From contig NZ_JAASHM010000006.1 of assembly GCF_019734195.1 (NCBI RefSeq), positions 62,001 through 126,000 on the forward strand: a stretch of DNA of 64,000 nt, given 5' to 3'. Source of the stretch: Clostridium sp. K13 (lineage in GTDB: Bacteria; Bacillota; Clostridia; Clostridiales; Clostridiaceae). Shown here one piece after another: positions 1 to 64,000 of this stretch; positions within the stretch are counted from its first letter, which is position 1; each line of letters opens with the position of its first letter. The position numbers and the translations under genes were made by a program. The notes beneath the pieces were generated by a model. The model made no database searches and was not told the DNA's origin. It saw only the letters and a list, made by a program, of their open reading frames with translations.

Positions 1-2282
1 TTATAATGATTATTTGCTTTTTTATCTTCTTTATATTCATAAGGTACACAAGGATAGAATATGGTTTTTATCCCCATATTTATTAGTTCCATTATATGTC
101 CATGACTTAGCTTAGCTGGATAACATACTGATTCTGATGGGATTGTTTCTATTCCTAAGTTAAATATTTTTTTACTTGATAAAGGGGAAATTATAACTCT
201 AAACTTTAATTTTGTTAAAAGAGTAAACCAAAATGGATAATTTTCATAAATATTCAAAACCCTTGGTATTCCAATTTCACCTCTTACTGCTTCCTCTTTT
301 GATAATGGTTTATATTTAAATATTCTACTTAATTTATATTTATATAAATTAGGTACTTTTAATTTATTATCACTATTTCCTAATGGTCTTTCACATCTAT
401 TCCCTGTAATAAACCTTTCATCATTTGAAAATTTATTAATTGTTAATAAGCAATTATTTCCACACCCTCCACATCTAGAACAAGTTGTTTCAATCTCGAA
501 CTTTTTCAATTCTTCCCTTTTTATTAAGGTAGATACTTCTCCCCCCCTATATCTCTCCTTACTAATCAATGCTGCTCCATAAGCTCCCATTAATCCAGCT
601 ATATCAGGTCTTATAACATTTGCTCCTGTTAACTTTTCAAAGCTTCTTAAAACACCATCATTATAAAAGGTTCCACCTTGAACGATTATATTTTTCCCTA
701 ACTCATCAAAATTTCTAATTTTTATAACCTTATATAATGCATTTTTTATAACTGAATAACAAAGTCCAGCTGAAATATCTGAAATACTAGCCCCTTCCTT
801 TTGAACCTGTTTTACTTTAGAGTTCATAAATACTGTACATCTAGAACCTAAATCTACAGGCTTCTTAGATTTAACTGAAAGCTTTGCAAATTCATCAATA
901 GAAATATTTAAAGATTTACTAAACCCCTCTATAAAGGAACCACACCCTGATGAACAGGCTTCATTTAATAATATGTTATTTATTACACCATTTTTTATCA
1001 TTAAAGCTTTCATATCCTGCCCACCAATATCCAAAATAAAATCTACATTAGGCATAAATTCTTTTGCACCCCTAAAATGACAAATAGTTTCTATTTCACC
1101 TATATCTACACCTAAAGCAGCTTTTATTAACCCTTCTCCATAGCCCGTTACTGTAGCATTAGCTATAGTTATGTTATCATTAAGTTTTTCATATAATTCT
1201 ACTAATATTTCTATTGTTTTATTTAATGGACTTCCTTCATTGTTATTATAAATAGAATATAATAACTCATTATCTTCACCTATTACCACTAACTTAGTAG
1301 TTGTAGAGCCAGCATCTATTCCAATGAATACATTCCCTTTATACTCTTCTATTTTTCCTCTTTTAGCCTTACTTTCTAAATGTTTATTTATAAACTGAAA
1401 ATATTCTTCCTCATCATTAAATAATGGCGGTAATTTTTTTTGCATTATCCATGTATCTTTAATCTTATCTAAATCTGATATTAAACTCCCTAAAGTTGTA
1501 ATACTTCTATTTTCTGATAGTATAGCAGCTCCTATAGCCACATATAATTCTGAATTCTTTGGTATAACATATTCACCTTTCTTCAAATTTAATGTTTCTA
1601 TAAACCTTTTTGTTAGTCCATCAAGAAAATGTAATGGTCCACCTAAAAATGCAACATTTCCCCTTATTGGTTTACCACATGCTAATCCGCTTATAGTCTG
1701 ATTTACAACCGCTTGAAAAATTGATGCTGCTATATCACTTTTCTTAGCTCCTTCATTAATAAGTGGTTGAACATCTGTCTTTGCAAATACACCACATCTT
1801 GATGCAATTGGATAAATAATAGTAGAATCTTTAGATAACTCATTTAAACCATTAGCATCCGTGTTTAATAGTATTGCCATTTGATCAATAAATGCACCTG
1901 TACCCCCTGCACAAGTTCCATTCATTCTTTGATCAACTCCATCTTTCAAGTAAGTTATTTTTGCATCCTCACCACCAAGTTCAATTACAACATCAGTTTT
2001 ATGTATAAATTCCTCAACGGCTTTTGTACATGATATAACTTCTTGTTCAAAATCAGCCTTTAACCACTCTGCAGCTGCAATTCCTCCTGAACCTGTAACT
2101 GTTACTCTTAAACTAATATCTCCTAGTTTTTCGATACATTGTATTAATGCTTGTTTTAAAGTAGTTTTAATATCTGAAAAATGTCTTTTATAATCATTAT
2201 AGATTACTTTATTATAATAATCTAAAACTACAATTTTTATTGTTGTTGATCCTACATCTATACCTAATTTAAAACATTTCAT
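1..2282 (-). CDS. 2-hydroxyacyl-CoA dehydratase activase-type ATPase, large form (partial, C-terminus beyond left edge)
   Basis: The reading frame is open from an ATG at 2282 (upstream AGGAAGAG ribosome site) to base 1, about 760 codons, so the C-terminus is missing. Two BadF/BcrA-type ASKHA ATPase domains follow each other: the first begins [10 protein letters not shown] near residue 7, the second [10 protein letters not shown] near residue 320. Each carries the activase cysteine pair, [11 protein letters not shown] with SRCGVF, and [11 protein letters not shown] with SRCTVF; in characterised activases such cysteines bind a shared 4Fe-4S cluster. A further cysteine cluster, [13 protein letters not shown], follows, and the last visible part fits the start of a DUF2229 domain. 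The family couples ATP hydrolysis to low-potential electron transfer into dehydratases. No dehydratase subunit is visible here, so the partner is unknown. Confidence 0.88.
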
Positions 2283-2443
2283 TTTACCACTCTTCCTAAA
2301 TATTATTATACAAAATAATTATAGCATAATTTTATTATTTTCCCAAATTTTGTAAATTAATTTAACATAAGAATTTTATATGAATAATATTATATTTTAT
2401 AGACAATAATTAAAATATCGCAGTAAATACTTAGGAGGGTATT

Positions 2444-2800
2444 ATGAGCTATTTTAATGAAGGAAATAAATATTATAATAACAAAAATTATACTAAGGCT
2501 ATTGAAAACTACATAGAATCTATTGAAATAGGTGAAAATGAAAGCTGTGCATATTATAACGCTGGTGTATGTTACATAAAGCTTAAAGATTTTAATTCAG
2601 CTATTGATATGTTAAAAAAAGCATTAAATATACAAAAGGAAAGTAAGTATTATTTTAATTTAGCCTACTGCTATGCAATGCTTGAAAATACTAACAAAGC
2701 ATTAATTTATTTTAATAGAGCATGGGCCCTAGATGCTTCTGATAAAGATTGTGAAAAAGCCATTAACTTAATAATGTCAAAAAACAAAAAAGCGCTTTAA
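2444..2800 (+). CDS. small tetratricopeptide-repeat protein
   Basis: This 118-residue protein starts at an ATG preceded by AGGAGGG. It consists almost wholly of TPR-like helical repeats: the pattern of N-x-x-Y-x-x-A with a following A-x-x-x-Y-N recurs at about residues 8-40, 38-70 and 70-103. There is no signal peptide, transmembrane segment or catalytic motif. TPR proteins act as protein-interaction scaffolds; no partner can be named from the context, because the gene is a single transcription unit divergent from the activase gene and ends in its own terminator. Confidence 0.8.
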   Translation: MSYFNEGNKYYNNKNYTKAIENYIESIEIGENESCAYYNAGVCYIKLKDFNSAIDMLKKALNIQKESKYYFNLAYCYAMLENTNKALIYFNRAWALDASDKDCEKAINLIMSKNKKAL

Positions 2801-2814
2801 AAGCGCTTTTATTT
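2788..2814 (+). terminator. intrinsic terminator after the TPR gene
   Basis: A 10-bp stem, AAAAGCGCTT paired with AAGCGCTTTT around a 3-nt loop, is followed by ATTTT. It overlaps the TPR stop codon. Because the arms are A- and T-flanked it can also stop transcription of the convergent gene ending at 2814. Confidence 0.8.
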
Positions 2815-3869
2815 TACCATTCCCCAGCAATACTATCAATAATATGATCTTCATAAAAATCATCATTATTAAAGTAATTACCTGCTAAATAAAAAGTAGT
2901 ATCTACTGGGATCCATTTTTCTATTTCACTTATATATACTTCATTCCATGCATGGGGCCCATATTGAGTTCCATCATATGCACTTCCAGTTAATAATCTA
3001 ACCTTTAAATTTACTGCTCTAGCCATTGCTACATAAAGACATGAATAGTCAAAGCAAATTCCACTTCTATCATTAAAGGAACTTATTGCTCCACTATTTT
3101 CTAGTTTCTCATTATTTAATGCCTTTTCTGCTCTATCATAATCATACTCTAAATTACTTCCTATCCATGAATATAGTATTCGAGCTTTATCCATATCATT
3201 ATCAGTATTTTCAGTTAATGCTTTTGCCATAGAGTCAATTTCTTCTGTAGACTTAATACCCTCTTCTAATGTTACTCCATTATAATATATAATTATATTG
3301 CTAGCTGGAAGAAAATTCTCAACTATTTCTTCTGTAAGTTCACCTGTATTTTTTGCCAATGCATCTGATAATGCAGAATACATTTTATTTTCATTAAAAA
3401 TGTTTACTTTATTATAAATTCCAATAGTATTATTATAGCTAATTATTCCTATAAAAATAATTGATAAAAATATAACTCCCTTTGCAATTCCCAAAACAGA
3501 TGATACCCCTACTAAGAGTACACTATTTTGTCTATTTAAATTTAAAACTATAGGAATTAAAATTACCTTTAAAATCTTATATAAAACAAGTTGAATCAAA
3601 AAGAATAAAACAACAAACAATGCAATTTTACAAATATCATTATATATTCCACTTAATTTAAAACTTGTTGCAGCTATTTTAGTAATACTTTCAAGTATTA
3701 CATCTATTTTTAAAGCTATTAATAAAATACTTACTAATATAGAAAAATAATAAAGTACCCTCTCTAATGAAAAACTCACGCTTCTTCTTTTTAATGCTAT
3801 TTTAACACTGCCAATAATACATAATACTATTACAAACAAACACATAGCATAAGAGAGTATTTCATTCAT
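2814..3869 (-). CDS. membrane protein with CvpA-like N-terminus and transglutaminase-like domain
   Basis: The 351-residue protein has four or so hydrophobic segments in residues 1-150 (about 3-24, 38-56, 83-110 and 118-145), then an extracytoplasmic-looking region and a C-terminal transglutaminase-like fold. The Cys-His-Asp triad is visible as SGICFDYSCLY, GPHAWNEV and WIPVDTTF. Membrane-anchored proteins of this type are often called transglutaminase-like cysteine proteases; their substrates are mostly unknown. The CvpA likeness of the membrane part is my reading from hydrophobic spacing and is weaker than the C-terminal call. The next gene upstream, recX, ends 12 nt before it, so the two may be cotranscribed. 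Confidence 0.75.
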   Translation of the reverse strand: MNEILSYAMCLFVIVLCIIGSVKIALKRRSVSFSLERVLYYFSILVSILLIALKIDVILESITKIAATSFKLSGIYNDICKIALFVVLFFLIQLVLYKILKVILIPIVLNLNRQNSVLLVGVSSVLGIAKGVIFLSIIFIGIISYNNTIGIYNKVNIFNENKMYSALSDALAKNTGELTEEIVENFLPASNIIIYYNGVTLEEGIKSTEEIDSMAKALTENTDNDMDKARILYSWIGSNLEYDYDRAEKALNNEKLENSGAISSFNDRSGICFDYSCLYVAMARAVNLKVRLLTGSAYDGTQYGPHAWNEVYISEIEKWIPVDTTFYLAGNYFNNDDFYEDHIIDSIAGEW

Positions 3870-3881
3870 AAGATTGCCCCT

Positions 3882-4520
3882 TTATTCCAAATCTTCTGAT
3901 TTGACTATAGATTTTACAACATCTTTAATCAAATCGTAATCATACCCCTTCCCCATTAAAAACCTATATAACTTCTGTGACAATTTATATTCATCACTTT
4001 CTCTTTTACATAATACCTTATATTTCTTTAATGCCATCTCATGTACTACTTCACTTATTTCATCTTTATCAAGTTTATCTAACTCTTCTTCAATAATATT
4101 TTCATCTATTCCCTTTTGTAGAAGTGTATATTTAATCTTCTTTTTTCCTTGATTTTTAGATCTATCTTTTACATACATTTTTGCATAATTGGTATCATTT
4201 AATAAATTGTACTCCCTTAAGAAATTAATTGTTCGTTTAATTATATGGTCTTCAAACCCTTTTAATGCTAACTTATCTCTTAATTCCTTTTCACTTTTGT
4301 AAGTCCTTTCAATTGTCCTTAATGCTGTATTTTTACACTTTATATAATTATCTTCATCAGCTAGTTTTTTAAAATTTTCTACATTTATTGTATCTTTAAC
4401 TTTTAAGTTTTCCTTATAAACTAATTCAGCACTTATAGAAAAAGCATATTCATCATCAATATAAATATTAACTCTCTCTTTATTTCTTTTACCTAATTCT
4501 ATTTTAGTTATTATATTCAT
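3882..4520 (-). CDS. recX: recombination regulatory protein RecX
   Basis: The protein has the RecX pattern: an N-terminal beta-rich region ending in DEYAFSIS, then three-helix repeats such as ALRTIERTYKSEKELRDKL and FLREYNLLNDTNYA. RecX binds RecA filaments and modulates strand exchange. An upstream in-frame GTG at 4532 exists, but the ATG at 4520 lies at proper distance from AAGGTGG, so I chose it; length is then 212 residues, usual for low-GC Gram-positives. It sits directly after the M16 peptidase gene, probably in the same transcript. Confidence 0.85.
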   Translation of the reverse strand: MNIITKIELGKRNKERVNIYIDDEYAFSISAELVYKENLKVKDTINVENFKKLADEDNYIKCKNTALRTIERTYKSEKELRDKLALKGFEDHIIKRTINFLREYNLLNDTNYAKMYVKDRSKNQGKKKIKYTLLQKGIDENIIEEELDKLDKDEISEVVHEMALKKYKVLCKRESDEYKLSQKLYRFLMGKGYDYDLIKDVVKSIVKSEDLE

Positions 4521-4533
4521 AATTATTGCCACC

Positions 4534-5775
4534 TTATGAAGATTTTAATATATGAATAGTAGGTTTATTTAAAACTTTATTTGCTACTTCGTATATTTCA
4601 TCTGCAGTTATTGTATTTAAATTTTCCATATCCTTTAAAAATTCAAATATATCTTCACCTTCTAGACTTTGACTTAATATATAGCTACAAAGTTCAACAG
4701 AATCTTCTAATGTTGATATAACAGCTGTTTTATGAACTTTTTTCATTATATTTAAATCATTCTCTCCAATAATTATTTTTCTAAACTTAATATTCTTAAA
4801 AATTTCCTCAATTGCATTAGCTGCATCATCAATATCTTCTTCATCAACAGCTGTATATACATATAAAGTCTTAACATTTTGTGTAATGTCTAAATGAGAG
4901 TATATATCGTATGCTAATCCTCTATTTTCTCTTACTTCTCTAAATAATAACGAGTTAGCACTTTCACCTAGCCTGTGATTTAATATTCTTAGTGGTAATT
5001 CATACTTTTTATCTAAATCATAAAATGTAAATAAATAAATTATTGTACAAAGTTCTATATTTTCTTTAGTTGTTACTTTCTTTATATCTCTATTTTTTTC
5101 ATCTTCTACTTCTACCTTAACAACTTCACTTTGCTCCCACTTACTAAACTGCTCTGATATTTCTTTAATAGCCTCTTCATGAGATAATGATGATACCATT
5201 GTTATTAGTGCATTGTTAGGTCTATAATACCTTTTGTAGTACTCGCAGAGTTCATCTCTAGTAAATTTTTTTACATTTTCATCTAAGCCTGCAACATCAT
5301 ATCTTAATGCACTCTTTTTAAATGCTACTTCATTTATCTTTTTAAAACTAAAATCCTCTACACTATCCTTGCTAGATCTTATCTCTGCTAATATTACTCC
5401 TCTTTCCTTTTCAACTTCTTCTTTTGGAAATTTAGAGCTAATTAACATATCACTTAATAATTCTATTGCATTTTTTAATTCATCCTCTAAACAACTTATA
5501 GAATAAACAGTTTGAGAGTAATCAGTATATGCATTGTACTCTCCACCTAAGGCCTCTAAATCATCATTTAACTTTTGAAACGTTCTGTTTTCAGTTCCTT
5601 TAAACAACATATGCTCTATATAATGTGAAATTCCCTTTTCACTTAGAGTTTCATTTAAGGCACCAACCTTTACTCCTATGTTAATTGATGAGATTTGGGT
5701 ATCTTTATTTATTGTTATCACTTCTAAACCATTATCTAATTTATGCTTTTTCACATCAAAATTTATTTTCACCAT
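4534..5775 (-). CDS. M16 family zinc peptidase (insulinase-like)
   Basis: The 413-residue protein carries the inverted zinc motif HxxEH as SHYIEHMLFKGT near residue 50, and the downstream glutamate region GVILAEIRSSKDS. The C-terminal half matches the M16 inactive-like domain that forms the closing lobe. It resembles the YmxG/PqqL-type single-chain clostridial members, which are cytoplasmic; no signal peptide is seen. The substrate is not known. It heads a probable operon with recX and the transglutaminase-like gene. Confidence 0.82.
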   Translation of the reverse strand: MVKINFDVKKHKLDNGLEVITINKDTQISSINIGVKVGALNETLSEKGISHYIEHMLFKGTENRTFQKLNDDLEALGGEYNAYTDYSQTVYSISCLEDELKNAIELLSDMLISSKFPKEEVEKERGVILAEIRSSKDSVEDFSFKKINEVAFKKSALRYDVAGLDENVKKFTRDELCEYYKRYYRPNNALITMVSSLSHEEAIKEISEQFSKWEQSEVVKVEVEDEKNRDIKKVTTKENIELCTIIYLFTFYDLDKKYELPLRILNHRLGESANSLLFREVRENRGLAYDIYSHLDITQNVKTLYVYTAVDEEDIDDAANAIEEIFKNIKFRKIIIGENDLNIMKKVHKTAVISTLEDSVELCSYILSQSLEGEDIFEFLKDMENLNTITADEIYEVANKVLNKPTIHILKSS

Positions 5776-5907
5776 TGTAACTACCTTCCCCCATCTGAAT
5801 AATTTTATCTAGAATTATAATATAATATGTTTACTATATAATTACAACATTTTAATATTTCCACAAACCATATTATACCTTATACTCTAATTCTTATATG
5901 AAAATAT

Positions 5908-5937
5908 TGTAGATTATTTTATATGATAGTTTATAAT
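5908..5937 (+). promoter_or_regulatory. probable promoter of the two-component operon
   Basis: TTGTAG and TATAAT are 18 bp apart, about 50 nt upstream of the response regulator ATG at 5991. The -10 is perfect, the -35 matches only in part. Confidence 0.45.
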
Positions 5938-5990
5938 TAAATAATAATGTTTTATAATTTATTTAACAAACTATTTTTAAGGGAGGCATT

Positions 5991-6677
5991 ATGAGTAAAA
6001 CAATATTAATAATTGAAGATGAATTAAAAATAAGATTTCTTTTAAGAGATTATTTAAAGGCAGAAGGTTTTAATATTTTAGAAGCTTCTGATGGTGATGA
6101 AGGATTATTTGTTTTTAAGAACAATAAAGTTGATCTTATACTTTTAGATATAATGATGCCTAAAATTGATGGAATAACAGTTTTAGAAACTATACGAACA
6201 GTATCCAATCTTCCAATAATTCTTTTAACAGCTAAAGGTCAAGAAGAGGATAAGCTGTTTGGCTATGAAATGGGGGCAGATGATTATGTAACAAAGCCTT
6301 TTTCTCCTAAAATTTTAATTGCTAAAATTAAAGCTTTATTAAAAAGAACTATTTCTGACGATGATGACTTTAATCCTACTCAAGACTATAATGGATTAAC
6401 TATAAATAAATTAGCTCACGAAGTAAAAATTAATAATGAAGCTTTAACACTTTCTCCAAAGGAATTTGAACTATTAGTTTACTTATCTGATAATATGGGT
6501 ATATCCTTAAGCAGAGATGTGATTCTAGATAATGTTTGGGGAATTGATTATTATGGTGACTTAAGAACCGTAGATACAAATATTAAAAGATTACGTGAAA
6601 AACTCGGCACAAAGTCTAATTATATTGTAACTGTTAGAGGAAGTGGTTATAAATTTGAGGTCCAAAATGAAAAATAG
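5991..6677 (+). CDS. OmpR/PhoB-family response regulator
   Basis: The 228-residue protein has a receiver domain with acidic pocket IIEDE, phosphoacceptor aspartate in LILLDIMMPKIDG, the threonine of ILLTAKG and the lysine of YVTKPFSP. A winged-helix DNA-binding domain follows from about residue 130 (LSPKEFELLVYL, ending VRGSGYKF). A GGGAGG ribosome site precedes the ATG. Its stop overlaps the kinase start by 11 nt, so the pair is translationally coupled. Target genes cannot be told from the sequence. Confidence 0.93.
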   Translation: MSKTILIIEDELKIRFLLRDYLKAEGFNILEASDGDEGLFVFKNNKVDLILLDIMMPKIDGITVLETIRTVSNLPIILLTAKGQEEDKLFGYEMGADDYVTKPFSPKILIAKIKALLKRTISDDDDFNPTQDYNGLTINKLAHEVKINNEALTLSPKEFELLVYLSDNMGISLSRDVILDNVWGIDYYGDLRTVDTNIKRLREKLGTKSNYIVTVRGSGYKFEVQNEK

Positions 6678-8181
6678 TATTTCAAAAAGAATAACATTAA
6701 TAACTTTTGGTCTTATATCAGTAGTATTTTTATTAACTTTTTTATTTCAAAATATGTTTTTTGAAGAATTTTATTTATCCAAAAAAACTGAATCATTAAT
6801 ACTTGATGTTAAGAGAATTAACACATTATATTCATATCAAAATTTCGATACTGATGCATTAAAAAATGCTTTATTAAATTGTGAAGAAAAAAATAATTCA
6901 CGTATTGCTATTTTTTCTTTAGATGGAAAACTTAAATACTTATCATATCTTGATGATAGTAATTTTGATGATATGAAATCTCTTACTGACTTTTGTAATG
7001 AGTTATTATCTGAACATGAGTTAATTGAAGAAGTTTTAAGGACTAATAAAATACAAAGTACTATCTTTACTAATAGATATAGCTCATATAAAAAAATAGG
7101 AATAATTTCACCAATGTCTCTACAAAGCAAAAACGATTCTATACTTATTTCAGTATCATCAGTTCAGCCAATAAAAGAGGCCGCAACTGTAATTCGTAGC
7201 TTTTATTTCTATATATTTATAGGTTTTTTAATTTTAGCAATTTTCTTATCAAGAATTTATTCTAAATTAATAAGCAAACCACTTATTAATTTAAACAATA
7301 TTGCTAAACGAATGTCAAACCTTGATTTTGATGCTAAATGTGAAGTAACTTCTGATGATGAAATTGGAAGCCTAGCTAATACACTTAACTTTTTATCATC
7401 TAATCTTGAAAATTCGTTGCAGACATTACAAGAAAAAAATCTCCAATTAGAAAGAGATATAGAAAAAGAAAGAAATCTTGAAAATATGAGAAAAGACTTT
7501 GTATCAAGTGTAAGTCATGATTTAAAAACACCACTTGGAATAATCAGTGGATATGCAGAGGGTTTAAAAGACGGAATAGTGTCTGGTAAAGATGCCGAAG
7601 CATATCTTGAAACAATAATAGATGAAGCAACTAAAATGAATCTTTTATTAATAAATATGCTTGATTTATCTAAACTTGAATCAGATACTATTAATCTTAA
7701 TTTAGAATCATTTAATATAGTAAGATTACTTCAAGGAATGGTGAAGAAGTTTACATTAGAACTGCAAAATAAAGAATTAAAAGTTGCTTTTAATTTACCT
7801 CAATATGCATATGTAGAAGGGGATATTATGACATTAGAAAGAGTTGTTCAAAACTTATTATCTAATGCAATAAAATATACTCCTAGGGGAAATACCATTA
7901 TTATTTCTGTTTTTGAAAGCGAGCTAGTATATTCAATTTCCATTGAAAATCAAGGAATTACTATTCCCGAAAAAGAACTTGATAATGTTTTTGCAAAATT
8001 CTATAGGCTTGATAAATCTGGAGATAGAAGTAAGAATAGCTACGGTCTTGGTTTAGCAACAGTTAAAAGAATTTTAACTCTTCATAACAGTGATTTTTCA
8101 ATAAATAATGGTCAAAATAGCGTTATATTTAAATTCACACTAAAAAAACAAGACCTAATAATAACTGAAGATTTTGAATAA
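6667..8181 (+). CDS. membrane sensor histidine kinase
   Basis: I place the start at the ATG at 6667 (preceded by TTGAGG), inside the end of the response regulator gene; a longer frame from a GTG at 6643 has no ribosome site. Two transmembrane segments at about residues 9-28 and 176-196 enclose an extracellular sensor domain of about 145 residues. HAMP, HisKA (SSVSHDLKTPLGIISGYAEG, phosphorylated histidine) and HATPase domains follow, with N box NLLSNAIKYTPRG and G box YGLGLATVK. It is the partner of the adjacent regulator. The sensor domain shows no motif that names its signal. Confidence 0.92.
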   Translation: MKNSISKRITLITFGLISVVFLLTFLFQNMFFEEFYLSKKTESLILDVKRINTLYSYQNFDTDALKNALLNCEEKNNSRIAIFSLDGKLKYLSYLDDSNFDDMKSLTDFCNELLSEHELIEEVLRTNKIQSTIFTNRYSSYKKIGIISPMSLQSKNDSILISVSSVQPIKEAATVIRSFYFYIFIGFLILAIFLSRIYSKLISKPLINLNNIAKRMSNLDFDAKCEVTSDDEIGSLANTLNFLSSNLENSLQTLQEKNLQLERDIEKERNLENMRKDFVSSVSHDLKTPLGIISGYAEGLKDGIVSGKDAEAYLETIIDEATKMNLLLINMLDLSKLESDTINLNLESFNIVRLLQGMVKKFTLELQNKELKVAFNLPQYAYVEGDIMTLERVVQNLLSNAIKYTPRGNTIIISVFESELVYSISIENQGITIPEKELDNVFAKFYRLDKSGDRSKNSYGLGLATVKRILTLHNSDFSINNGQNSVIFKFTLKKQDLIITEDFE

Positions 8182-8214
8182 AATTTCAAACTAATTTAAG
8201 TAAAAAGAAGAGAT

Positions 8215-8260
8215 AAAAGTTAAGGTTGAAACCTCTAAGAAAGTTTCAACCTTAACTTTT
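8215..8260. terminator. strong bidirectional terminator hairpin
   Basis: An 18-bp perfect stem (8215-8232 with 8243-8260) around a 10-nt loop, flanked by A and T runs, separates the convergent kinase gene and the gene ending at 8295. Confidence 0.85.
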
Positions 8261-8294
8261 AACCACTAACTGTAAAAATACTTTTCACCTTTAT

Positions 8295-8702
8295 TTAAAT
8301 ATAGACACGATCTATTTTTTTAAATATTATTTCTTTCTTCACTTCTAAGGTTTCTTTATCAACTTCTACCTTAAAAATATTAGGACATCCTTCTTCTCTC
8401 CACTTTTTCATAAACTTTGCATTAGCTTCTAAAATATAGTAATAATTTTCATCAAAATCATCTGAAAACTCTAAATATGCTAATTTACTATATCTATCTA
8501 TTTTTATATTCTTTTTATCTAGATTTTTAATTATTGGAATGAAATATTTTAATGGAATCTCATATTTATATGTACCCTTTATTTCCTTTCCATCTATTAA
8601 GGCTCTCTTTAAAAATCTACTCTCTTTTTCATCTAATTCTTTAAATCCAAGTTTAAATATTGGTTCATTAGATCTATTTTTATCTATTTTTATTTTTATC
8701 AC
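8295..8702 (-). CDS. hypothetical protein, soluble, about 135 residues
   Basis: I do not recognise the family. The protein is charged and lysine-rich, with alternating beta-like and helical segments, no cysteine cluster, no signal peptide and no membrane segment; one cysteine lies in REEGCPNIFKVEV. The start is uncertain: three in-frame GTG codons lie at 8714, 8711 and 8702; the last is best spaced from GGTGG. It sits downstream of a short-chain dehydrogenase gene by about 30 nt and may share its transcript. Confidence 0.6.
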   Translation of the reverse strand: MIKIKIDKNRSNEPIFKLGFKELDEKESRFLKRALIDGKEIKGTYKYEIPLKYFIPIIKNLDKKNIKIDRYSKLAYLEFSDDFDENYYYILEANAKFMKKWREEGCPNIFKVEVDKETLEVKKEIIFKKIDRVYI

Positions 8703-8734
8703 ATTAACCACCACTTTTACTATAGCTTTACATA

Positions 8735-9481
8735 TTATAGAAATCCACCATCAACTCTAATAATCTGTCCTGTTAGATATTTACAATCATCATTACATAA
8801 AAATAGAACTGTTTTTGCAATTTCACTTACATCTCCAAATCTATTCATTGGAATTTCATCTACTAATTGATTTTTTTCTTCTTCACTTAAAAAATTATTC
8901 ATTTCTGTATTTATAACACCTGGTGCTATTGAATTTACTCTTATTCCAAAGGGTGCAACTTCCTTAGATAATGATTTTGTAAATAAATTTAATCCACCCT
9001 TTGTAGTTGAATATACAACTTCACAAGATGCACCTGCTTCACCCCAAATAGATGAAATATTAATTATATTACCATATCCTTTTGATATCATATGATTTAA
9101 TGCATATTTTGATAAATACATAGGTGCTAAAAGATTAGTATTTATTAACATATCAAAATTATCATCCTCAACATCTATAAATAATCCAATTTCTGATTTT
9201 GCTGCATTATTAATTAAAATATCAATTTTTCCAAATGTATCAATAACCTCTTTTATAAGCTCTTTACATTCCATTTTAATTGATATATTCTTTTTTATTA
9301 TTTTAGCATAACCAGCTAATTCCTTTATTTCTTTTAAAGTCGAATTAGCTCCTTCATCATCTTTAGAGTAATTTATAATAACACTAGCTCCATTTTGTGC
9401 TAGCTCTTTTGCTATTGCTTTTCCTATTCCACGTGATGCACCAGTAACAAGTGCAACTTTTCCTGTTAAATTGCTCATCAT
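8735..9481 (-). CDS. short-chain dehydrogenase/reductase, FabG-like
   Basis: A 248-residue classical SDR. The nucleotide-binding TGASRGIGKA is at residues 14-23, NNAAKS follows near residue 90, and the catalytic Ser-Tyr-Lys is visible as NISSIWG and YSTTKGG. The C-terminal GQIIRVDGGF is typical of 3-oxoacyl-ACP reductases. It stands alone, not in a fatty-acid gene cluster, so a broader NAD(P)H-dependent reductase role is as likely as lipid synthesis. It has its own good promoter. Confidence 0.85.
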   Translation of the reverse strand: MMSNLTGKVALVTGASRGIGKAIAKELAQNGASVIINYSKDDEGANSTLKEIKELAGYAKIIKKNISIKMECKELIKEVIDTFGKIDILINNAAKSEIGLFIDVEDDNFDMLINTNLLAPMYLSKYALNHMISKGYGNIINISSIWGEAGASCEVVYSTTKGGLNLFTKSLSKEVAPFGIRVNSIAPGVINTEMNNFLSEEEKNQLVDEIPMNRFGDVSEIAKTVLFLCNDDCKYLTGQIIRVDGGFL

Positions 9482-9505
9482 TTTCTCCTCTCTAGTTTTA
9501 TTTAT

Positions 9506-9534
9506 ATTATAATTTAAATTTACATTTATATCAA
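9506..9534 (-). promoter_or_regulatory. promoter of the SDR gene
   Basis: On the minus strand TTGATA (9534-9529) and TATAAT (9511-9506) are exactly 17 bp apart, ending 25 nt upstream of the SDR start. Confidence 0.65.
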
Positions 9535-9543
9535 AATAATATA

Positions 9544-10476
9544 TTATTTATTTCTTCTTACTCTTTCCTCCTTAGCATATTGTAAATATGCTGAAATATC
9601 TGCAGGACCTGCAATAATTTTTCTAGTTACCCAAAGAGAGCCTGTATCTTGTGCATCTATTATCCACTTTACTAATTTTATTTTTCCTTTTTCTATTTCA
9701 ATAGCTGTAATAGACACTGGATAAACACAACATCCATCATTGAAATATGGTGGATCATATAAATCTGGAAATCTACTATTATGGGTATGTCCGCAAATAA
9801 TCATTGTACAATTGTCTCTAGCCCAATTTTGTAACTTTATATCTACCCTGCTTCTTTTAGTTTTACTTTTTGCTGATCTTGTTGGATCTTTAAATCCAGC
9901 TACACCATTTAAAAATCTCCATATATATCTAACTAAAAATTCGTTTACCTTCCATATTTCATTATTACAAAAATCTATTTGATGCCCATGAGTAACTAAT
10001 ATCTTTTCTTCAAGAGGTTTATACAATAAATTTATTCCTGCATAATACTGATTATTATTTATAAATTTAATAAACTCTTTACCATAATTAGCACCTATTT
10101 TTCTTAAAGATTTTTCTTGTTTTTTAATGAAATTTTTTTGTTTTTTTATAAAATCATGATTACCATAAATACAGTAAATATCATTTTTACTCTTAAATTT
10201 ATTAAATAATTTATATATATCATCATAAAAATATGCTATTTCATTAAAATTTTTATTTTTCCATAATTCATCTCCATCACCAACTTCTATATAAGTATAA
10301 TTGTTTTTTAAATAATATTTTAGTGCTGTTATATATATATTTCTATTTGGTAAAAGAGAATCTGCATATGTTCCATCACCTCTATGAACATCTGAAATTA
10401 ATACAATTTTACTATCATTATTAAACTCTAAAGTAAATCCATTATCATAAATATCTTTTAATTCTTTCTCTGACAT
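9544..10476 (-). CDS. calcineurin-like metallophosphoesterase
   Basis: The two-metal motifs are in order: SDVHRGDG, EVGDGDELW, YGNHDF, VTHGHQID and CGHTHNSR. This is the phosphoesterase fold of the UDP-diacylglucosamine hydrolase-like group; since the organism appears to be Gram-positive, lipid A is not expected to be the substrate, and it may be a nucleotide or phospholipid phosphatase. The start at 10476 (ATG, GGGGA upstream) is preferred to an in-frame TTG at 10494. Length is then 310 residues. No membrane segment is seen. Confidence 0.82.
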   Translation of the reverse strand: MSEKELKDIYDNGFTLEFNNDSKIVLISDVHRGDGTYADSLLPNRNIYITALKYYLKNNYTYIEVGDGDELWKNKNFNEIAYFYDDIYKLFNKFKSKNDIYCIYGNHDFIKKQKNFIKKQEKSLRKIGANYGKEFIKFINNNQYYAGINLLYKPLEEKILVTHGHQIDFCNNEIWKVNEFLVRYIWRFLNGVAGFKDPTRSAKSKTKRSRVDIKLQNWARDNCTMIICGHTHNSRFPDLYDPPYFNDGCCVYPVSITAIEIEKGKIKLVKWIIDAQDTGSLWVTRKIIAGPADISAYLQYAKEERVRRNK

Positions 10477-10644
10477 ATAATCCCCATTTTTCAATATTAT
10501 ATGGTTATATTATGAATTTAATTTACTATTTGATAATTTTTATAATTATTTATATAAATTTTGAACTGATAGCACAAACTATAGTAAGACTTATTTGTAT
10601 ATTAAATTTCTGAATTAACAAAAGAAAAATAAGGAGTAATGAAA

Positions 10645-11817
10645 ATGAATAACTTATTACTAAAAAGAAATCAATTTTTATATAAGATAACTTCATTTAT
10701 TTTAATTTTATCAAATTTAAGCTGTCTTACTGTAAAAGCATTAGAATCTCCTGAAAATAGTATTAATACATTTCAGCAAGAATTAACTAATATTTCTATT
10801 GAAACTGATGATAATAATGAATTAAAACAACAATTTCAACCTTTAATAGAAAATATTTTTTTAAATAGAAATTCAGCTATATTAACTAGAGATTGTGAAG
10901 GTTTAAAAGAATTTTATGATTTAGATAAAAAGGTTGGAAAATGGGCTTATGAAAATGAAGTTACTAAAACTAAATATTTTACTAACTGGTGTGAGAAACA
11001 ATCTGTTTCATTTACAAGAATAAACTCAATAATTAAAGTTTCAAAAGTTAACGAAATAGAAAAGGATACCTATAATGTTATTTGTTATGCATGCACAAAG
11101 TTTTGTTACAGCTACGAGGATGAACCTAATATTGAAAACTACTTTAAGCTTGGAACATGTCATTATATAAATCTAAAAAAAGATAATGATAAATATATAA
11201 TTATAAAAGAATGGTATACTGATCCATTAGCTGATTCACTTGAACTTGACAATATAAATTGTTCTGAAATTAAAACTACTATTTTATCTCACACAAAACC
11301 TGATTTTACAATAGATGAAAGAACTCAAAAAGCTATTGACTACGCTCATGAATACTGTGGTATTAGCGATAATGAAGAACATCTATTTAAATATAATAAA
11401 GAATATAAAAATTTTAATCCAGATGGTGGAGATTGTGCTAATTTTGCATCTCAAATTATGTTTGAAGGTGGAGGATTTAAAAAAAATGATATATGGAATT
11501 ACTGTAATAAAAGTGCTACAAAGGCATGGATTAATGCACAAGGCTTTAAAAACTATTTAATAAATAGTGGCCGAGGCTCATATATTGCAAAAGGCTACTA
11601 TTGTGAAACATATAAAGATTCTTTTAATCTTAGACCTGGAGATATTGTTGCTTATGAAAAGAAAGGAAGAATAACTCATGTTTCTACTGTTACTGGATTA
11701 GATTCTAAAGGTTATCCTTTAGTAACTTGTCATAATACTGATAGAATGCTAGTACCTTATGATTTAGGTTGGAGCAATAGTAATATTAAATTCCATTTTA
11801 TAGATGTACATTATTAA
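10645..11817 (+). CDS. secreted protein with putative amidase (Amidase_6-type) domain
   Basis: A signal peptide occupies about residues 1-34 (hydrophobic stretch FILILSNLSCL, cleavage near VKALES). The middle region has an NTF2-like look; the C-terminal 140 residues match the clostridial amidase domain: DYAHEYCG, DGGDCANFASQ with the likely nucleophilic cysteine, PGDIVAYE, THVSTVTG and CHNTDR. Such NlpC/CHAP-like folds usually cleave cell-wall peptides, but activity is inferred. Two ATGs at 10639 and 10645 compete; the second is 8 nt from GGAG and preferred. Confidence 0.75.
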   Translation: MNNLLLKRNQFLYKITSFILILSNLSCLTVKALESPENSINTFQQELTNISIETDDNNELKQQFQPLIENIFLNRNSAILTRDCEGLKEFYDLDKKVGKWAYENEVTKTKYFTNWCEKQSVSFTRINSIIKVSKVNEIEKDTYNVICYACTKFCYSYEDEPNIENYFKLGTCHYINLKKDNDKYIIIKEWYTDPLADSLELDNINCSEIKTTILSHTKPDFTIDERTQKAIDYAHEYCGISDNEEHLFKYNKEYKNFNPDGGDCANFASQIMFEGGGFKKNDIWNYCNKSATKAWINAQGFKNYLINSGRGSYIAKGYYCETYKDSFNLRPGDIVAYEKKGRITHVSTVTGLDSKGYPLVTCHNTDRMLVPYDLGWSNSNIKFHFIDVHY

Positions 11818-11830
11818 TTATAAATTTAAT

Positions 11831-11927
11831 AAATGGATAATTAAGGTTGGAACTACTATGGCAGTTCCTTCAAAATATATATTTTTTAGAAACTCCCTAA
11901 GTAGTTCATTCCCTTAATTATCCATTT
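11831..11927. repeat. 97-bp palindromic intergenic element (MITE-like or large hairpin)
   Basis: The ends are perfect 16-bp inverted repeats (11831-11846 with 11912-11927, outer sequence AAATGGATAATTAAGG). A nested pair GAACTAC / GTAGTTC extends the hairpin inward. It lies between convergent genes and may act as a terminator or be a small non-autonomous element. A separate perfect 10-bp hairpin with a TTT loop follows at 11941-11963. Confidence 0.6.
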
Positions 11928-11962
11928 TCCATTACTTATTAATAAATTACTTTGTAATTTAT

Positions 11963-14062
11963 TTAAAAGATGTGGAAACTTAAAATTACCATACCAAATA
12001 CAATAGAAACTATAGACATTAATTTAATCAATATATTAATAGCTGGTCCTGACGTATCTTTAAATGGATCTCCAACTGTATCTCCAACAACAGCACCTTT
12101 ATGACATTCTGAACCTTTACCTCCAAAATTGCCAGCTTCTATATGCTTTTTAGCATTATCCCAAGCTCCACCTGAATTAGACATCATAACCGCTAAAACA
12201 AATCCAGAAATAGTTGCTCCAGCTAATAATCCTGCAACACCATTAGGCCCTAAAATTATACCAACTGCTAATGGACTTATAATTGCTATTGCAGCAATTA
12301 CAAGAAGTTCTTTTTGAGATGATTTTGTACAAATATCAACGCAAGAAGCATAATCTGGTTCTGCTTTTCCTTCCATTAAACCTTTTATTTCTTTAAATTG
12401 TCTTCTTACTTCTACAACTATTTTACTTGCAGCCCTTCCAACAGCACTCATAGTGCAAGATGAAAATGCGAAAGTAACCATTGCTCCAATAAATGCCCCA
12501 ATTAAAACTTGAGGATTTAATATTGATAAATCAAATTCAAATGCTAAATTATTAGTTATAGCCATTTGTTCAATTGAATTTTTGTATGCTGCTATAAATG
12601 CTAATGCTGTTAATGCAGCTGATCCAATTGCAAATCCCTTTCCTGTTGCTGCAGTTGTATTTCCTAAAGAATCTAATGCATCAGTTCTATCTCTTACTTC
12701 ATGAGGTAATCCAGCCATTTCTGCTATCCCCCCTGCATTATCTGCAACAGGTCCATAAGCATCAGTAGCTAAAGTTATTCCTAAAGTAGATAACATTCCT
12801 ACTGATGATATTGCTATCCCAAAAAGACCCATATTAAAATTATTAAATCCTCCTGATGCAACAAAACTAATTAAGATAGAACAACCTATAATAATAACAG
12901 GTGCTGCAGTAGACTTCATACCTACTGATAAACCAGTAATTATTACAGTTGCAGGTCCTGTTTTTGATGACTCTGCAATACTCTTTGTAGGATTATAATT
13001 ATCGCTAGTATAATATTCAGTAAAGAATCCAATTAATAATCCAGCAATAAGACCACATAAAATTGAGAAATAAACACCAATATTTTCTCTTCCTAAAATG
13101 TTATTTACTATAAAGTAAGATGCTATAGCAATAACTATTGCAGAAAAATATGTGCCTCTTCTTAATGCACTTAACAACGCTTTTTGTGATACATCTTCTT
13201 TAGACTTAACAAAGAAACTACCAACTATTGAAGCCATTACTCCAATAGAAGCAATAACTATAGGAATTGCAGCACCATTTACTGATAAACCTGCAGCTAC
13301 AGCTAATGCACAAGATGATAAAATTGAACCAACATATGACTCATAAAGATCTGCTCCCATACCAGCTACATCACCTACGTTATCACCTACATTATCTGCT
13401 ATAACAGCTGGATTTCTTGGATCATCTTCTGGAATACCAATTTCAACTTTTCCTACTAAATCAGCCCCTACATCAGCTGCCTTTGTAAATATACCACCAC
13501 CAACTCTTGCAAAAAGAGCCATTGATGATGCACCCATACTAAACGTTAACATTGTTGTTGTTATTATAGTAATTCTTTGATCTACTGGAATTGCTCCATA
13601 ATACCAATTTAAAATAAAATACCAAATACTTAAATCAGTTAATGCTAATCCAACAACAATTAATCCCATTACTGCTCCACTTGAAAATGCTACTCTTAAT
13701 CCACTATTTAAGCTTTTAGTACATGCATTTGCAGTTCTACTATTAGAGTTTGTAGCAATTTTCATTCCCAAATATCCACTTAATCCTGAAAAAATACCTC
13801 CAGTTAAAAATGCAAATGGCATAAAAATACTAACAAATTTAAATTGAGCTAATATAAATAAAATAATAAACATAATTGCAAAAAATATTCCAACACCTTT
13901 ATACTGACGCCTTAAAAATGCATTGGCCCCTTTTCTTATGCTACTTGCAATGTACTTCATCCTATCGGTACCTTCATCAACTTTAAATATTGTGTAAGTA
14001 TAAAATGCAGCAAAAATTAATGCCAAACTTGCTCCTACTGGTGCAAAAACTATTAAGTTCAT
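11963..14062 (-). CDS. hppA: membrane-bound ion-translocating pyrophosphatase
   Basis: This 699-residue protein has about 16 hydrophobic segments and the family's catalytic signature [20 protein letters not shown] followed by [19 protein letters not shown]. It hydrolyses pyrophosphate and pumps H+ or Na+ across the membrane. The subfamily marker reads [14 protein letters not shown], with alanine where K+-independent enzymes have lysine, so it should be K+-dependent. K+-dependent clostridial members are often Na+ pumps; that part is inference. The ribosome site is GGGGGAG. It is monocistronic. Confidence 0.95.
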
Positions 14063-14215
14063 AATTTCTCTCCCCCTCTTTTAAAATAATTTTTATACTT
14101 TATTATAATCATTCTATTTACATAATAGAATTTAAATAATAATCAATATTCCTGATATTATGACATTAATTTAACAAATAAAATTTAAATAGACCTTTGT
14201 TTTTAAAATATTAAA

Positions 14216-14267
14216 AAGCAATACAAAATATACCATTATCATAAAAATAATATATTTTATATTGCTT
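14216..14267. repeat. 17-bp imperfect hairpin, possible terminator
   Basis: Arms 14216-14232 and 14251-14267 pair with one mismatch around an 18-nt loop. It lies downstream of the small minus-strand gene ending at 14292 and upstream of hppA. No long T-run follows, so terminator function is uncertain. Confidence 0.4.
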
Positions 14268-14291
14268 ACAATTTTTATTATTATCTATATT

Positions 14292-14441
14292 TTAAAAGCC
14301 CTTTTTCTTGGCTTCAATACCACTTTCATTAAGAGCAGGTTCTTCTATTGTTGTAATATATTGATTTTTAGGATTATTATTTTGAGTTTTTACTCCATTC
14401 TTTAAATAATTTTCTTTAGTATATTCTCTCTTATTTTTCAT
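14292..14441 (-). CDS. small hypothetical protein, 49 residues
   Basis: An ATG at 14441, preceded by AAGGAG, opens a 49-codon frame. The product is hydrophilic, rich in Lys and Asn, with a central QNNNPKNQYITTIEEPALN and a basic end KKKGF. I know no function. Its ribosome site and codon use like the neighbours support it as a real gene; it lies 30 nt downstream of another tiny gene in the same direction. Confidence 0.55.
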   Translation of the reverse strand: MKNKREYTKENYLKNGVKTQNNNPKNQYITTIEEPALNESGIEAKKKGF

Positions 14442-14471
14442 ATTATCTCCTTACACACTATATAAAATCAA

Positions 14472-14624
14472 TTAAAATCTAGGATCTATCTCATCTCTTT
14501 GTATACGTTTTAAATCTTTTAATCTTAAATGTGTTGTATCCATTATTTTTTCCCAAGACTCACCATCAATAATCATTCTTTTCGCTACGTCTCTACTTAA
14601 AAGTGTATCTAACTTCTTCATCAT
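14472..14624 (-). CDS. small hypothetical protein, 50 residues
   Basis: A very strong ribosome site AAAGGAGG stands 6 nt before ATG at 14624 (a second ATG follows at once). The predicted protein is largely helical and charged: LLSRDVAKRMIIDGESW, then LRLKDLKRIQRDE. The helix-turn-like spacing could suit DNA or protein binding, but no family is recognised. It probably shares a transcript with the 49-residue gene downstream. Confidence 0.6.
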   Translation of the reverse strand: MMKKLDTLLSRDVAKRMIIDGESWEKIMDTTHLRLKDLKRIQRDEIDPRF

Positions 14625-14783
14625 TACAACCTCCTTTTATCTTTTGATACTATTATTTTATGGCTTTTTATAAAACTTATTCGAGTTATTAATTTCAAAA
14701 ACTTACATTAAATTAATTTTATTTTTAGTAATAAAAAAAAATTTTATTAATATAATTTAACATAATGAAAGGAGAGATGAAAA

Positions 14784-14939
14784 ATGAGTAAACAAAAACG
14801 TGGAAAATACATTAAAACACTTCCTAACTGGAGAGGAACTTGTCCTATATGTGGTAGAAAAAGAGTAAAATTAGTTTGGACTAAAAAAGACGAAGAGGGT
14901 AATACAATTAATATTTGTAAAAAATGCTCCCTTACTTAA
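14784..14939 (+). CDS. small zinc-ribbon protein, 51 residues
   Basis: Preceded by AAAGGAGAG, this frame encodes a basic protein with two cysteine pairs, CPICG and CKKC, 27 residues apart, the pattern of a zinc ribbon. The start SKQKRGKYIKTLPNWRGTC is strongly positive. Such minimal zinc ribbons commonly bind nucleic acid or protein; the exact role is unknown. It has its own terminator and no cotranscribed neighbour. Confidence 0.7.
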   Translation: MSKQKRGKYIKTLPNWRGTCPICGRKRVKLVWTKKDEEGNTINICKKCSLT

Positions 14940-14960
14940 ATATTTTAAATATTTATTTAT

Positions 14961-14999
14961 AAAAGGTATAGTAAAAAAATATTTACTATACCTTTTTTG
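14961..14999. terminator. bidirectional terminator
   Basis: Stem AAAGGTATAGTAAA with TTTACTATACCTTT, followed by TTT on the plus strand and by A-rich sequence that gives T's on the minus strand. It separates the zinc-ribbon gene from the convergent YgiQ gene. Confidence 0.85.
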
Positions 15000-15008
15000 C
15001 ATTATTTA

Positions 15009-17009
15009 TTAACGTGTTCTACTATTTTTCCCTTTAGAACTTCTATTATTTTTAAAATTTCTAGAATCTTTATTTTGCTTAAAGTTATTTCTTCTTTCTT
15101 TATTTGAAGAATTTTTATTACTTTGTTTTCCATTGTTTCTTGAAGAATTTTTGCCTTTTGAATTCCACTTAGATTTTGGTCTAACTAATCCATGTGATTC
15201 TTTATATCTTTGCTCCTTAGATTTTATTAAACACTTAGGTCCATTACCTATTAAATCCTCTCTTCCAGCCTTCATTAAAGCATCATAAACTATATTATAA
15301 TTCTTTGGATTACTAAACTGTAAAAGTGCTCTTTGCATAGCTTTTTCTTCTTTAGTCTTAGGAACATATACAGGCTTCATTGTTATAGGATCTAAACCAG
15401 TATAGAAAATTGTAGTTGATAAAGTCCCTGGTGTTGGATAGAAATCTTGTACTTGTTCTGGTTGGTATTTTATATCTCTTAAGTATTCTGCAAGTTCTAT
15501 TGCTTCCTTTAATGTACTTCCTGGATGACTTGACATTAAGTATGGAATAATATATTGTTTTTTTCCAGCTTTTTCAGTTAATTTAAAGAACTTTTGTCTA
15601 AATTGCTCATAAGTTTTTCCTGCTGGTTTTCCCATATGCTTTAATACTTCTTCAGATACATGCTCTGGTGCAACTTTTAATTGACCACTTACATGATGTT
15701 CAACTAATTCTTTAAAGAATGTATCATCCTTATCAGCCATTACGTAATCATATCTTATTCCTGAACGTACAAATACCTTTTTTATTTTAGGTAAACTTCT
15801 TACACTTCTTAGTACATCTATAAATTCCTTATGATCTACCTCCATATTCTTACATACGCCTGGACTTAAACATTGTTTAGTTTTACATGCACCTATAGTT
15901 AATTGATGTTTGCATGCTGGTTTTCTAAAGTTTGCTGTAGGTCCACCAACATCATGAATATATCCTTTGAAATCCTTCATTTCTGTCATTTCTTTTGCTT
16001 CTTTTACTATTGATTCTTTACTTCTACTTTGAACAGCTCTTCCTTGGTGGAATGTTATTGCACAGAATGAACAGTTTCCAAAGCATCCTCTTGATCCTAC
16101 TATACTAAACTTAACTTCTTCTAATGCAGGAATTCCACCCATTGATTCGTAAATAGGGTGATATTCTTTTGTAAATGGTAAATCATAAACAGCATCTAAT
16201 TCTTCTCTGTTTAAAATAACTTCTGGTTTGTTTACTACTAAGAATTTATCACCTTGATCCTGAACTATGGTTCTTCCTCTCATAGGATCTTGCTCTTGAT
16301 ATGTAACCTTAAAAGCTTCGCAATATTTAATTTTATCGCTAGAAACCTCTTTATATGAAGGAATGACAATATGATCTTCATATATTTCATCTAAGCTATC
16401 AGCTAAATAACATGTTCCAGGTATATGTCTTATGTACTTTGCCTCAAATCCTTCATTTAAATAATTAGCAACTTCTACAATTTGCTTCTCACTCATTCCA
16501 TATATTAAAAGATCAGCTCCACTATCTGTTAATATTGACTTTCTAACTTTATCAGACCAGTAATCATAATGAGCAAATCTTCTAAGACTTGCTTCTACTC
16601 CACCAATACAAATATTTATATTTTTATATGCTTCTCTAATCTTATTACAGTATACTATAGTCGCTCTATCAGGTCTAAGGCCCATTTTTCCGCCTGGAGA
16701 ATATAAATCTTTCTCTCTTACTCTCTTACTTACAGTGTAATGATTAACCATAGAATCCATATTCCCCGCATTAACTAAAAAGGCAAGTCTAGGTCTTCCA
16801 AGCTTCATAAAATCATCTGTACTATGCCAATCTGGTTGAGCTATAATACCTACCTTATATCCTGCATGTTCTAGTACTCTAGAAATAACTGCAGTACCAA
16901 AACTATGATGGTCAACATATGCATCTCCTGTTACTATTATGAAGTCACATTGTTCCCAATTTCTTTCCTCCATATCAACCTTACTTATCGGTAAAAATTT
17001 ATTATTCAT
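15009..17009 (-). CDS. YgiQ-family radical SAM protein
   Basis: 666 residues, the usual length for YgiQ/UPF0313. An N-terminal cobalamin-binding-like domain comes first, then the radical SAM cluster motif [17 protein letters not shown] (CxxxCxxC) near residue 310 and a cysteine-rich insert around [19 protein letters not shown]. The last 70 residues are a basic, Asn/Ser/Lys-rich tail that may bind RNA. The reaction of the family is not established. A long gap of 277 bp upstream holds nothing I can name. Confidence 0.88.
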
Positions 17010-17286
17010 TTAATCACATCTTTCATTATTTTCTTTTCGCATCTATTTAAAATACTTTTTTCTTATAATTCGACATCTATTAATATACCATCTAATTTTA
17101 TTCTTGTTAATACTTCATGTGAAATTACCATAATATTTATTTATAACTTAATTATTTCCTAATATATAATTTTAAATCTTTTAATTCTTTTTAAATAAAA
17201 AAAAATAAAACTTGATTTAACTTTTCTTATTATTATTATTATAAGAAATTTTTATCAAGGTTTATTTTTTATAAATTTATGTTATT

Positions 17287-17925
17287 TTAAAAAGATAATG
17301 TATTACTTAAATAGGTTCCCAATCTTTTCAGCATAAATGGATTTTTGTCTATACCATCAAATAATGCTAATATTTGATTCTTATTTAAATCCATATGATT
17401 TTCTAATTCGTCAAGCATATTATCATCCTCAAATTCTCGTACTAGTTCCTTTCCTATATCATTTACATTTTTAAAGAATTCTAATTTGCTAAATATTCCA
17501 AAGTTTTTATTTCCTCTTGAATTTGTTATATTAATAAATTTTTTAAATTTATCTAAAGTAAAATTATTTTTTAAATTATTTATTATTTCATAATCATGTC
17601 TTATTTCTCTTAAAATATCACACTTTTCATTATTATCAGTTTCTTCAATAAGATCTATAGTCTCATAATCATCTAATGCATCTAAAAATATTGTATCTTC
17701 TTCTCTTCCAAAAGCTTTAGTTATATAAGTTGATGGTATTACAACAAACTTAATAAATCCAATAAGCTCTTGTGTTGATTTAAATGAATACCAGTTACAA
17801 AAGAAATCTCTACTATAAGAATTTATTAAAGAAAACTTTAGTACATATGCATTAGGTTTAATATCTGCATTATCCTGATTCACTAAATAATTTTGCCAAT
17901 AATAAATTAAATCATACTTTTTCAA
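17287..17925 (-). CDS. hypothetical protein, 212 residues
   Basis: No family recognised. The start is taken as TTG at 17925 because GGGAGGTG lies 5 nt upstream; a longer frame from GTG at 17943 has no site. The product is acidic and soluble, with aromatic N-terminus (KKYDLIYYWQNYLV), an acidic middle (LDALDDYETIDLIEE) and a C-terminal helix-rich part. No signal peptide, cysteine motif or membrane segment. It stands alone between two intergenic gaps. Confidence 0.65.
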   Translation of the reverse strand: MKKYDLIYYWQNYLVNQDNADIKPNAYVLKFSLINSYSRDFFCNWYSFKSTQELIGFIKFVVIPSTYITKAFGREEDTIFLDALDDYETIDLIEETDNNEKCDILREIRHDYEIINNLKNNFTLDKFKKFINITNSRGNKNFGIFSKLEFFKNVNDIGKELVREFEDDNMLDELENHMDLNKNQILALFDGIDKNPFMLKRLGTYLSNTLSF

Positions 17926-18089
17926 GACTACACCTCCCAACACTATACATTATTGTTTCTTTTAGCTTGTACATTTGTATATATAAAACTTCTTTTTATA
18001 TTTTATGATTATGATTTATAACATTATTTTATCCATAATTTATATTTTTATTACTAATTCCCAATCTCCCTCCCCCTAAAACTTAAATT

Positions 18090-18118
18090 TAAAGCTACAA
18101 AAAATTATGTAGCTTTAG
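18090..18118. terminator. hairpin after the amidase gene
   Basis: TAAAGCTACA pairs with TGTAGCTTTA around a 9-nt A-rich loop just beyond the amidase stop codon. The minus-strand T-tract (TTTAAGTTTT) is moderate. Confidence 0.55.
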
Positions 18119-18120
18119 AT

Positions 18121-18861
18121 TTAATCAACTTTTGAAAGTTCTTCACAATATTTATCTACAGATTGTGAAACACATTCCATTAAAAGTTTTTGATATGATG
18201 GATCTGATAACATCTTATCTTCGTTATAATTACTCATAAATCCCATTTCTAATATAACTACCGGTACTCTAGACCAATTAAATCCTGTTATATCACTTCT
18301 TTCAAATATTCCATTAACTTTAACATTATTATCTTGTAATTTTTGTTTTAAAATCTCAGCATATCTATTACTTTCACAATAAATATTTTTAGTATGCTGA
18401 CCATCTTTTGATGGCACTAAAATTGTTGCTCCAGTTTTTCCACCATCATTAATGCTATCACAATGAATTCTAATTGTAATATTAGCATTTGCATTATTAG
18501 CAATTTCAGCCCTCTCCGCGTTACTAATATTAACATCCTCTGTTTCTCTAGTCATAATCACATTATAGTTTTTTTGAATTAATAACTCTTTTAATATCAT
18601 TGCTGCTTCTAAATTAACAACATGTTCTGCTTTCTTTGTTGCAACTCCAGCAGTTCCCGATGATACTCTTGGTTTTTTATTACTAGAACCAGGTGCAACA
18701 GGTTCACCTTTACTATCTCCCTTCCCTTGATGACCTGGATCTATACATACCGTAAAACTCTCACTTTTTTCACCTAATTTATAAGCTTTTATAGTAATTG
18801 GTGTAATTAAATTAAATATAATTAATATACATATTAAAGATATAAAAATTTTTTTTCTCAT
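18121..18861 (-). CDS. N-acetylmuramoyl-L-alanine amidase (Amidase_3), membrane-anchored or secreted
   Basis: An N-terminal hydrophobic segment (about residues 5-25) acts as signal peptide or anchor. The zinc site of Amidase_3 is visible: CIDPGHQG, the glutamate of VNLEAAMIL, IRIHCDS, and the catalytic VVILEMGFMSN. It cleaves the bond between N-acetylmuramic acid and L-alanine in peptidoglycan. There is no SPOR, SLH or other wall-binding domain, so it resembles compact CwlD-like amidases; a sporulation role is possible but not shown. Confidence 0.88.
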   Translation of the reverse strand: MRKKIFISLICILIIFNLITPITIKAYKLGEKSESFTVCIDPGHQGKGDSKGEPVAPGSSNKKPRVSSGTAGVATKKAEHVVNLEAAMILKELLIQKNYNVIMTRETEDVNISNAERAEIANNANANITIRIHCDSINDGGKTGATILVPSKDGQHTKNIYCESNRYAEILKQKLQDNNVKVNGIFERSDITGFNWSRVPVVILEMGFMSNYNEDKMLSDPSYQKLLMECVSQSVDKYCEELSKVD

Positions 18862-18879
18862 TATTCCTCCATTTATTTT

Positions 18880-18919
18880 AATTAATTAAGAGGCCAATAC
18901 TTAAGTATTTAGCCTCTTA
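18880..18919. terminator. terminator at the end of the urease operon
   Basis: TAAGAGGC and GCCTCTTA (18887-18894, 18912-18919) form a stem extended by AATACTT / AAGTATT inside. It lies directly after the ureI stop codon; the minus-strand tail is TTAATTAATT. Confidence 0.6.
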
Positions 18920-18926
18920 TATTTTT

Positions 18927-19439
18927 TTATTTAGGGTACATATTTATTAGTAATAAGAATCCTGGAATCCAAGCAGTAAATATTCCATCAAATACTGATA
19001 GATATCCTACAAACTTTCCTAAATTCTTTTTCATTACAAGTTCTATAAATCCAGTTAGCCATAATAATCCCCATAATAACCATATAAAGATCCAATATAT
19101 ATTTCCAACTGTAAAGTCTATAAATTTTAAAGTACTACCATCGATAAATGCTAAAGGTATAGTATTTATTGCAACAAATAAGCAATACCAGCCATATAAC
19201 CTTCCATCCAAATTAAAAATACTTCTTGCTGCAATATAGAGATAAGTAAAGCCAAATAATAATCCTGTTCCTGCAGCAAAATAATTACCTTGTATTACTG
19301 CTACTATATTTAAAATGAAGGACAACATACCAGTAAATACATTAAATACAGCACTTGATTTGGCATCTACATCAGAAAGCCTTCCTATTCCATTTAAAAT
19401 AAGAACTACTCCAACATAGATTAAAACTACGCCTAACAT
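18927..19439 (-). CDS. ureI: AmiS/UreI-family urea channel
   Basis: 170 residues with six hydrophobic segments, the size and topology of AmiS/UreI channels; typical stretches are LIYVGVVLILNGIGRL and WLLWGLLWLTGFIEL. The family passes urea or short amides across the membrane; in Helicobacter pylori UreI opens at acid pH. Its place as last gene of the urease operon, 36 nt after the ammonium transporter, makes urea the likely substrate. Whether this channel is proton-gated cannot be read from the sequence; the short loops hold few histidines. Confidence 0.85.
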   Translation of the reverse strand: MLGVVLIYVGVVLILNGIGRLSDVDAKSSAVFNVFTGMLSFILNIVAVIQGNYFAAGTGLLFGFTYLYIAARSIFNLDGRLYGWYCLFVAINTIPLAFIDGSTLKFIDFTVGNIYWIFIWLLWGLLWLTGFIELVMKKNLGKFVGYLSVFDGIFTAWIPGFLLLINMYPK

Positions 19440-19475
19440 ATTTCTCCTCCTTTGTGTTTTCTATAAAATATCTTA

Positions 19476-20678
19476 TTAATCCACTTTAGTTTCATAACTT
19501 TCACCAAAGAATTCTTGATCTAATCCTTTTCTTTGGATTTCTTCACTTACTTTAATTGATTTAGTCATATCAACTACTTTGAATATTATAAATGTTACTA
19601 AAATAGAATAAACTCCTATTATTGCAGCTCCTAAAGCTTGAATTAAGAATTGATGTAATCCTGCACTAACTCCATTTATACGTGGATCTGCAAATATTCC
19701 AATTAATAAAATACCTAATAATCCACCCATTCCGTGTACTCCCCAAACATCTAGTGCATCATCCCACATTTTTCTTTCAAACTCAACACAGAAGAAACAT
19801 ACTAATGCACCTAGTGCACCTATAATTAATGCACTTAAAGGAGTAATATATCCTGATGCTGGTGTTACAGTTGCAAGACCTGCAATAGCTCCAATTATTG
19901 CTTCAAGAAATGATGCTTTCTTAGCATACATTACATGTAAAATTAACCATACTATCATTCCTGATGCTGAAGCTACACCTGTGTTTGTAAAAACGATTGC
20001 TGCTATATCTGCTGCAGCTATTGTTCCGCCTGCATTAAATCCGAACCATCCAAATAGCAATAAACCTGCACCTATTGCAACTAATCCTAAATTGAAAGGT
20101 CCTTTTTCATTTTTAACTTTTCTTTCTCCAAGAACATAAATACCACCTAAACATCCAAATCCAGACGTTATATGTATTACAGCTCCACCAGCAAAATCAA
20201 CAAATCCTAGTTTACTTAGGAATCCACCACCCCAAACCCAATGTGCAACTGGGAAGTATATTAAAATCATCCATAGTATCAAAATTTTAACCCATCCACT
20301 AACAGTTAATCTATTTGCAAATGCACCTGTCATTAAAGGTGCTGTAATAATTGCAAACATCATTTGATACATAAAAAATAGTATAAATGGTATTGTTTCG
20401 CTATATCTTAAATCTACTGTAAATGTTACATCATTAAATGCAAAAAATTGCAATGGATTTCCTATAACTCCACCAATGTCATCACCAAATACTAGACTAA
20501 ATCCTCCAAATATCCATAATAAAGCTACTATACCTATTGCAATAAATATTTGAAACATTATAGTTAGGGCATTTTTTCGTTCAACTAAACCACCATAAAA
20601 AAATGCTAATCCTGGTGTCATAATTAAAACAAGTGTTGTAGCTAATATCATAAATGCTACGTCACCATGAATAATCAT
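19476..20678 (-). CDS. amt: ammonium transporter of the Amt/MEP family
   Basis: 400 residues with 11 hydrophobic segments. The twin-histidine pore is visible as GAVIHITSGFG and VWGVHGMGGL, and the signature region DFAGGAVIHI matches. Amt proteins conduct ammonium. It lies 48 nt after ureD, so it should be made together with urease and could release or recover the ammonium that urease makes. No glnB/glnK gene for the PII regulator is next to it, unlike the common amtB-glnK pair. Confidence 0.92.
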   Translation of the reverse strand: MIIHGDVAFMILATTLVLIMTPGLAFFYGGLVERKNALTIMFQIFIAIGIVALLWIFGGFSLVFGDDIGGVIGNPLQFFAFNDVTFTVDLRYSETIPFILFFMYQMMFAIITAPLMTGAFANRLTVSGWVKILILWMILIYFPVAHWVWGGGFLSKLGFVDFAGGAVIHITSGFGCLGGIYVLGERKVKNEKGPFNLGLVAIGAGLLLFGWFGFNAGGTIAAADIAAIVFTNTGVASASGMIVWLILHVMYAKKASFLEAIIGAIAGLATVTPASGYITPLSALIIGALGALVCFFCVEFERKMWDDALDVWGVHGMGGLLGILLIGIFADPRINGVSAGLHQFLIQALGAAIIGVYSILVTFIIFKVVDMTKSIKVSEEIQRKGLDQEFFGESYETKVD

Positions 20679-20726
20679 AGAATCACTCCCTTAATTTTTC
20701 ATTTGATTGACTCTTAAATAAAATTT

Positions 20727-21575
20727 TTAGTACTTTCTTATAATTAAATCTTTAGATCCTAAAAAGTTTTTTCTAATATAATTATGACAAGCCCCTGTTA
20801 CTTGCTCTATATGTTGTGTCAAATTTCCTAATACTCTGAGAACAAATCCATTAACCTCTAATTTTGATATTCCAAAATCTACAGGTAGATTTAATTTTCT
20901 AATTATTCCTCTTAATTCTTCTATTAATTTATCATCCACATTATTATTAATAACTAATAATGTTCCAAAATTTAGATATTTCTCAAAAAAACCTAACTGT
21001 GTTACATCATTATTATTAGGATTAACAATTAAATTATCTAATAATACCAACTTATTATTTACAAATACATTGCTTTTTAACTGTACACTATTATACTTAA
21101 AGTTTTCTCCTTCTGGAGACCATCCGGCCGTAATTCCATCACTATAAATTAATGTTGAAGTTTCATCTAAATATATATTATTAACCTGTTTATATATAGC
21201 ATCCTTATATAAAATAACATTATCAGTTATATATTCTAAGACACTATTTTTTCCTAATTCTATTTCAGTTTCTTGTTGTGTCTTAATATTATTTAAACAC
21301 TTATATACCTTTGCTGCTGCTTGAGTTGTTATAATAGCTCTTGCATCATCTTTTAATTTGAATACATTCTTATACTTTTCTCCTTCAATATACCCTCCAC
21401 CAAGTTGTAATAAATAAAATGTAGGTATATTTTCTCTATCCATTTTGATAGTTGGAGACACCTTTACTAATCCTTCATAAAACTTTTTAGTTGCAATTGT
21501 TTTATTATCTTTTTTTTCTAATACTAAGTCTATTACTCCAGAATATTCACTTTTAATTTTAGCTTCCTTAAACAT
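20727..21575 (-). CDS. ureD: urease accessory protein UreD (UreH)
   Basis: 282 residues. Family-typical stretches include LLQLGGGYIEGE, ITTQAAAKVYK and the middle SDGITAGWSPEGE; the end LTQHIEQVTGACHNYIRK also fits. UreD binds apo-urease first and forms the UreD-UreF-UreG scaffold through which nickel reaches the active site. It starts 1 nt after the ureG stop, so translation is coupled. Confidence 0.92.
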   Translation of the reverse strand: MFKEAKIKSEYSGVIDLVLEKKDNKTIATKKFYEGLVKVSPTIKMDRENIPTFYLLQLGGGYIEGEKYKNVFKLKDDARAIITTQAAAKVYKCLNNIKTQQETEIELGKNSVLEYITDNVILYKDAIYKQVNNIYLDETSTLIYSDGITAGWSPEGENFKYNSVQLKSNVFVNNKLVLLDNLIVNPNNNDVTQLGFFEKYLNFGTLLVINNNVDDKLIEELRGIIRKLNLPVDFGISKLEVNGFVLRVLGNLTQHIEQVTGACHNYIRKNFLGSKDLIIRKY

Positions 21576-21576
21576 A

Positions 21577-22188
21577 TTATGAAATTCCTTCTAATAAGCA
21601 GTTTTTCTTAATCCAACTAATTACACTTTGAATTCCTTCATCAGTTTTAAGGTTAGTAAAAATAAAACTATTCTCATCTCTAAAAGCTAATGTATCTTGT
21701 CTCATAATTTCTAAATTTGCTCCAACATATGGTGCTAAATCAATTTTATTTATAATGAATAAATCACTCTTTATCATACCTTGACCTGCTTTTCTAGGAA
21801 TTTTTTCTCCTTGTGCAACGTCAATAATATATATTGAAAAATCTACTAAATCTGGACTAAATGTTGCAGCTAAATTATCTCCACCACTTTCTAAGAAAAT
21901 AATATCTAAATCATCAAATCTTCTTTTCAACTCTTCTAATGCTTCAAAGTTCATTGATGCATCTTCTCTTATTGCAGTGTGTGGGCATCCTCCTGTTTCG
22001 ACTCCAATAACATGATCTTCACTTAAAACAGAATTTTTAACCATGAACTTAGCATCTTCTTTAGTATAAATATCATTAGTTATAACAGCGCATTTATATT
22101 CACTATTCATTACTCTCGTTAATCTTTCTATAAGTAATGTTTTTCCACTACCTACTGGTCCTCCTACCCCTATTACTACTGGTTTCAT
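21577..22188 (-). CDS. ureG: urease accessory GTPase UreG
   Basis: P-loop [11 protein letters not shown] at the N-terminus, metal-binding CPH motif in [27 protein letters not shown] and base-specificity NKID. UreG hydrolyses GTP to drive nickel delivery and carries nickel at its dimer interface through the CPH motif. There is no histidine-rich N-terminal extension. The start at 22188 (ATG, AAAGGGTG upstream) is preferred to an in-frame TTG at 22212; length is 203 residues. Confidence 0.95.
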
Positions 22189-22255
22189 ATACAACACCCT
22201 TTCATAATTCAATATAAAGCTTTATTGCAAAAATATTTTTCAAATTTAAAGCTAC

Positions 22256-22957
22256 TTAAGACATAAACAATCTAAACTCCATAATTTCATGCTTAATTTG
22301 AGACAATTCTAATCCTGGACTATTAGCTCCAAAATAATCATCATCTAAATTCATAATAGTCTTATATAGACTTTCAAAATTTTCACTAAACTCTTTTAGT
22401 AATAACTGACCATCTTTTTGCCCTAAAGGAATAGTTCTGACAGCATTACTAATAAGTGTAGAAACTGTACTATACATATGATAAATTATAGCTTCCTTTA
22501 AATTAAAACCTAGAGAATACATTAACATTCCAAATACAATTGCTGGATGTCCAAAGGCTTCTTTATTAGTCATTTTTCTATTATATTCCTTTAATAAATC
22601 AAAATCATATAAATCCAAGAATAGTTTAACCATTCTACTTGCAACTAATTTCCCACCATTTCTACTTTCTATAGCTATAGTTTGAACAGTAATACGATTA
22701 TCTAGATTCCATATACCTTCTATATCACCATTATCTAAATATTCATATAACATTTTTATTGCCAACCCATCACTAAATATAAATTGTTCATTTAAATAAA
22801 CCTTTAACCATTCTCTAAAAGTTTCTGTATTATAAATCTTTTTTAATCTTAAATACGTTTCCATACCATATGAATGATTAAATGAACCAACTGGGAAATT
22901 TGAATCACATATTTGAATTACCTTTAAAACATCTGCAACGTTATTATTAATTGGCAT
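22256..22957 (-). CDS. ureF: urease accessory protein UreF
   Basis: The family motif DSNFPVGSFNHSYGMETYL is near the N-terminus and NAVRTIPLGQKDGQ lies in the C-terminal half. UreF bridges UreD and UreG and acts as fidelity factor in urease activation. I place the start at ATG 22957, which lies within the last codons of ureE (11-nt overlap); the longer frame from GTG 22975 is less likely. No clear ribosome site precedes it, so translation probably depends on coupling to ureE. Confidence 0.9.
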   Translation of the reverse strand: MPINNNVADVLKVIQICDSNFPVGSFNHSYGMETYLRLKKIYNTETFREWLKVYLNEQFIFSDGLAIKMLYEYLDNGDIEGIWNLDNRITVQTIAIESRNGGKLVASRMVKLFLDLYDFDLLKEYNRKMTNKEAFGHPAIVFGMLMYSLGFNLKEAIIYHMYSTVSTLISNAVRTIPLGQKDGQLLLKEFSENFESLYKTIMNLDDDYFGANSPGLELSQIKHEIMEFRLFMS

Positions 22958-23411
22958 GTGTATGAGTGTGCCCAAATTCCACGTGCCTAAAAGCTTTTTT
23001 AAGTTTTAAGTTTTCTCTAGAATAATTTATTTTATCTCGCTTTAATTCACCTTCTACTAATGCATCATATTGAATTATCATTTTTCCATCTTCAAATTGT
23101 GCTTGTAAATGTCTATTTCCAAGGCTATGTGCTATAATACCCATTTCTGTAATATTAGTTGGTCTTATAACTAAAACATCATCACTCTTAATTTTAACTA
23201 TTATCATATTCTTATCATCATGATAAAGTATATCTCCGTCTTTTAATTCAACATTTTCAGATAATGCTATTCCATATTCATGATTATGATCTGAATTAAC
23301 TCTCATTATCCTTTTTAATGCATCTTCACTATTTATATATATTTTTTCAATATGTAAATTGTTTAAATCATTTATATCATCTATATTTCCTAATACTTGA
23401 TTAAAAATCAT
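22947..23411 (-). CDS. ureE: urease nickel chaperone UreE
   Basis: 154 residues, with an N-terminal substrate-binding-like domain and a C-terminal metal domain: MGIIAHSLGNRHLQAQ contains the conserved interface histidine. The tail ends FGHTHTHAN, a short histidine-rich sequence that would add nickel sites, much shorter than the His-rich tail of Klebsiella UreE. UreE hands nickel to UreG. The histidine tail codons overlap the start of ureF. Confidence 0.92.
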   Translation of the reverse strand: MIFNQVLGNIDDINDLNNLHIEKIYINSEDALKRIMRVNSDHNHEYGIALSENVELKDGDILYHDDKNMIIVKIKSDDVLVIRPTNITEMGIIAHSLGNRHLQAQFEDGKMIIQYDALVEGELKRDKINYSRENLKLKKAFRHVEFGHTHTHAN

Positions 23412-23429
23412 ATAAACCTCTCCTTATTA

Positions 23430-25145
23430 TTAGAATAAGAAATATCTTTGTGCTAATGGTAATTCACTTGCTGGTTCACAAGTTACTAATTCTCCATCAA
23501 CTGTAACATCATAAGTTTGAGGATCTACTCTAATTTCTGGAGTAGCATCGTTAAGCTTCATATCTTTCTTAGTCAAATTTCTAATTCCACTTACTGGTAA
23601 AACTGTCTTTTCTAATCCTAATTCTTCTTTTACTCCGTGTTCATAAGCATATTTAGAAACGAAAGTTATACAAGTTGTTTCTTGTGCCTTTCCAAATGCT
23701 CCATAACAATCTCTATACACTACTGGTTGACATGTTGGGATAGAAGCATTAGCATCACCAATTATTCCTCTAATTGCCATTCCACCTTTAATAATTAAAT
23801 GTGGTTTAACTCCAAAGTATGGTGGTTCCCAAAGTACTAAGTCAGCAAGTTTTCCAACTTCTACTGAACCTATATATTTAGACATACCTTGTGCTATTGC
23901 AGGATTTATTGTATATTTAGCAATATATCTTCTAACTCTATTATTATCGCTATATTCACTATCATCTGGGAATGTTCCTCTTTGTTTCTTCATTTTTGAA
24001 GCTGTTTGCCAAGTTCTTGTTACGACTTCCCCAATTCTTCCCATTGCTAATGTATCAGAACTCATAATACTAAAAATACCCATATCTTGGAATATATCTT
24101 CAGCTGCTATTGTTTGATGTCTAATTCTTGAATCAGCAAAAGCTATATCTTCTGGTACTTTTGCATCTAAATGGTGACAAACCATAAGCATATCTAAATG
24201 TTCTGCTATTGTATTAATAGTATACGGCTTTGTTGGATTTGTTGATGCAGGTAAAATATTTATTTGTGATGCTACTTTCATTAAGTCTGGTGCGTGACCG
24301 CCTCCTGCACCTTCAGTATGATATGTATGAATTACTCTACCAGCAATTGCTTGAATAGTATGTTCTACAAATCCACCTTCATTTAAAGTATCACTATGTA
24401 AAGCAACTTGAGTATCATATTTTTCGGCTGTTTCTAATGCATAATTTATAGCTGATCTTGTTGCACCCCAGTCTTCATGAACTTTAAGTCCAATTGCACC
24501 TGCTTCTATTTGTTCAGCATTAACATCAATATTAGCTCCGCTACCTTTTCCTAAAATACCTACATTTACTGGCCATCCGTCTGCTGATTGAAGCATTTTT
24601 CCTATATTCCATGGTCCAGGAGTAGAAGTAACAGCATTTGTACCATCAATTGGACCTGTTCCTCCACCTACTAATGTAGTAATACCATTTTCTAATGCAA
24701 CTTGAGCACATTCTGGATGAATATAGTGAACGTGAGTATCTATTCCACCAGCTGTTAAAATTCTTCCTTCACCTGCTAAGGCTTCAGTTCCAACCCCTAC
24801 TACAAAGTCAACATTATCCATTGTGTCAGGGTTACCGCCTTTACCTATAGCAATAATTTTTCCATCTTTAATACCTACATCTGCTTTATATATTCCAGTG
24901 TAGTCTACTATAGTTGCACCTGTTATAATTAAATCAACAACTTCTGGATTTTTGCTAGTTTGAGTAGCATTTTGACCCATACCATCTCTAAGAGTTTTAC
25001 CTCCACCAAACTTACACTCGTTTCCATATCCTGTATAGTCTTTTTCAATTTTTATGAAAAGGTCAGTATCTGCAAGTCTGATACTATCCCCTTCTGTTGG
25101 CCCAAATAATTCTGCATATCTATGTCTATCAATTTCAAAACTCAT
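23430..25145 (-). CDS. ureC: urease subunit alpha (catalytic)
   Basis: 571 residues, full length. The nickel ligands are all visible: THVHYIHPE, the lysine to be carbamylated in [31 protein letters not shown], the flap CHHLD, and the aspartate in SSDTLAMGR. The enzyme hydrolyses urea to ammonia and carbamate in the cytoplasm. Its ATG shares one base with the ureB stop (TAATG). The separate A, B and C subunits follow the usual bacterial three-gene arrangement, unlike Helicobacter where A and B are fused. Confidence 0.98.
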
Positions 25146-25480
25146 TACTTTTCACCGCTCCCTTTTGACATTCCATCTAAGAATCCATCGCACATATTTC
25201 TAATTCCATAAACTCTTCTATATCCACCAATATTAATTAAGTTTACTTCCTTCTTATCTCCAGGTTCAAATCTAACAGCTGTTCCTGAAGGGATATCTAA
25301 TCTTTTTCCCCAAGCTGCATTTCTATCAAAATCTAAAGCATCATTTACTTCATAAAAATGATAATGTGATCCTATTTGTACTGGTCTATCCCCAGTATTA
25401 AGAACTTGTAACTTTATGGCTTCTTTCCCTTCATTATATTGAATTGTTCCTTCTTGTATTTTTAATTCACCTGGTACCAT
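25145..25480 (-). CDS. ureB: urease subunit beta
   Basis: 111 residues, matching UreB: start [17 protein letters not shown], then [34 protein letters not shown] and [14 protein letters not shown]. It is a structural subunit of the UreABC trimer and binds UreC near the active-site flap. It begins 13 nt after ureA. Confidence 0.97.
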
Positions 25481-25493
25481 ACTTCAGCCCTCC

Positions 25494-25796
25494 TTATTTA
25501 ATTGGTTCATGTACTGTTACTAATTTAGTTCCATCAGGGAACGTACACTCAACTTGAACTGCATGAATCATTTCTGGAACACCTTCCATAACTTCATCTT
25601 TAGATAAAATTTTTGTTCCATAGTCCATTAAATATTCAACTGTTTTTCCTTCTCTAGCACCCTCTAGCATTTCATCTGTTATTATTGCCATAGCTTCAGG
25701 ATAATTTAGTTTTAGTCCTTTGCCTTTTCTTTTACGGGCTACATCAGCTGCAACAGCAACCATCAATTTTTCTTGTTCTCTAATTGTTAAATGCAA
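25494..25796 (-). CDS. ureA: urease subunit gamma
   Basis: 100 residues with the family pattern [30 protein letters not shown] and [19 protein letters not shown]. It starts at a TTG codon at 25796, 7 nt after AAGGAGGAA; no ATG in frame gives the conserved N-terminus. The TTG may moderate expression of the first subunit. It is 104 nt downstream of the carbonic anhydrase stop with no clear terminator between, so both may be on one transcript. Confidence 0.96.
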
Positions 25797-25900
25797 AATA
25801 AATTCCTCCTTTTTTTCTTATAATAAACATAAAAAATTGTTACATATTTGTTATTTTTCCTACATTTTTATATTTTATTCTTTTTGGTTAGCTTTTTTTC

Positions 25901-26593
25901 TTATTCGTTAAAAGTTACCTTTCCACCCAAGTCATAATAAGCTCCAACAACCTTAAGTTTACCTTGATTTATAAGAGCCTTAACTGCATCATCTTCTGAT
26001 ACTTCTTTAACTACAGCATCTACATTTGCGTGAATTGCATCATCTATTGTTCCATCTTTATTTATACTAGGTGTTATTTTTTCAACAAATGATTCCATAT
26101 TTCCAGTTACTTTCTCGCCCTTAACTACTTCGTTGTATGTTGCAGTTACAGCTCCACAGCTTTGATGTCCCATGACAACTACTAAAGGCGTATTTAATTC
26201 CTCCACTGCATATTCAATAGAACCCAAAGCATCATCATCAACTACATTTCCAGCTAATCTGACATCAAATATTTCACCAAGCCCTGCATTAAAAACAGTT
26301 GTAGGCGTCACTCTTGAATCAGAACAAGATATAATTACTGCATAAGGACTTTGACCATCTTTTAATGCATCTCTTCTTTGCTGTCCTACATTTCTTAATA
26401 TTGAAGTATCAGTAACAAATCTTTCATTACCCTCTTTCAACATTTGTAGTGCCTCATCTGCTGATGATACTTTTGTATCTACAACTACAATTTCAGCAAT
26501 ACTTTGGTTAGGTGTATTATTTGTTGTATTATCTCCGCATCCTACTAATAACAAAGAACTAATAAGTAAAACTGTTATTAAACTTTTATTCAT
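25901..26593 (-). CDS. lipoprotein beta-carbonic anhydrase
   Basis: A lipoprotein signal with lipobox LLVGC (cysteine at residue 19) is followed by a Asn/Thr-rich linker and a beta-class carbonic anhydrase domain. Zinc ligands and the Asp-Arg dyad are present: ISCSDSRVTP and GHQSCGAV. It interconverts CO2 and bicarbonate, here outside the membrane. Position directly upstream of ureA, same strand, suggests that it handles CO2 from urea hydrolysis and so buffers the wall space; that link is inference. Most bacterial beta-carbonic anhydrases are cytoplasmic, so the lipobox is notable. Confidence 0.9.
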   Translation of the reverse strand: MNKSLITVLLISSLLLVGCGDNTTNNTPNQSIAEIVVVDTKVSSADEALQMLKEGNERFVTDTSILRNVGQQRRDALKDGQSPYAVIISCSDSRVTPTTVFNAGLGEIFDVRLAGNVVDDDALGSIEYAVEELNTPLVVVMGHQSCGAVTATYNEVVKGEKVTGNMESFVEKITPSINKDGTIDDAIHANVDAVVKEVSEDDAVKALINQGKLKVVGAYYDLGGKVTFNE

Positions 26594-26679
26594 TTTTCTT
26601 TCCTCCTTCTTATATAAATAAAATTACATATATTTTTTATTACATATGCTAAATATAATATGAACGAAAATTTAATAAC

Positions 26680-26718
26680 ATATTCATAAATTTATTTTTC
26701 TATTAAAATTATGAATAT
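26680..26718. repeat. 10-bp inverted repeat upstream of the carbonic anhydrase gene
   Basis: ATATTCATAA (26680-26689) and TTATGAATAT (26709-26718) are perfect inverted copies 19 bp apart. It could be an operator for the carbonic anhydrase-urease transcript or the end hairpin of nikA2. The arm order does not match the NikR consensus. Nothing else of note lies in 26594-26788. Confidence 0.4.
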
Positions 26719-26788
26719 TTCCCTTGGCTTAGTTATTATATTTATTTTAAAATTTTGCATTTAACATTTTAATTTTTTATTTTTAAAT

Positions 26789-28327
26789 TTATTCTAATTC
26801 CCATTCTTCTACATTCCAAAATATCCCTACGCCATGGTGCCCTAATATTGTTTCTGTTGATATTCCTTTTATATTACTCTTAGCTATATAAATTGCATCT
26901 ATATATGCTAAGAATGTATATGGCATATCTTTTGTCATTTCTTCTTGAAATTCTTTATAGTATTTCAATCTTTCTTCAAATACATCTATATGCCTTGCTT
27001 CAGTAAGTAATTTATCTATTTTACTATTTGAATATGCATTAAAATTATCACCACCATTGGTTGTAAATACTTTATATGTATGATTATCAGGATCAAATGG
27101 ACTTCCCCATCCTACTAAAAAGGCCCCTTGATTTTTCCAATCAATATTTGCATTTACAACAACTTTCACATCAACTCCAACCTTTTTTAACTCTTGTGAT
27201 AAAAAATTTGAAATATCTAATCTTTCTTGGTCACCCTCCATAGAAACTAATTCAAAACTTAATTTTGTTCCATCTTTTTCATATATTCCATCATTACCAA
27301 TTTTCCATCCTGCATCTTCTAATAACTCTTTAGTCTTATTAGGATTATAGTCGAATTTTTCTATATCAGGATTATTGTATTTTCCCATTTGTAGAGGTGA
27401 ATATGCAACTTCACCATATCCTAATAAAATGTTATCTACTATTTCCTTTCTATTTACTGCATAACTTAAAGCATTTGGTAACTCTCTATTTTCTTTAAAT
27501 AATGGATAATTAAAATTGTACATTATTCCTCGATAATCAGAAGTCTTCATAACATCTATTACAAATTCATTATTTCCTTTAAATGTATCAATATCTTTTG
27601 GTGTAACTTGTGCTAAATCTAATTCCCCACTTTTTAATTGAACTACTCTAGCTTTTGTATCATCCACTATCTTAAAAATTATTTTATCTATCTTAGGGTC
27701 ACTTTTGAAATATTCCTCATTTTTTATAAGTGTTATACTTTGACCTTCATCCCAATTGCTAAACTTATATGGCCCAGTACCTATAGGATTTCTATTAAAT
27801 TCAGAAGTAGTAATATCTTGACCTTCCCAAATATGCTTAGGTAATATTCCTACCGTTAAGTAATCTAATAAAGCAACATTTTCATTTTTTAAAACAATTT
27901 TTAAAGTATTGTTATCAATTATTTGGATTTCATCTATATCTATATAATTAGATACTATTTCTGATCCTACCTCTGGATTTAAGATAGTCTCATAAGTAAA
28001 TTTCACATCTTCTGATGTAAATGCTTTTCCATCATGCCATTTAACATCATTCCTTAAATAAAATGTATATGTTAAATTTTCTTTATCATATTCCCATTTT
28101 TCTGCTAAAGAAGGTACTATATTATTATCTTTATCATGAGATGTTAATCCATTAAACAATAATAAATTAATTTCTCCATGCTCATACAAAGCTGGATTTA
28201 TACTTGTATAATCATTGCTTCCATATACTAATACATTTTCATTTTTTACATTTTCTTCACCTTTACAGCCTATACTCACCATTAAAGTAATAATTAATAT
28301 AATACTCACTAATCCTTTTAACTTCAT
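26789..28327 (-). CDS. nikA: nickel/peptide ABC transporter substrate-binding lipoprotein (solitary paralogue)
   Basis: SBP family 5 protein of 512 residues with lipobox MVSIGC. I start at ATG 28327 with GGAGGG upstream; the longer frame to 28363 would lie inside the leader terminator. It is close to the other substrate-binding protein of this locus along its whole length (shared: INPALYEHGEIN, RNPIGTGPYK, ELDLAQVTPKDI, YRGIMYNFN, and the end GHHGVGIFWNVEEWELE). It has its own promoter and leader. Nickel specificity rests on context: hypB, urease and the shared leader; an oligopeptide or chelator role is the alternative. Confidence 0.72.
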   Translation of the reverse strand: MKLKGLVSIILIITLMVSIGCKGEENVKNENVLVYGSNDYTSINPALYEHGEINLLLFNGLTSHDKDNNIVPSLAEKWEYDKENLTYTFYLRNDVKWHDGKAFTSEDVKFTYETILNPEVGSEIVSNYIDIDEIQIIDNNTLKIVLKNENVALLDYLTVGILPKHIWEGQDITTSEFNRNPIGTGPYKFSNWDEGQSITLIKNEEYFKSDPKIDKIIFKIVDDTKARVVQLKSGELDLAQVTPKDIDTFKGNNEFVIDVMKTSDYRGIMYNFNYPLFKENRELPNALSYAVNRKEIVDNILLGYGEVAYSPLQMGKYNNPDIEKFDYNPNKTKELLEDAGWKIGNDGIYEKDGTKLSFELVSMEGDQERLDISNFLSQELKKVGVDVKVVVNANIDWKNQGAFLVGWGSPFDPDNHTYKVFTTNGGDNFNAYSNSKIDKLLTEARHIDVFEERLKYYKEFQEEMTKDMPYTFLAYIDAIYIAKSNIKGISTETILGHHGVGIFWNVEEWELE

Positions 28328-28344
28328 AAATGTCCCTCCAAATA

Positions 28345-28464
28345 ATTTAAAAATAAAAACCACGAAAAAGATAACGAAAAAACTTTCTTCGTTAACCTTC
28401 GTGGTTAATATAATTACATTTTATTATTTTATTACTAAATATAAGCCCTCGTGACTTATATAAT
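28345..28464 (-). ncRNA. tandem-hairpin leader with terminator, copy 2 (upstream of solitary nikA)
   Basis: Read on the minus strand. Hairpin A (28458-28442) is TAAGTC-ACGAG-GGCTTA, next comes TATTTAGTAA and a linker, then hairpin B (28408-28392) TTAACC-ACGAA-GGTTAA. The first arm and loop of B, AACCACGAA (28406-28398), also pair perfectly with TTCGTGGTT (28366-28358), with an inner stem, followed by TTTATTTTTAAA: an intrinsic terminator that excludes hairpin B. A -10 TATAAT at 28476-28471 (weak -35) puts the RNA 5' end next to hairpin A. The coding start is 28327. Same design as the nikB leader. Confidence 0.7.
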
Positions 28465-28530
28465 TTTAAAATTATATAAACTATAAATATTAGAGTTCAT
28501 AACTTATATTATGGTGAAATCTAATATAAT

Positions 28531-28582
28531 AAATCAAAAAATACTATAATTAGTTTTATTTTTTAAAAACTAATTATAGTAT
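28531..28582 (-). terminator. second terminator hairpin downstream of nikE
   Basis: A 17-bp perfect stem (28541-28557 with 28566-28582), A+T-rich, is followed on the minus strand by TTTTTGATTT. Confidence 0.65.
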
Positions 28583-28620
28583 TGACTAAAATTTATTTGA
28601 GTATTCACTTATTTTAAAAC

Positions 28621-28670
28621 AAAATTAAAAACTTCTCTACAACTACTAATTTAAATAGCCCTAGAGAAGT
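28621..28670 (-). terminator. terminator of the nik operon
   Basis: On the minus strand ACTTCTCTA pairs with TAGAGAAGT and TTTTTAATTTT follows, 29 nt after the nikE stop codon. With the hairpin at 28531-28582 it makes a double stop between nikE and the nikA2 promoter. Confidence 0.7.
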
Positions 28671-28698
28671 CAAAATAATATTATTACATTATAGTATT

Positions 28699-29595
28699 CT
28701 AATCTAACCCATAAACAAAATGTCCTTTTTTAATTTCTTTCCATTTCATTTCTTTTCCTAAATATTCTTCATCTTCATACTTATAATCTGATACCATTTC
28801 TAAATCATTAGATTTTAAAGTTGGTACTAAAATTGCTTCTAATAGTGACTTTGTATAAGGATGAATAGGATTATTACAAAGTTCTTCTGTTTCTGCAAGT
28901 TCTACTATCTTTCCTTTATATATTACTGCTATTCTATCACTAATATATCTAACCATTGATAAATCATGTGAAATAAATAAACATGTTAATTCTCCATTAT
29001 TTTTTAACATTTTAAATAGATTAATTATTTGTGCTTGCATAGATACATCAAGGGAAGCTATTGGCTCATCTGCAATAATAAATTTAGGATTAACAGAAAG
29101 TGCTCTTGCTATAGCTACTCTCTGTCTTTGTCCACCTGAAAAATCATATGGATATTTATCTATAAATTCTTTATTTAAACCCACTAACTTCATCATTTCA
29201 TAAACTTTTTCATTTTGTTCACTTTTATTTTTATATATTTTTTTTATTTTTAAAGGCTCTGAAATTATATTTCCTATAGTCATTCTTGAATTTAATGATG
29301 AGGTTGAATCTTGAAATATAAATTGCACACTATTACTTATTAGTTTTTTTCTCAATTTATTATTTTTACTTATATTAATACCATCATAAATAATTTCACC
29401 ATCTGTAATTTTATTAATTCCAACAATACTTTTTCCTAAAGTAGATTTACCAGATCCAGATTCACCAACTAATCCTAATACTTCACCTTTATATACATCT
29501 AAAGAAATACCATCTAAAGCTTTTATTACCTTATTCTTATTTAATCTAAAGTATTGTTTAAGATTTTTTATCTCCAATATTTTTTCTTTATTCAT
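28699..29595 (-). CDS. nikE: nickel/peptide ABC transporter ATPase, NikE/OppF type
   Basis: 298 residues with Walker A GLVGESGSGKST, signature SGGQRQRVAIARAL, Walker B FIIADEPIASLD and the C-terminal oligopeptide/nickel transporter extension HPYTKSLLEAI. It is one of two ATPases powering the importer. It starts 2 nt after nikD and ends the operon before two terminators. Confidence 0.82.
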   Translation of the reverse strand: MNKEKILEIKNLKQYFRLNKNKVIKALDGISLDVYKGEVLGLVGESGSGKSTLGKSIVGINKITDGEIIYDGINISKNNKLRKKLISNSVQFIFQDSTSSLNSRMTIGNIISEPLKIKKIYKNKSEQNEKVYEMMKLVGLNKEFIDKYPYDFSGGQRQRVAIARALSVNPKFIIADEPIASLDVSMQAQIINLFKMLKNNGELTCLFISHDLSMVRYISDRIAVIYKGKIVELAETEELCNNPIHPYTKSLLEAILVPTLKSNDLEMVSDYKYEDEEYLGKEMKWKEIKKGHFVYGLD

Positions 29596-29597
29596 TA

Positions 29598-30614
29598 CTA
29601 ATTAGCCTGCTCCTCATTAATCTTAATTTCTTCTCTAATTTTACTTGCTTTTGGATGAAGTAACCATGTTGCTGCATAATGACTTTCACTCACTTTAAAC
29701 ATCGGTGGTTCCTCTAAAAAATCTATAATTAAAGGCTTCTTATTTCTTATTGCAAAAGCATCTCCCTTAGGAGGATTTAAAAGATTAGGGGGCATTCCTT
29801 CAATAGTTTCTAAATATTCTTTATTATTGTTTAATATTGGTAAACATGACATAAGCCCTATTGTATATGGATGTATTGGATTTAAAAATATCTCTTCCTT
29901 CTTACCTATTTCAACTATTTTTCCAGCATACATTACAGCTATTCTATCAGCAATTTCTGAAACAACTCCAAAATCATGAGTAATAAAAATTATTGATATA
30001 TTAGTTTTTCTTTGAATTGACTTTAATAAATCTAAAATTTGACGTTGAACTCTAACATCTAATGCTGTTGTAGGTTCATCAGCTATTAATAATTTGGGAT
30101 TACATGCTAAACTTATAGCAATTACAATTCTTTGTCTCATTCCACCTGAAAAATGATATGGATATTGATTATATCTATATTCTGCATTATCTATACCAAC
30201 TAACTCCATTAATTCTATAGCTCTCTTTTTTGCTTCAGCTTTACCTATATTATTATGAATTTTTAAAACTTCTACTATTTGTTTACCTACAGAAATAGTT
30301 GGATTTAATGAAGTCATAGGGTCTTGAAATATCATTGAAATATCCTTTCCCCTAACCTTAGTCATATCTTTTTCTTTGATATTAATTAAATTTTTTCCCT
30401 CTAAATTTACTTCTCCACCTTTTATATATCCATTTGTAGGCAATAATTTTAGTATACTTCTACATAGCATAGACTTACCACATCCTGATTCTCCTACTAT
30501 AGCTAAAATTTCACCATTATATAAATCAAAAGATACTTTTCTTATAGCTTTTACTTCACCATAATCTGTTTTAAAATTAACTTCTAAATCCTTCACTTCT
30601 AATAATTTATTCAT
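29598..30614 (-). CDS. nikD: nickel/peptide ABC transporter ATPase, NikD/OppD type
   Basis: 338 residues: Walker A IVGESGCGKSM, Q-loop MIFQDPMTSLNP, signature SGGMRQRIVIA, Walker B LLIADEPTTALD, and the C-terminal HYAATWLLHP stretch typical of OppD/DppD-type subunits. It forms the ATPase heterodimer with the next gene product. Only 51 nt, holding a 14-bp palindrome TAATAATATTATTA, separate it from the substrate-binding gene upstream. Confidence 0.82.
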   Translation of the reverse strand: MNKLLEVKDLEVNFKTDYGEVKAIRKVSFDLYNGEILAIVGESGCGKSMLCRSILKLLPTNGYIKGGEVNLEGKNLINIKEKDMTKVRGKDISMIFQDPMTSLNPTISVGKQIVEVLKIHNNIGKAEAKKRAIELMELVGIDNAEYRYNQYPYHFSGGMRQRIVIAISLACNPKLLIADEPTTALDVRVQRQILDLLKSIQRKTNISIIFITHDFGVVSEIADRIAVMYAGKIVEIGKKEEIFLNPIHPYTIGLMSCLPILNNNKEYLETIEGMPPNLLNPPKGDAFAIRNKKPLIIDFLEEPPMFKVSESHYAATWLLHPKASKIREEIKINEEQAN

Positions 30615-30665
30615 TTTAAATTTTCTCCTGTAATAATATTATTACGTCTATATACCCTTTAAAAT

Positions 30666-32246
30666 CTACTCTAAATCCCACTCTTCAACATTCCAGAATA
30701 TTCCTACCCCATGATGCCCTAGAACTGTCTCTCTAGTTATTCCTTTTAAATTACTATTTGCTACATAAACTGAATCTATATATGCAAAAAATGTATAAGG
30801 CATATCCTTTGTCATTTCCTCTTGAAATTCTTTATAATAATTTAATCTTTCTTCATACACATCAGTTTCTCTTGCTTTAATTAATAATTCATCTATTTTA
30901 CTATTAGAGTATGCATTATAATTAGCACCACCATTAGTAGAAAAAACCTTATAAGTATGGTCATCCGGATCAAATGGACTTCCCCATCCAATTAAGAATG
31001 TATCTTGGTTTTCCCAGTCTATTTTAGAATTAACAGCTACCTTAACATCTGCTCCAACTGCCTTAAGCTCTTGTGCTGCAAAGTTTGCCATATCAATTCT
31101 AACCTGATCTCCCTCACTACAAACTATTTCAAAACTTAACTTTGTACCATTCTTTTCATATATACCATCACTACCAAGAATCCAACCTGCCTCTTCTAAT
31201 AACTCCTTAGTCTTATCTGGGTTATAATCAAACTTTTCAATATCTGGATTATTATAATCGCCCATTTGAATTGGTGAATAAGCAACTTCCCCATATCCTA
31301 ATAAAATACTATCTACCATTGCCTGTCTATTAATTGCATAACTTAATGCGTTAGGTAATTCTCTATTTTCTGCAAAAAGCGGATTATTAAAATTATACAT
31401 TATACCTCTATAATCAGCAGTCTTCATTATATCTACTACATAATTATCATTATTTTTAAAAGTTTCTATATCTTTTGGAGTAACTTGAGCTAAATCTAAT
31501 TCTCCACTTTTAAGTTGTATTACTCTTGCCTTTGAATCATCAACAATTTTAAATATTATCTTATCTATTTTAGGATTATTTCTAAAATACTCTTCATTTT
31601 TTACAAGGGTAATACTTTGCCCTTCATCCCATGCACTCAACTTATATGGACCAGTTCCTATTGGATTTCTATTAAAATCACTAGTTGTAATATCTTGACC
31701 ATCTAATATATGTTTTGGTATAACACCTACAGTTAAATAATCTAATAATGCAACATTTTCATTTTTCAGAATAATTTTTACTACATAATCATCTACTATT
31801 TCTATGTCTTTTATATCTTCATAATTTGTTGCTATTTCTGAACCTATTTCTGGATCTTTTATAACTTCATAAGTATACTTAACATCTTCTGCTGTAAAAG
31901 GTTCTCCATCATGCCACTTTATATCTTTTCTTAGATAAAATGTATAAGTTAAGTTATCTTTATCATATTCCCAACGTTCTGCAAGCGCTGGTTCAATATT
32001 GTTATCTTTATCATGGGCTGTAAGTCCATTAAATAAAAGTGAGTTTATTTCTCCATGCTCATATAATGCTGGATTAATACTTGTATAATCGCCACTTCCA
32101 TAAACTAATACTTTTTCATCACTTTTTTCTGCCGTAATATTCTCACTTCCTGTAGATTTATCCTCCACCTTTGAATTAGTTCCACATCCAACAAGCAATG
32201 CTAATCCTAATGATAATATTATTGCTTTTACCCCTCTAAATTTCAT
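30666..32246 (-). CDS. nikA: nickel/peptide ABC transporter substrate-binding lipoprotein (operon copy)
   Basis: 526 residues with lipobox LLVGC (cysteine 21) and the SBP family 5 fold: VYGSGDYTSINPALYEHGEI, WHDGEPFTAEDVKYTYE, NPIGTGPYKLS. It is anchored outside the membrane and feeds the NikB/NikC channel. It sits between nikC and nikD. A paralogue at 26789-28327 has much the same sequence. The nickel assignment depends on neighbours; SBP family 5 also binds peptides, haem and metallophores. Confidence 0.75.
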   Translation of the reverse strand: MKFRGVKAIILSLGLALLVGCGTNSKVEDKSTGSENITAEKSDEKVLVYGSGDYTSINPALYEHGEINSLLFNGLTAHDKDNNIEPALAERWEYDKDNLTYTFYLRKDIKWHDGEPFTAEDVKYTYEVIKDPEIGSEIATNYEDIKDIEIVDDYVVKIILKNENVALLDYLTVGVIPKHILDGQDITTSDFNRNPIGTGPYKLSAWDEGQSITLVKNEEYFRNNPKIDKIIFKIVDDSKARVIQLKSGELDLAQVTPKDIETFKNNDNYVVDIMKTADYRGIMYNFNNPLFAENRELPNALSYAINRQAMVDSILLGYGEVAYSPIQMGDYNNPDIEKFDYNPDKTKELLEEAGWILGSDGIYEKNGTKLSFEIVCSEGDQVRIDMANFAAQELKAVGADVKVAVNSKIDWENQDTFLIGWGSPFDPDDHTYKVFSTNGGANYNAYSNSKIDELLIKARETDVYEERLNYYKEFQEEMTKDMPYTFFAYIDSVYVANSNLKGITRETVLGHHGVGIFWNVEEWDLE

Positions 32247-32261
32247 GATACCCCTCCATTT

Positions 32262-33161
32262 TTATAAGTTATTATATTTTTTAATATTTTTTCTTCTTAA
32301 ATAATTACCTATATTAGCAATAGAAACAAGTGTTACTACTAAGAATAAACCTGGAATTAAAATTATCCACCAATAATTAGATAGTAATGCATCTTGAGCT
32401 AATGAAAGCATACTACCCCAAGATATTATCTCAATAGGTAATCCAATTCCTAAAAAGCTTAATGTTGATTCTGTTGCAATGGCAGAACCTATATTACTAA
32501 CTACCATAAACATTATTGAAGATATAAAATTAGGTACTAAATGTTGTTTTACTATATAAAAAAATTTTCCTCCCATTATTTTTGCAGCCAATATATACTC
32601 GCTATTTCTTATTTGCCTTACTTCACTTCTTACTATCTTTGATATACTCATCCAACTTACTAAACCAATTACTATTGATATTGAAACTGGATTACTTCCA
32701 CCTATAATTGCTTGAACAAAAATTATTATTAATATTGATGGTATGCTAAGTAATATTTCAGTTGCCTTCATCATTAAATCATCAATCCACTCTGGTGCCA
32801 TTCCACTAATACTTCCATATACAATTGCAAAAGTTGTTGATATTATTGTTGAAAATATACCTATAAATAAAGAAATTCTTCCACCATACCATATATCTGA
32901 AAAAATATCTCTTCCCATTGAATCCGTCCCAAAATAAAAAATGCTATTTGGTGAAACATTTGAATTTGCTAAATCTATAAATTTAGGATTATGAGTCATT
33001 ATAATATTTGAAAATAAACATCCTAAAATTATTATTGTTAATACTACCATAGACATAATAGGGAATTTTTTTGGTAATTTAAAATTCTTTTTAATATCTT
33101 TATGTTCTATAAAACTCTCCTTATCTTTAACAATTTCAAAGTTATTAATATCAAGGTTCAA
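32262..33161 (-). CDS. nikC: nickel/peptide ABC transporter permease, NikC type
   Basis: A BPD-type permease with an N-terminal tail and six hydrophobic segments; FGTDSMGRDIFSDIWYGGR and the EAA loop AAKIMGGKFFYIVKQHLVPN are visible, ending in a basic RRKNIKK tail. Start: I prefer TTG 33161, 5 nt after AAAGGGGTGA and overlapping the nikB stop by 11 nt; an ATG at 33179 lies upstream of that site in the same frame. It pairs with NikB as membrane channel. Confidence 0.8.
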   Translation of the reverse strand: MNLDINNFEIVKDKESFIEHKDIKKNFKLPKKFPIMSMVVLTIIILGCLFSNIIMTHNPKFIDLANSNVSPNSIFYFGTDSMGRDIFSDIWYGGRISLFIGIFSTIISTTFAIVYGSISGMAPEWIDDLMMKATEILLSIPSILIIIFVQAIIGGSNPVSISIVIGLVSWMSISKIVRSEVRQIRNSEYILAAKIMGGKFFYIVKQHLVPNFISSIMFMVVSNIGSAIATESTLSFLGIGLPIEIISWGSMLSLAQDALLSNYWWIILIPGLFLVVTLVSIANIGNYLRRKNIKKYNNL

Positions 33162-34131
33162 ATATCTCACCCCTTTCATACTTCATTCTTGGATCTATCT
33201 TAGTATTGATTATTTGAGCTACCATATTTGAAACTAATACTAATATTCCTGTAATAAGAGTTAATATCATAAGCATATTATAATCATGATATTTTGCACT
33301 TTCAAAAATTAAGGTCCCTATTCCAGGATAGGAAAATACCTTTTCAACAACATAAGTCCCTGCTAATATATGTGGAACAGAAACTGCCATTATAGTTATA
33401 AAAGATGGTGCAATATTTCTTAAGCAATGCCTATAAATAATTTGACTCTTATTTAAGCCTTTAACTTTTGCAAGCAATACATAATCTTCTCTCATTTCCT
33501 CTAATATTTTGTTTCTTACCATATAAGCGTAATACCATAAATGTCCTAATATTAATACTATTAAAGGTAAAATTAAGTGTATAATTCTATCACCTATATT
33601 ATCTGACATTCCAATTGAATATGCCCCGCTAGTTGGTAAAATAGCTAAGTTTACTCCGAAAATTAAAATAAGTATTAATGATATCCAAAATGACGGTATA
33701 CAGGATGTTATATTACCAATAGTAATTATTATCCTATCTAGTATTCTATCTTCATGTAAAGCACAATATATTCCTAAAAGTAATGCTAATAAAAAAGTAG
33801 AAATATATGCAATTCCTCCTAAAATAATTGTATTTAAACATACATCTCCAATAACTGCCTTTACATCTCTTTTATATTTATATGAAATTCCAAAATCACC
33901 TTTTGTTATTCCTTTTATCCACTTACCATACTGAACATGAATAGGGGAATTAAGTCCTAATTTCTCCATAGCACTTTCTTTTTGCTCCTTATTCATTCTT
34001 TCAATAGCATTTCCATAATAAGCTTCAAGAGGATCTCCTGGAGATAATCTTGCCATATAAAATACAACTATTGATAGCAAGAATACCGCAATTAAACACT
34101 GTAAAAATTTTTTCAATATAATTTTAATCAT
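33151..34131 (-). CDS. nikB: nickel/peptide ABC transporter permease, NikB type
   Basis: 326 residues, first gene of the importer operon. N-terminal membrane segment AVFLLSIVVFYMARLSPGDP, the typical IPSFWISLILILIFG and the EAA loop LAKVKGLNKSQIIYRHCLRN. Ribosome site AAAGGAG. Its ATG lies about 20 nt after the leader terminator, so expression depends on read-through of that leader. Confidence 0.82.
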   Translation of the reverse strand: MIKIILKKFLQCLIAVFLLSIVVFYMARLSPGDPLEAYYGNAIERMNKEQKESAMEKLGLNSPIHVQYGKWIKGITKGDFGISYKYKRDVKAVIGDVCLNTIILGGIAYISTFLLALLLGIYCALHEDRILDRIIITIGNITSCIPSFWISLILILIFGVNLAILPTSGAYSIGMSDNIGDRIIHLILPLIVLILGHLWYYAYMVRNKILEEMREDYVLLAKVKGLNKSQIIYRHCLRNIAPSFITIMAVSVPHILAGTYVVEKVFSYPGIGTLIFESAKYHDYNMLMILTLITGILVLVSNMVAQIINTKIDPRMKYERGEIFEP

Positions 34132-34150
34132 TTCTATCTCCTTTAATTAC

Positions 34151-34264
34151 TAAACAAAAAAACCACGAAAAAAGATAACGAATTTTTATCGTTAACCTTC
34201 GTGGTTATTATAAATACTATCATATTAAGTTTAATTTACTGAATATAAGCCTTCGTGACTTACA
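34151..34264 (-). ncRNA. tandem-hairpin leader with terminator, copy 1 (upstream of nikB)
   Basis: Minus strand. Hairpin A (34262-34246) is TAAGTC-ACGAA-GGCTTA; TATTCAGTAA follows; hairpin B (34207-34193) is TAACC-ACGAA-GGTTA. AACCACGAA (34206-34198), which makes the 5' arm and loop of B, pairs instead with TTCGTGGTT (34169-34161), with inner stem TAACGA / TCGTTA, and a tail of TTTTTGTTTA: a terminator exclusive with B. The predicted start site is 0-2 nt before hairpin A. I know no riboswitch family with this consensus. Stabilising B would be expected to permit nikB transcription. Confidence 0.75.
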
Positions 34265-34270
34265 TTATAT

Positions 34271-34299
34271 ATATTACCCCTTTAACCATTTATTGTCAA
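34271..34299 (-). promoter_or_regulatory. promoter of the nik operon
   Basis: A perfect -35 TTGACA (34299-34294) and TAATAT (34276-34271) 17 bp apart on the minus strand. The -35 lies just past the hypB stop. The predicted start, near 34264, places the leader hairpin at the very 5' end of the RNA. Confidence 0.75.
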
Positions 34300-34300
34300 T

Positions 34301-34951
34301 CTATTTTTCTTTCATTTTATCTTCTATGTGTTTAACTAATGAATCAATTTCTCTTCCTGTTCTACTAGAAACTTTAAATATACTGCAATCACTATTAATA
34401 CTTCTTGTATCTTTTTCTACTTTATTTTCATTAAAATCAAAATGTTCCATCATATCGTATTTATTTAATACAAGTATATTACTTTCTGCAAATAATAATG
34501 GATACTTTTCAACTTTATCATCACCTTCTGGAATACTTAATATTGCTATTTTTAAATTTTCTCCAATATCAAATTCTGCAGGACAAATTAAATTACCTAT
34601 GTTTTCAACAAAAATAATATCTATTTCATCTAAATCAAAATATCCTAATATTTCTTTAATAGATAATGGTGCTATGTGACATGCTCCATTTAAATTTAAT
34701 TGTACTACTGCAATACCTAACTTATCAATTTTTTCAGCATCTACTTGGCCGGCAATATCGCCTTCAATAACAGCTATATTATATTTTTCTTTCAAAGCTT
34801 TTATTAATTCAATTATTAACGTTGTTTTTCCTGTTCCAGGAGATCCCATTACATTTATTAAAAATATATTCTTTTCTTTTAGTATTTCCTTTATTTCATT
34901 ACCACATTCATCTCTATAATCAATTTCTTGTTTTATCACCTTTATATTCAT
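34301..34951 (-). CDS. hypB: nickel-incorporation GTPase HypB
   Basis: 216 residues. P-loop VMGSPGTGKTT, metal-site GACHIAP, FVENIGNLICPAEFD with the conserved cysteine, and base motif LNKYDM. HypB loads nickel into [NiFe] hydrogenase. There is no histidine-rich N-terminal stretch and no hydrogenase or other hyp gene in the window, so it may here serve urease as well, or a hydrogenase encoded elsewhere; both are inference. It is immediately upstream of the nik promoter. Confidence 0.9.
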   Translation of the reverse strand: MNIKVIKQEIDYRDECGNEIKEILKEKNIFLINVMGSPGTGKTTLIIELIKALKEKYNIAVIEGDIAGQVDAEKIDKLGIAVVQLNLNGACHIAPLSIKEILGYFDLDEIDIIFVENIGNLICPAEFDIGENLKIAILSIPEGDDKVEKYPLLFAESNILVLNKYDMMEHFDFNENKVEKDTRSINSDCSIFKVSSRTGREIDSLVKHIEDKMKEK

Positions 34952-35107
34952 AAATTTCTCCTTAATAGTTAATAATAATTTTATTGTAATAATTTACTTT
35001 ATTTAAATAATATTATATATTATTATTATATATTTTACCATTATTAAAACAATATTATTCTAAAAAGGAATATTTTTCATATAAAACATCTTCATGGAGG
35101 AAGTGTA

Positions 35108-35530
35108 ATGATTATAGCTATTTTTGATACTAACGGAGCTGGTCTTGGTCAAAACATCATTAAAAGATTAAAAAAAGATTTATCTAATGATATTAATATA
35201 ATTGCACTTGGTACTAATACATTTGCAACTTCAAAAATGGTTAAGGCTGGAGCTCATGTTGGTGTAAGTGGTGAAAAGGCTATTAGTTCTTTTTGTAAAA
35301 AAAACAAAGTAGATTGTATCATTGCTCCTATTGGTATATTATGCAATGGTGAAAAGGATATGGAGTTATGCCCTAGTATATGCAAATCAATTATAAATAT
35401 GGACTGCACTAAATATATACTTCCACTACAAAAATATGATATATATATACCCGGTACAAGAAATTTTCAAATTAAGGATTTTATAGAAGAAATACTTTCT
35501 GATATTAAAAATAAAATGGTGACAAGTTAA
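35108..35530 (+). CDS. DUF3842-like protein
   Basis: 140 residues, opening with a Rossmann-like nucleotide motif IAIFDTNGAGLGQNIIKRL, then IALGTNTFATSKMVKAGA and a possible metal site LCNGEKDMELCPSICKSI. I assign it to DUF3842 by overall pattern; function unknown. It is divergent from hypB across a 156-bp AT-rich gap and has a strong GGAGGAAG ribosome site. Cysteines and nickel-gene neighbours hint at a metal link, which is speculative. Confidence 0.7.
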   Translation: MIIAIFDTNGAGLGQNIIKRLKKDLSNDINIIALGTNTFATSKMVKAGAHVGVSGEKAISSFCKKNKVDCIIAPIGILCNGEKDMELCPSICKSIINMDCTKYILPLQKYDIYIPGTRNFQIKDFIEEILSDIKNKMVTS

Positions 35531-35562
35531 ATAACCTTTATTTTAACTTATCACCATTTTTT
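35513..35562. terminator. bidirectional terminator hairpin
   Basis: AAATGGTGA with AAGTTAA pairs with TTAACTT and TCACCATTT, each side having one unpaired base; T-run after it on the plus strand. It overlaps the last codons of the DUF3842 gene and ends at the stop codon of the convergent exonuclease gene. Confidence 0.75.
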
Positions 35563-36313
35563 ATTTTAAAATTAATTCAACAGGACAATGATCTGAACCT
35601 AAAATTTCAGTATGTATTTTAGCATCTTCTAATCTATCTTTTAAATTTTCTGATACTATAAAATAGTCTATTCTCCATCCTGCATTATTCTTTCTTGCAT
35701 TAAATCTATATGACCACCAAGAATATATATCCTTTAAATCAGGATAAAAATATCTAAAGGTATCTATAAACCCGTCTTCTAATAAAGCAGTAAACTTTTC
35801 TCTTTCTTCATCAGTAAATCCTGCATTTTTTCTATTAGTTTTAGGATTCTTTAAGTCTATTTCTTTATGTGCAACATTTAAATCTCCACAAACTATTACA
35901 GGCTTACTTTCTTCTAATGCTTTTAAATAACATTTAAAGTCATCTTCCCATTTCATTCTATAATCTAATCTTGCAAGCTCATTTTGTGAATTAGGTGTAT
36001 AAACTGTAATCATAAAAAAATCTTCAAATTCTAATGTAATTACTCTTCCTTCTTTATCATGCTCTTCAATTCCTAATCCATATCTAACTGATAATGGCTC
36101 TTTCTTTGTGAATATAGCCGTACCGCTATATCCTTTCTTTTCAGCATAATTCCAATATTGATGATATCCTTCAAGTTCAAGATTTATTTGTCCTTCTTGT
36201 AGTTTACTTTCTTGTATACAAAAAATATCTGCATCAACTTCATTGAAAAAATCAACAAAACCTTTTTGTACACAAGCTCTTATTCCGTTTACATTCCATG
36301 ATATTAATTTCAT
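35561..36313 (-). CDS. xth: exodeoxyribonuclease III (AP endonuclease)
   Basis: 250 residues starting at ATG 36313 (GGAGGAAAAG upstream). Motifs of the EEP family: [55 protein letters not shown] and GSDHCPVEL. It cuts at abasic sites in DNA repair and has 3'-5' exonuclease activity. Single gene. Confidence 0.95.
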
Positions 36314-36337
36314 TCTTTTCCTCCAAAGATTCTTCAT

Positions 36338-36700
36338 TAAAGTTAAAACTTAAATGTTTAGTTAAATTACTATTTAATAATTTAACTAAATTGCGAAGTA
36401 ATTTATAGTTAAGGGCCTTTGGCCAGTTAAGTTTTTTGAACATTGCTTCTCTAGTTTAAAAAGGTTAAAAATTGACTACGTCAATGGTAAGAGCCTTACG
36501 GCTAGTTAAGTAAGAAACTTCTTAGGAAGTTTACAAAATATATACTCAAAAAAATTATGAAGTAATTTCCTCCTTAGCTTTTTACCCTTTACTTTAGCAA
36601 ATACTTACCTGTGATTAATTAGCTAAAGCTATATTAATTACTTTAACTTGGCCGTTACGCCCTTAGCCTTCATTTTTCTTCACAATATTATTCGATTATT
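36338..36700. repeat. array of short palindromes in a 400-bp intergenic region
   Basis: No gene is seen in 36314-36712. Instead there are at least six short palindromic units: GGGCC-ttt-GGCC (36413-36424), ATTGAC-tac-GTCAAT (36471-36485), GAGCC-tta-CGGCT (36491-36503), AAACTTC-TTAG-GAAGTTT (36515-36532), AGCT-aa-AGCT (36621-36630) and a reverse-oriented GGCC-gttac-GCCC (36650-36662). Several are flanked by GTTAA or TTAAC. This looks like a cluster of REP-like clostridial intergenic repeats. Confidence 0.6.
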
Positions 36701-36712
36701 TAACAAATAATC

Positions 36713-37948
36713 TTATCTATATAAAGGATATTTAGCACAAAGTGTTTTTACCCTTTCTCTTAGTCCATTTAAATCACTATTTCTATTTTCTATAACATCA
36801 TTTATTATTGTTGCTATTTCCTTCATTGCTTCTGTATCAAAGCCTCTTGTAGTAACTGCAGCAGTTCCTATTCTTACTCCTGATGTAACAAAAGGACTTC
36901 TTGTTTCATTTGGAACTGTGTTTTTATTAACAGTAATTCCAATAGAATCTAAAAGATTTTCTGCTTCTTTACCTGTGATATCTTTATTAGTTAAATCTAC
37001 AAGAATTAAATGATTATCTGTTCCATTAGAAACTAATTTAAATCCATACTTAACTAACTCTTCTCCTAAAACCTTACAATTTAAAACTACATTTTTCATA
37101 TATGTCTTAAAATTAGGCTCTAATGCTTCTTTAAAGCATACAGCTTTAGCAGCAATTACATGCATAAGAGGTCCACCTTGCATTCCTGGGAATATATTCT
37201 TATCTAATGCTTTAGCATATTTTTCTTTACAAAGAATTAATCCACCTCTTGGTCCTCTTAAAGTTTTATGTGTTGTAGAAGTTACAAAATCAGCATATGG
37301 TACTGGTGAAGGATGCTCACCTGCAGCTACTAATCCAGCTATATGTGCCATATCAACCATGAAATATGCTCCAACTTCATCGCAAATTTCCTTAAATTTT
37401 TCAAAATCTATAATTCTTGAATATGCACTAGCCCCTGCAACTATTAATTTAGGTTTATGCTTTAATGCAAGCTCTCTTACCTTTTCATAATTAATTGTTT
37501 CAGTTTCACTATCAACTCCATATGAAACAAAATTAAATAATTTTCCTGAGAAATTTACTGGTGAACCATGAGTTAAGTGACCACCATGACTTAAGTCCAT
37601 TCCAAGCACTGTATCTCCAGGTTCTAATATTGTAAAGTACACAGCCATATTTGCTTGTGATCCTGAATGTGGTTGTACATTAACATGTTCAGCCCCAAAA
37701 AGCTCCTTAGCTCTATTTCTAGCTATTTCTTCAACCTCGTCAACTATTTCACAGCCTCCATAATAACGCTTACTTGGATATCCTTCTGCATACTTATTAG
37801 TTAAATGAGAACCCATAGCTTCCATTACAGCTTCTGATGCAAAATTCTCAGATGCAATAAGCTCTATCCCTTCTCTTTGTCTTTTTAATTCTTTTTCCAT
37901 TAAGTCACAAATTTCTTTGTCCTCAATATTTAAATTTTTAAAATTCAT
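36713..37948 (-). CDS. glyA: serine hydroxymethyltransferase
   Basis: 411 residues, full length. N-terminal [17 protein letters not shown] lysine in [28 protein letters not shown] and the C-terminal [14 protein letters not shown]. It converts serine and tetrahydrofolate to glycine and methylene-tetrahydrofolate. No glycine riboswitch or other leader is visible in the 141 nt upstream. Confidence 0.97.
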
Positions 37949-38044
37949 TTAATCACCCCAATTATCTTTTTATAAAATTATAAATATAAACTCTAATTAA
38001 TTCAACTACTTTTTAATATAAATATACATTTTTCTTATATGTTA

Positions 38045-38053
38045 TGGTATAAT
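38045..38053 (+). promoter_or_regulatory. extended -10 promoter of the ThrE-type pair
   Basis: TGGTATAAT is an extended -10 element, 37 nt before the ATG at 38090. Confidence 0.55.
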
Positions 38054-38089
38054 ACATAAAAAATTAAAAAAATATAGGAGTTTTGTATT

Positions 38090-38848
38090 ATGAATGAAAT
38101 ACTTCAAGTTGCAATGATTGCCGGACAAATGATTTTGGAAAATGGTGGCGAAACTTATAGAGTAGAAGAAACTATCTGGCGTATTTGCAAAATATATGGT
38201 GCTGAAGAAGCTGAAAGTTTTGCTACCCCAACAGGAATTATGGCTTCAATTTGTCATGAAGGTAAAATATACTCATTGACACGTCGTGTTTCTAATAGAA
38301 CTGTTAATTTAGATAAAATTGATAAAGTAAATGATTTATCTAGAAGTATATTGTCAAAAAAACTATCTGTGACTGATTTTAAAAAAGAATTAATTAAAAT
38401 AAATAAGGAGGATATCTATCCACTTCCTGTTATTATAATATTTTCAGCCTTAGGTGCTGGTTCATTCTCCGTTCTATTTGGAGGAACTCTTAAAGATGTT
38501 TTTGCAGCATTTTTAATAGGTTTAATAATTAAATATCTTACTGTAAAATGGTCTGAAATAGGTATAAACTTATTCTTTGTAAATAGTATATGTAGTGGAA
38601 TTGCAGCTCTTTTAGCAATAATTCTTTATAAACTAGGAATTGCAAGTCAAGTTAATCAAACTATTATTGGAGCTATAATGCTGTTAGTTCCAGGGCTGGC
38701 TATAACAAATGCCATTAGAGATACTATATCTGGAGATTTACTTTCAGGTATAATTAGAGCTGCTGAAGCATTTTTAGTTGCAATATCCATAGCTGTGGGT
38801 ACTGGTGCAGTCTTAAGCTTCTGGATATCAAACTTTGGAGGTATTTAA
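38090..38848 (+). CDS. ThrE-like exporter, large subunit (DUF1212 type)
   Basis: 252 residues: a cytoplasmic N-terminal domain with GGETYRVEETIWRI and SFATPTGIMAS, then five hydrophobic segments from about residue 120. This is the N-terminal half of ThrE, the threonine/serine exporter of Corynebacterium, here split over two genes. The substrate in clostridia is not proven. The next gene begins 1 nt after its stop. Confidence 0.85.
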   Translation: MNEILQVAMIAGQMILENGGETYRVEETIWRICKIYGAEEAESFATPTGIMASICHEGKIYSLTRRVSNRTVNLDKIDKVNDLSRSILSKKLSVTDFKKELIKINKEDIYPLPVIIIFSALGAGSFSVLFGGTLKDVFAAFLIGLIIKYLTVKWSEIGINLFFVNSICSGIAALLAIILYKLGIASQVNQTIIGAIMLLVPGLAITNAIRDTISGDLLSGIIRAAEAFLVAISIAVGTGAVLSFWISNFGGI

Positions 38849-38849
38849 A

Positions 38850-39308
38850 ATGATTATTTTAGTTACACTTGTATCTTTTTTTGCTACATTTGGATTTTGT
38901 ATTGCTTTTAATATACGTGGAAAGAAAATATTCTTTGCAGCACTTGGTGGCGCTATAAGTTGGTTTTTTTACTCATTACCTTTACAAATGGGGTTATCTG
39001 AAATATCATCATTACTTCTTTCATCTATAATTTTTAGCATATATAGTGAAGTTTTAGCCAGAATTTTCAAAACACCAGTTACAACATTCGTAGTATGTGC
39101 ATTAATTCCATTAGTTCCTGGTAGTGGTATGTATTATACTATGAGAGAAGCAATTTCAGGAAATATCTCTAAATCATTAGAATTAGGATTAAATACAATA
39201 GCAAGTGCTGGAACTTTAGCATTAGGAGTCTTATTTGTTTCTACACTAACAAGATTAATTCTTAGCGCTAAACGAAAAAAAGAAATGAAAAAATATGCCC
39301 AAAAGTAA
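38850..39308 (+). CDS. ThrE-like exporter, small subunit (DUF3815 / ThrE_2)
   Basis: 152 residues with four or five membrane segments and the typical ALIPLVPGSGMYYTMREAISG. Start ATG 38850 with GGAGG inside the end of the first gene. It forms the C-terminal half of the split ThrE exporter and is translationally coupled to its partner. Confidence 0.85.
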   Translation: MIILVTLVSFFATFGFCIAFNIRGKKIFFAALGGAISWFFYSLPLQMGLSEISSLLLSSIIFSIYSEVLARIFKTPVTTFVVCALIPLVPGSGMYYTMREAISGNISKSLELGLNTIASAGTLALGVLFVSTLTRLILSAKRKKEMKKYAQK

Positions 39309-39317
39309 CTTTACATA

Positions 39318-39356
39318 AAAAAATAATCTCAACATATTTGGTTGAGATTATTTTTT
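39318..39356. terminator. bidirectional terminator
   Basis: A 16-bp perfect stem (39318-39333 with 39341-39356), 7-nt loop, A-run before and T-run after, between the ThrE pair and the convergent tiny gene. Confidence 0.85.
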
Positions 39357-39372
39357 ATGTTATTAAATCTTT

Positions 39373-39516
39373 TTATTTCTTACCCTTTAATTTCTTATAC
39401 GCTTTTGCATTTTTAATTAAATCTTTCAAATCCTCTGCCATTTCCACTAACATGCCATTCTTAATCTTAGCCTTATGCATCTTTCTATTCATTTTTTTCA
39501 TCATTTTGTTTTTCAT
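39373..39516 (-). CDS. small basic protein, 47 residues
   Basis: ATG at 39516 preceded by AAGGAGGAG. The product is highly basic and helical, with six methionines among the first 22 residues (KNKMMKKMNRKMHKAK) and a lysine-rich end AYKKLKGKK. I do not recognise it; a nucleic-acid-binding or ribosome-associated role would suit the charge, without evidence. Confidence 0.55.
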   Translation of the reverse strand: MKNKMMKKMNRKMHKAKIKNGMLVEMAEDLKDLIKNAKAYKKLKGKK

Positions 39517-39623
39517 AGTGACTCCTCCTTAGTAAAAATATATAGAGTACTTACATTATTATTTTAATCAAAATGAGGTTTTTTATCCTGTCAAATATTC
39601 TTTAAAAACATTCCATAATATTC

Positions 39624-39655
39624 AAAAAAAGAAGCTAGCTTTTGCTAACTTCTTT
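39624..39655 (-). terminator. terminator at the end of the aspS operon
   Basis: On the minus strand AAAGAAGTTAGC pairs (one G-U) with GCTAGCTTCTTT across an AAAA loop and is followed by TTTTGAA, 12 nt after the aspS stop. Confidence 0.85.
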
Positions 39656-39666
39656 ATATAATAATA

Positions 39667-41454
39667 TTATTCTTTATCTTCAGTCTTAACAACTAATCCT
39701 AATTCATCAATTTGTTTTTGGTCTACAACATTTGGTGCTTCACTTAAATAGCAGTAAGCATTTTGGTTTTTAGGGAATGCAATAACATCCTTAATATTTT
39801 CAGTTCCAGCTAAGAACATTACCATTCTATCTAAACCAAATGCTAATCCTCCATGTGGTGGTGGTCCAAATTTGAATGCATCTATTAAGAAGCCAAATCT
39901 TTCTTGTGCTGACTCTTCAGTAAAGCCTAATGCTTTAAACATTCTTGTTTGAAGTGCAGAGTCATGTATTCTTATAGATCCTCCACCTAATTCTTCACCA
40001 TTTAATACTAAGTCATAAGCCTTAGATCTAACTGCTCCAGGATTGCTTTCAATCATATCTAAATCTTCATCCATTGGTGATGTAAATGGATGGTGAGCTG
40101 CATGGTATCTATCTTCTTCTTCATTATATTCGAATAATGGGAATTCAGTAATCCATGTAAAGTTAAATTCATTTTTATCTTTAATTAAATCAAATTGCTT
40201 AGCAAGCTCTAATCTTAAAGCACCTAAACTTTGGAATACTACTGAATTTTTATCTGCAACTATAAGTATTGCATCTCCAGTTTCAGCTCCCATAGTTTTA
40301 ATTATATTATCTGTAACATCATCAGTTAAGAACTTAGCAATTGAAGATTTAACACCATCTTCTTTAATTTGAATCCAAGCAAGACCTTTTGCTTTGTATC
40401 CTTTAACAAAATCAACTAATTTATCAAGTGGTTTTCTACCTAAATCAGCTCCACCTTTTAAGCATAACGCTCTTACGCTTCCACCGATTTCTAATGCAGA
40501 TTTAAATACTACAAAATCCATATCCTTAACACATTCTGTAATATTAGTAATTTCCATACCAAATCTTAAATCTGGTTTGTCAGAACCGTACTTTTCCATA
40601 GCTTCTTTAAATGGCATTCTCTTAATTGGAAGCTTTACTTCATGACCTAAAACTTCTTTAAATACATGAGCAATTAATCCTTCATTTAAAGCCATAATAT
40701 CATCTTGCTCTACAAAGCTCATTTCTAAGTCGATTTGAGTAAATTCTGGTTGTCTATTAGCTCTTAAATCTTCATCTCTGAAACATTTGGCAACTTGATA
40801 GTATTTATCAAATCCTGATACCATTAATAATTGTTTAAATATTTGTGGTGATTGTGGAAGTGCATAGAACATTCCAGGATAGTTTCTTGATGGAACTAAG
40901 TAATCTCTAGCACCTTCTGGAGTACTCTTATTTAATATAGGAGTTTCTATTTCTAAGAATCCATTATTATCAAGGTAATCTCTAACAGCCTTTGTAGCTC
41001 TATTTCTTATCATAAAGATTTTTTGCATATCTGGTCTTCTAAGATCTAAATATCTATATTTTAATCTTATATTTTCAGCAGCATCTAATCCTTCTTTAAT
41101 GTATATTGGTGGAGTTTCTGATTCTGATAAAACTTTTATGCTTTCACACTTTAATTCTACCATACCAGTTTCCATTGAATTATTTGGAGCTTCTCTTAAA
41201 ACAACTTCTCCAGTTACAGCAATACAGTATTCTGGTCTTACAGCTTTAGCTTTTTCAAAGCTTTCTGCATTAATCTCTTCACCAAAAACTATTTGCATAA
41301 TTCCTGTTCTATCTCTAAGATCTATAAATTGAAGACCTCCAAGTTTTCTATTTCTTTGAACCCATCCCATAAGAGTTATTTTTTCTCCTACGTTTGCTTC
41401 TCTAGGTTCACCACACATCATGGTTCTTTTTAATCCATTTAAAGCCTCACCCAT
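39667..41454 (-). CDS. aspS: aspartyl-tRNA synthetase
   Basis: 595 residues, bacterial type with an OB-fold anticodon domain (MGWVQRNRKLGGLQFIDLRD), class II motif 2 FRDEDLRANRQPEFTQID, a GAD insertion (GLAWIQI) and motif 3 GLAFGLDRMVMFLAG. It charges tRNA-Asp. It follows hisS by 18 nt; the hisS-aspS pair is common in Firmicutes. Confidence 0.97.
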   Translation of the reverse strand: MGEALNGLKRTMMCGEPREANVGEKITLMGWVQRNRKLGGLQFIDLRDRTGIMQIVFGEEINAESFEKAKAVRPEYCIAVTGEVVLREAPNNSMETGMVELKCESIKVLSESETPPIYIKEGLDAAENIRLKYRYLDLRRPDMQKIFMIRNRATKAVRDYLDNNGFLEIETPILNKSTPEGARDYLVPSRNYPGMFYALPQSPQIFKQLLMVSGFDKYYQVAKCFRDEDLRANRQPEFTQIDLEMSFVEQDDIMALNEGLIAHVFKEVLGHEVKLPIKRMPFKEAMEKYGSDKPDLRFGMEITNITECVKDMDFVVFKSALEIGGSVRALCLKGGADLGRKPLDKLVDFVKGYKAKGLAWIQIKEDGVKSSIAKFLTDDVTDNIIKTMGAETGDAILIVADKNSVVFQSLGALRLELAKQFDLIKDKNEFNFTWITEFPLFEYNEEEDRYHAAHHPFTSPMDEDLDMIESNPGAVRSKAYDLVLNGEELGGGSIRIHDSALQTRMFKALGFTEESAQERFGFLIDAFKFGPPPHGGLAFGLDRMVMFLAGTENIKDVIAFPKNQNAYCYLSEAPNVVDQKQIDELGLVVKTEDKE

Positions 41455-41472
41455 TGGTAAACTTCCTCCTAA

Positions 41473-42720
41473 CTATTTAATAGCATTAGCTATTTCTTGT
41501 ATATTATCTAAACTTACTTCAAATACTTCTCCATCGCTCATTCTCTTAAGCTTTATTGATTTATTTTGAAGTTCGTCATCACCTAAAATTGTTGTAAATG
41601 CTGCACCAATCTTATTAGCATATTTCATTTCAGCCTTTACGCTTCTTCCCATATGATTAACTTCTGTTTTAATTCCAGCTTCTCTTAATTTATTAGCTAA
41701 AGTAACTGCTTCAAATTTAGCATCATCTCCTCTAGCTCCAATATATAAATCAAAAAGATTTTCATTTGGAATTTCTATTCCTTCTTTTTCTAATATCATG
41801 ATAAGTCTTTCAATTCCCATACCAAATCCAACTGCTGGCATTTCAGGACCACCTAATTGTTCGATAAGCTTATCATATCTTCCACCACCACAAACAGTAA
41901 ATTCATCATTTAAGATTTCAAATATTGTTTTAGTATAATAATCTAATCCTCTCACTATTCCTGGATCTACTGTGAATGGAATATTTAAAGCAGTTAAATA
42001 CTTTTTAACAGCATCAAAATGAGTATCGCACTCTTCACACATATAATCAAGTATTATAGGAGCATTTTTAGTAATTTCATTACATTTTCTTTCTTTACAA
42101 TCTAAAATTCTCATAGGATTTTTTTCAAATCTTGATTGACATAAAGAACATAAATTATCATAATTTTCTTTTAAGTAATTTTTTAAAGCTTCATTATAAT
42201 TTGGTCTGCAACTTGGACATCCTAAATTATTTATATTTAAGCTTAAGCTTTGAAGTCCTAAAGTTTTTAAAACTTGCATTGCTAAAGCAATTACTTCTGC
42301 ATCCATAGAAGGTTCTTTTGAACCGTATACTTCCGTTCCAAATTGATGGAATTGTCTAAATCTACCTTTTTGTACATTTTCATATCTAAAACATGGAGTT
42401 ATGTAATAAAGCTTAGTTGGTTGTGCTTCATTAAATAATCTACTTTCAATAAAAGCTCTTCCAGCTCCTGCTGTTCCTTCTGGCTTTAATGTAATACTTC
42501 TATTACCTTTGTCATTGAAAGTATACATTTCTTTTTGAACTATGTCAGTTGTATCACCAACACCTCTTGCAAATAATTCAGTATGTTCAAACATAGGAGT
42601 CCTAATTTCTCTCATCCCATAATATTTTGCAACATCTCTAAATGTTTGTTCAACAAAATGCCATTTATAAGCATCTTGTGGTAGCATATCCTTCGTTCCC
42701 TTTGGAGCTTGCATTTCCAT
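41473..42720 (-). CDS. hisS: histidyl-tRNA synthetase
   Basis: 415 residues. Class II core with [10 protein letters not shown], motif 2 [17 protein letters not shown], histidine-specific [13 protein letters not shown], and [14 protein letters not shown]-terminal anticodon domain. An insertion contains cysteine pairs (GCPSCRP, CSLCQS, CKERKC, CEEC), which may bind zinc. No T-box is seen upstream; the gene follows hemZ by 4 nt. Confidence 0.96.
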
Positions 42721-42724
42721 TTAA

Positions 42725-44158
42725 TTATTCCTCCTCTTTTAAGTAAAGGGTATCTAATAGTTTTTTCTTTCCCTCTACCATTTCTTCTATTCTACTACAG
42801 TATTCTCTAATATCCTTTATATTTGCAAATCTTTCTATTCTTCCTTCTTCTAAGAAAACAACTTTAGAAACAGCATCTGCACCTAAAGCAATAATAGTTT
42901 GCTTATCTTCTATCATTTGAATATTATAAATACATTCTGCACCTTTTCTAGAATAACCTAAGTTCTCCATATTTCCAACCATATTTTTTTGACGATACAT
43001 ATAATATGGATGTAATCCTAACTCTTTAGCTAAATTTCTGCTTTCTTCATACATCCCTGCTAATTCGCTTTGTTTCTTTACTTGAATACCCTTTTTAAGA
43101 ATAAAATTCTCATAAAGAATTGATGCTCTTTTTAAAGATAACCCATGAACAGTTAAGCTATCTGGATGTAACTTTAATATTTCTTCCTTTGTATGAAGAA
43201 CTTCTTTTATTCCTTCACCAGGAAGACCTATAATCATATCCATATTAATATCATTAAAGCCCATACTTCTTGCTAAATTAAATTTCTCTATTACATCAAA
43301 AGAATTATGGCCTCTTCCTATCATTTTTAAAGTATTATCATTCATACTTTGAGGATTTATACTAATTCTTGTTACATCAAATTTCTTCATTGTTTCAAGT
43401 TTTTCTTTAGTTATACTATCAGGTCTTCCACATTCTACAGTAAATTCCTTTAAGTCTTTCCCTTTAACAAATGCATCATAAGCTTCTTGCATAACAATTT
43501 CAAATTCTTCATTACTAACAGCTGTAGGTGTTCCTCCACCAAAATATACAGTTTCAATATTTAAATTTCTTTCATTAACATACTTTTTCATTTCTCTAAT
43601 TTCATATATTAATGCTTCTAAATATGGACTAACTAATTTTTTATTTCCCATTATTGGATTAGCTGCAAAGGAACAATAAAAACATCTTGTAGGACAAAAT
43701 GCCATTCCAATGTAAATAGCTATATTTTTAGAAGTATTATTTACAAAGCTTACTTCTGTTTTAGCAATCTCTATACAAAGTTTTGCCTTTTCTTCAGATG
43801 CTAAATGCTTTTTGTCAAATATTTCTATAATTTCTTCTTCAGTTTTTCCTTCTTGTAAATATTTAAGTGCAATTTTAGATGGTCTAATGCCAACTAAAAT
43901 TCCCCATGGATATTCTTCTTTTGTAATATCTTTTAATGAAGAAAATACTAATCTTTTAATGTCTTCTTTAATATTTTCAGATATTTTAGCTTCTTTATGA
44001 TAAGTATTATTAATAAACTCTACTTTATTATCTAAAATATTAACAATATAATCTCCATCATCTAAAAATTTAATTTCATCTAATGGAAAATAAATATTAA
44101 ACATTTGATATACGTCATATCTGTATTTCATGTCATTTAATTTAATTTTTATTTCCAT
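42725..44158 (-). CDS. hemZ: HemZ-type coproporphyrinogen III oxidase-like radical SAM enzyme
   Basis: 477 residues. The radical SAM cluster motif is FCPTRCFYCSF near residue 155, after a long N-terminal domain typical of HemZ; FGGGTPTAV and IGLPGEG follow. HemZ-like enzymes are annotated as oxygen-independent coproporphyrinogen dehydrogenases; in organisms without haem synthesis the true substrate is unclear. Confidence 0.85.
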   Translation of the reverse strand: MEIKIKLNDMKYRYDVYQMFNIYFPLDEIKFLDDGDYIVNILDNKVEFINNTYHKEAKISENIKEDIKRLVFSSLKDITKEEYPWGILVGIRPSKIALKYLQEGKTEEEIIEIFDKKHLASEEKAKLCIEIAKTEVSFVNNTSKNIAIYIGMAFCPTRCFYCSFAANPIMGNKKLVSPYLEALIYEIREMKKYVNERNLNIETVYFGGGTPTAVSNEEFEIVMQEAYDAFVKGKDLKEFTVECGRPDSITKEKLETMKKFDVTRISINPQSMNDNTLKMIGRGHNSFDVIEKFNLARSMGFNDINMDMIIGLPGEGIKEVLHTKEEILKLHPDSLTVHGLSLKRASILYENFILKKGIQVKKQSELAGMYEESRNLAKELGLHPYYMYRQKNMVGNMENLGYSRKGAECIYNIQMIEDKQTIIALGADAVSKVVFLEEGRIERFANIKDIREYCSRIEEMVEGKKKLLDTLYLKEEE

Positions 44159-44172
44159 GACTTCTCCTTTTA

Positions 44173-44790
44173 TTAAAAAATCTCAAACTCATCTTGTAAG
44201 AATGGATTTCTTAGTTTTTCATATCCAATAGTAGATGATTCCATATGTCCAGGATATATTTTTATATCCTTATCTAAAATCATCAATTTTGTTTTTATTG
44301 ATTGTATTAATTCATTGAAATCTCCACCTATAAAATCACTTCTACCTACTGACCCCTTAAATAAAGTATCTCCAGTAAACATAGCATCTTTATAAAGATA
44401 GCACATTCCACCCTTAGTATGACCTGGTGTATGAATACATTTTATTTCACCATCACCAAATGATAAAGTATCCCCGTCTTTTACAAGGTTATATTCTTTT
44501 GGTAAATTTCCAAAAACTGTTCTATCAGTTTTCATAAAATGAACCTCATTTTCATTCATATATATAGGAGCTTTAAACTTCTCTACAACTTCATTCAAAG
44601 CTTCCACATGATCAAAGTGACCATGAGTTAGTAAAATATATTTAATATTACATCCTAACTCTTCTATATTTTTAATTAATAAATTACCATTTCCACCTGG
44701 ATCTACAATACAAGCATCTTTTGATTTTTCATCTATTAAAACATAAATATTTTCTTCATAAATTCCTATAGGATACGTTTTTATAATCAT
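44173..44790 (-). CDS. metallo-beta-lactamase fold hydrolase, glyoxalase II-like
   Basis: 205 residues. Zinc ligands THGHFDHVEA, HTPGHTKGGM, GDTLF and the last histidine in YPGHME are all present. It resembles the short GloB-like hydrolases common in clostridia; thioester hydrolysis is likely, substrate unknown. It lies in the relA-hisS run, 14 nt before hemZ. Confidence 0.87.
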   Translation of the reverse strand: MIIKTYPIGIYEENIYVLIDEKSKDACIVDPGGNGNLLIKNIEELGCNIKYILLTHGHFDHVEALNEVVEKFKAPIYMNENEVHFMKTDRTVFGNLPKEYNLVKDGDTLSFGDGEIKCIHTPGHTKGGMCYLYKDAMFTGDTLFKGSVGRSDFIGGDFNELIQSIKTKLMILDKDIKIYPGHMESSTIGYEKLRNPFLQDEFEIF

Positions 44791-44822
44791 ATTTTCACCT
44801 CACAAATTTATCTCATAACTAT

Positions 44823-45272
44823 CTAAAAGTTTTTACTGCTATCTAATAATATAGTTACTGGACCATCATTTTTAATATCAACCTTCATGTCAGCTCCGAA
44901 AATACCTGTTTCAACTTTTAATCCAGTTTCCTTCATTATTTCAACAAACTTATCATAAAAGCTTTTAGCTTCTTCGCCACCTAAAGCATTCATAAAATTA
45001 GGTCTTCTACCTTTTCTTGCATCTCCATATAGTGTAAATTGTGATATTAACAATAACTCACCTTGAATATCTAATAAAGATAAATTCATTTTATCATTTT
45101 CATCACTAAAAATTCTTAGATTAATTATTTTATCTTTAATATACTTCATATCTTCCTCAGTATCTTCTTTTGAAATACCTAAAAGAACATTAAATCCTTT
45201 GTTAATTTCACCTACAATAACACCATCAACTTCAACGCTAGAATAAGTTACTCTTTGTACTACTGCCCTCAT
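44823..45272 (-). CDS. dtd: D-aminoacyl-tRNA deacylase
   Basis: 149 residues, exactly the family length when started at ATG 45272 (AAAGGATGG upstream). [15 protein letters not shown], the catalytic-site [15 protein letters not shown] and the cross-subunit GPVTILLDS motif are visible. It removes D-amino acids from tRNA. It follows relA, a usual pairing. Confidence 0.95.
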
Positions 45273-45324
45273 TTTATATCCATCCTTTAATACAAACTTC
45301 AACTTTAAACTTGGAAGTTATAAT

Positions 45325-47508
45325 TTAGTTATTCATTCTATAAACATCCATAACACCATTTAATTTTCTTACTTTTCTCATTAATTCTTTTAATTGCTCT
45401 ATGGTGTCTATTTTAACTTTTATATTAATATATGCTAAATTACTCTTAGCACTTTTTGCATTTAATGCATTAAGAGGTAACTTACTTTCCATTATAACAT
45501 TCATTATATCAGAAAGCACTCCTGATCTATCTTCTGCTTTAACTTGAATCTCTGCCATATAAGCAACACCCTTAGCAGTTCCCCAAGCCACATCAACAAC
45601 CTTTTGCGGATCTTCTTCAATTAAAGTTTGTAAATTACTACAATCTTTTCTATGAATAGATACTCCACGTCCCTTTGTTATATATCCTAAAATATCATCT
45701 CCTGGCACTGGATTACAACATTTAGCAAATCTAACCATTAAATTATCTTCACCTTTAACGGTAACACCATAATTATTTTCTTTTTTTCGTTTTTCAGTTT
45801 TAGATATATTTTCTTCAATAGCCTTATTTAAAGTTTCTTCTTTAACTTTTTCATCTTTAGATAGATTTTCTTCTTTCAGTTTAGAAATAAATGAAGATGC
45901 TACAATAGATCCAAATCCAATTAAAGCATATAAATCATCCATACAATTTATATTATATCTTTTTATAACCTTATCATAAGCTTCACCCTTAGCAATATCA
46001 GCATAGTGAACCCCTTGTTTTTTTAACTCTCTTTCAAAGACTTCTTTTCCTTTTGTAATATTTTCTTCTTTTTTAGCCTTTTTAAACCAAGCTCTTATTT
46101 TACTTTTTGCTTGATTACTTTTAGCAATGCTAAGCCAATCCATATTAGGCCCCTTTGAATTATTAGATGTTAATATTTCAACTATTTGCCCAGTTTTAAG
46201 TTGATAATCAAGTGGAACTATCTTACCATTAACCTTAGCACCAACACATTTATTTCCAATATCAGTATGTATTCTATAAGCAAAATCTATAGGGGTTGCA
46301 CCATTTGGTAAATCTATAACCACACCTTTTGGAGTGAATAGGAAAATTTCATCTGTAAAAAGATTAATTTTGAAGCCTTCCATAAACTCTTCTGCATCAG
46401 AAGTTTCCTTTTGCCATTCAAGCATATCTCTAAGCCATACTAATTTATTCTCAAATGACTTTTCTTTATTATCAGAAGTATCTCCTTCTTTATATTTCCA
46501 GTGCGCAGCTATACCATATTCTGCAGTTTTATGCATCTCAAAAGTTCTTATTTGAATTTCAAATGTCTTTCCTTGTGGACCTATAACTGTTGTATGTAAA
46601 GATTGGTACATATTAGGTTTCGGCATTGCAATATAATCTTTAAATCTTCCTGGTATAGGTTTATATATAGTATGGACTATCCCTAATACTTCATAACAGT
46701 CTTTTACTGAGTTCACAAGTATTCTTATAGCAGTTAAGTCAAATATTTGTTCTATACTCTTATTTTTAGTAACCATTTTTCTATAAATGCTATAAAAATG
46801 CTTAGGACGACCATCTATATCTGAATCAATTCCAGCATCTTCAAGTTTTCCATATAAATCTTCAATTATTTTTGCAATATAAGTTTCTCTTTCAACTCTC
46901 TTTTCTGCTATTTGATTTACTAAATCATAATATTCTTCTTCATGTAAATATCTAAAGCATAAATCTTCAAGCTCCCACTTTACCTTCGAAATCCCTAATC
47001 TATGTGCAAGTGGTGCATATATGTCTAAAGTTTCTTTTGAAATTCTTTTTTGTTTTTCTTTTGGCATATATTTTAGAGTTCTCATATTATGTAGTCTATC
47101 AGCTAATTTAATTATAATTACTCTTATATCATTTGCCATAGCCAATAACATTTTTCTAAAATTATCTGCTTGTTGCTCTTCCTTAGACTTATATTCCATT
47201 TTAGTAATTTTAGTAACTCCGCTAACTAGATTAGCTATTTCTTCATTAAAAATATTTTTAATATCTTCATATGTATAGTCAGTATCTTCTATAACATCAT
47301 GGAGTAATCCTGCAACTATGGTACTTGTATCCATACCTAATTCAGCCAAAATTGTAGCTACATCAATGGGATGAATTATATAAGGTTCTCCAGATTCTCT
47401 TTTTTGTTCCTTATGAGCTTCAAACGCTAGGTTAAATGCCTTATTGACAACATTTAGGTCAACATTTGTGCAATTTTCCTTTATTTTTTGTATCAATACC
47501 TCAACCAT
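45325..47508 (-). CDS. relA: bifunctional (p)ppGpp synthetase/hydrolase
   Basis: 727 residues: HD hydrolase domain with the intact HDVIEDT motif, synthetase domain with RFKDYIAMPKPNMYQSLHT, TGS domain (FTPKGVVIDLPNGATPIDFA), a cysteine-bearing zinc region FAKCCNPVPGDDILGYI and C-terminal ACT domain. The intact HD motif points to both synthesis and hydrolysis of the stringent alarmone. Confidence 0.96.
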   Translation of the reverse strand: MVEVLIQKIKENCTNVDLNVVNKAFNLAFEAHKEQKRESGEPYIIHPIDVATILAELGMDTSTIVAGLLHDVIEDTDYTYEDIKNIFNEEIANLVSGVTKITKMEYKSKEEQQADNFRKMLLAMANDIRVIIIKLADRLHNMRTLKYMPKEKQKRISKETLDIYAPLAHRLGISKVKWELEDLCFRYLHEEEYYDLVNQIAEKRVERETYIAKIIEDLYGKLEDAGIDSDIDGRPKHFYSIYRKMVTKNKSIEQIFDLTAIRILVNSVKDCYEVLGIVHTIYKPIPGRFKDYIAMPKPNMYQSLHTTVIGPQGKTFEIQIRTFEMHKTAEYGIAAHWKYKEGDTSDNKEKSFENKLVWLRDMLEWQKETSDAEEFMEGFKINLFTDEIFLFTPKGVVIDLPNGATPIDFAYRIHTDIGNKCVGAKVNGKIVPLDYQLKTGQIVEILTSNNSKGPNMDWLSIAKSNQAKSKIRAWFKKAKKEENITKGKEVFERELKKQGVHYADIAKGEAYDKVIKRYNINCMDDLYALIGFGSIVASSFISKLKEENLSKDEKVKEETLNKAIEENISKTEKRKKENNYGVTVKGEDNLMVRFAKCCNPVPGDDILGYITKGRGVSIHRKDCSNLQTLIEEDPQKVVDVAWGTAKGVAYMAEIQVKAEDRSGVLSDIMNVIMESKLPLNALNAKSAKSNLAYINIKVKIDTIEQLKELMRKVRKLNGVMDVYRMNN

Positions 47509-47570
47509 TCAGATCCTCCCTTTAAATTTTCAAATATTATACTTTTTTTATAATCTAAGTTAAAATCAAT

Positions 47571-47592
47571 GGCTGGTTAAATCAACCAGCCA
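47571..47592 (-). terminator. GC-rich hairpin between apt and relA
   Basis: GGCTGGTT pairs with AACCAGCC over a 5-nt loop; the minus-strand tail ATTGATTTT is a weak T-tract. It may terminate part of the apt transcripts or protect the relA mRNA end. Confidence 0.45.
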
Positions 47593-47635
47593 CCTTACAC
47601 TAATTATATATTAAAATTTTAGGTATTTCAATAAA

Positions 47636-48154
47636 TTAAATATCGTATTGAACAAGTGACATTACTTCGTATCCCTTTAATTTATCTCTTCCGTTTAATT
47701 CAGTTAATTCAATTGCAAAATCTAAAGCAACAACTTCACCACCTGCAGCTTCTACAAGTCTAGTTACAGCTTCAATAGTTCCCCCTGTAGCAAGTAAATC
47801 ATCAACTATAGCTACTCTTTGGCCTTTCTTAATTGCATCTTTATGAATTTCTAATACATCTGTACCGTATTCTAAATCATAACTAACTGATACTGTTTCA
47901 AAAGGTAATTTTCCTTTCTTTCTAACTGGTACAAATCCAACTCCTAAAGCATATGCAACAGGTACTCCAAATATAAATCCTCTTGCTTCAGGTCCTAATA
48001 TAATATCTACATTTTTATCTTTAAGATGTTCAACAATTGCATCTATTGAGTACTTAAAAGCTTCTCCATCTGCTACTAAAGTAGTTATATCCTTAAAACT
48101 AATTCCCTTCTTCGGAAAATCTTCCACTATTCTTATGCTTTTTTTTAGATCCAT
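47636..48154 (-). CDS. apt: adenine phosphoribosyltransferase
   Basis: 172 residues. [33 protein letters not shown] and the PRPP loop [13 protein letters not shown] identify it. It makes AMP from adenine and PRPP. Confidence 0.96.
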
Positions 48155-48216
48155 AACAAATCCTCCATATCAACTTATTCTTGTATTTATTATAGTCAAA
48201 TACCTCTGTAATTATA

Positions 48217-49071
48217 TTATACATTTTCTTTAGACTTATTTAAATACTTTGTTATTTGTTCTGCTCTTTCTTTTCTATTTGTTATTAATAGTTCAATTAT
48301 AATTCTAGCATTATCTGTCATAGTTACAACATTAATAGTTGGAGTAATAACATCTATGATTTTATCAACACTATCATCATTTATATTAATCATGCTATAA
48401 GCATCCATGATAGATCTTAACCCATGATTATTTGTATTAATTAAAAACCTCATACCCTCTTTTATAATAACACTATTCTCACCCTTTTTAGGTGATTTAG
48501 TCCATTTTTCACCTATTAATATTAAGTCCAAATACTTATTTATACTTTTAACATTATAGTAAATTGCAATTGCTTGCATTAGCTTAAATGTTAATCCACT
48601 TATTGATAAGTTTTTGTATCTATATTGACATCCCTTTTGATTAGGATTTATGTATATGTACTCATAATCATAATTTACGTCTCTATTTTCTATAACTATC
48701 AAATCTATCCCAAGACTTTTACAAAGCTTTTCTTCTTCTTTTGATTTTAAATCTATTCCTAAAGTTATAAGTATCTCGCCGCCTAAAAAATGAACATTGT
48801 TTATTATATCCTTAGATGAAATTTTAGATTTATTTGAAGAATCATCATGGACTACGTATTCAATATCTGCATTTAAGTATTTCAAAACCAGTATAAGGGA
48901 TGAAATAGCACATAATCCATCTACATTTGGTATCCCGTAAACAACAATCTTTTTTCTATTATTAATTGCTGATACCATACGTTCTATTGCTTTATTCATA
49001 TCTTTAAGTATAAAGGGATTATATCCAGTTATGTAATTAGGACTATATATACTTTCCCAAAACTTACGCAT
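48217..49071 (-). CDS. RecJ-like DHH-family protein, catalytically degenerate and truncated
   Basis: About 284 residues from ATG 49071 (GGAGGAG upstream). Alignment by eye with RecJ is clear over the whole length: VVYGIPNVDGLCAISSL for YGDYDVDG, a GGEILITLGIDLKS region for the DCG motif, INPNQKGCQYRYKNLSISGL for NPKR-C-YPFK-LAGVG, and LILIGEKWTKSPKKGEN for LGTIADVVPLxGEN. The first aspartates, the DHH box (here IENRDVN) and the later aspartate are all replaced, and the DHHA1 and OB parts are absent. It occupies the place of recJ between secF and apt. Probably a pseudoenzyme; function unknown. Confidence 0.75.
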   Translation of the reverse strand: MRKFWESIYSPNYITGYNPFILKDMNKAIERMVSAINNRKKIVVYGIPNVDGLCAISSLILVLKYLNADIEYVVHDDSSNKSKISSKDIINNVHFLGGEILITLGIDLKSKEEEKLCKSLGIDLIVIENRDVNYDYEYIYINPNQKGCQYRYKNLSISGLTFKLMQAIAIYYNVKSINKYLDLILIGEKWTKSPKKGENSVIIKEGMRFLINTNNHGLRSIMDAYSMININDDSVDKIIDVITPTINVVTMTDNARIIIELLITNRKERAEQITKYLNKSKENV

Positions 49072-49275
49072 GACAAACTCCTCCACAATAATAAGAAAAC
49101 ATATATATTATAATAGATAAATTGATATAATACAAATGTTTTCTGCAATTACTTGCAAATTATCCTGTAAAACTTTTATTTTTATATAATTGTCCACTTT
49201 TTTTATCATTTTTTGTATATTATGCATAAAAAAAGAAGCAGCAATTTCTTACTACTCCTCTAAAATCTCTAAATA

Positions 49276-50148
49276 TTAAGCTGTTTTTACTTTTTTGCTT
49301 TTTGTATTTCTTTTCTTTAATAATACCCAAATAGGAGATGCTATAAATATTGATGAATAAGCACCAGCAGCTATACCTATTAATAATGGGAAAGAGAACT
49401 CTCTTACTGTTGGTACAAATATATTTACTGCTCCAATAATTATTAAAGTAGTTAATGAAGTATTTATAGATCTAGCTAAAGTCTTGTTTATACTTACATT
49501 AGCTATTTCAGCCGGAGTACTTCTTCTCATACTATGGCTATTTTCTCTTATTCTATCAAATACAACTATAGTATCATTTATTGAATACCCTACAATTGTT
49601 AACATTGCAGCTATAAATGAACTATTTACAGGAATATTGAATATTGCATAAACTGCTAAAGTTATTAAAACATCATGTAATAATGCTGTTAACGCAGCTA
49701 CACCAAAGTTAAATTCAAATCTAATTACTATATATATAAGCATTGCTACACAAGCAATTAAAACAGCAACTACTGCATTTCTTGTTAATTCTTTACCTAC
49801 TGATGGTCCTATTTGACTTTGAGAAATTAAAGCTGAATCCTCTAATGAATACTTTTCTTTTAATGCATCAAATAGTTCTGCAGTCTTAGTTTCATCTAAG
49901 TCTTTTGACTTAATTTCATACTGAGTACTTTCAACAGTTTTTGTTACTGCATCTGTTGCATATTCTTTTACTATTCCATCAGCTTCTACTTTATCAAAAC
50001 TATTACCAAAATCGACAACTATTTTAGTACCACCTTTAAAGTCTATACCAAAATTTAATCCTCTAGTTGCCATTAAAACTACACCAATTAATATAATTGC
50101 TAGGGATATTGAGAACCAAATTTTTGACTTTTCTATTATTTTAAACAT
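49276..50148 (-). CDS. secF: protein translocase subunit SecF
   Basis: 290 residues, six membrane segments; LNFGIDFKGGTKIVVDFG, GYSINDTIVVFDRIREN and a basic end. SecF works with SecD to use the ion gradient in late steps of protein export. It begins 4 nt after secD. Confidence 0.96.
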   Translation of the reverse strand: MFKIIEKSKIWFSISLAIILIGVVLMATRGLNFGIDFKGGTKIVVDFGNSFDKVEADGIVKEYATDAVTKTVESTQYEIKSKDLDETKTAELFDALKEKYSLEDSALISQSQIGPSVGKELTRNAVVAVLIACVAMLIYIVIRFEFNFGVAALTALLHDVLITLAVYAIFNIPVNSSFIAAMLTIVGYSINDTIVVFDRIRENSHSMRRSTPAEIANVSINKTLARSINTSLTTLIIIGAVNIFVPTVREFSFPLLIGIAAGAYSSIFIASPIWVLLKKRNTKSKKVKTA

Positions 50149-50152
50149 CTCA

Positions 50153-51406
50153 TTACCCCCTCTTCACTCTAAACTGCCAATTAGAGTTTAACATTCCCAT
50201 ATTAACAGCCCACTTCATTAATGTCTTTGTTACAACTACTGCTGTAAACATACTTACTGCTATACCTATCATTAATGTAACAGCAAATCCTTTAACACTA
50301 CCTGTACCCATAAAATAAAGTACAAGTGCAGCAATTACAGTGGTTACATTTGAGTCAACAATTGAAGATAATGCATTACTAAATCCTTTGTCAACTGCTG
50401 CCTTTACAGACATTCCATTTTTTAACTCTTCTCTTATTCTTTCAAATATAAGTACATTAGCATCAACCGCCATACCTACAGTTAAAAGGAATGCCGCGAT
50501 TCCTGGAAGTGTTAACGCTACATCCGCTTCAACGAATACTAATAAGACTAAACATACATATAAAGTTAATGCTATACTTGCAATAAATCCTGGTACTCTA
50601 TAGTAAAGAATCATAAATACAAATATAATAGCAATACCTATAAAACCTGCTTTAACTGCATTTGGAAGTGCTTCAGCACCTAATTGTGCTCCAACATTTT
50701 CTATTTGTATAGCTTTAACGGTTACAGGCAATGCCCCTGCATTAATTAAACCAGCTAAATTTTTAGCTTCATCTAAACTACCGCTTCCTTCTATAATAGC
50801 ATTACCGTCAGTTATAACAGCATTTACTGTTGGACTTGATATTTCTTCATCATCCATATAGATAGAAATTTTCTTATAAAGGTTAGCTTCTGTAGCTTCA
50901 GCAAACTTTTTAGCACCTTCATCTGTTAATTTTAATGATACTACTGGTGAGTTGCTGTTGTTATCAATAACAACACTAGCTTCAGCAACATCTGTACCAT
51001 TTAAAACTTCATTTCCATCAGCATCCTTAAATATTAAGTTACCAGTTTTTGATAAACTATCAACTAAATCTTTTGAATCGTATTCACCTGGAATCTCAAC
51101 TCTAATTCTTCTTTCTCCTTCAGCTGTTACTGAAGTTTCAGCAACCCCTAACTTATTAACTCTTAAATCAATAAGTTGTCTTGTCTTTTCTAAATCCTCT
51201 TTTGTTACATTTTCATCTTGTATCTCCATTAATACTGAAACTCCACCTTGCAGGTCAAGTCCCTTAGTAATAGCTTTATTGAATGATTTAAATTCCCATC
51301 CCGCTACTTCAACACCTCTACCACCAGCATAGGCAAATGCAACTATAACAACTAAGGTTAGAATAAATAATATAGCGCTTCTAACTTTTGTGCGTCCTTT
51401 TTTCAT
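50153..51406 (-). CDS. secD: protein translocase subunit SecD
   Basis: 417 residues, with N-terminal anchor, the extracytoplasmic P1 region (GLDLQGGVSVLMEI, RVNKLGVAE, VEIPGEYD) and a C-terminal six-helix part with LTVGMAVDANVLIFERIREE. First gene of the minus-strand run down to aspS; the 253-bp gap upstream contains no named element. Confidence 0.96.
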   Translation of the reverse strand: MKKGRTKVRSAILFILTLVVIVAFAYAGGRGVEVAGWEFKSFNKAITKGLDLQGGVSVLMEIQDENVTKEDLEKTRQLIDLRVNKLGVAETSVTAEGERRIRVEIPGEYDSKDLVDSLSKTGNLIFKDADGNEVLNGTDVAEASVVIDNNSNSPVVSLKLTDEGAKKFAEATEANLYKKISIYMDDEEISSPTVNAVITDGNAIIEGSGSLDEAKNLAGLINAGALPVTVKAIQIENVGAQLGAEALPNAVKAGFIGIAIIFVFMILYYRVPGFIASIALTLYVCLVLLVFVEADVALTLPGIAAFLLTVGMAVDANVLIFERIREELKNGMSVKAAVDKGFSNALSSIVDSNVTTVIAALVLYFMGTGSVKGFAVTLMIGIAVSMFTAVVVTKTLMKWAVNMGMLNSNWQFRVKRG

Positions 51407-51659
51407 GGTTTTCCCCCTTCTGTACTTTTTATATCACTTTAATTATATTATGTATACTTTCCAATATCAAGTAAGATTAATATTTTCTCCATTTTTCCAT
51501 ATATTTTTTACACATAATATCATAAATATTCACATAAATACATTTTTCGAATAATTCTTAATTAATTCATTATAATTAACCCCACTTTTGTTGGTCGTTT
51601 ATATGGGCAAAAGATGAAACTGTCTTTTATACAGTCCATCCTCTGTTTTCAAATTCTCA

Positions 51660-53843
51660 TTACTTATTAAAATTCTTTAATAAATCTGCAAATGGATTAT
51701 CATTAAACTCTTCTGCTTCCTTTTGCATTTTTTTCATTATTCTTTGAGTTTCTCTTTTATCAACTTTTCCCTTTTTATCAAATCTTTTTTCAAAGACAGA
51801 TGCTTTTTCTCTAAAATTACAATTAGCTCCAGTACAAATATATATTTTACCTTCTCCTTGCCCTCTAACTTCTAATTTCTTTTTACATTCAGGACATCTT
51901 GCATTTGTAATTCTAGCAACATTTTCTCTATATCCACATTCTCTATCTTGGCATACGTTCATAGTTCCGTTTTTACCTTTTACTTCTAAAAGATATTTGC
52001 CACAATTAGGACATTTCTTTCCTGTTTTATTATCATGAACAAATTTACTATTTGCTCCTTTTACATCTTCAACAAGAGCTACAGAGTAGTTTTTCATTTC
52101 TTTAATAAAACTATTCCATTCTCTTTTTCCCTTTGCAATTTCATCTAATTGACTTTCCCATTTAGCAGTTAATAATGGAGATTTTAATTCTTTAGGAACT
52201 AATTCTATAAGCTGTCTTCCCTTTGAAGTAGGAATTATATCCTTTCCTTTCTTTTCTATAACAAAGGAATTGAATAATTTTTCTATTATATCAGCTCTAG
52301 TTGCAACTGTACCAAGACCTCCAGTTTCTCCTAAAGTCTTTGCTGCTTCTTTTCCTACATTAATATACTTATGTGGATTTTCCATTGCAGATAAAAGAGT
52401 ACCTTCATTAAATCTTGCTGGTGGTTTTGTTTCTCCCTTATTTAAAGAAATATTTTCTACAGTAAATTTATCACCTTTTTTAACATTTGGTAATACTTGT
52501 TCTTTAATATCCTCTTCAGAAGAATCATCATCTAACTTGTCATAAAGTTTTTTCCAACCTTTAGATGAAATAACCTTTCCCTTAGCAATAAATCTTTCAT
52601 TTTCTACTTTGCCTTCTATTGTAGTTTGAACATATTCAAAAGGAGGTAATAAAACACTTAAAAATCTCTTAACAACTAAATCATAAATTTTTCTTTCTTC
52701 AGAACTTAAGTTAGAAAGATTAGGCTTTTCTTCTGTTGGAATAATTGCATGGTGATCACTAACCTTTGAATTGTCTACAAATGATTTATTTCCATTTATT
52801 TTACCTTTTAATAATCCATCTGCTGTAATTCTATACTCACCTATTGCAATAGCCTTAAGTCTATCTGGAATTGTAGCTACTATATCAGTAGTTATATATC
52901 TTGAGTCTGTTCTAGGATAAGTTAAAATCTTATGATTTTCATAAAGTCTTTGCATAATATTTAATGTTTGCTTTGCTGAATATCCAAAAATCTTATTTGC
53001 ATCTCTTTGAAGCTCCGTTAAATCATAAAGAGCTGGTGAAAAATTTTTTTTATTTACAGAGTGAATATTAACTATTTCCCCTTCTGCTCCCTTTACTTTA
53101 GAAGTAATTTTATTTGCAAATTCTTCATCAAAAATTCTACTATTATTATCTTTATTTATCCAAGATAAGTTATATCCCTTTGTTTTTGCATTTATTGTAT
53201 AATATGTCTTAGGCTTAAAGTTTTTAATTTCTTCTTCCCTTTGCACTATCATTGCAAGAGTTGGAGATTGAACTCTTCCTGCAGATAACTGAGCATTATA
53301 TTTACAAGTTAAAGCTCTAGTAACATTAAGTCCAACTAGCCAGTCAGCTTCTGCTCTACAAACTGCAGCTCTATAAAGATTTTCATATTCTTTTCCATCT
53401 TTTAGGTTTTTAAATCCATCTAAAATTGCTTTATCTGTTTGAGATGAGATCCATAATCTCTTAAGTGGTTTTTTTACGCCTGCTTTTTCTATAGTCCATC
53501 TTGCAACAAGTTCACCTTCTCTCCCAGCATCTGTTGCTATAACTATTTCACTAATATCATCTCTATTCATTAGCTTTTTAACTTCATTAAATTGTTTCCC
53601 TGTCTTTTTTAAAACTACTAACTTCATATGTTTAGGTAACATCGGAAGTGTTTCCATTTTCCACTCTTTATATTTATTATCATAACCTTCTGGATCCATA
53701 AGCCCTACTAAATGACCCATTGCCCAAGTTACAACATATTTGCTTCCTTCTATATATGAACCCTTGTTATTATTACATTTTAAAACCTTTGCTAAGTCTC
53801 TTCCAACTGATGGCTTTTCTGCCAATACTAAAATTTTACTCAT
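51660..53843 (-). CDS. topB: DNA topoisomerase III
   Basis: 727 residues, type IA. TOPRIM domain (LVLAEKPSVGRDLA, IATDAGREGELVAR), active tyrosine in ILTYPRTDSRYIT, LSAGRVQSPTLA, and two C-terminal zinc-finger units with CPNCGKYLLEVKG and CPECKKKLEVRG. It relaxes and decatenates DNA. It is monocistronic. Confidence 0.95.
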   Translation of the reverse strand: MSKILVLAEKPSVGRDLAKVLKCNNNKGSYIEGSKYVVTWAMGHLVGLMDPEGYDNKYKEWKMETLPMLPKHMKLVVLKKTGKQFNEVKKLMNRDDISEIVIATDAGREGELVARWTIEKAGVKKPLKRLWISSQTDKAILDGFKNLKDGKEYENLYRAAVCRAEADWLVGLNVTRALTCKYNAQLSAGRVQSPTLAMIVQREEEIKNFKPKTYYTINAKTKGYNLSWINKDNNSRIFDEEFANKITSKVKGAEGEIVNIHSVNKKNFSPALYDLTELQRDANKIFGYSAKQTLNIMQRLYENHKILTYPRTDSRYITTDIVATIPDRLKAIAIGEYRITADGLLKGKINGNKSFVDNSKVSDHHAIIPTEEKPNLSNLSSEERKIYDLVVKRFLSVLLPPFEYVQTTIEGKVENERFIAKGKVISSKGWKKLYDKLDDDSSEEDIKEQVLPNVKKGDKFTVENISLNKGETKPPARFNEGTLLSAMENPHKYINVGKEAAKTLGETGGLGTVATRADIIEKLFNSFVIEKKGKDIIPTSKGRQLIELVPKELKSPLLTAKWESQLDEIAKGKREWNSFIKEMKNYSVALVEDVKGANSKFVHDNKTGKKCPNCGKYLLEVKGKNGTMNVCQDRECGYRENVARITNARCPECKKKLEVRGQGEGKIYICTGANCNFREKASVFEKRFDKKGKVDKRETQRIMKKMQKEAEEFNDNPFADLLKNFNK

Positions 53844-53927
53844 ACTTTCTCCTTCTTCGTTTAGGAATTTTCTCCTTATTATATCATACTTTATATTAAA
53901 CCACTAACAAAGTTTAGAGTAATGATT

Positions 53928-53959
53928 AGGAGCTATATCAAAATTGATATAGCTCCTAA
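53928..53959. terminator. hairpin terminator between adh and topB
   Basis: AGGAGCTATATCA pairs with TGATATAGCTCCT around a short loop immediately after the alcohol dehydrogenase stop; T-tract weak on the minus strand. Confidence 0.65.
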
Positions 53960-53961
53960 TT

Positions 53962-55128
53962 TTATAACGCTAATTTATATATTTCTAAAGCTTCCTTTTC
54001 TCTAATTTCAACAAAGCTTCCTACATGATCTCTATCTGAAACAAGCTTTTTAGCCATTTCTTCAATTCTATCAGATGATAAATTTGCATCCTTAAATGAT
54101 ACTGGTAATTCCATATCTTTAAAGAATTCTTCTAGCTTTTTAATAGCTAAAAGTGCTGTTTCTTCAGGATTGTTTAAATTAATATCTAAATTAAACACTC
54201 TATTTCCAAATTGAGCAAATCTATTTATATCATGTTTATAAACAAACTTCATCCATGCAGGGAATATTATTGAAAGACCAGCTCCATGTGCAATATCATA
54301 TATCCCACTTAATTCATGTTCAATATCATGACTTGCCCAATCTCCCCCTCTTCCAATATCTAGTGAGCCATTATGTGCTACTGTTCCACATAACATTATT
54401 TCAGCTCTTGCATTATAATCATCTGGATTTTTCATTAATCTTAAACCATTTTCTATAATAGATTTCATAGTTGCTTCACATAGTCTGTCTGTTAAATCAA
54501 CATGTTTCTCATTTACAAAATATCTTTCCATAACATGTGCAATCATATCAGCTACTCCACATGAAGTTTGATATTTAGGTAATGTAAATGTAAGCTCTGG
54601 ATTTAAGATAGAAAAAACTGGTCTCATATCTTCATGTCCTACAGCTCTTTTCATCCATCCATCTTCATTTGTAATAACAGAACCTGAACTTGTCTCACTT
54701 CCTGCTGCTGGTATAGTTAATACAGTTGCTAATTTTATAAGCTCATGGTTTATAGGTGTTCCTGTGAATAAATCCCATACATCACCTTCATAATTAACTC
54801 CTGCTGTAATAGCCTTTGCAGAATCGATTACACTACCTCCACCTACAGCTAAGATAAAGTTAATATTTTCTTTCCTACATATTTCTATACCTTCTCTAAC
54901 TAAAGAAACTCTTGGATTAGGCTTTACCCCTGATAATTCAAAAATTTCTATATCTTCTTTATTTAAAGAGTTAATTATTCTATCATAAAGACCACTCTTT
55001 TTTATAGAGCCTCCACCATAATGTAATAATACTTTTTTTGAATATTTCTTAACTTCAGTTCCTATACTTTCTTCTGTATTTTTACCGAAGATTAATTTTG
55101 TTCCATTTTGATAATTAAAATTTAACAT
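53962..55128 (-). CDS. iron-containing alcohol dehydrogenase, butanol dehydrogenase-like
   Basis: 388 residues from ATG 55128 (GGAGGTG upstream). NAD(P) site AVGGGSVIDSAKAI, metal ligands in VADMIAHVMERYF and HDIEHELSGIYDIAHGAGLSI. It resembles YqhD/BdhA-type enzymes that reduce aldehydes to alcohols, fitting clostridial fermentation; the substrate is not fixed by sequence. Confidence 0.9.
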   Translation of the reverse strand: MLNFNYQNGTKLIFGKNTEESIGTEVKKYSKKVLLHYGGGSIKKSGLYDRIINSLNKEDIEIFELSGVKPNPRVSLVREGIEICRKENINFILAVGGGSVIDSAKAITAGVNYEGDVWDLFTGTPINHELIKLATVLTIPAAGSETSSGSVITNEDGWMKRAVGHEDMRPVFSILNPELTFTLPKYQTSCGVADMIAHVMERYFVNEKHVDLTDRLCEATMKSIIENGLRLMKNPDDYNARAEIMLCGTVAHNGSLDIGRGGDWASHDIEHELSGIYDIAHGAGLSIIFPAWMKFVYKHDINRFAQFGNRVFNLDINLNNPEETALLAIKKLEEFFKDMELPVSFKDANLSSDRIEEMAKKLVSDRDHVGSFVEIREKEALEIYKLAL

Positions 55129-55195
55129 AATCACACCTCCAGTCTATATTCTACCATATTTTATTCATTTATATTATCTTATTTTACCAATATTA

Positions 55196-55231
55196 AAAGG
55201 ATTATATCAAATAAATCTGATATAATCCTTT
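55196..55231. terminator. terminator hairpin after the SPFH gene
   Basis: AAAGGATTATATCA (55196-55209) pairs perfectly with TGATATAATCCTTT (55218-55231), 5 nt beyond the stop codon. Confidence 0.65.
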
Positions 55232-55235
55232 ATGA

Positions 55236-57308
55236 CTATTGGTTAACTATCTCATCTTCTTTTTCAACTTTTTTTAAATTAGATATTTGATTTAAAATTT
55301 CATCTCTTATTTTCTTAACTTCCTCACTAACCTCTATATTATTATCAACTTTACCTTCTGTAAGCTTTTCACTTAACAAAAGCATTAACATTGATTCAAA
55401 TGCATTAACACCTGAAGCTGACTCACCGCTACCTGCATTTACTAAAGTCTTAGGAACTATATCTATTTTTCCTTCTTTAACTGCATTTGCAAAAGATGCC
55501 ATAACATCGCTTACTACCTTATATTGTGGTCCACCATATGCATTAACTTGCTCCTTTGCAGCTATAGCTTTAGAAATACCAACTCTAGCTTCTTTTTCTG
55601 CTTCTGATTCTGCTGTAACTTTAATTCTAAAGGCTTCTGCTTCTGATTCCTTCTTAACCTTATAGGCATCAGCTTCTGAAAGCTTTTGAATCTTTTCAGC
55701 ATCTTGTCTTGCTTTCATAAGTTCAGCCTTACCTTGGTTTTCTTGAATCCTTATATTAATATCAGATTCTGTTAACGAAGTTTGTTGTTTAGCTATTGCT
55801 TCTGCTTCCCTTAATTCCTTTTCCTTTTCAGCAGCCTTTTGTTGAGTTTCATAAGTTTGAAGTTGTTCCCTTGCTATTTGTCTACTTCTTAATTGTGTTA
55901 AAATTGTTTCAATTTCATTACCAGACTTTGGACTTGTTGGAGTTCCTATTAGCACCTCTTCAAGCTCCAAATTATAATGACTAAACTTTTCTTGCATTTC
56001 ATGTGAGCTCTGAGCTTGAATTTCATTTCTCTCTTGAATTAATTCTATAAGAGTCTTAGTCTGTCCAATATTTTTAAAATATGCTGATATCATAGGATCA
56101 AGAGTTTGGTCAACTAGCATTTTTATATCCCCAAATCTTTGAATAACAAGGGGTGCTTTTTTATAGTCTATATGAAAAACTACAGATAAAGGTAAGTTAG
56201 GTTCAAAAGCATCTTTAGTAATTAAACTAACTTCCTTAAGATTTTCATCATATTTATGATTTCCAATTTGATTAGATATCCATTTTAATATTACATTAGT
56301 TGTAGGAACTTTAATTATATTACCTGCATAAGTATTAAATGCATACTTACCTGGCATTAGAGCTTCATTCCAAACACCTCTATAACCCTTTTTAACAAGT
56401 TCACCATGTTTATAATCTACCCCTGAAAAATCTTCTCCCTTAGATCCTGTATAAGATACAACAACACCAACAAATCCAACAGGAATAATAACCTTAGGAA
56501 TATATTCAACAGTTGCAAATAATCTATTTATAAAATAGGTACCATCAGCTAATACTTGATATTGTCTTCCTCTATATCCTCCAGCTCTTAAGAAAGCATC
56601 AATATCTTGAAAGTTATTATGATAATTAGGATCTGAAGAATCATCACCAACTGTAGGACAAATAATATTTTCTCCTCCTAGAGATGGCCCATCATGAACA
56701 GTAACTATGCCAACTAAATCCTCATTACCTTGAATTATAACAGGCTCAAAACCTTTTCTTGCATGTATAAGATTTGCCATTGCTTTTAAGGTTTCTTGTT
56801 CTGCCTTTGTTCCTGTTTTTAAACAATAAGTCACAGTATCAGTAATAATTACAAATTGAGCTAAATTAAATGCATATGTTCCTTCCCTTATGATTCCTCT
56901 TTGAGGACCCTTTTGTCCTCCATTGTTTAAAAACTCTCTTACATCTTGAAAGTTATTACTTTCTTTAACAACTCTACCTAACGTTTGTGTAGGATCTAGA
57001 GACATACCATCTCTTGCAAAAACATAGGCAACTTTACCTTGAGGTATAGTTACTAATGGAACAACATGAATCTTATAAATTAGAGGACTTCTAAAATGAA
57101 TTCCTCCTCTTAATAGCTCTGGCTGATAACCTGCTTCCCCATTTAACGCAATAATTTGCTCATTTAATGATCCTTTTCTACTCCACCACTTTTCAACTAT
57201 TCCAACTTTATCATTATCTATAATTTTGAATCCTAAAATCCAAAGTATAAATAGTAAAGCAAGAATAACTCCAATTACAGTGAGCCCAATTCTAATATAT
57301 TCACCCAT
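55236..57308 (-). CDS. large SPFH/Band 7 (flotillin-like) membrane protein
   Basis: 690 residues. One N-terminal membrane segment (about 6-26), an SPFH-type region, then a long Ala/Glu/Lys-rich coiled coil (about residues 480-590, KAAEKEKELREAEAIAKQQ) as in flotillins. The N-terminal half contains an internal repeat: NNFQDVREFLNNGGQKG with EGTYAFN, and NNFQDIDAFLRAGGYRG with DGTYFIN, then a third PGKYAFN. Flotillin-like proteins organise membrane microdomains; no NfeD partner gene is adjacent. Confidence 0.82.
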   Translation of the reverse strand: MGEYIRIGLTVIGVILALLFILWILGFKIIDNDKVGIVEKWWSRKGSLNEQIIALNGEAGYQPELLRGGIHFRSPLIYKIHVVPLVTIPQGKVAYVFARDGMSLDPTQTLGRVVKESNNFQDVREFLNNGGQKGPQRGIIREGTYAFNLAQFVIITDTVTYCLKTGTKAEQETLKAMANLIHARKGFEPVIIQGNEDLVGIVTVHDGPSLGGENIICPTVGDDSSDPNYHNNFQDIDAFLRAGGYRGRQYQVLADGTYFINRLFATVEYIPKVIIPVGFVGVVVSYTGSKGEDFSGVDYKHGELVKKGYRGVWNEALMPGKYAFNTYAGNIIKVPTTNVILKWISNQIGNHKYDENLKEVSLITKDAFEPNLPLSVVFHIDYKKAPLVIQRFGDIKMLVDQTLDPMISAYFKNIGQTKTLIELIQERNEIQAQSSHEMQEKFSHYNLELEEVLIGTPTSPKSGNEIETILTQLRSRQIAREQLQTYETQQKAAEKEKELREAEAIAKQQTSLTESDINIRIQENQGKAELMKARQDAEKIQKLSEADAYKVKKESEAEAFRIKVTAESEAEKEARVGISKAIAAKEQVNAYGGPQYKVVSDVMASFANAVKEGKIDIVPKTLVNAGSGESASGVNAFESMLMLLLSEKLTEGKVDNNIEVSEEVKKIRDEILNQISNLKKVEKEDEIVNQ

Positions 57309-57403
57309 ACCTTCCTCCTTAAAACAGTAAGATTTACTACAAATATATTAAATTCAAATATACTATATTCTTAATTATTTTCATTTTATGTAAAACAATT
57401 TCA

Positions 57404-57432
57404 TTGGAATTAATTCCTTAAAATAGTATAAT
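57404..57432 (+). promoter_or_regulatory. promoter of the penicillin-binding protein gene
   Basis: TTGGAA and TATAAT spaced by 17 bp, about 30 nt before the ATG at 57464. Confidence 0.65.
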
Positions 57433-57463
57433 AATTTATAAAATGTATTTAGGGAGGAATATT

Positions 57464-59476
57464 ATGAATAAACTAAAGAATTTACTATTATTGTTACTAA
57501 TAACACTTATTATCTTTTCAATTAGCTGTTCAAAAACAAATAAATATGAAGAAACATTCAATACTTTTAAAGAAAAATGGATTAATAAAGATTTTGAAGC
57601 TATGTACTCTATGTTAAATCAGTCATCTAAAGAATATATAGATGAAGAAGCATTTATAAGCAGATATAAAACCATATATTCAGCAATAAATTTAACTGAT
57701 TTAGAAATAACATCAAATGGTGATCCTATTAAAAATGAAGGTTATTATACTATACCATTCACTTTTAAGGCTAACACTGTAGCTGGAGAATTAAACCTAA
57801 CAGATTTTAAATTAAATATTTATAAAGTAGATAAGGATTATCTTATTAACTGGGATGAAAGTTTAATATTACCTAATATGATTGAAGGAGATAAGCTTTA
57901 TGTTAGAAACTTTAATCATACTCGTGGAAAAATACTTGATAGAAATGATAATATATTAGCTGAAGATGGAACAATATCTGTAGTAGGAATACATCCATCT
58001 AAGTTTAACAAGGAAAATTATGATGCTAAAATAACTGAACTTGCAAATACCTTAGATATAAGTGAAGAAACTATTACTGATAAGCTAAATGCTAATTCAA
58101 ATCCTGAACATTTTGTTCCTATAGTTAACATACTTTCAACTGATGAAAAACTTTCTACATTAATTAATAGATCTGAAGAAGGTATTCTTATTAATGAAAA
58201 AACATCTAGAGTCTACCATGGAGGAAATGCTTTTGGAAGATTAATTGGTTATGTAGGTTCAATAACTGCTGAAGAACTAGAAAAAAATAGTGATAAAGGC
58301 TATACTCAAACTAGTTTAATTGGTAAGGCTGGTATTGAACAAGTTTATGAAGCTACATTACGTGGTGAAAATGGTGCAGAAATTTATCTTTTAAGGGGTA
58401 ATGAAGAAATATCAGTTTTGAAAAAGGATGTTGTAGATGGTAATGATGTTAAACTTACTATTGACTCAACTTTACAAACTAATGCCTATAACCAATTAAA
58501 TGGAGAAAAAGGGGCAGTTACTGCTGTTGATCCTAAAAGTGGTGAAGTTTTAGCATTAGTTAGTGCTCCATCATATGATTCTAATATGTTTACTACTTAT
58601 GTAACTAAAACATTAAAGGCTGAAAGAGAAGCAAGTAACAATGCTGATCAAATTAATAGATTTAGTAAAACTTATGCTCCTGGTTCAACTATGAAGCTTA
58701 TTACCGCTTCAATAGGACTTAATACAGGAACTTTAAATGCTGATGATACTGTTACAATTGATGATTTAAGTTGGCAAAAAGACTCAAGCTGGGGAAATTA
58801 TAATATTACTAGAGTTCATAATACTACTACTCCAATGACACTTAGAGAAGCTGCTAAATACTCTGATAATATATACTTTGCTCAATTAGCATTAAAAATT
58901 GGTAGTGAAAATTTAATTAGTGGAATTAAAAACTTTGGAATTGGAGACGAAATGACTTTTGAGTATCCTATGACTGCTTCTAGTATTTCTAATAATGGAA
59001 GTCTAGATAAAGAAATTTTATTAGCAGATACAGGATATGGACAAGGTGAAATTATGGTTACCCCTTTAAATATGGCATTAGCCTATAGTGCTTTAGCTAA
59101 TGATGGTAACATTATGAATCCAAGATTAGTTTTATCTTCTGATAGTACTCCATCAATTTGGAAGGAATCTGCAATTAAATCAGAATATTTACCAACATTA
59201 ATTGAAGATTTCTCTGCTATGGTAAATGATGCTGATGGTGCTGCTCATGAAGCTCAAATTTCTGGCTATAATATAGCTGCTAAAACTGGAACTGCTGAAA
59301 TTAAAGCATCTCAAGATGATACAACTGGAACTGAAAACGGATGGTTTGTAGCTGTTGATACTACTAGTTCTAAGCTTGCAGTAGCAATGATTATTGAAGA
59401 TGTAAAGGATAGAGGTGGAAGTAGTATTCCTATTCCTAAGGTTAAAGCAATTATGGAAGAATACTTAAAACGATAA
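57464..59476 (+). CDS. class B penicillin-binding protein with MecA_N domain
   Basis: 670 residues from ATG 57464 (GGGAGGAAT upstream). N-terminal hydrophobic segment ends at LIIFSISC, a possible lipobox. An NTF2-like MecA_N domain (about 25-140), a PBP dimerisation domain, and the transpeptidase domain follow, with SxxK in APGSTMKLITA, SxN in KYSDNIYFA and KTG in AAKTGTAEI. It cross-links peptidoglycan. MecA_N-type enzymes often have low beta-lactam affinity; resistance is not implied by sequence alone. Confidence 0.9.
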   Translation: MNKLKNLLLLLLITLIIFSISCSKTNKYEETFNTFKEKWINKDFEAMYSMLNQSSKEYIDEEAFISRYKTIYSAINLTDLEITSNGDPIKNEGYYTIPFTFKANTVAGELNLTDFKLNIYKVDKDYLINWDESLILPNMIEGDKLYVRNFNHTRGKILDRNDNILAEDGTISVVGIHPSKFNKENYDAKITELANTLDISEETITDKLNANSNPEHFVPIVNILSTDEKLSTLINRSEEGILINEKTSRVYHGGNAFGRLIGYVGSITAEELEKNSDKGYTQTSLIGKAGIEQVYEATLRGENGAEIYLLRGNEEISVLKKDVVDGNDVKLTIDSTLQTNAYNQLNGEKGAVTAVDPKSGEVLALVSAPSYDSNMFTTYVTKTLKAEREASNNADQINRFSKTYAPGSTMKLITASIGLNTGTLNADDTVTIDDLSWQKDSSWGNYNITRVHNTTTPMTLREAAKYSDNIYFAQLALKIGSENLISGIKNFGIGDEMTFEYPMTASSISNNGSLDKEILLADTGYGQGEIMVTPLNMALAYSALANDGNIMNPRLVLSSDSTPSIWKESAIKSEYLPTLIEDFSAMVNDADGAAHEAQISGYNIAAKTGTAEIKASQDDTTGTENGWFVAVDTTSSKLAVAMIIEDVKDRGGSSIPIPKVKAIMEEYLKR

Positions 59477-59500
59477 TAGAATCTTAAATGATTGATATTC

Positions 59501-59540
59501 AAAAGGGATAATCTTTATAGTTCTTAAGATTATTCCTTTT
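59501..59540. terminator. bidirectional terminator
   Basis: AAAAGGGATAATCTT pairs with AAGATTATTCCTTTT (one G-U), 10-nt loop, between the convergent PBP and lipoprotein genes. Confidence 0.8.
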
Positions 59541-59562
59541 AAATTATATTTACTTTTAAATA

Positions 59563-59919
59563 TTAATCTATTTCCCAGCCAAGTTCTTTTAGTGATTTTA
59601 TTGTACTTTCTGGTATATCACTAATATCTCCATCTTCTATAAATATAAATTTATCTACTTGTGTTTGTGCTGGATAACTTTCTAATATTTCACTACACTT
59701 TATTTTAATTTTATCTCCATTTTTTAGATTATCAAATAATTCATCATTTCCAGAAATATTATTCATAACAATTGGTTGGCCATTTTCATCAATAATAACA
59801 TTAGCTTTTCCACATCTTAAATATCTTCCTTCTAGTTCCATTTTATTGGTTGATGAACATCCAATTAAAATAAAAATACTAAATATTAATATAATCCCAA
59901 GCTTTAATATTCTTCTCAT
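59563..59919 (-). CDS. small putative lipoprotein
   Basis: 118 residues with signal peptide and lipobox FILIGC (cysteine 21), then about 95 residues with no recognised domain: GRYLRCGKANVIIDENGQP, GDKIKIKCSEILESYP. A second cysteine pair could form a disulfide. Function unknown; no operon partner. Confidence 0.7.
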   Translation of the reverse strand: MRRILKLGIILIFSIFILIGCSSTNKMELEGRYLRCGKANVIIDENGQPIVMNNISGNDELFDNLKNGDKIKIKCSEILESYPAQTQVDKFIFIEDGDISDIPESTIKSLKELGWEID

Positions 59920-60025
59920 ATATTTCTCCTTTTAAATTTATAAAATACCCTTAAATAAAATTATATAATATTTCTTATAAAACTTAATATATTATTTAAT
60001 ATCTCTATTTACATTTTTTTAAATA

Positions 60026-60748
60026 TTAATCTCCTAAATTAATAACCCAAGAATCACTAATACCATTATCAATAATATATTTAACTAAATTAATCCATCC
60101 ATCACACTTATCCAAAATAATTGAGTCACTTGAAACTACAAAATTACTTTTTTCAAGAATAACATCAGGATTAGTTACAATTTCAACATTTAAATCAATA
60201 TCCCACTTATCAGCTACTTCACAAATTGCAGTTTTTAGTTTCCCAGAATTTGAAACTGGAGCATCAATATAAAAATTGACACCTTTAAGCTGAAGTTTGC
60301 TAAAAATATCTCCTAACATATCTAATACTAAGTAAGTTTTATCAATTAATCTATATGTTCCCCTAAGTCCAGCCAAATCTCTTATAGCTCCATCCATGCA
60401 ATTTATTAGTAACCCTTTAGATAAAGCTACTTCAAGAGAAATTAGAAAATTAAATGCATCTATATTTATAGTTTTTCCCTTTAAATTGTATACATTAATT
60501 TCCTTTGATTTTCTTATTTCTAAATCTCTATTAGAACAGCTAGCTCTTCTAAGTGCCATACGTTGCCTTACTGAAAATTGATGTCTTCCACCAACAAAAT
60601 CAATAATATTACTAATAGGATAATTTCTATTAAGTAACCATACAACTTCTTCCTGTGCATATCGTAGTTTTTTTATTTCTTCAGGTGAAAAAAAACTTTC
60701 ATCCTTATCATCTTTACCTCTTACTGTAGTCTTTTTTACTTCTTCCAT
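60026..60748 (-). CDS. DUF434-family protein
   Basis: 240 residues. The N-terminal 75 residues fit DUF434 (KLRYAQEEVVWLLNRNYPI, FVGGRHQFSVRQRMALRR), followed by a larger domain with INIDAFNFLISLEVAL, INCMDGAIRDLAG and a FYIDAPVSNSGKL region, resembling DUF5616. The acidic residues of the second domain recall nuclease-like or toprim-like folds, but function is not known. Confidence 0.75.
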   Translation of the reverse strand: MEEVKKTTVRGKDDKDESFFSPEEIKKLRYAQEEVVWLLNRNYPISNIIDFVGGRHQFSVRQRMALRRASCSNRDLEIRKSKEINVYNLKGKTINIDAFNFLISLEVALSKGLLINCMDGAIRDLAGLRGTYRLIDKTYLVLDMLGDIFSKLQLKGVNFYIDAPVSNSGKLKTAICEVADKWDIDLNVEIVTNPDVILEKSNFVVSSDSIILDKCDGWINLVKYIIDNGISDSWVINLGD

Positions 60749-60910
60749 CTTATATTACCTTTCATAGTCATTCCTTATTATTGTAATATTTATAGTTTAT
60801 ATTATTTTCCCATATATTATTTTTAATTAATAAACTTAAATCATGTATTTTTATCTAACAATATGACATACTATAATTGAGAAAGAGATTCTAAAAGCTT
60901 CTTTTTCTAA

Positions 60911-60960
60911 AAAGATAAAATACTATCACATTGCTCTTATGATGATAGTATTTTATCTTT
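60911..60960. terminator. strong hairpin terminator
   Basis: An 18-bp perfect stem (60911-60928 with 60943-60960) with a 14-nt loop, downstream of the minus-strand gene ending at 60991. Confidence 0.7.
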
Positions 60961-60990
60961 ATTATTTATATAATAAATTTTCATTTCTCA

Positions 60991-61293
60991 TTAAAATACA
61001 TAAGTCATATTTTGTGGCTCAAAATATGATAATCCATGAGTCTTAGCCATTTTCGGAATAAGTTCATTTAAATATTCTGCATCTTCTAACATACATCCAA
61101 TAATTATAAATCCTTTTCCCTTACCAATTTCAATATTAAGTTTTTTAGAGTTTAAATCCTCATAAAACTCATCAATTAAATCTATATCTCCAACAAGTGA
61201 AGTATTTCCTTCACACAGCATTTCATATAAAACCTGTGCTCCAGCTGCACTACTTACACTATCACTATTCCATACTGCACAATACCAATCCAT
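60991..61293 (-). CDS. hypothetical protein, 100 residues
   Basis: No family recognised. A start WYCAVWNSDSVSSAAGAQVLY and a compact alpha/beta pattern ending LSYFEPQNMTYVF suggest a small folded cytoplasmic protein. AGGAGAAG precedes the ATG. Single gene with its own terminator. Confidence 0.6.
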   Translation of the reverse strand: MDWYCAVWNSDSVSSAAGAQVLYEMLCEGNTSLVGDIDLIDEFYEDLNSKKLNIEIGKGKGFIIIGCMLEDAEYLNELIPKMAKTHGLSYFEPQNMTYVF

Positions 61294-61450
61294 TATTCTT
61301 CTCCTTTGTCTTTCTAACTTTTTTATAATTTTATCATAAAGGTATAATAAATCCTATTCTTAGCTAAATAATTATTTTTTCTATTTTAGTCCCTATTAAT
61401 AAATTAAAAGAATATTTTATTAGTATATAGTAATACTTTAGAGGTACTTA

Positions 61451-62104
61451 ATGACTTTTATTTACTTACTAATTATTTTTCTTATATTACTACTTTTATC
61501 AGAAATAATAGCAATATTATTAAAACTTACTGGACTAGATATGGAAAAAGCACGCTTTCAAGTAATTTCAATAATAACACATACTGGTTTTACTACTCGT
61601 GAATCTGAACTTATTGCCCAACATTCAAAACGACGTAGAATAGTAAGTTATCTAATGTTATTAAGCTATGTAGTTCAGGCAACCTTTTTTTCTATTTTAA
61701 TATCAGCTATTAAGGATAAAGGCTTTTTTAATATAACTCTTATTTCTTTTTTTATTATTTTAATTATTGTACTTATATTTAAAGCTAGTAGTTTATTGTT
61801 AAAATTTGAACCCTTTTTATATAATCTTATATCAAAAACTCAAAAAAAATCATTAAATACTAAATCTATCGAAAATATATTATACATTAGTGAAGAATAT
61901 GAAGTTATTGAATTTATTGTAATAGCTAAAAATCAGCTCTGCAATATACATTTAAGAGATTTTTCTTTAGACTTTATTAAAGTACTTTTAATTGATAAAG
62001 GTCATACAATAATACCAATTCCTAAAGGAAATGATCTTGTTGAAGAAGGGGATAGAGTAATTGTTTATGGACGTGTTGATAAATTAAAAGAATTAATACT
62101 TTAA
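61451..62104 (+). CDS. membrane protein with TrkA-C (RCK_C) domain
   Basis: 217 residues: an N-terminal membrane segment (1-26), a short cytoplasmic stretch ITHTGFTTRESELIA, two more membrane segments (about 70-90 and 95-118), and a TrkA-C-like domain (residues 140-217, VIAKNQLCNIHLRDF to EEGDRVIVYGRVDKL). RCK_C domains bind small ligands in K+ transport proteins; here no pore-forming channel sequence is visible, so it may regulate another transporter. Confidence 0.75.
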   Translation: MTFIYLLIIFLILLLLSEIIAILLKLTGLDMEKARFQVISIITHTGFTTRESELIAQHSKRRRIVSYLMLLSYVVQATFFSILISAIKDKGFFNITLISFFIILIIVLIFKASSLLLKFEPFLYNLISKTQKKSLNTKSIENILYISEEYEVIEFIVIAKNQLCNIHLRDFSLDFIKVLLIDKGHTIIPIPKGNDLVEEGDRVIVYGRVDKLKELIL

Positions 62105-62111
62105 TAACTTG

Positions 62112-62151
62112 AAAAAAAGAATGAATTTATAATTAAATTCATCCTTTTTTT
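62112..62151. terminator. terminator hairpin
   Basis: A 16-bp stem with one mismatch (62112-62128 with 62135-62150), A-run on the left arm and T-run on the right, after the TrkA-C gene. Confidence 0.75.
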
Positions 62152-62161
62152 ATATAATTAA

Positions 62162-62245
62162 TTATTGAACTTCACTATTATTAACTATTTTTGTTTTAGC
62201 TTTTTTATTTTGTTTAGGCTTTTTTTCATTTCTATTCTTAGCCAA
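62162..62245 (-). CDS. tiny basic protein, 27 residues, TTG start
   Basis: A TTG at 62245 preceded by AAAGGAGAAGAGG opens a 27-codon frame: AKNRNEKKPKQNKKAKTK, then IVNNSEVQ. Ten lysines in 27 residues. The ribosome site and the convergent terminator support it; the size makes it easily missed. It resembles small basic peptides seen in clostridia, but I cannot name a family. Confidence 0.45.
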   Translation of the reverse strand: MAKNRNEKKPKQNKKAKTKIVNNSEVQ

Positions 62246-62352
62246 GACCTCTTCTCCTTTCTTAAATAAATAATATAGCTCATTTAAGAGTTATATTTAG
62301 TTTCCTCTTATTTAAGAAAAGAATACTAGAAATTATAACTGCTATTGCCAAA

Positions 62353-63723
62353 CTATGCTTCTTCTAATTCAAAGTCTCTTGTTACATTTCTTACCCATTT
62401 TCCACTTAATACTCTTACTGATGCAATTATTGATTTAATAATTTCATCGCTTTTTACAACAAAAAATACTGCTGCAATTGGCCACTTCAATACAAATGCA
62501 GTTAAGAATCCACATGGAATTGCTACAAGCCATAAGAAAATAATATCATTTACTAATACAAACTTAGCATCTCCTCCACCTCTTAAAACTCCCATCATTA
62601 GAGTAACCCCAAAGCTTTGGAATATTACTATAATTGACATAGAATTCATAATTTGAATAGCAATATCCTTTGTTGTTTGTGATACATTATAAAAATCTAC
62701 TACTATTGGTCTTATTATTAAAATAACGCATCCTGCCATTGCTCCCATTATAATACTTAATACACCAACAGTACGGGAGTATTCCTTAGCCTTTTCATTT
62801 CTACCTTCACCTATTGTATTTCCTATTATTACTGCTGTTGCATTTGAAAGTCCAAATATAAAAACAGTTACAAATTGAAATACAACATTACTTATACTAT
62901 TTGCAGCAACTGTTTCTGTTCCAAGTCTTCCTATTATTATAGAAATCATTGTAGATCCTGTAGACCATAAAAACTCATTAAATAATACAGGTGTACAGTT
63001 TGTTAAAAAATCTTTTAATATAAGCTTGTCTACTTTAAATAAATGTCTTGCTTTTAAAGATATCTTATTTTCAAACTTTACCATAAAAATTAACACTATA
63101 GTAAACTCTGTTATTCTTGCTATAACCGTCGCAATAGCTGCTCCTTTTACTCCTAAAGCAGGTGCTCCAAATCTACCAAATATTAATATATAATTAAAGA
63201 ATGCATTAACTATTAAAGATGCACTATATACAACTAAAGATATTTTTACTGTTTTTACTGAACGCAACATCATTATAGTAGCATTTGTTATTGCATAAAA
63301 AATATATCCAATTGCTACAACCCTTAAATATGTAGCCCCTTCTTGTATAACTCTAGCATCAGTAGTATAAATCTTCATAAAACTTACTGGAAAAATAGTT
63401 GCAATAGCTATAAATATTGCTGCAATTATTATACAACCTCTATACATTATAGAAAGTATTTTATGAATTGTTTTTACATCACCTTTTCCCCAGTATTGTG
63501 ATATTAATATGTTAGATCCCCCAGCAAGTCCAAAAATTAATATCATTAAAATAAAGAATAAGTTATTTCCTATTGAAGCAGCTGATAACTGTACTTCACC
63601 TAATGATCCAAGCATCATTGTATCAATCATACTTACTGCAAATGTAATTAAGTTTTGTAGTGCAATAGGTAATGCAATGCTTAAAATCAACTTATAAAAG
63701 TTCTTTTCTTTACTTATTAGCAT
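62353..63723 (-). CDS. MATE-family efflux transporter
   Basis: 456 residues with 12 hydrophobic segments and MATE-typical stretches ALQNLITFAVSMIDTMMLGSLG near the N-terminus, FGLAGGSNILISQYWGKGD and GNTIGEGRNEKAKEYSR in the second half. MATE proteins export organic cations or drugs with Na+ or H+. Substrate unknown; monocistronic. Confidence 0.92.
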   Translation of the reverse strand: MLISKEKNFYKLILSIALPIALQNLITFAVSMIDTMMLGSLGEVQLSAASIGNNLFFILMILIFGLAGGSNILISQYWGKGDVKTIHKILSIMYRGCIIIAAIFIAIATIFPVSFMKIYTTDARVIQEGATYLRVVAIGYIFYAITNATIMMLRSVKTVKISLVVYSASLIVNAFFNYILIFGRFGAPALGVKGAAIATVIARITEFTIVLIFMVKFENKISLKARHLFKVDKLILKDFLTNCTPVLFNEFLWSTGSTMISIIIGRLGTETVAANSISNVVFQFVTVFIFGLSNATAVIIGNTIGEGRNEKAKEYSRTVGVLSIIMGAMAGCVILIIRPIVVDFYNVSQTTKDIAIQIMNSMSIIVIFQSFGVTLMMGVLRGGGDAKFVLVNDIIFLWLVAIPCGFLTAFVLKWPIAAVFFVVKSDEIIKSIIASVRVLSGKWVRNVTRDFELEEA

Positions 63724-63870
63724 ATTTACCCCTCTTTCTTTTGTAAATTTTATTCCAATATAATCTATATCATATTTACTATAATTCTTCTACCATAATT
63801 TAATAAATTATAGTTTTTGTTCATTATTTCTTGAAATTTAAAAAAATTATTTTTAATGATATATATTAAG

Positions 63871-64000
63871 CTAAAAATTTTCTTCAATGTATTTAGTTAT
63901 ATCATAAGCTCCAAATTCTTTATTAGATAGTATTGTAACCTCTAAATTTTCTTTTAAATATATAGAAGATCTAAAGTCCACACCTGGATCACTTCCAGTT
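63871..64000 (-). CDS. C-terminal end of a serine hydrolase (beta-lactamase-related), partial
   Basis: The minus strand reads open from the window edge to a TAG at 63871, 42 codons: TGSDPGVDFRSSIYLKEN, then LEVTILSNKEFGAYDITKYI. The G-S-D-P-G and TILSN pattern matches the last strands of class C beta-lactamase-like serine hydrolases. The N-terminal catalytic part lies beyond the window. Confidence 0.6.
   Translation of the reverse strand, partial: TGSDPGVDFRSSIYLKENLEVTILSNKEFGAYDITKYIEENF

Follow-up and report, generated by a model that had tools for sequence, protein, structure and literature searches.

The LicT/SacY RAT, with which the leaders were compared by way of Rfam, is a protein-stabilised antiterminator that overlaps a terminator, but it is formed by one larger hairpin with internal loops, not by two small ones. 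NikR acts on the same kind of target genes as those considered here (nikABCDE), but is a DNA-binding repressor. The NiCo (czcD) riboswitch, which shares the link to transition metals, is a larger four-way junction. It has since been recast as an Fe(II) riboswitch, according to one report (PMC11477304). The ANTAR proteins EutV, NasR and AmiR act by antitermination on small hairpins, of which EutV targets have two; certain loop letters are conserved, and hairpins and an intrinsic terminator exclude each other. Their loops are hexanucleotides with conserved A1 and G4 (PMC3369931). Guanidine-II (mini-ykkC) has two like hairpins whose loops start with A-C-G and for which cross-loop pairing is possible; the loops are ACGR tetraloops (PMC5486947).

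The leaders described here are a new family within a known kind, the tandem-hairpin antitermination leader. In contrast to ANTAR targets, they mostly have the pentaloop A-Y-G-A-R and serve a Ni/Co regulon; in contrast to guanidine-II, their loops are ACGAR or AUGAA and their targets are Ni/Co importers. The starting point was a stretch of 64,000 nucleotides from Clostridium sp. K13, called the window, which holds two such leaders, both on the minus strand. The features of the window are as follows.

34301-34951, minus strand: hypB, upstream of the nikB leader
34271-34299, minus strand: sigma-A-type promoter, with -35 TTGACA (34299-34294), a 17-nt spacer and -10 TAATAT (34276-34271)
34264 to 34156, minus strand: the whole nikB leader, between hypB and nikB
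34244-34264, minus strand: hairpin A at the predicted RNA 5' end, core TAAGTC-ACGAA-GGCTTA (from fold and covariation)
34193-34207, minus strand: hairpin B, the predicted antiterminator, TAACC-ACGAA-GGTTA (from covariation)
34156-34206, minus strand: intrinsic terminator of the nikB leader, stem 34206-34161, U-tract 34160-34156
33151-34131, minus strand: nikB-like permease, first gene after the leader, start at 34131
35108-35530, plus strand: DUF3842 (PF12953) gene, divergent neighbour and candidate partner of the leader
28461 to 28358, minus strand: the whole second leader, before another nikA-like gene
28439-28461, minus strand: hairpin A of the second leader, core TAAGTC-ACGAG-GGCTTA
28393-28407, minus strand: hairpin B of the second leader, TAACC-ACGAA-GGTTA
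28358-28406, minus strand: terminator of the second leader, whose 5' arm is common with its hairpin B
26789-28327, minus strand: second nikA-like binding protein (SBP_bac_5), likely start ATG 28327 behind GGAGGG

The original prediction placed two hairpins with a common C-ACGAA-GG core before nikB, and both are present on the minus strand, joined by a 36-nt linker. It also had the 5' arm and loop of B serving as the 5' arm of the terminator, and the terminator of the nikB leader indeed contains them. The 'near-perfect promoter' is there (TTGACA, 17 nt, TAATAT), but the wording was slightly strong, with only 4 of 6 consensus letters in the -10 box. The minus-strand fold of the leader stands out from shuffles (z = -3.65), whereas the plus strand of the same stretch is unremarkable (z = -1.60). 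The nikB-like gene is followed by nikC-like and nikA-like genes and two ATPase genes, assigned by reading. The second leader, absent from the original prediction, has a stable fold as well (z = -5.06 against shuffles). The GTG start (28363) given by the ORF tool for the second nikA falls within the leader terminator, and ATG 28327 is therefore preferred. The short sequence CACGAAGG occurs three times in the window against 0.07 expected, twice in the nikB leader and once in the second leader. A third leader was seen in the same genome (L072, contig C67, 3511-3586, minus strand) before what looks like a truncated methyltransferase relic, possibly left over from an ECF-S/methyltransferase locus that has decayed.

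At the leaders, Rfam 15 gave no family, whether in a scan of the whole window, of its two leaders taken singly, of 20 loci or of the further leaders tested. The element was thus rightly called unrecognised, and rightly distinguished from the NiCo (czcD) motif, for which the window and the leaders tested gave no match. With cmscan, guanidine-II gave no match at E <= 10 for either window leader, nor at E <= 1 for the 20 loci, and the loops of 65 leaders do not form two ACGR-tetraloop hairpins. No cobalamin riboswitch was matched at the leader in the 20 loci; the sole cobalamin match among them, in L043 (206-387), lies away from the leader (1501-1582). Sub-threshold Rfam matches at the leaders of the window (SNORD87, PrrF, SpF19 and others) were treated as chance hits. 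Searches of the literature for such a leader, covering the listed titles and abstract openings, showed no published account, and the words nickel, cobalt and cbiM are absent from the main text of an attenuator paper (PMC2965389).

The sole match in the window at gathering score was to 5_ureB_sRNA (87 bits, 24701-24992, plus strand), antisense to ureC, the urease alpha gene (23430-25145, minus strand). This is probably an echo of coding-sequence conservation; an antisense RNA is possible.

Homologues were sought in 206 genomes of the family with the loop pattern only, blind to the stems. The exact pattern was found at 13 places in 12 genomes; the raw count proves nothing, since a reversed control pattern matched 15 places. 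Position, stems and downstream context mark twelve of these places as leaders; the other (L023) lies inside a gene and was removed before covariation was counted. A covariance model, R1, built from these 12 leaders (MAFFT alignment), gave matches in 54 of the 206 genomes at E <= 0.1, a cut at which about 20 chance matches are expected, and 44 matches in 40 genomes at E <= 0.001. A second model from 47 aligned leaders (alignment A3) was used on class and phylum genomes. At E <= 0.01 it hit 16 of 393 class genomes, of which 13 were accepted on inspection and three (G252, G292, G415) rejected; at E <= 0.001 it hit 4 of 398 phylum genomes, and three of these lie beyond the class. These prevalence figures are lower bounds, because the default and fast search filters lose true leaders (L020, L040, L049 and L072 were missed and later recovered), and the genomes are akin to one another, so that counts are of non-independent events. 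A pattern scan of named genome contigs gave 18 stretches, 12 of them in Clostridium records (among these C. algoriphilum, C. bowmanii, C. frigoris, C. lacusfryxellense, C. chromiireducens and C. tetanomorphum). The other six (L112, L116, L120, L122, L125, L126) were chance-like on inspection. The covariance-model search of clostridial genomes that the original prediction had proposed has thus returned homologues in many genomes.

A curated set of 68 leaders comprises the 47 of A3 and 21 added ones, hand-picked after the hairpins, and partly the gene context, had been seen. Weak or atypical leaders were omitted from it (L081, L083, L084, L086, L087, L088, L090, L092, L093, L098, L101, L104, L110, L136, L143), some of which are probably real (L081, L084, L088, L090, L136). 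Near copies (L046, L049, L076, L108, L109) were also omitted, and L169-L171, found later, lie outside the set. Three near-identical leaders with their downstream lipoprotein genes (L106, L108, L109) occur in three genomes of two families (f47, f23), a pattern suggestive of recent horizontal transfer of a leader-controlled transporter.

Both stems covary. In the 12 loop-selected leaders double-sided changes occur in 9 of 13 pairs, with 92.3% of cells paired, and none of 500 shuffles was as high in any measure. This result is not circular, because the stems beyond the closing pairs were absent from the search pattern. Among the 47 leaders, in an alignment that was fitted to the model, double-sided changes occur in 11 of 13 pairs, with 128 double-change cells compared to 34.3 in shuffles and at most 38 in slid controls. 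Compensatory changes, the check suggested along with the model search, are therefore found in both stems and both alignments.

The loops hardly vary, and the common form in both hairpins is mostly A-Y-G-A-R. For 65 leaders loop A was read as ACGAG (25), ACGAA (21), AUGAA (9) or otherwise (10), and loop B as ACGAA or ACGAG (59), AUGAA (5) or AAGAA (1). Loop B was set at 5 nt by the script, which also misread A in L050, L077 and L078, where C-ACGAA-G is seen by eye; as read, 5 nt is the length of 60 A loops and of every B loop among the 65. The closing pair of A in the 47 leaders is C-G (22), U-A (18) or U-G (7). The fixed part is the loop, not the closing pair, since the closing pairs of A vary. 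Only L161 among the 65 has a 4-nt A loop by eye. In L161 and L136, both before ECF S components, hairpin A carries a 4-nt YGAA loop in place of AYGAR, and the first loop letter of A may be dispensable. The linker between A and B is 20 to 60 nt long (median 37, 65 leaders). Long linkers have been observed in L137 (about 140 nt) and L141 (about 230 nt), where A and B may be separate modules that meet in space.

The promoter and the terminator accompany the hairpins. The best -35/-10 score was at least 9 in 55 of 64 leaders (four curated leaders were left out of this test), compared to 6 of 63 control stretches. In 55 of 64 the -10 box ends 3-14 nt before hairpin A; for the controls the figure was 20 of 63 at 4-15 nt. 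In 62 of the 68 curated leaders the 5' arm of the terminator shares sequence with the stem of B, about 40 via the 5' arm of B and 22 via the 3' arm only, a split that is approximate because the scan took short 3' forms (e.g., L043, L055) despite a visible longer 5' form. The 5'-arm layout is found in nik, most cbiM and other leaders. In the 3' layout, exemplified by AAGGTAGAG...CTCTACCTT, the terminator begins within the loop and 3' arm of B; this layout is found in the ECF-S group and in some cbiM leaders (L037, L065, L085). The terminator scan found no overlap in six leaders, in three of which (L068, L099, L100) a matching 3' arm, missed by the U-tract rule, is seen by eye. Across the 62 overlapping cases the predicted terminator energies run from -6.9 to -27.2 kcal/mol and reach -10 kcal/mol or stronger in 55; for hairpin B alone they are -1.3 to -8.4 kcal/mol. 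The attenuator logic first proposed for nikB, in which B excludes the terminator, extends to the 62 leaders, with antiterminator and intrinsic terminator exclusive before the start codon, and includes lineages that use the other arm of B. From the sequences, exclusivity conserved through two layouts would be hard to explain unless it were important.

The genes behind the leaders are mainly Ni/Co importers and genes for handling nickel. Gene labels of representatives were checked by Pfam. For all 44 R1 matches at E <= 0.001, the first labelled gene is CbiM (27), CbiQ (4), NikB (3), NicO/NiCoT (2), NikA (1), an ECF S component (3), LarC (1) or a TnpB-like protein (1), with two unlabelled. Known Ni/Co transporter genes thus stand behind 37 of the 44, and larC behind one. 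This tally is unbiased, because R1 was derived from loop-pattern matches. In the curated 68 the genes are CbiM (37), ECF S (10), NikB (5), CbiQ (3), NicO (3), FmdE (2), TnpB-like (2), LarC (1), NikA (1) and DUF3842 (1), with three unlabelled, a tally biased because leaders were partly chosen knowing the gene context. By reading, L106 and its near copies L108 and L109 stand before a binding lipoprotein and permease, and of the leaders outside the class two precede a nikA/OppA-like binding protein and one a methyltransferase. No downstream Ni/Co gene could be labelled for L030, L054, L072 and L077. The placement before nik and cbi genes that the original prediction called for holds, with NiCoT, larC, FmdE and ECF-S genes added, and the common thread of these targets appears to be nickel, with cobalt possible too.

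Some targets are unusual. An uncharacterised ECF S component, with a FLPMHIPVLLCGF-like stretch, recurs in L071, L063, L069, L074, L075 and L138; in several of these loci a SAM methyltransferase comes next. The cargo of the S component may be nickel, cobalt or a chelate. FmdE-domain proteins, for which nickel roles are possible, lie directly behind the leader in L078 and L100, followed by an apparent iron-chelate type ABC transporter (L078, by reading) or by a methyltransferase (L100). In two species of one genus a TnpB-like (OrfB_IS605) protein stands behind the leader (L167, 9709-10797, plus strand; L168, 11350-12420, minus strand) with an OppA-like binding protein adjacent. By eye these proteins lack the RuvC catalytic motifs, and in this they resemble nuclease-dead TldR repressors; a nickel leader in control of an RNA-guided repressor would, if true, be remarkable. 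The best R1 score (76 bits) belongs to L030 (1501-1576, minus strand), which has no labelled gene closely behind it on its own strand and points at the 3' end of a DUF3842 gene on the opposite strand. Either this leader has lost its target, perhaps, or it might regulate DUF3842 as an antisense RNA.

It is rather likely that these leaders are a new family of cis-acting antitermination elements controlling Ni/Co uptake genes, and each probably works as an on/off switch for metal import, as judged from sequence. By sequence, the promoter sets the RNA start at or beside hairpin A, and B and the terminator exclude each other. In the proposed mechanism the terminator, by predicted energy, would beat B when no factor is present, giving OFF as the default. 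Because the terminator is predicted to be the more stable, something must hold B for expression. This factor would grip both like loops and hold B, so that RNA polymerase could continue into the genes for import. The likeness of the two loops points to a symmetrical grip, with either a dimer or, on the guanidine-II pattern, a loop-loop contact, and the factor would be a dimeric RNA-binding protein or a small ligand joining the loops. Since the downstream genes are importers, it would be active when nickel (or cobalt) is scarce. A protein factor is somewhat favoured; direct sensing of a ligand is the less likely of the two, though a serious contender.

Direct sensing, in which the A-Y-G-A-R loops bind a small ligand or metal ion and join loop to loop with no protein, is thus a tenable minority explanation. 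It would account for the two like loops in each leader and for the tendency of U at loop position 2 to co-occur: of the nine leaders with AUGAA in A, five have AUGAA and one AAGAA in B, while each of the other 56 has ACGAR in B. A precedent is the dimerisation of guanidine-II ACGR tetraloops through C-G pairs (PMC5486947). Five genomes that lack DUF3842, and 34 of 60 that lack an ANTAR domain, have nevertheless retained leaders, which also fits a switch that needs no protein. The sense of regulation is wrong, however, if nickel is the ligand, because importers would then be turned ON at high nickel. Moreover, cmscan gave no guanidine-II match in the leaders and loci scanned, the loops are mostly of 5 nt, not 4, and for an aptamer that is to be selective the conserved part is very small.

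For a protein factor, DUF3842 is the best single candidate partner inferred from these data, though not an obligatory one. It is present in 64 of the 206 family genomes, and its distribution follows the leader: 50 of 54 leader genomes compared to 14 of 152 others at E <= 0.1, and 38 of 40 compared to 26 of 166 at E <= 0.001. Of the 14 genomes with 'DUF3842 only', five or more do carry an adjacent leader that the fast filter had passed over (L137, L138, L139, L141, L145). In 36 genomes no more than 6 kb separates the gene from a leader; it is the upstream, divergent neighbour of 27 leaders, and in L139 it is itself preceded by a leader. Outside the class it occurs in all three leader genomes of the phylum set. 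In the class set it was found in 8 of 10 non-family genomes with an accepted leader but also in 12 of 27 controls (one of which, G222, was later found to have a leader), so that it is frequent in other Clostridia. DUF3842 probably shares the physiology of the leader, and it may be the sensor.

That the leader has in DUF3842 a dedicated RNA-binding antiterminator and metal sensor is nevertheless a doubtful proposition. A 48-sequence profile did not detect it in the leader genomes G001, G081, G309, G482 and G086 (completeness 99, 100, 99, 92 and 94%), and because at least four good leader genomes are without it, it is not the sole factor; the leaders would seem to act without it in some species, or another factor to serve there. 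Its predicted fold is a common Rossmann-like one (mean pLDDT 91), with no RNA-binding sign or known RNA-binding relatives among the structural matches listed, and it was not found named in the literature searched. It may merely be another nickel protein of the locus, like HypB, whose gene stands between leader and DUF3842 in 10 of the 31 loci holding both. The fullest version, a nickel-status RNA regulon in which DUF3842, as a new RNA-binding metal sensor, would grip the paired hairpins under nickel shortage and replace NikR across Clostridia and beyond, is unlikely as a whole. A search of 60 leader genomes found no convincing NikR; 9 of them, and 3 of 20 others, gave NikR_C matches that were no more than marginal (21.7-27.5 bits, cut-off 22).

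The hairpins might instead be DNA operators of a repressor at +1, with the terminator incidental. Hairpin A does lie at the predicted transcription start, a common operator position, in 55 of 64 leaders. The arms, however, vary with complementarity kept while the loop letters are conserved, the reverse of what an operator would show, and B tracks the terminator in two layouts; this explanation is very improbable. The original prediction had likened the leader to ANTAR or RAT targets with different loops: ANTAR architecture stood, with tandem hairpins alternative to a terminator, as did the difference in loop size and sequence, but ANTAR as a general partner did not, since the domain over cut-off is absent from 34 of 60 leader genomes and neither an ANTAR protein in the genome nor a hexaloop with A1 and G4 is the rule. 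An ANTAR protein acting on an unusual ANTAR target is the least credible explanation of all, for although the two small hairpins alternative to a terminator are the same architecture (PMC3369931), the domain is found in 26 of 60 leader genomes compared to 16 of 20 genomes from the window's genus in which no leader was detected, and hexaloops with A1 and G4 there face loops mostly of 5 nt with G at position 3 here.

Antitermination by paired hairpins would give a concrete, testable answer to how nickel and cobalt uptake is controlled in many clostridia. For carbon monoxide dehydrogenase, hydrogenase, urease and lactate racemase, nickel supply is limiting in these organisms. The leader unites nik, cbi/nikMQO, NiCoT, larC, the orphan ECF S component, FmdE and DUF3842 in one regulon, and it represents a tandem-hairpin antiterminator family separate from ANTAR targets. 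It also offers a possible function for DUF3842, a protein family so far without one; if DUF3842 were the sensor, it would be the first of its fold as a metal-responsive antiterminator.
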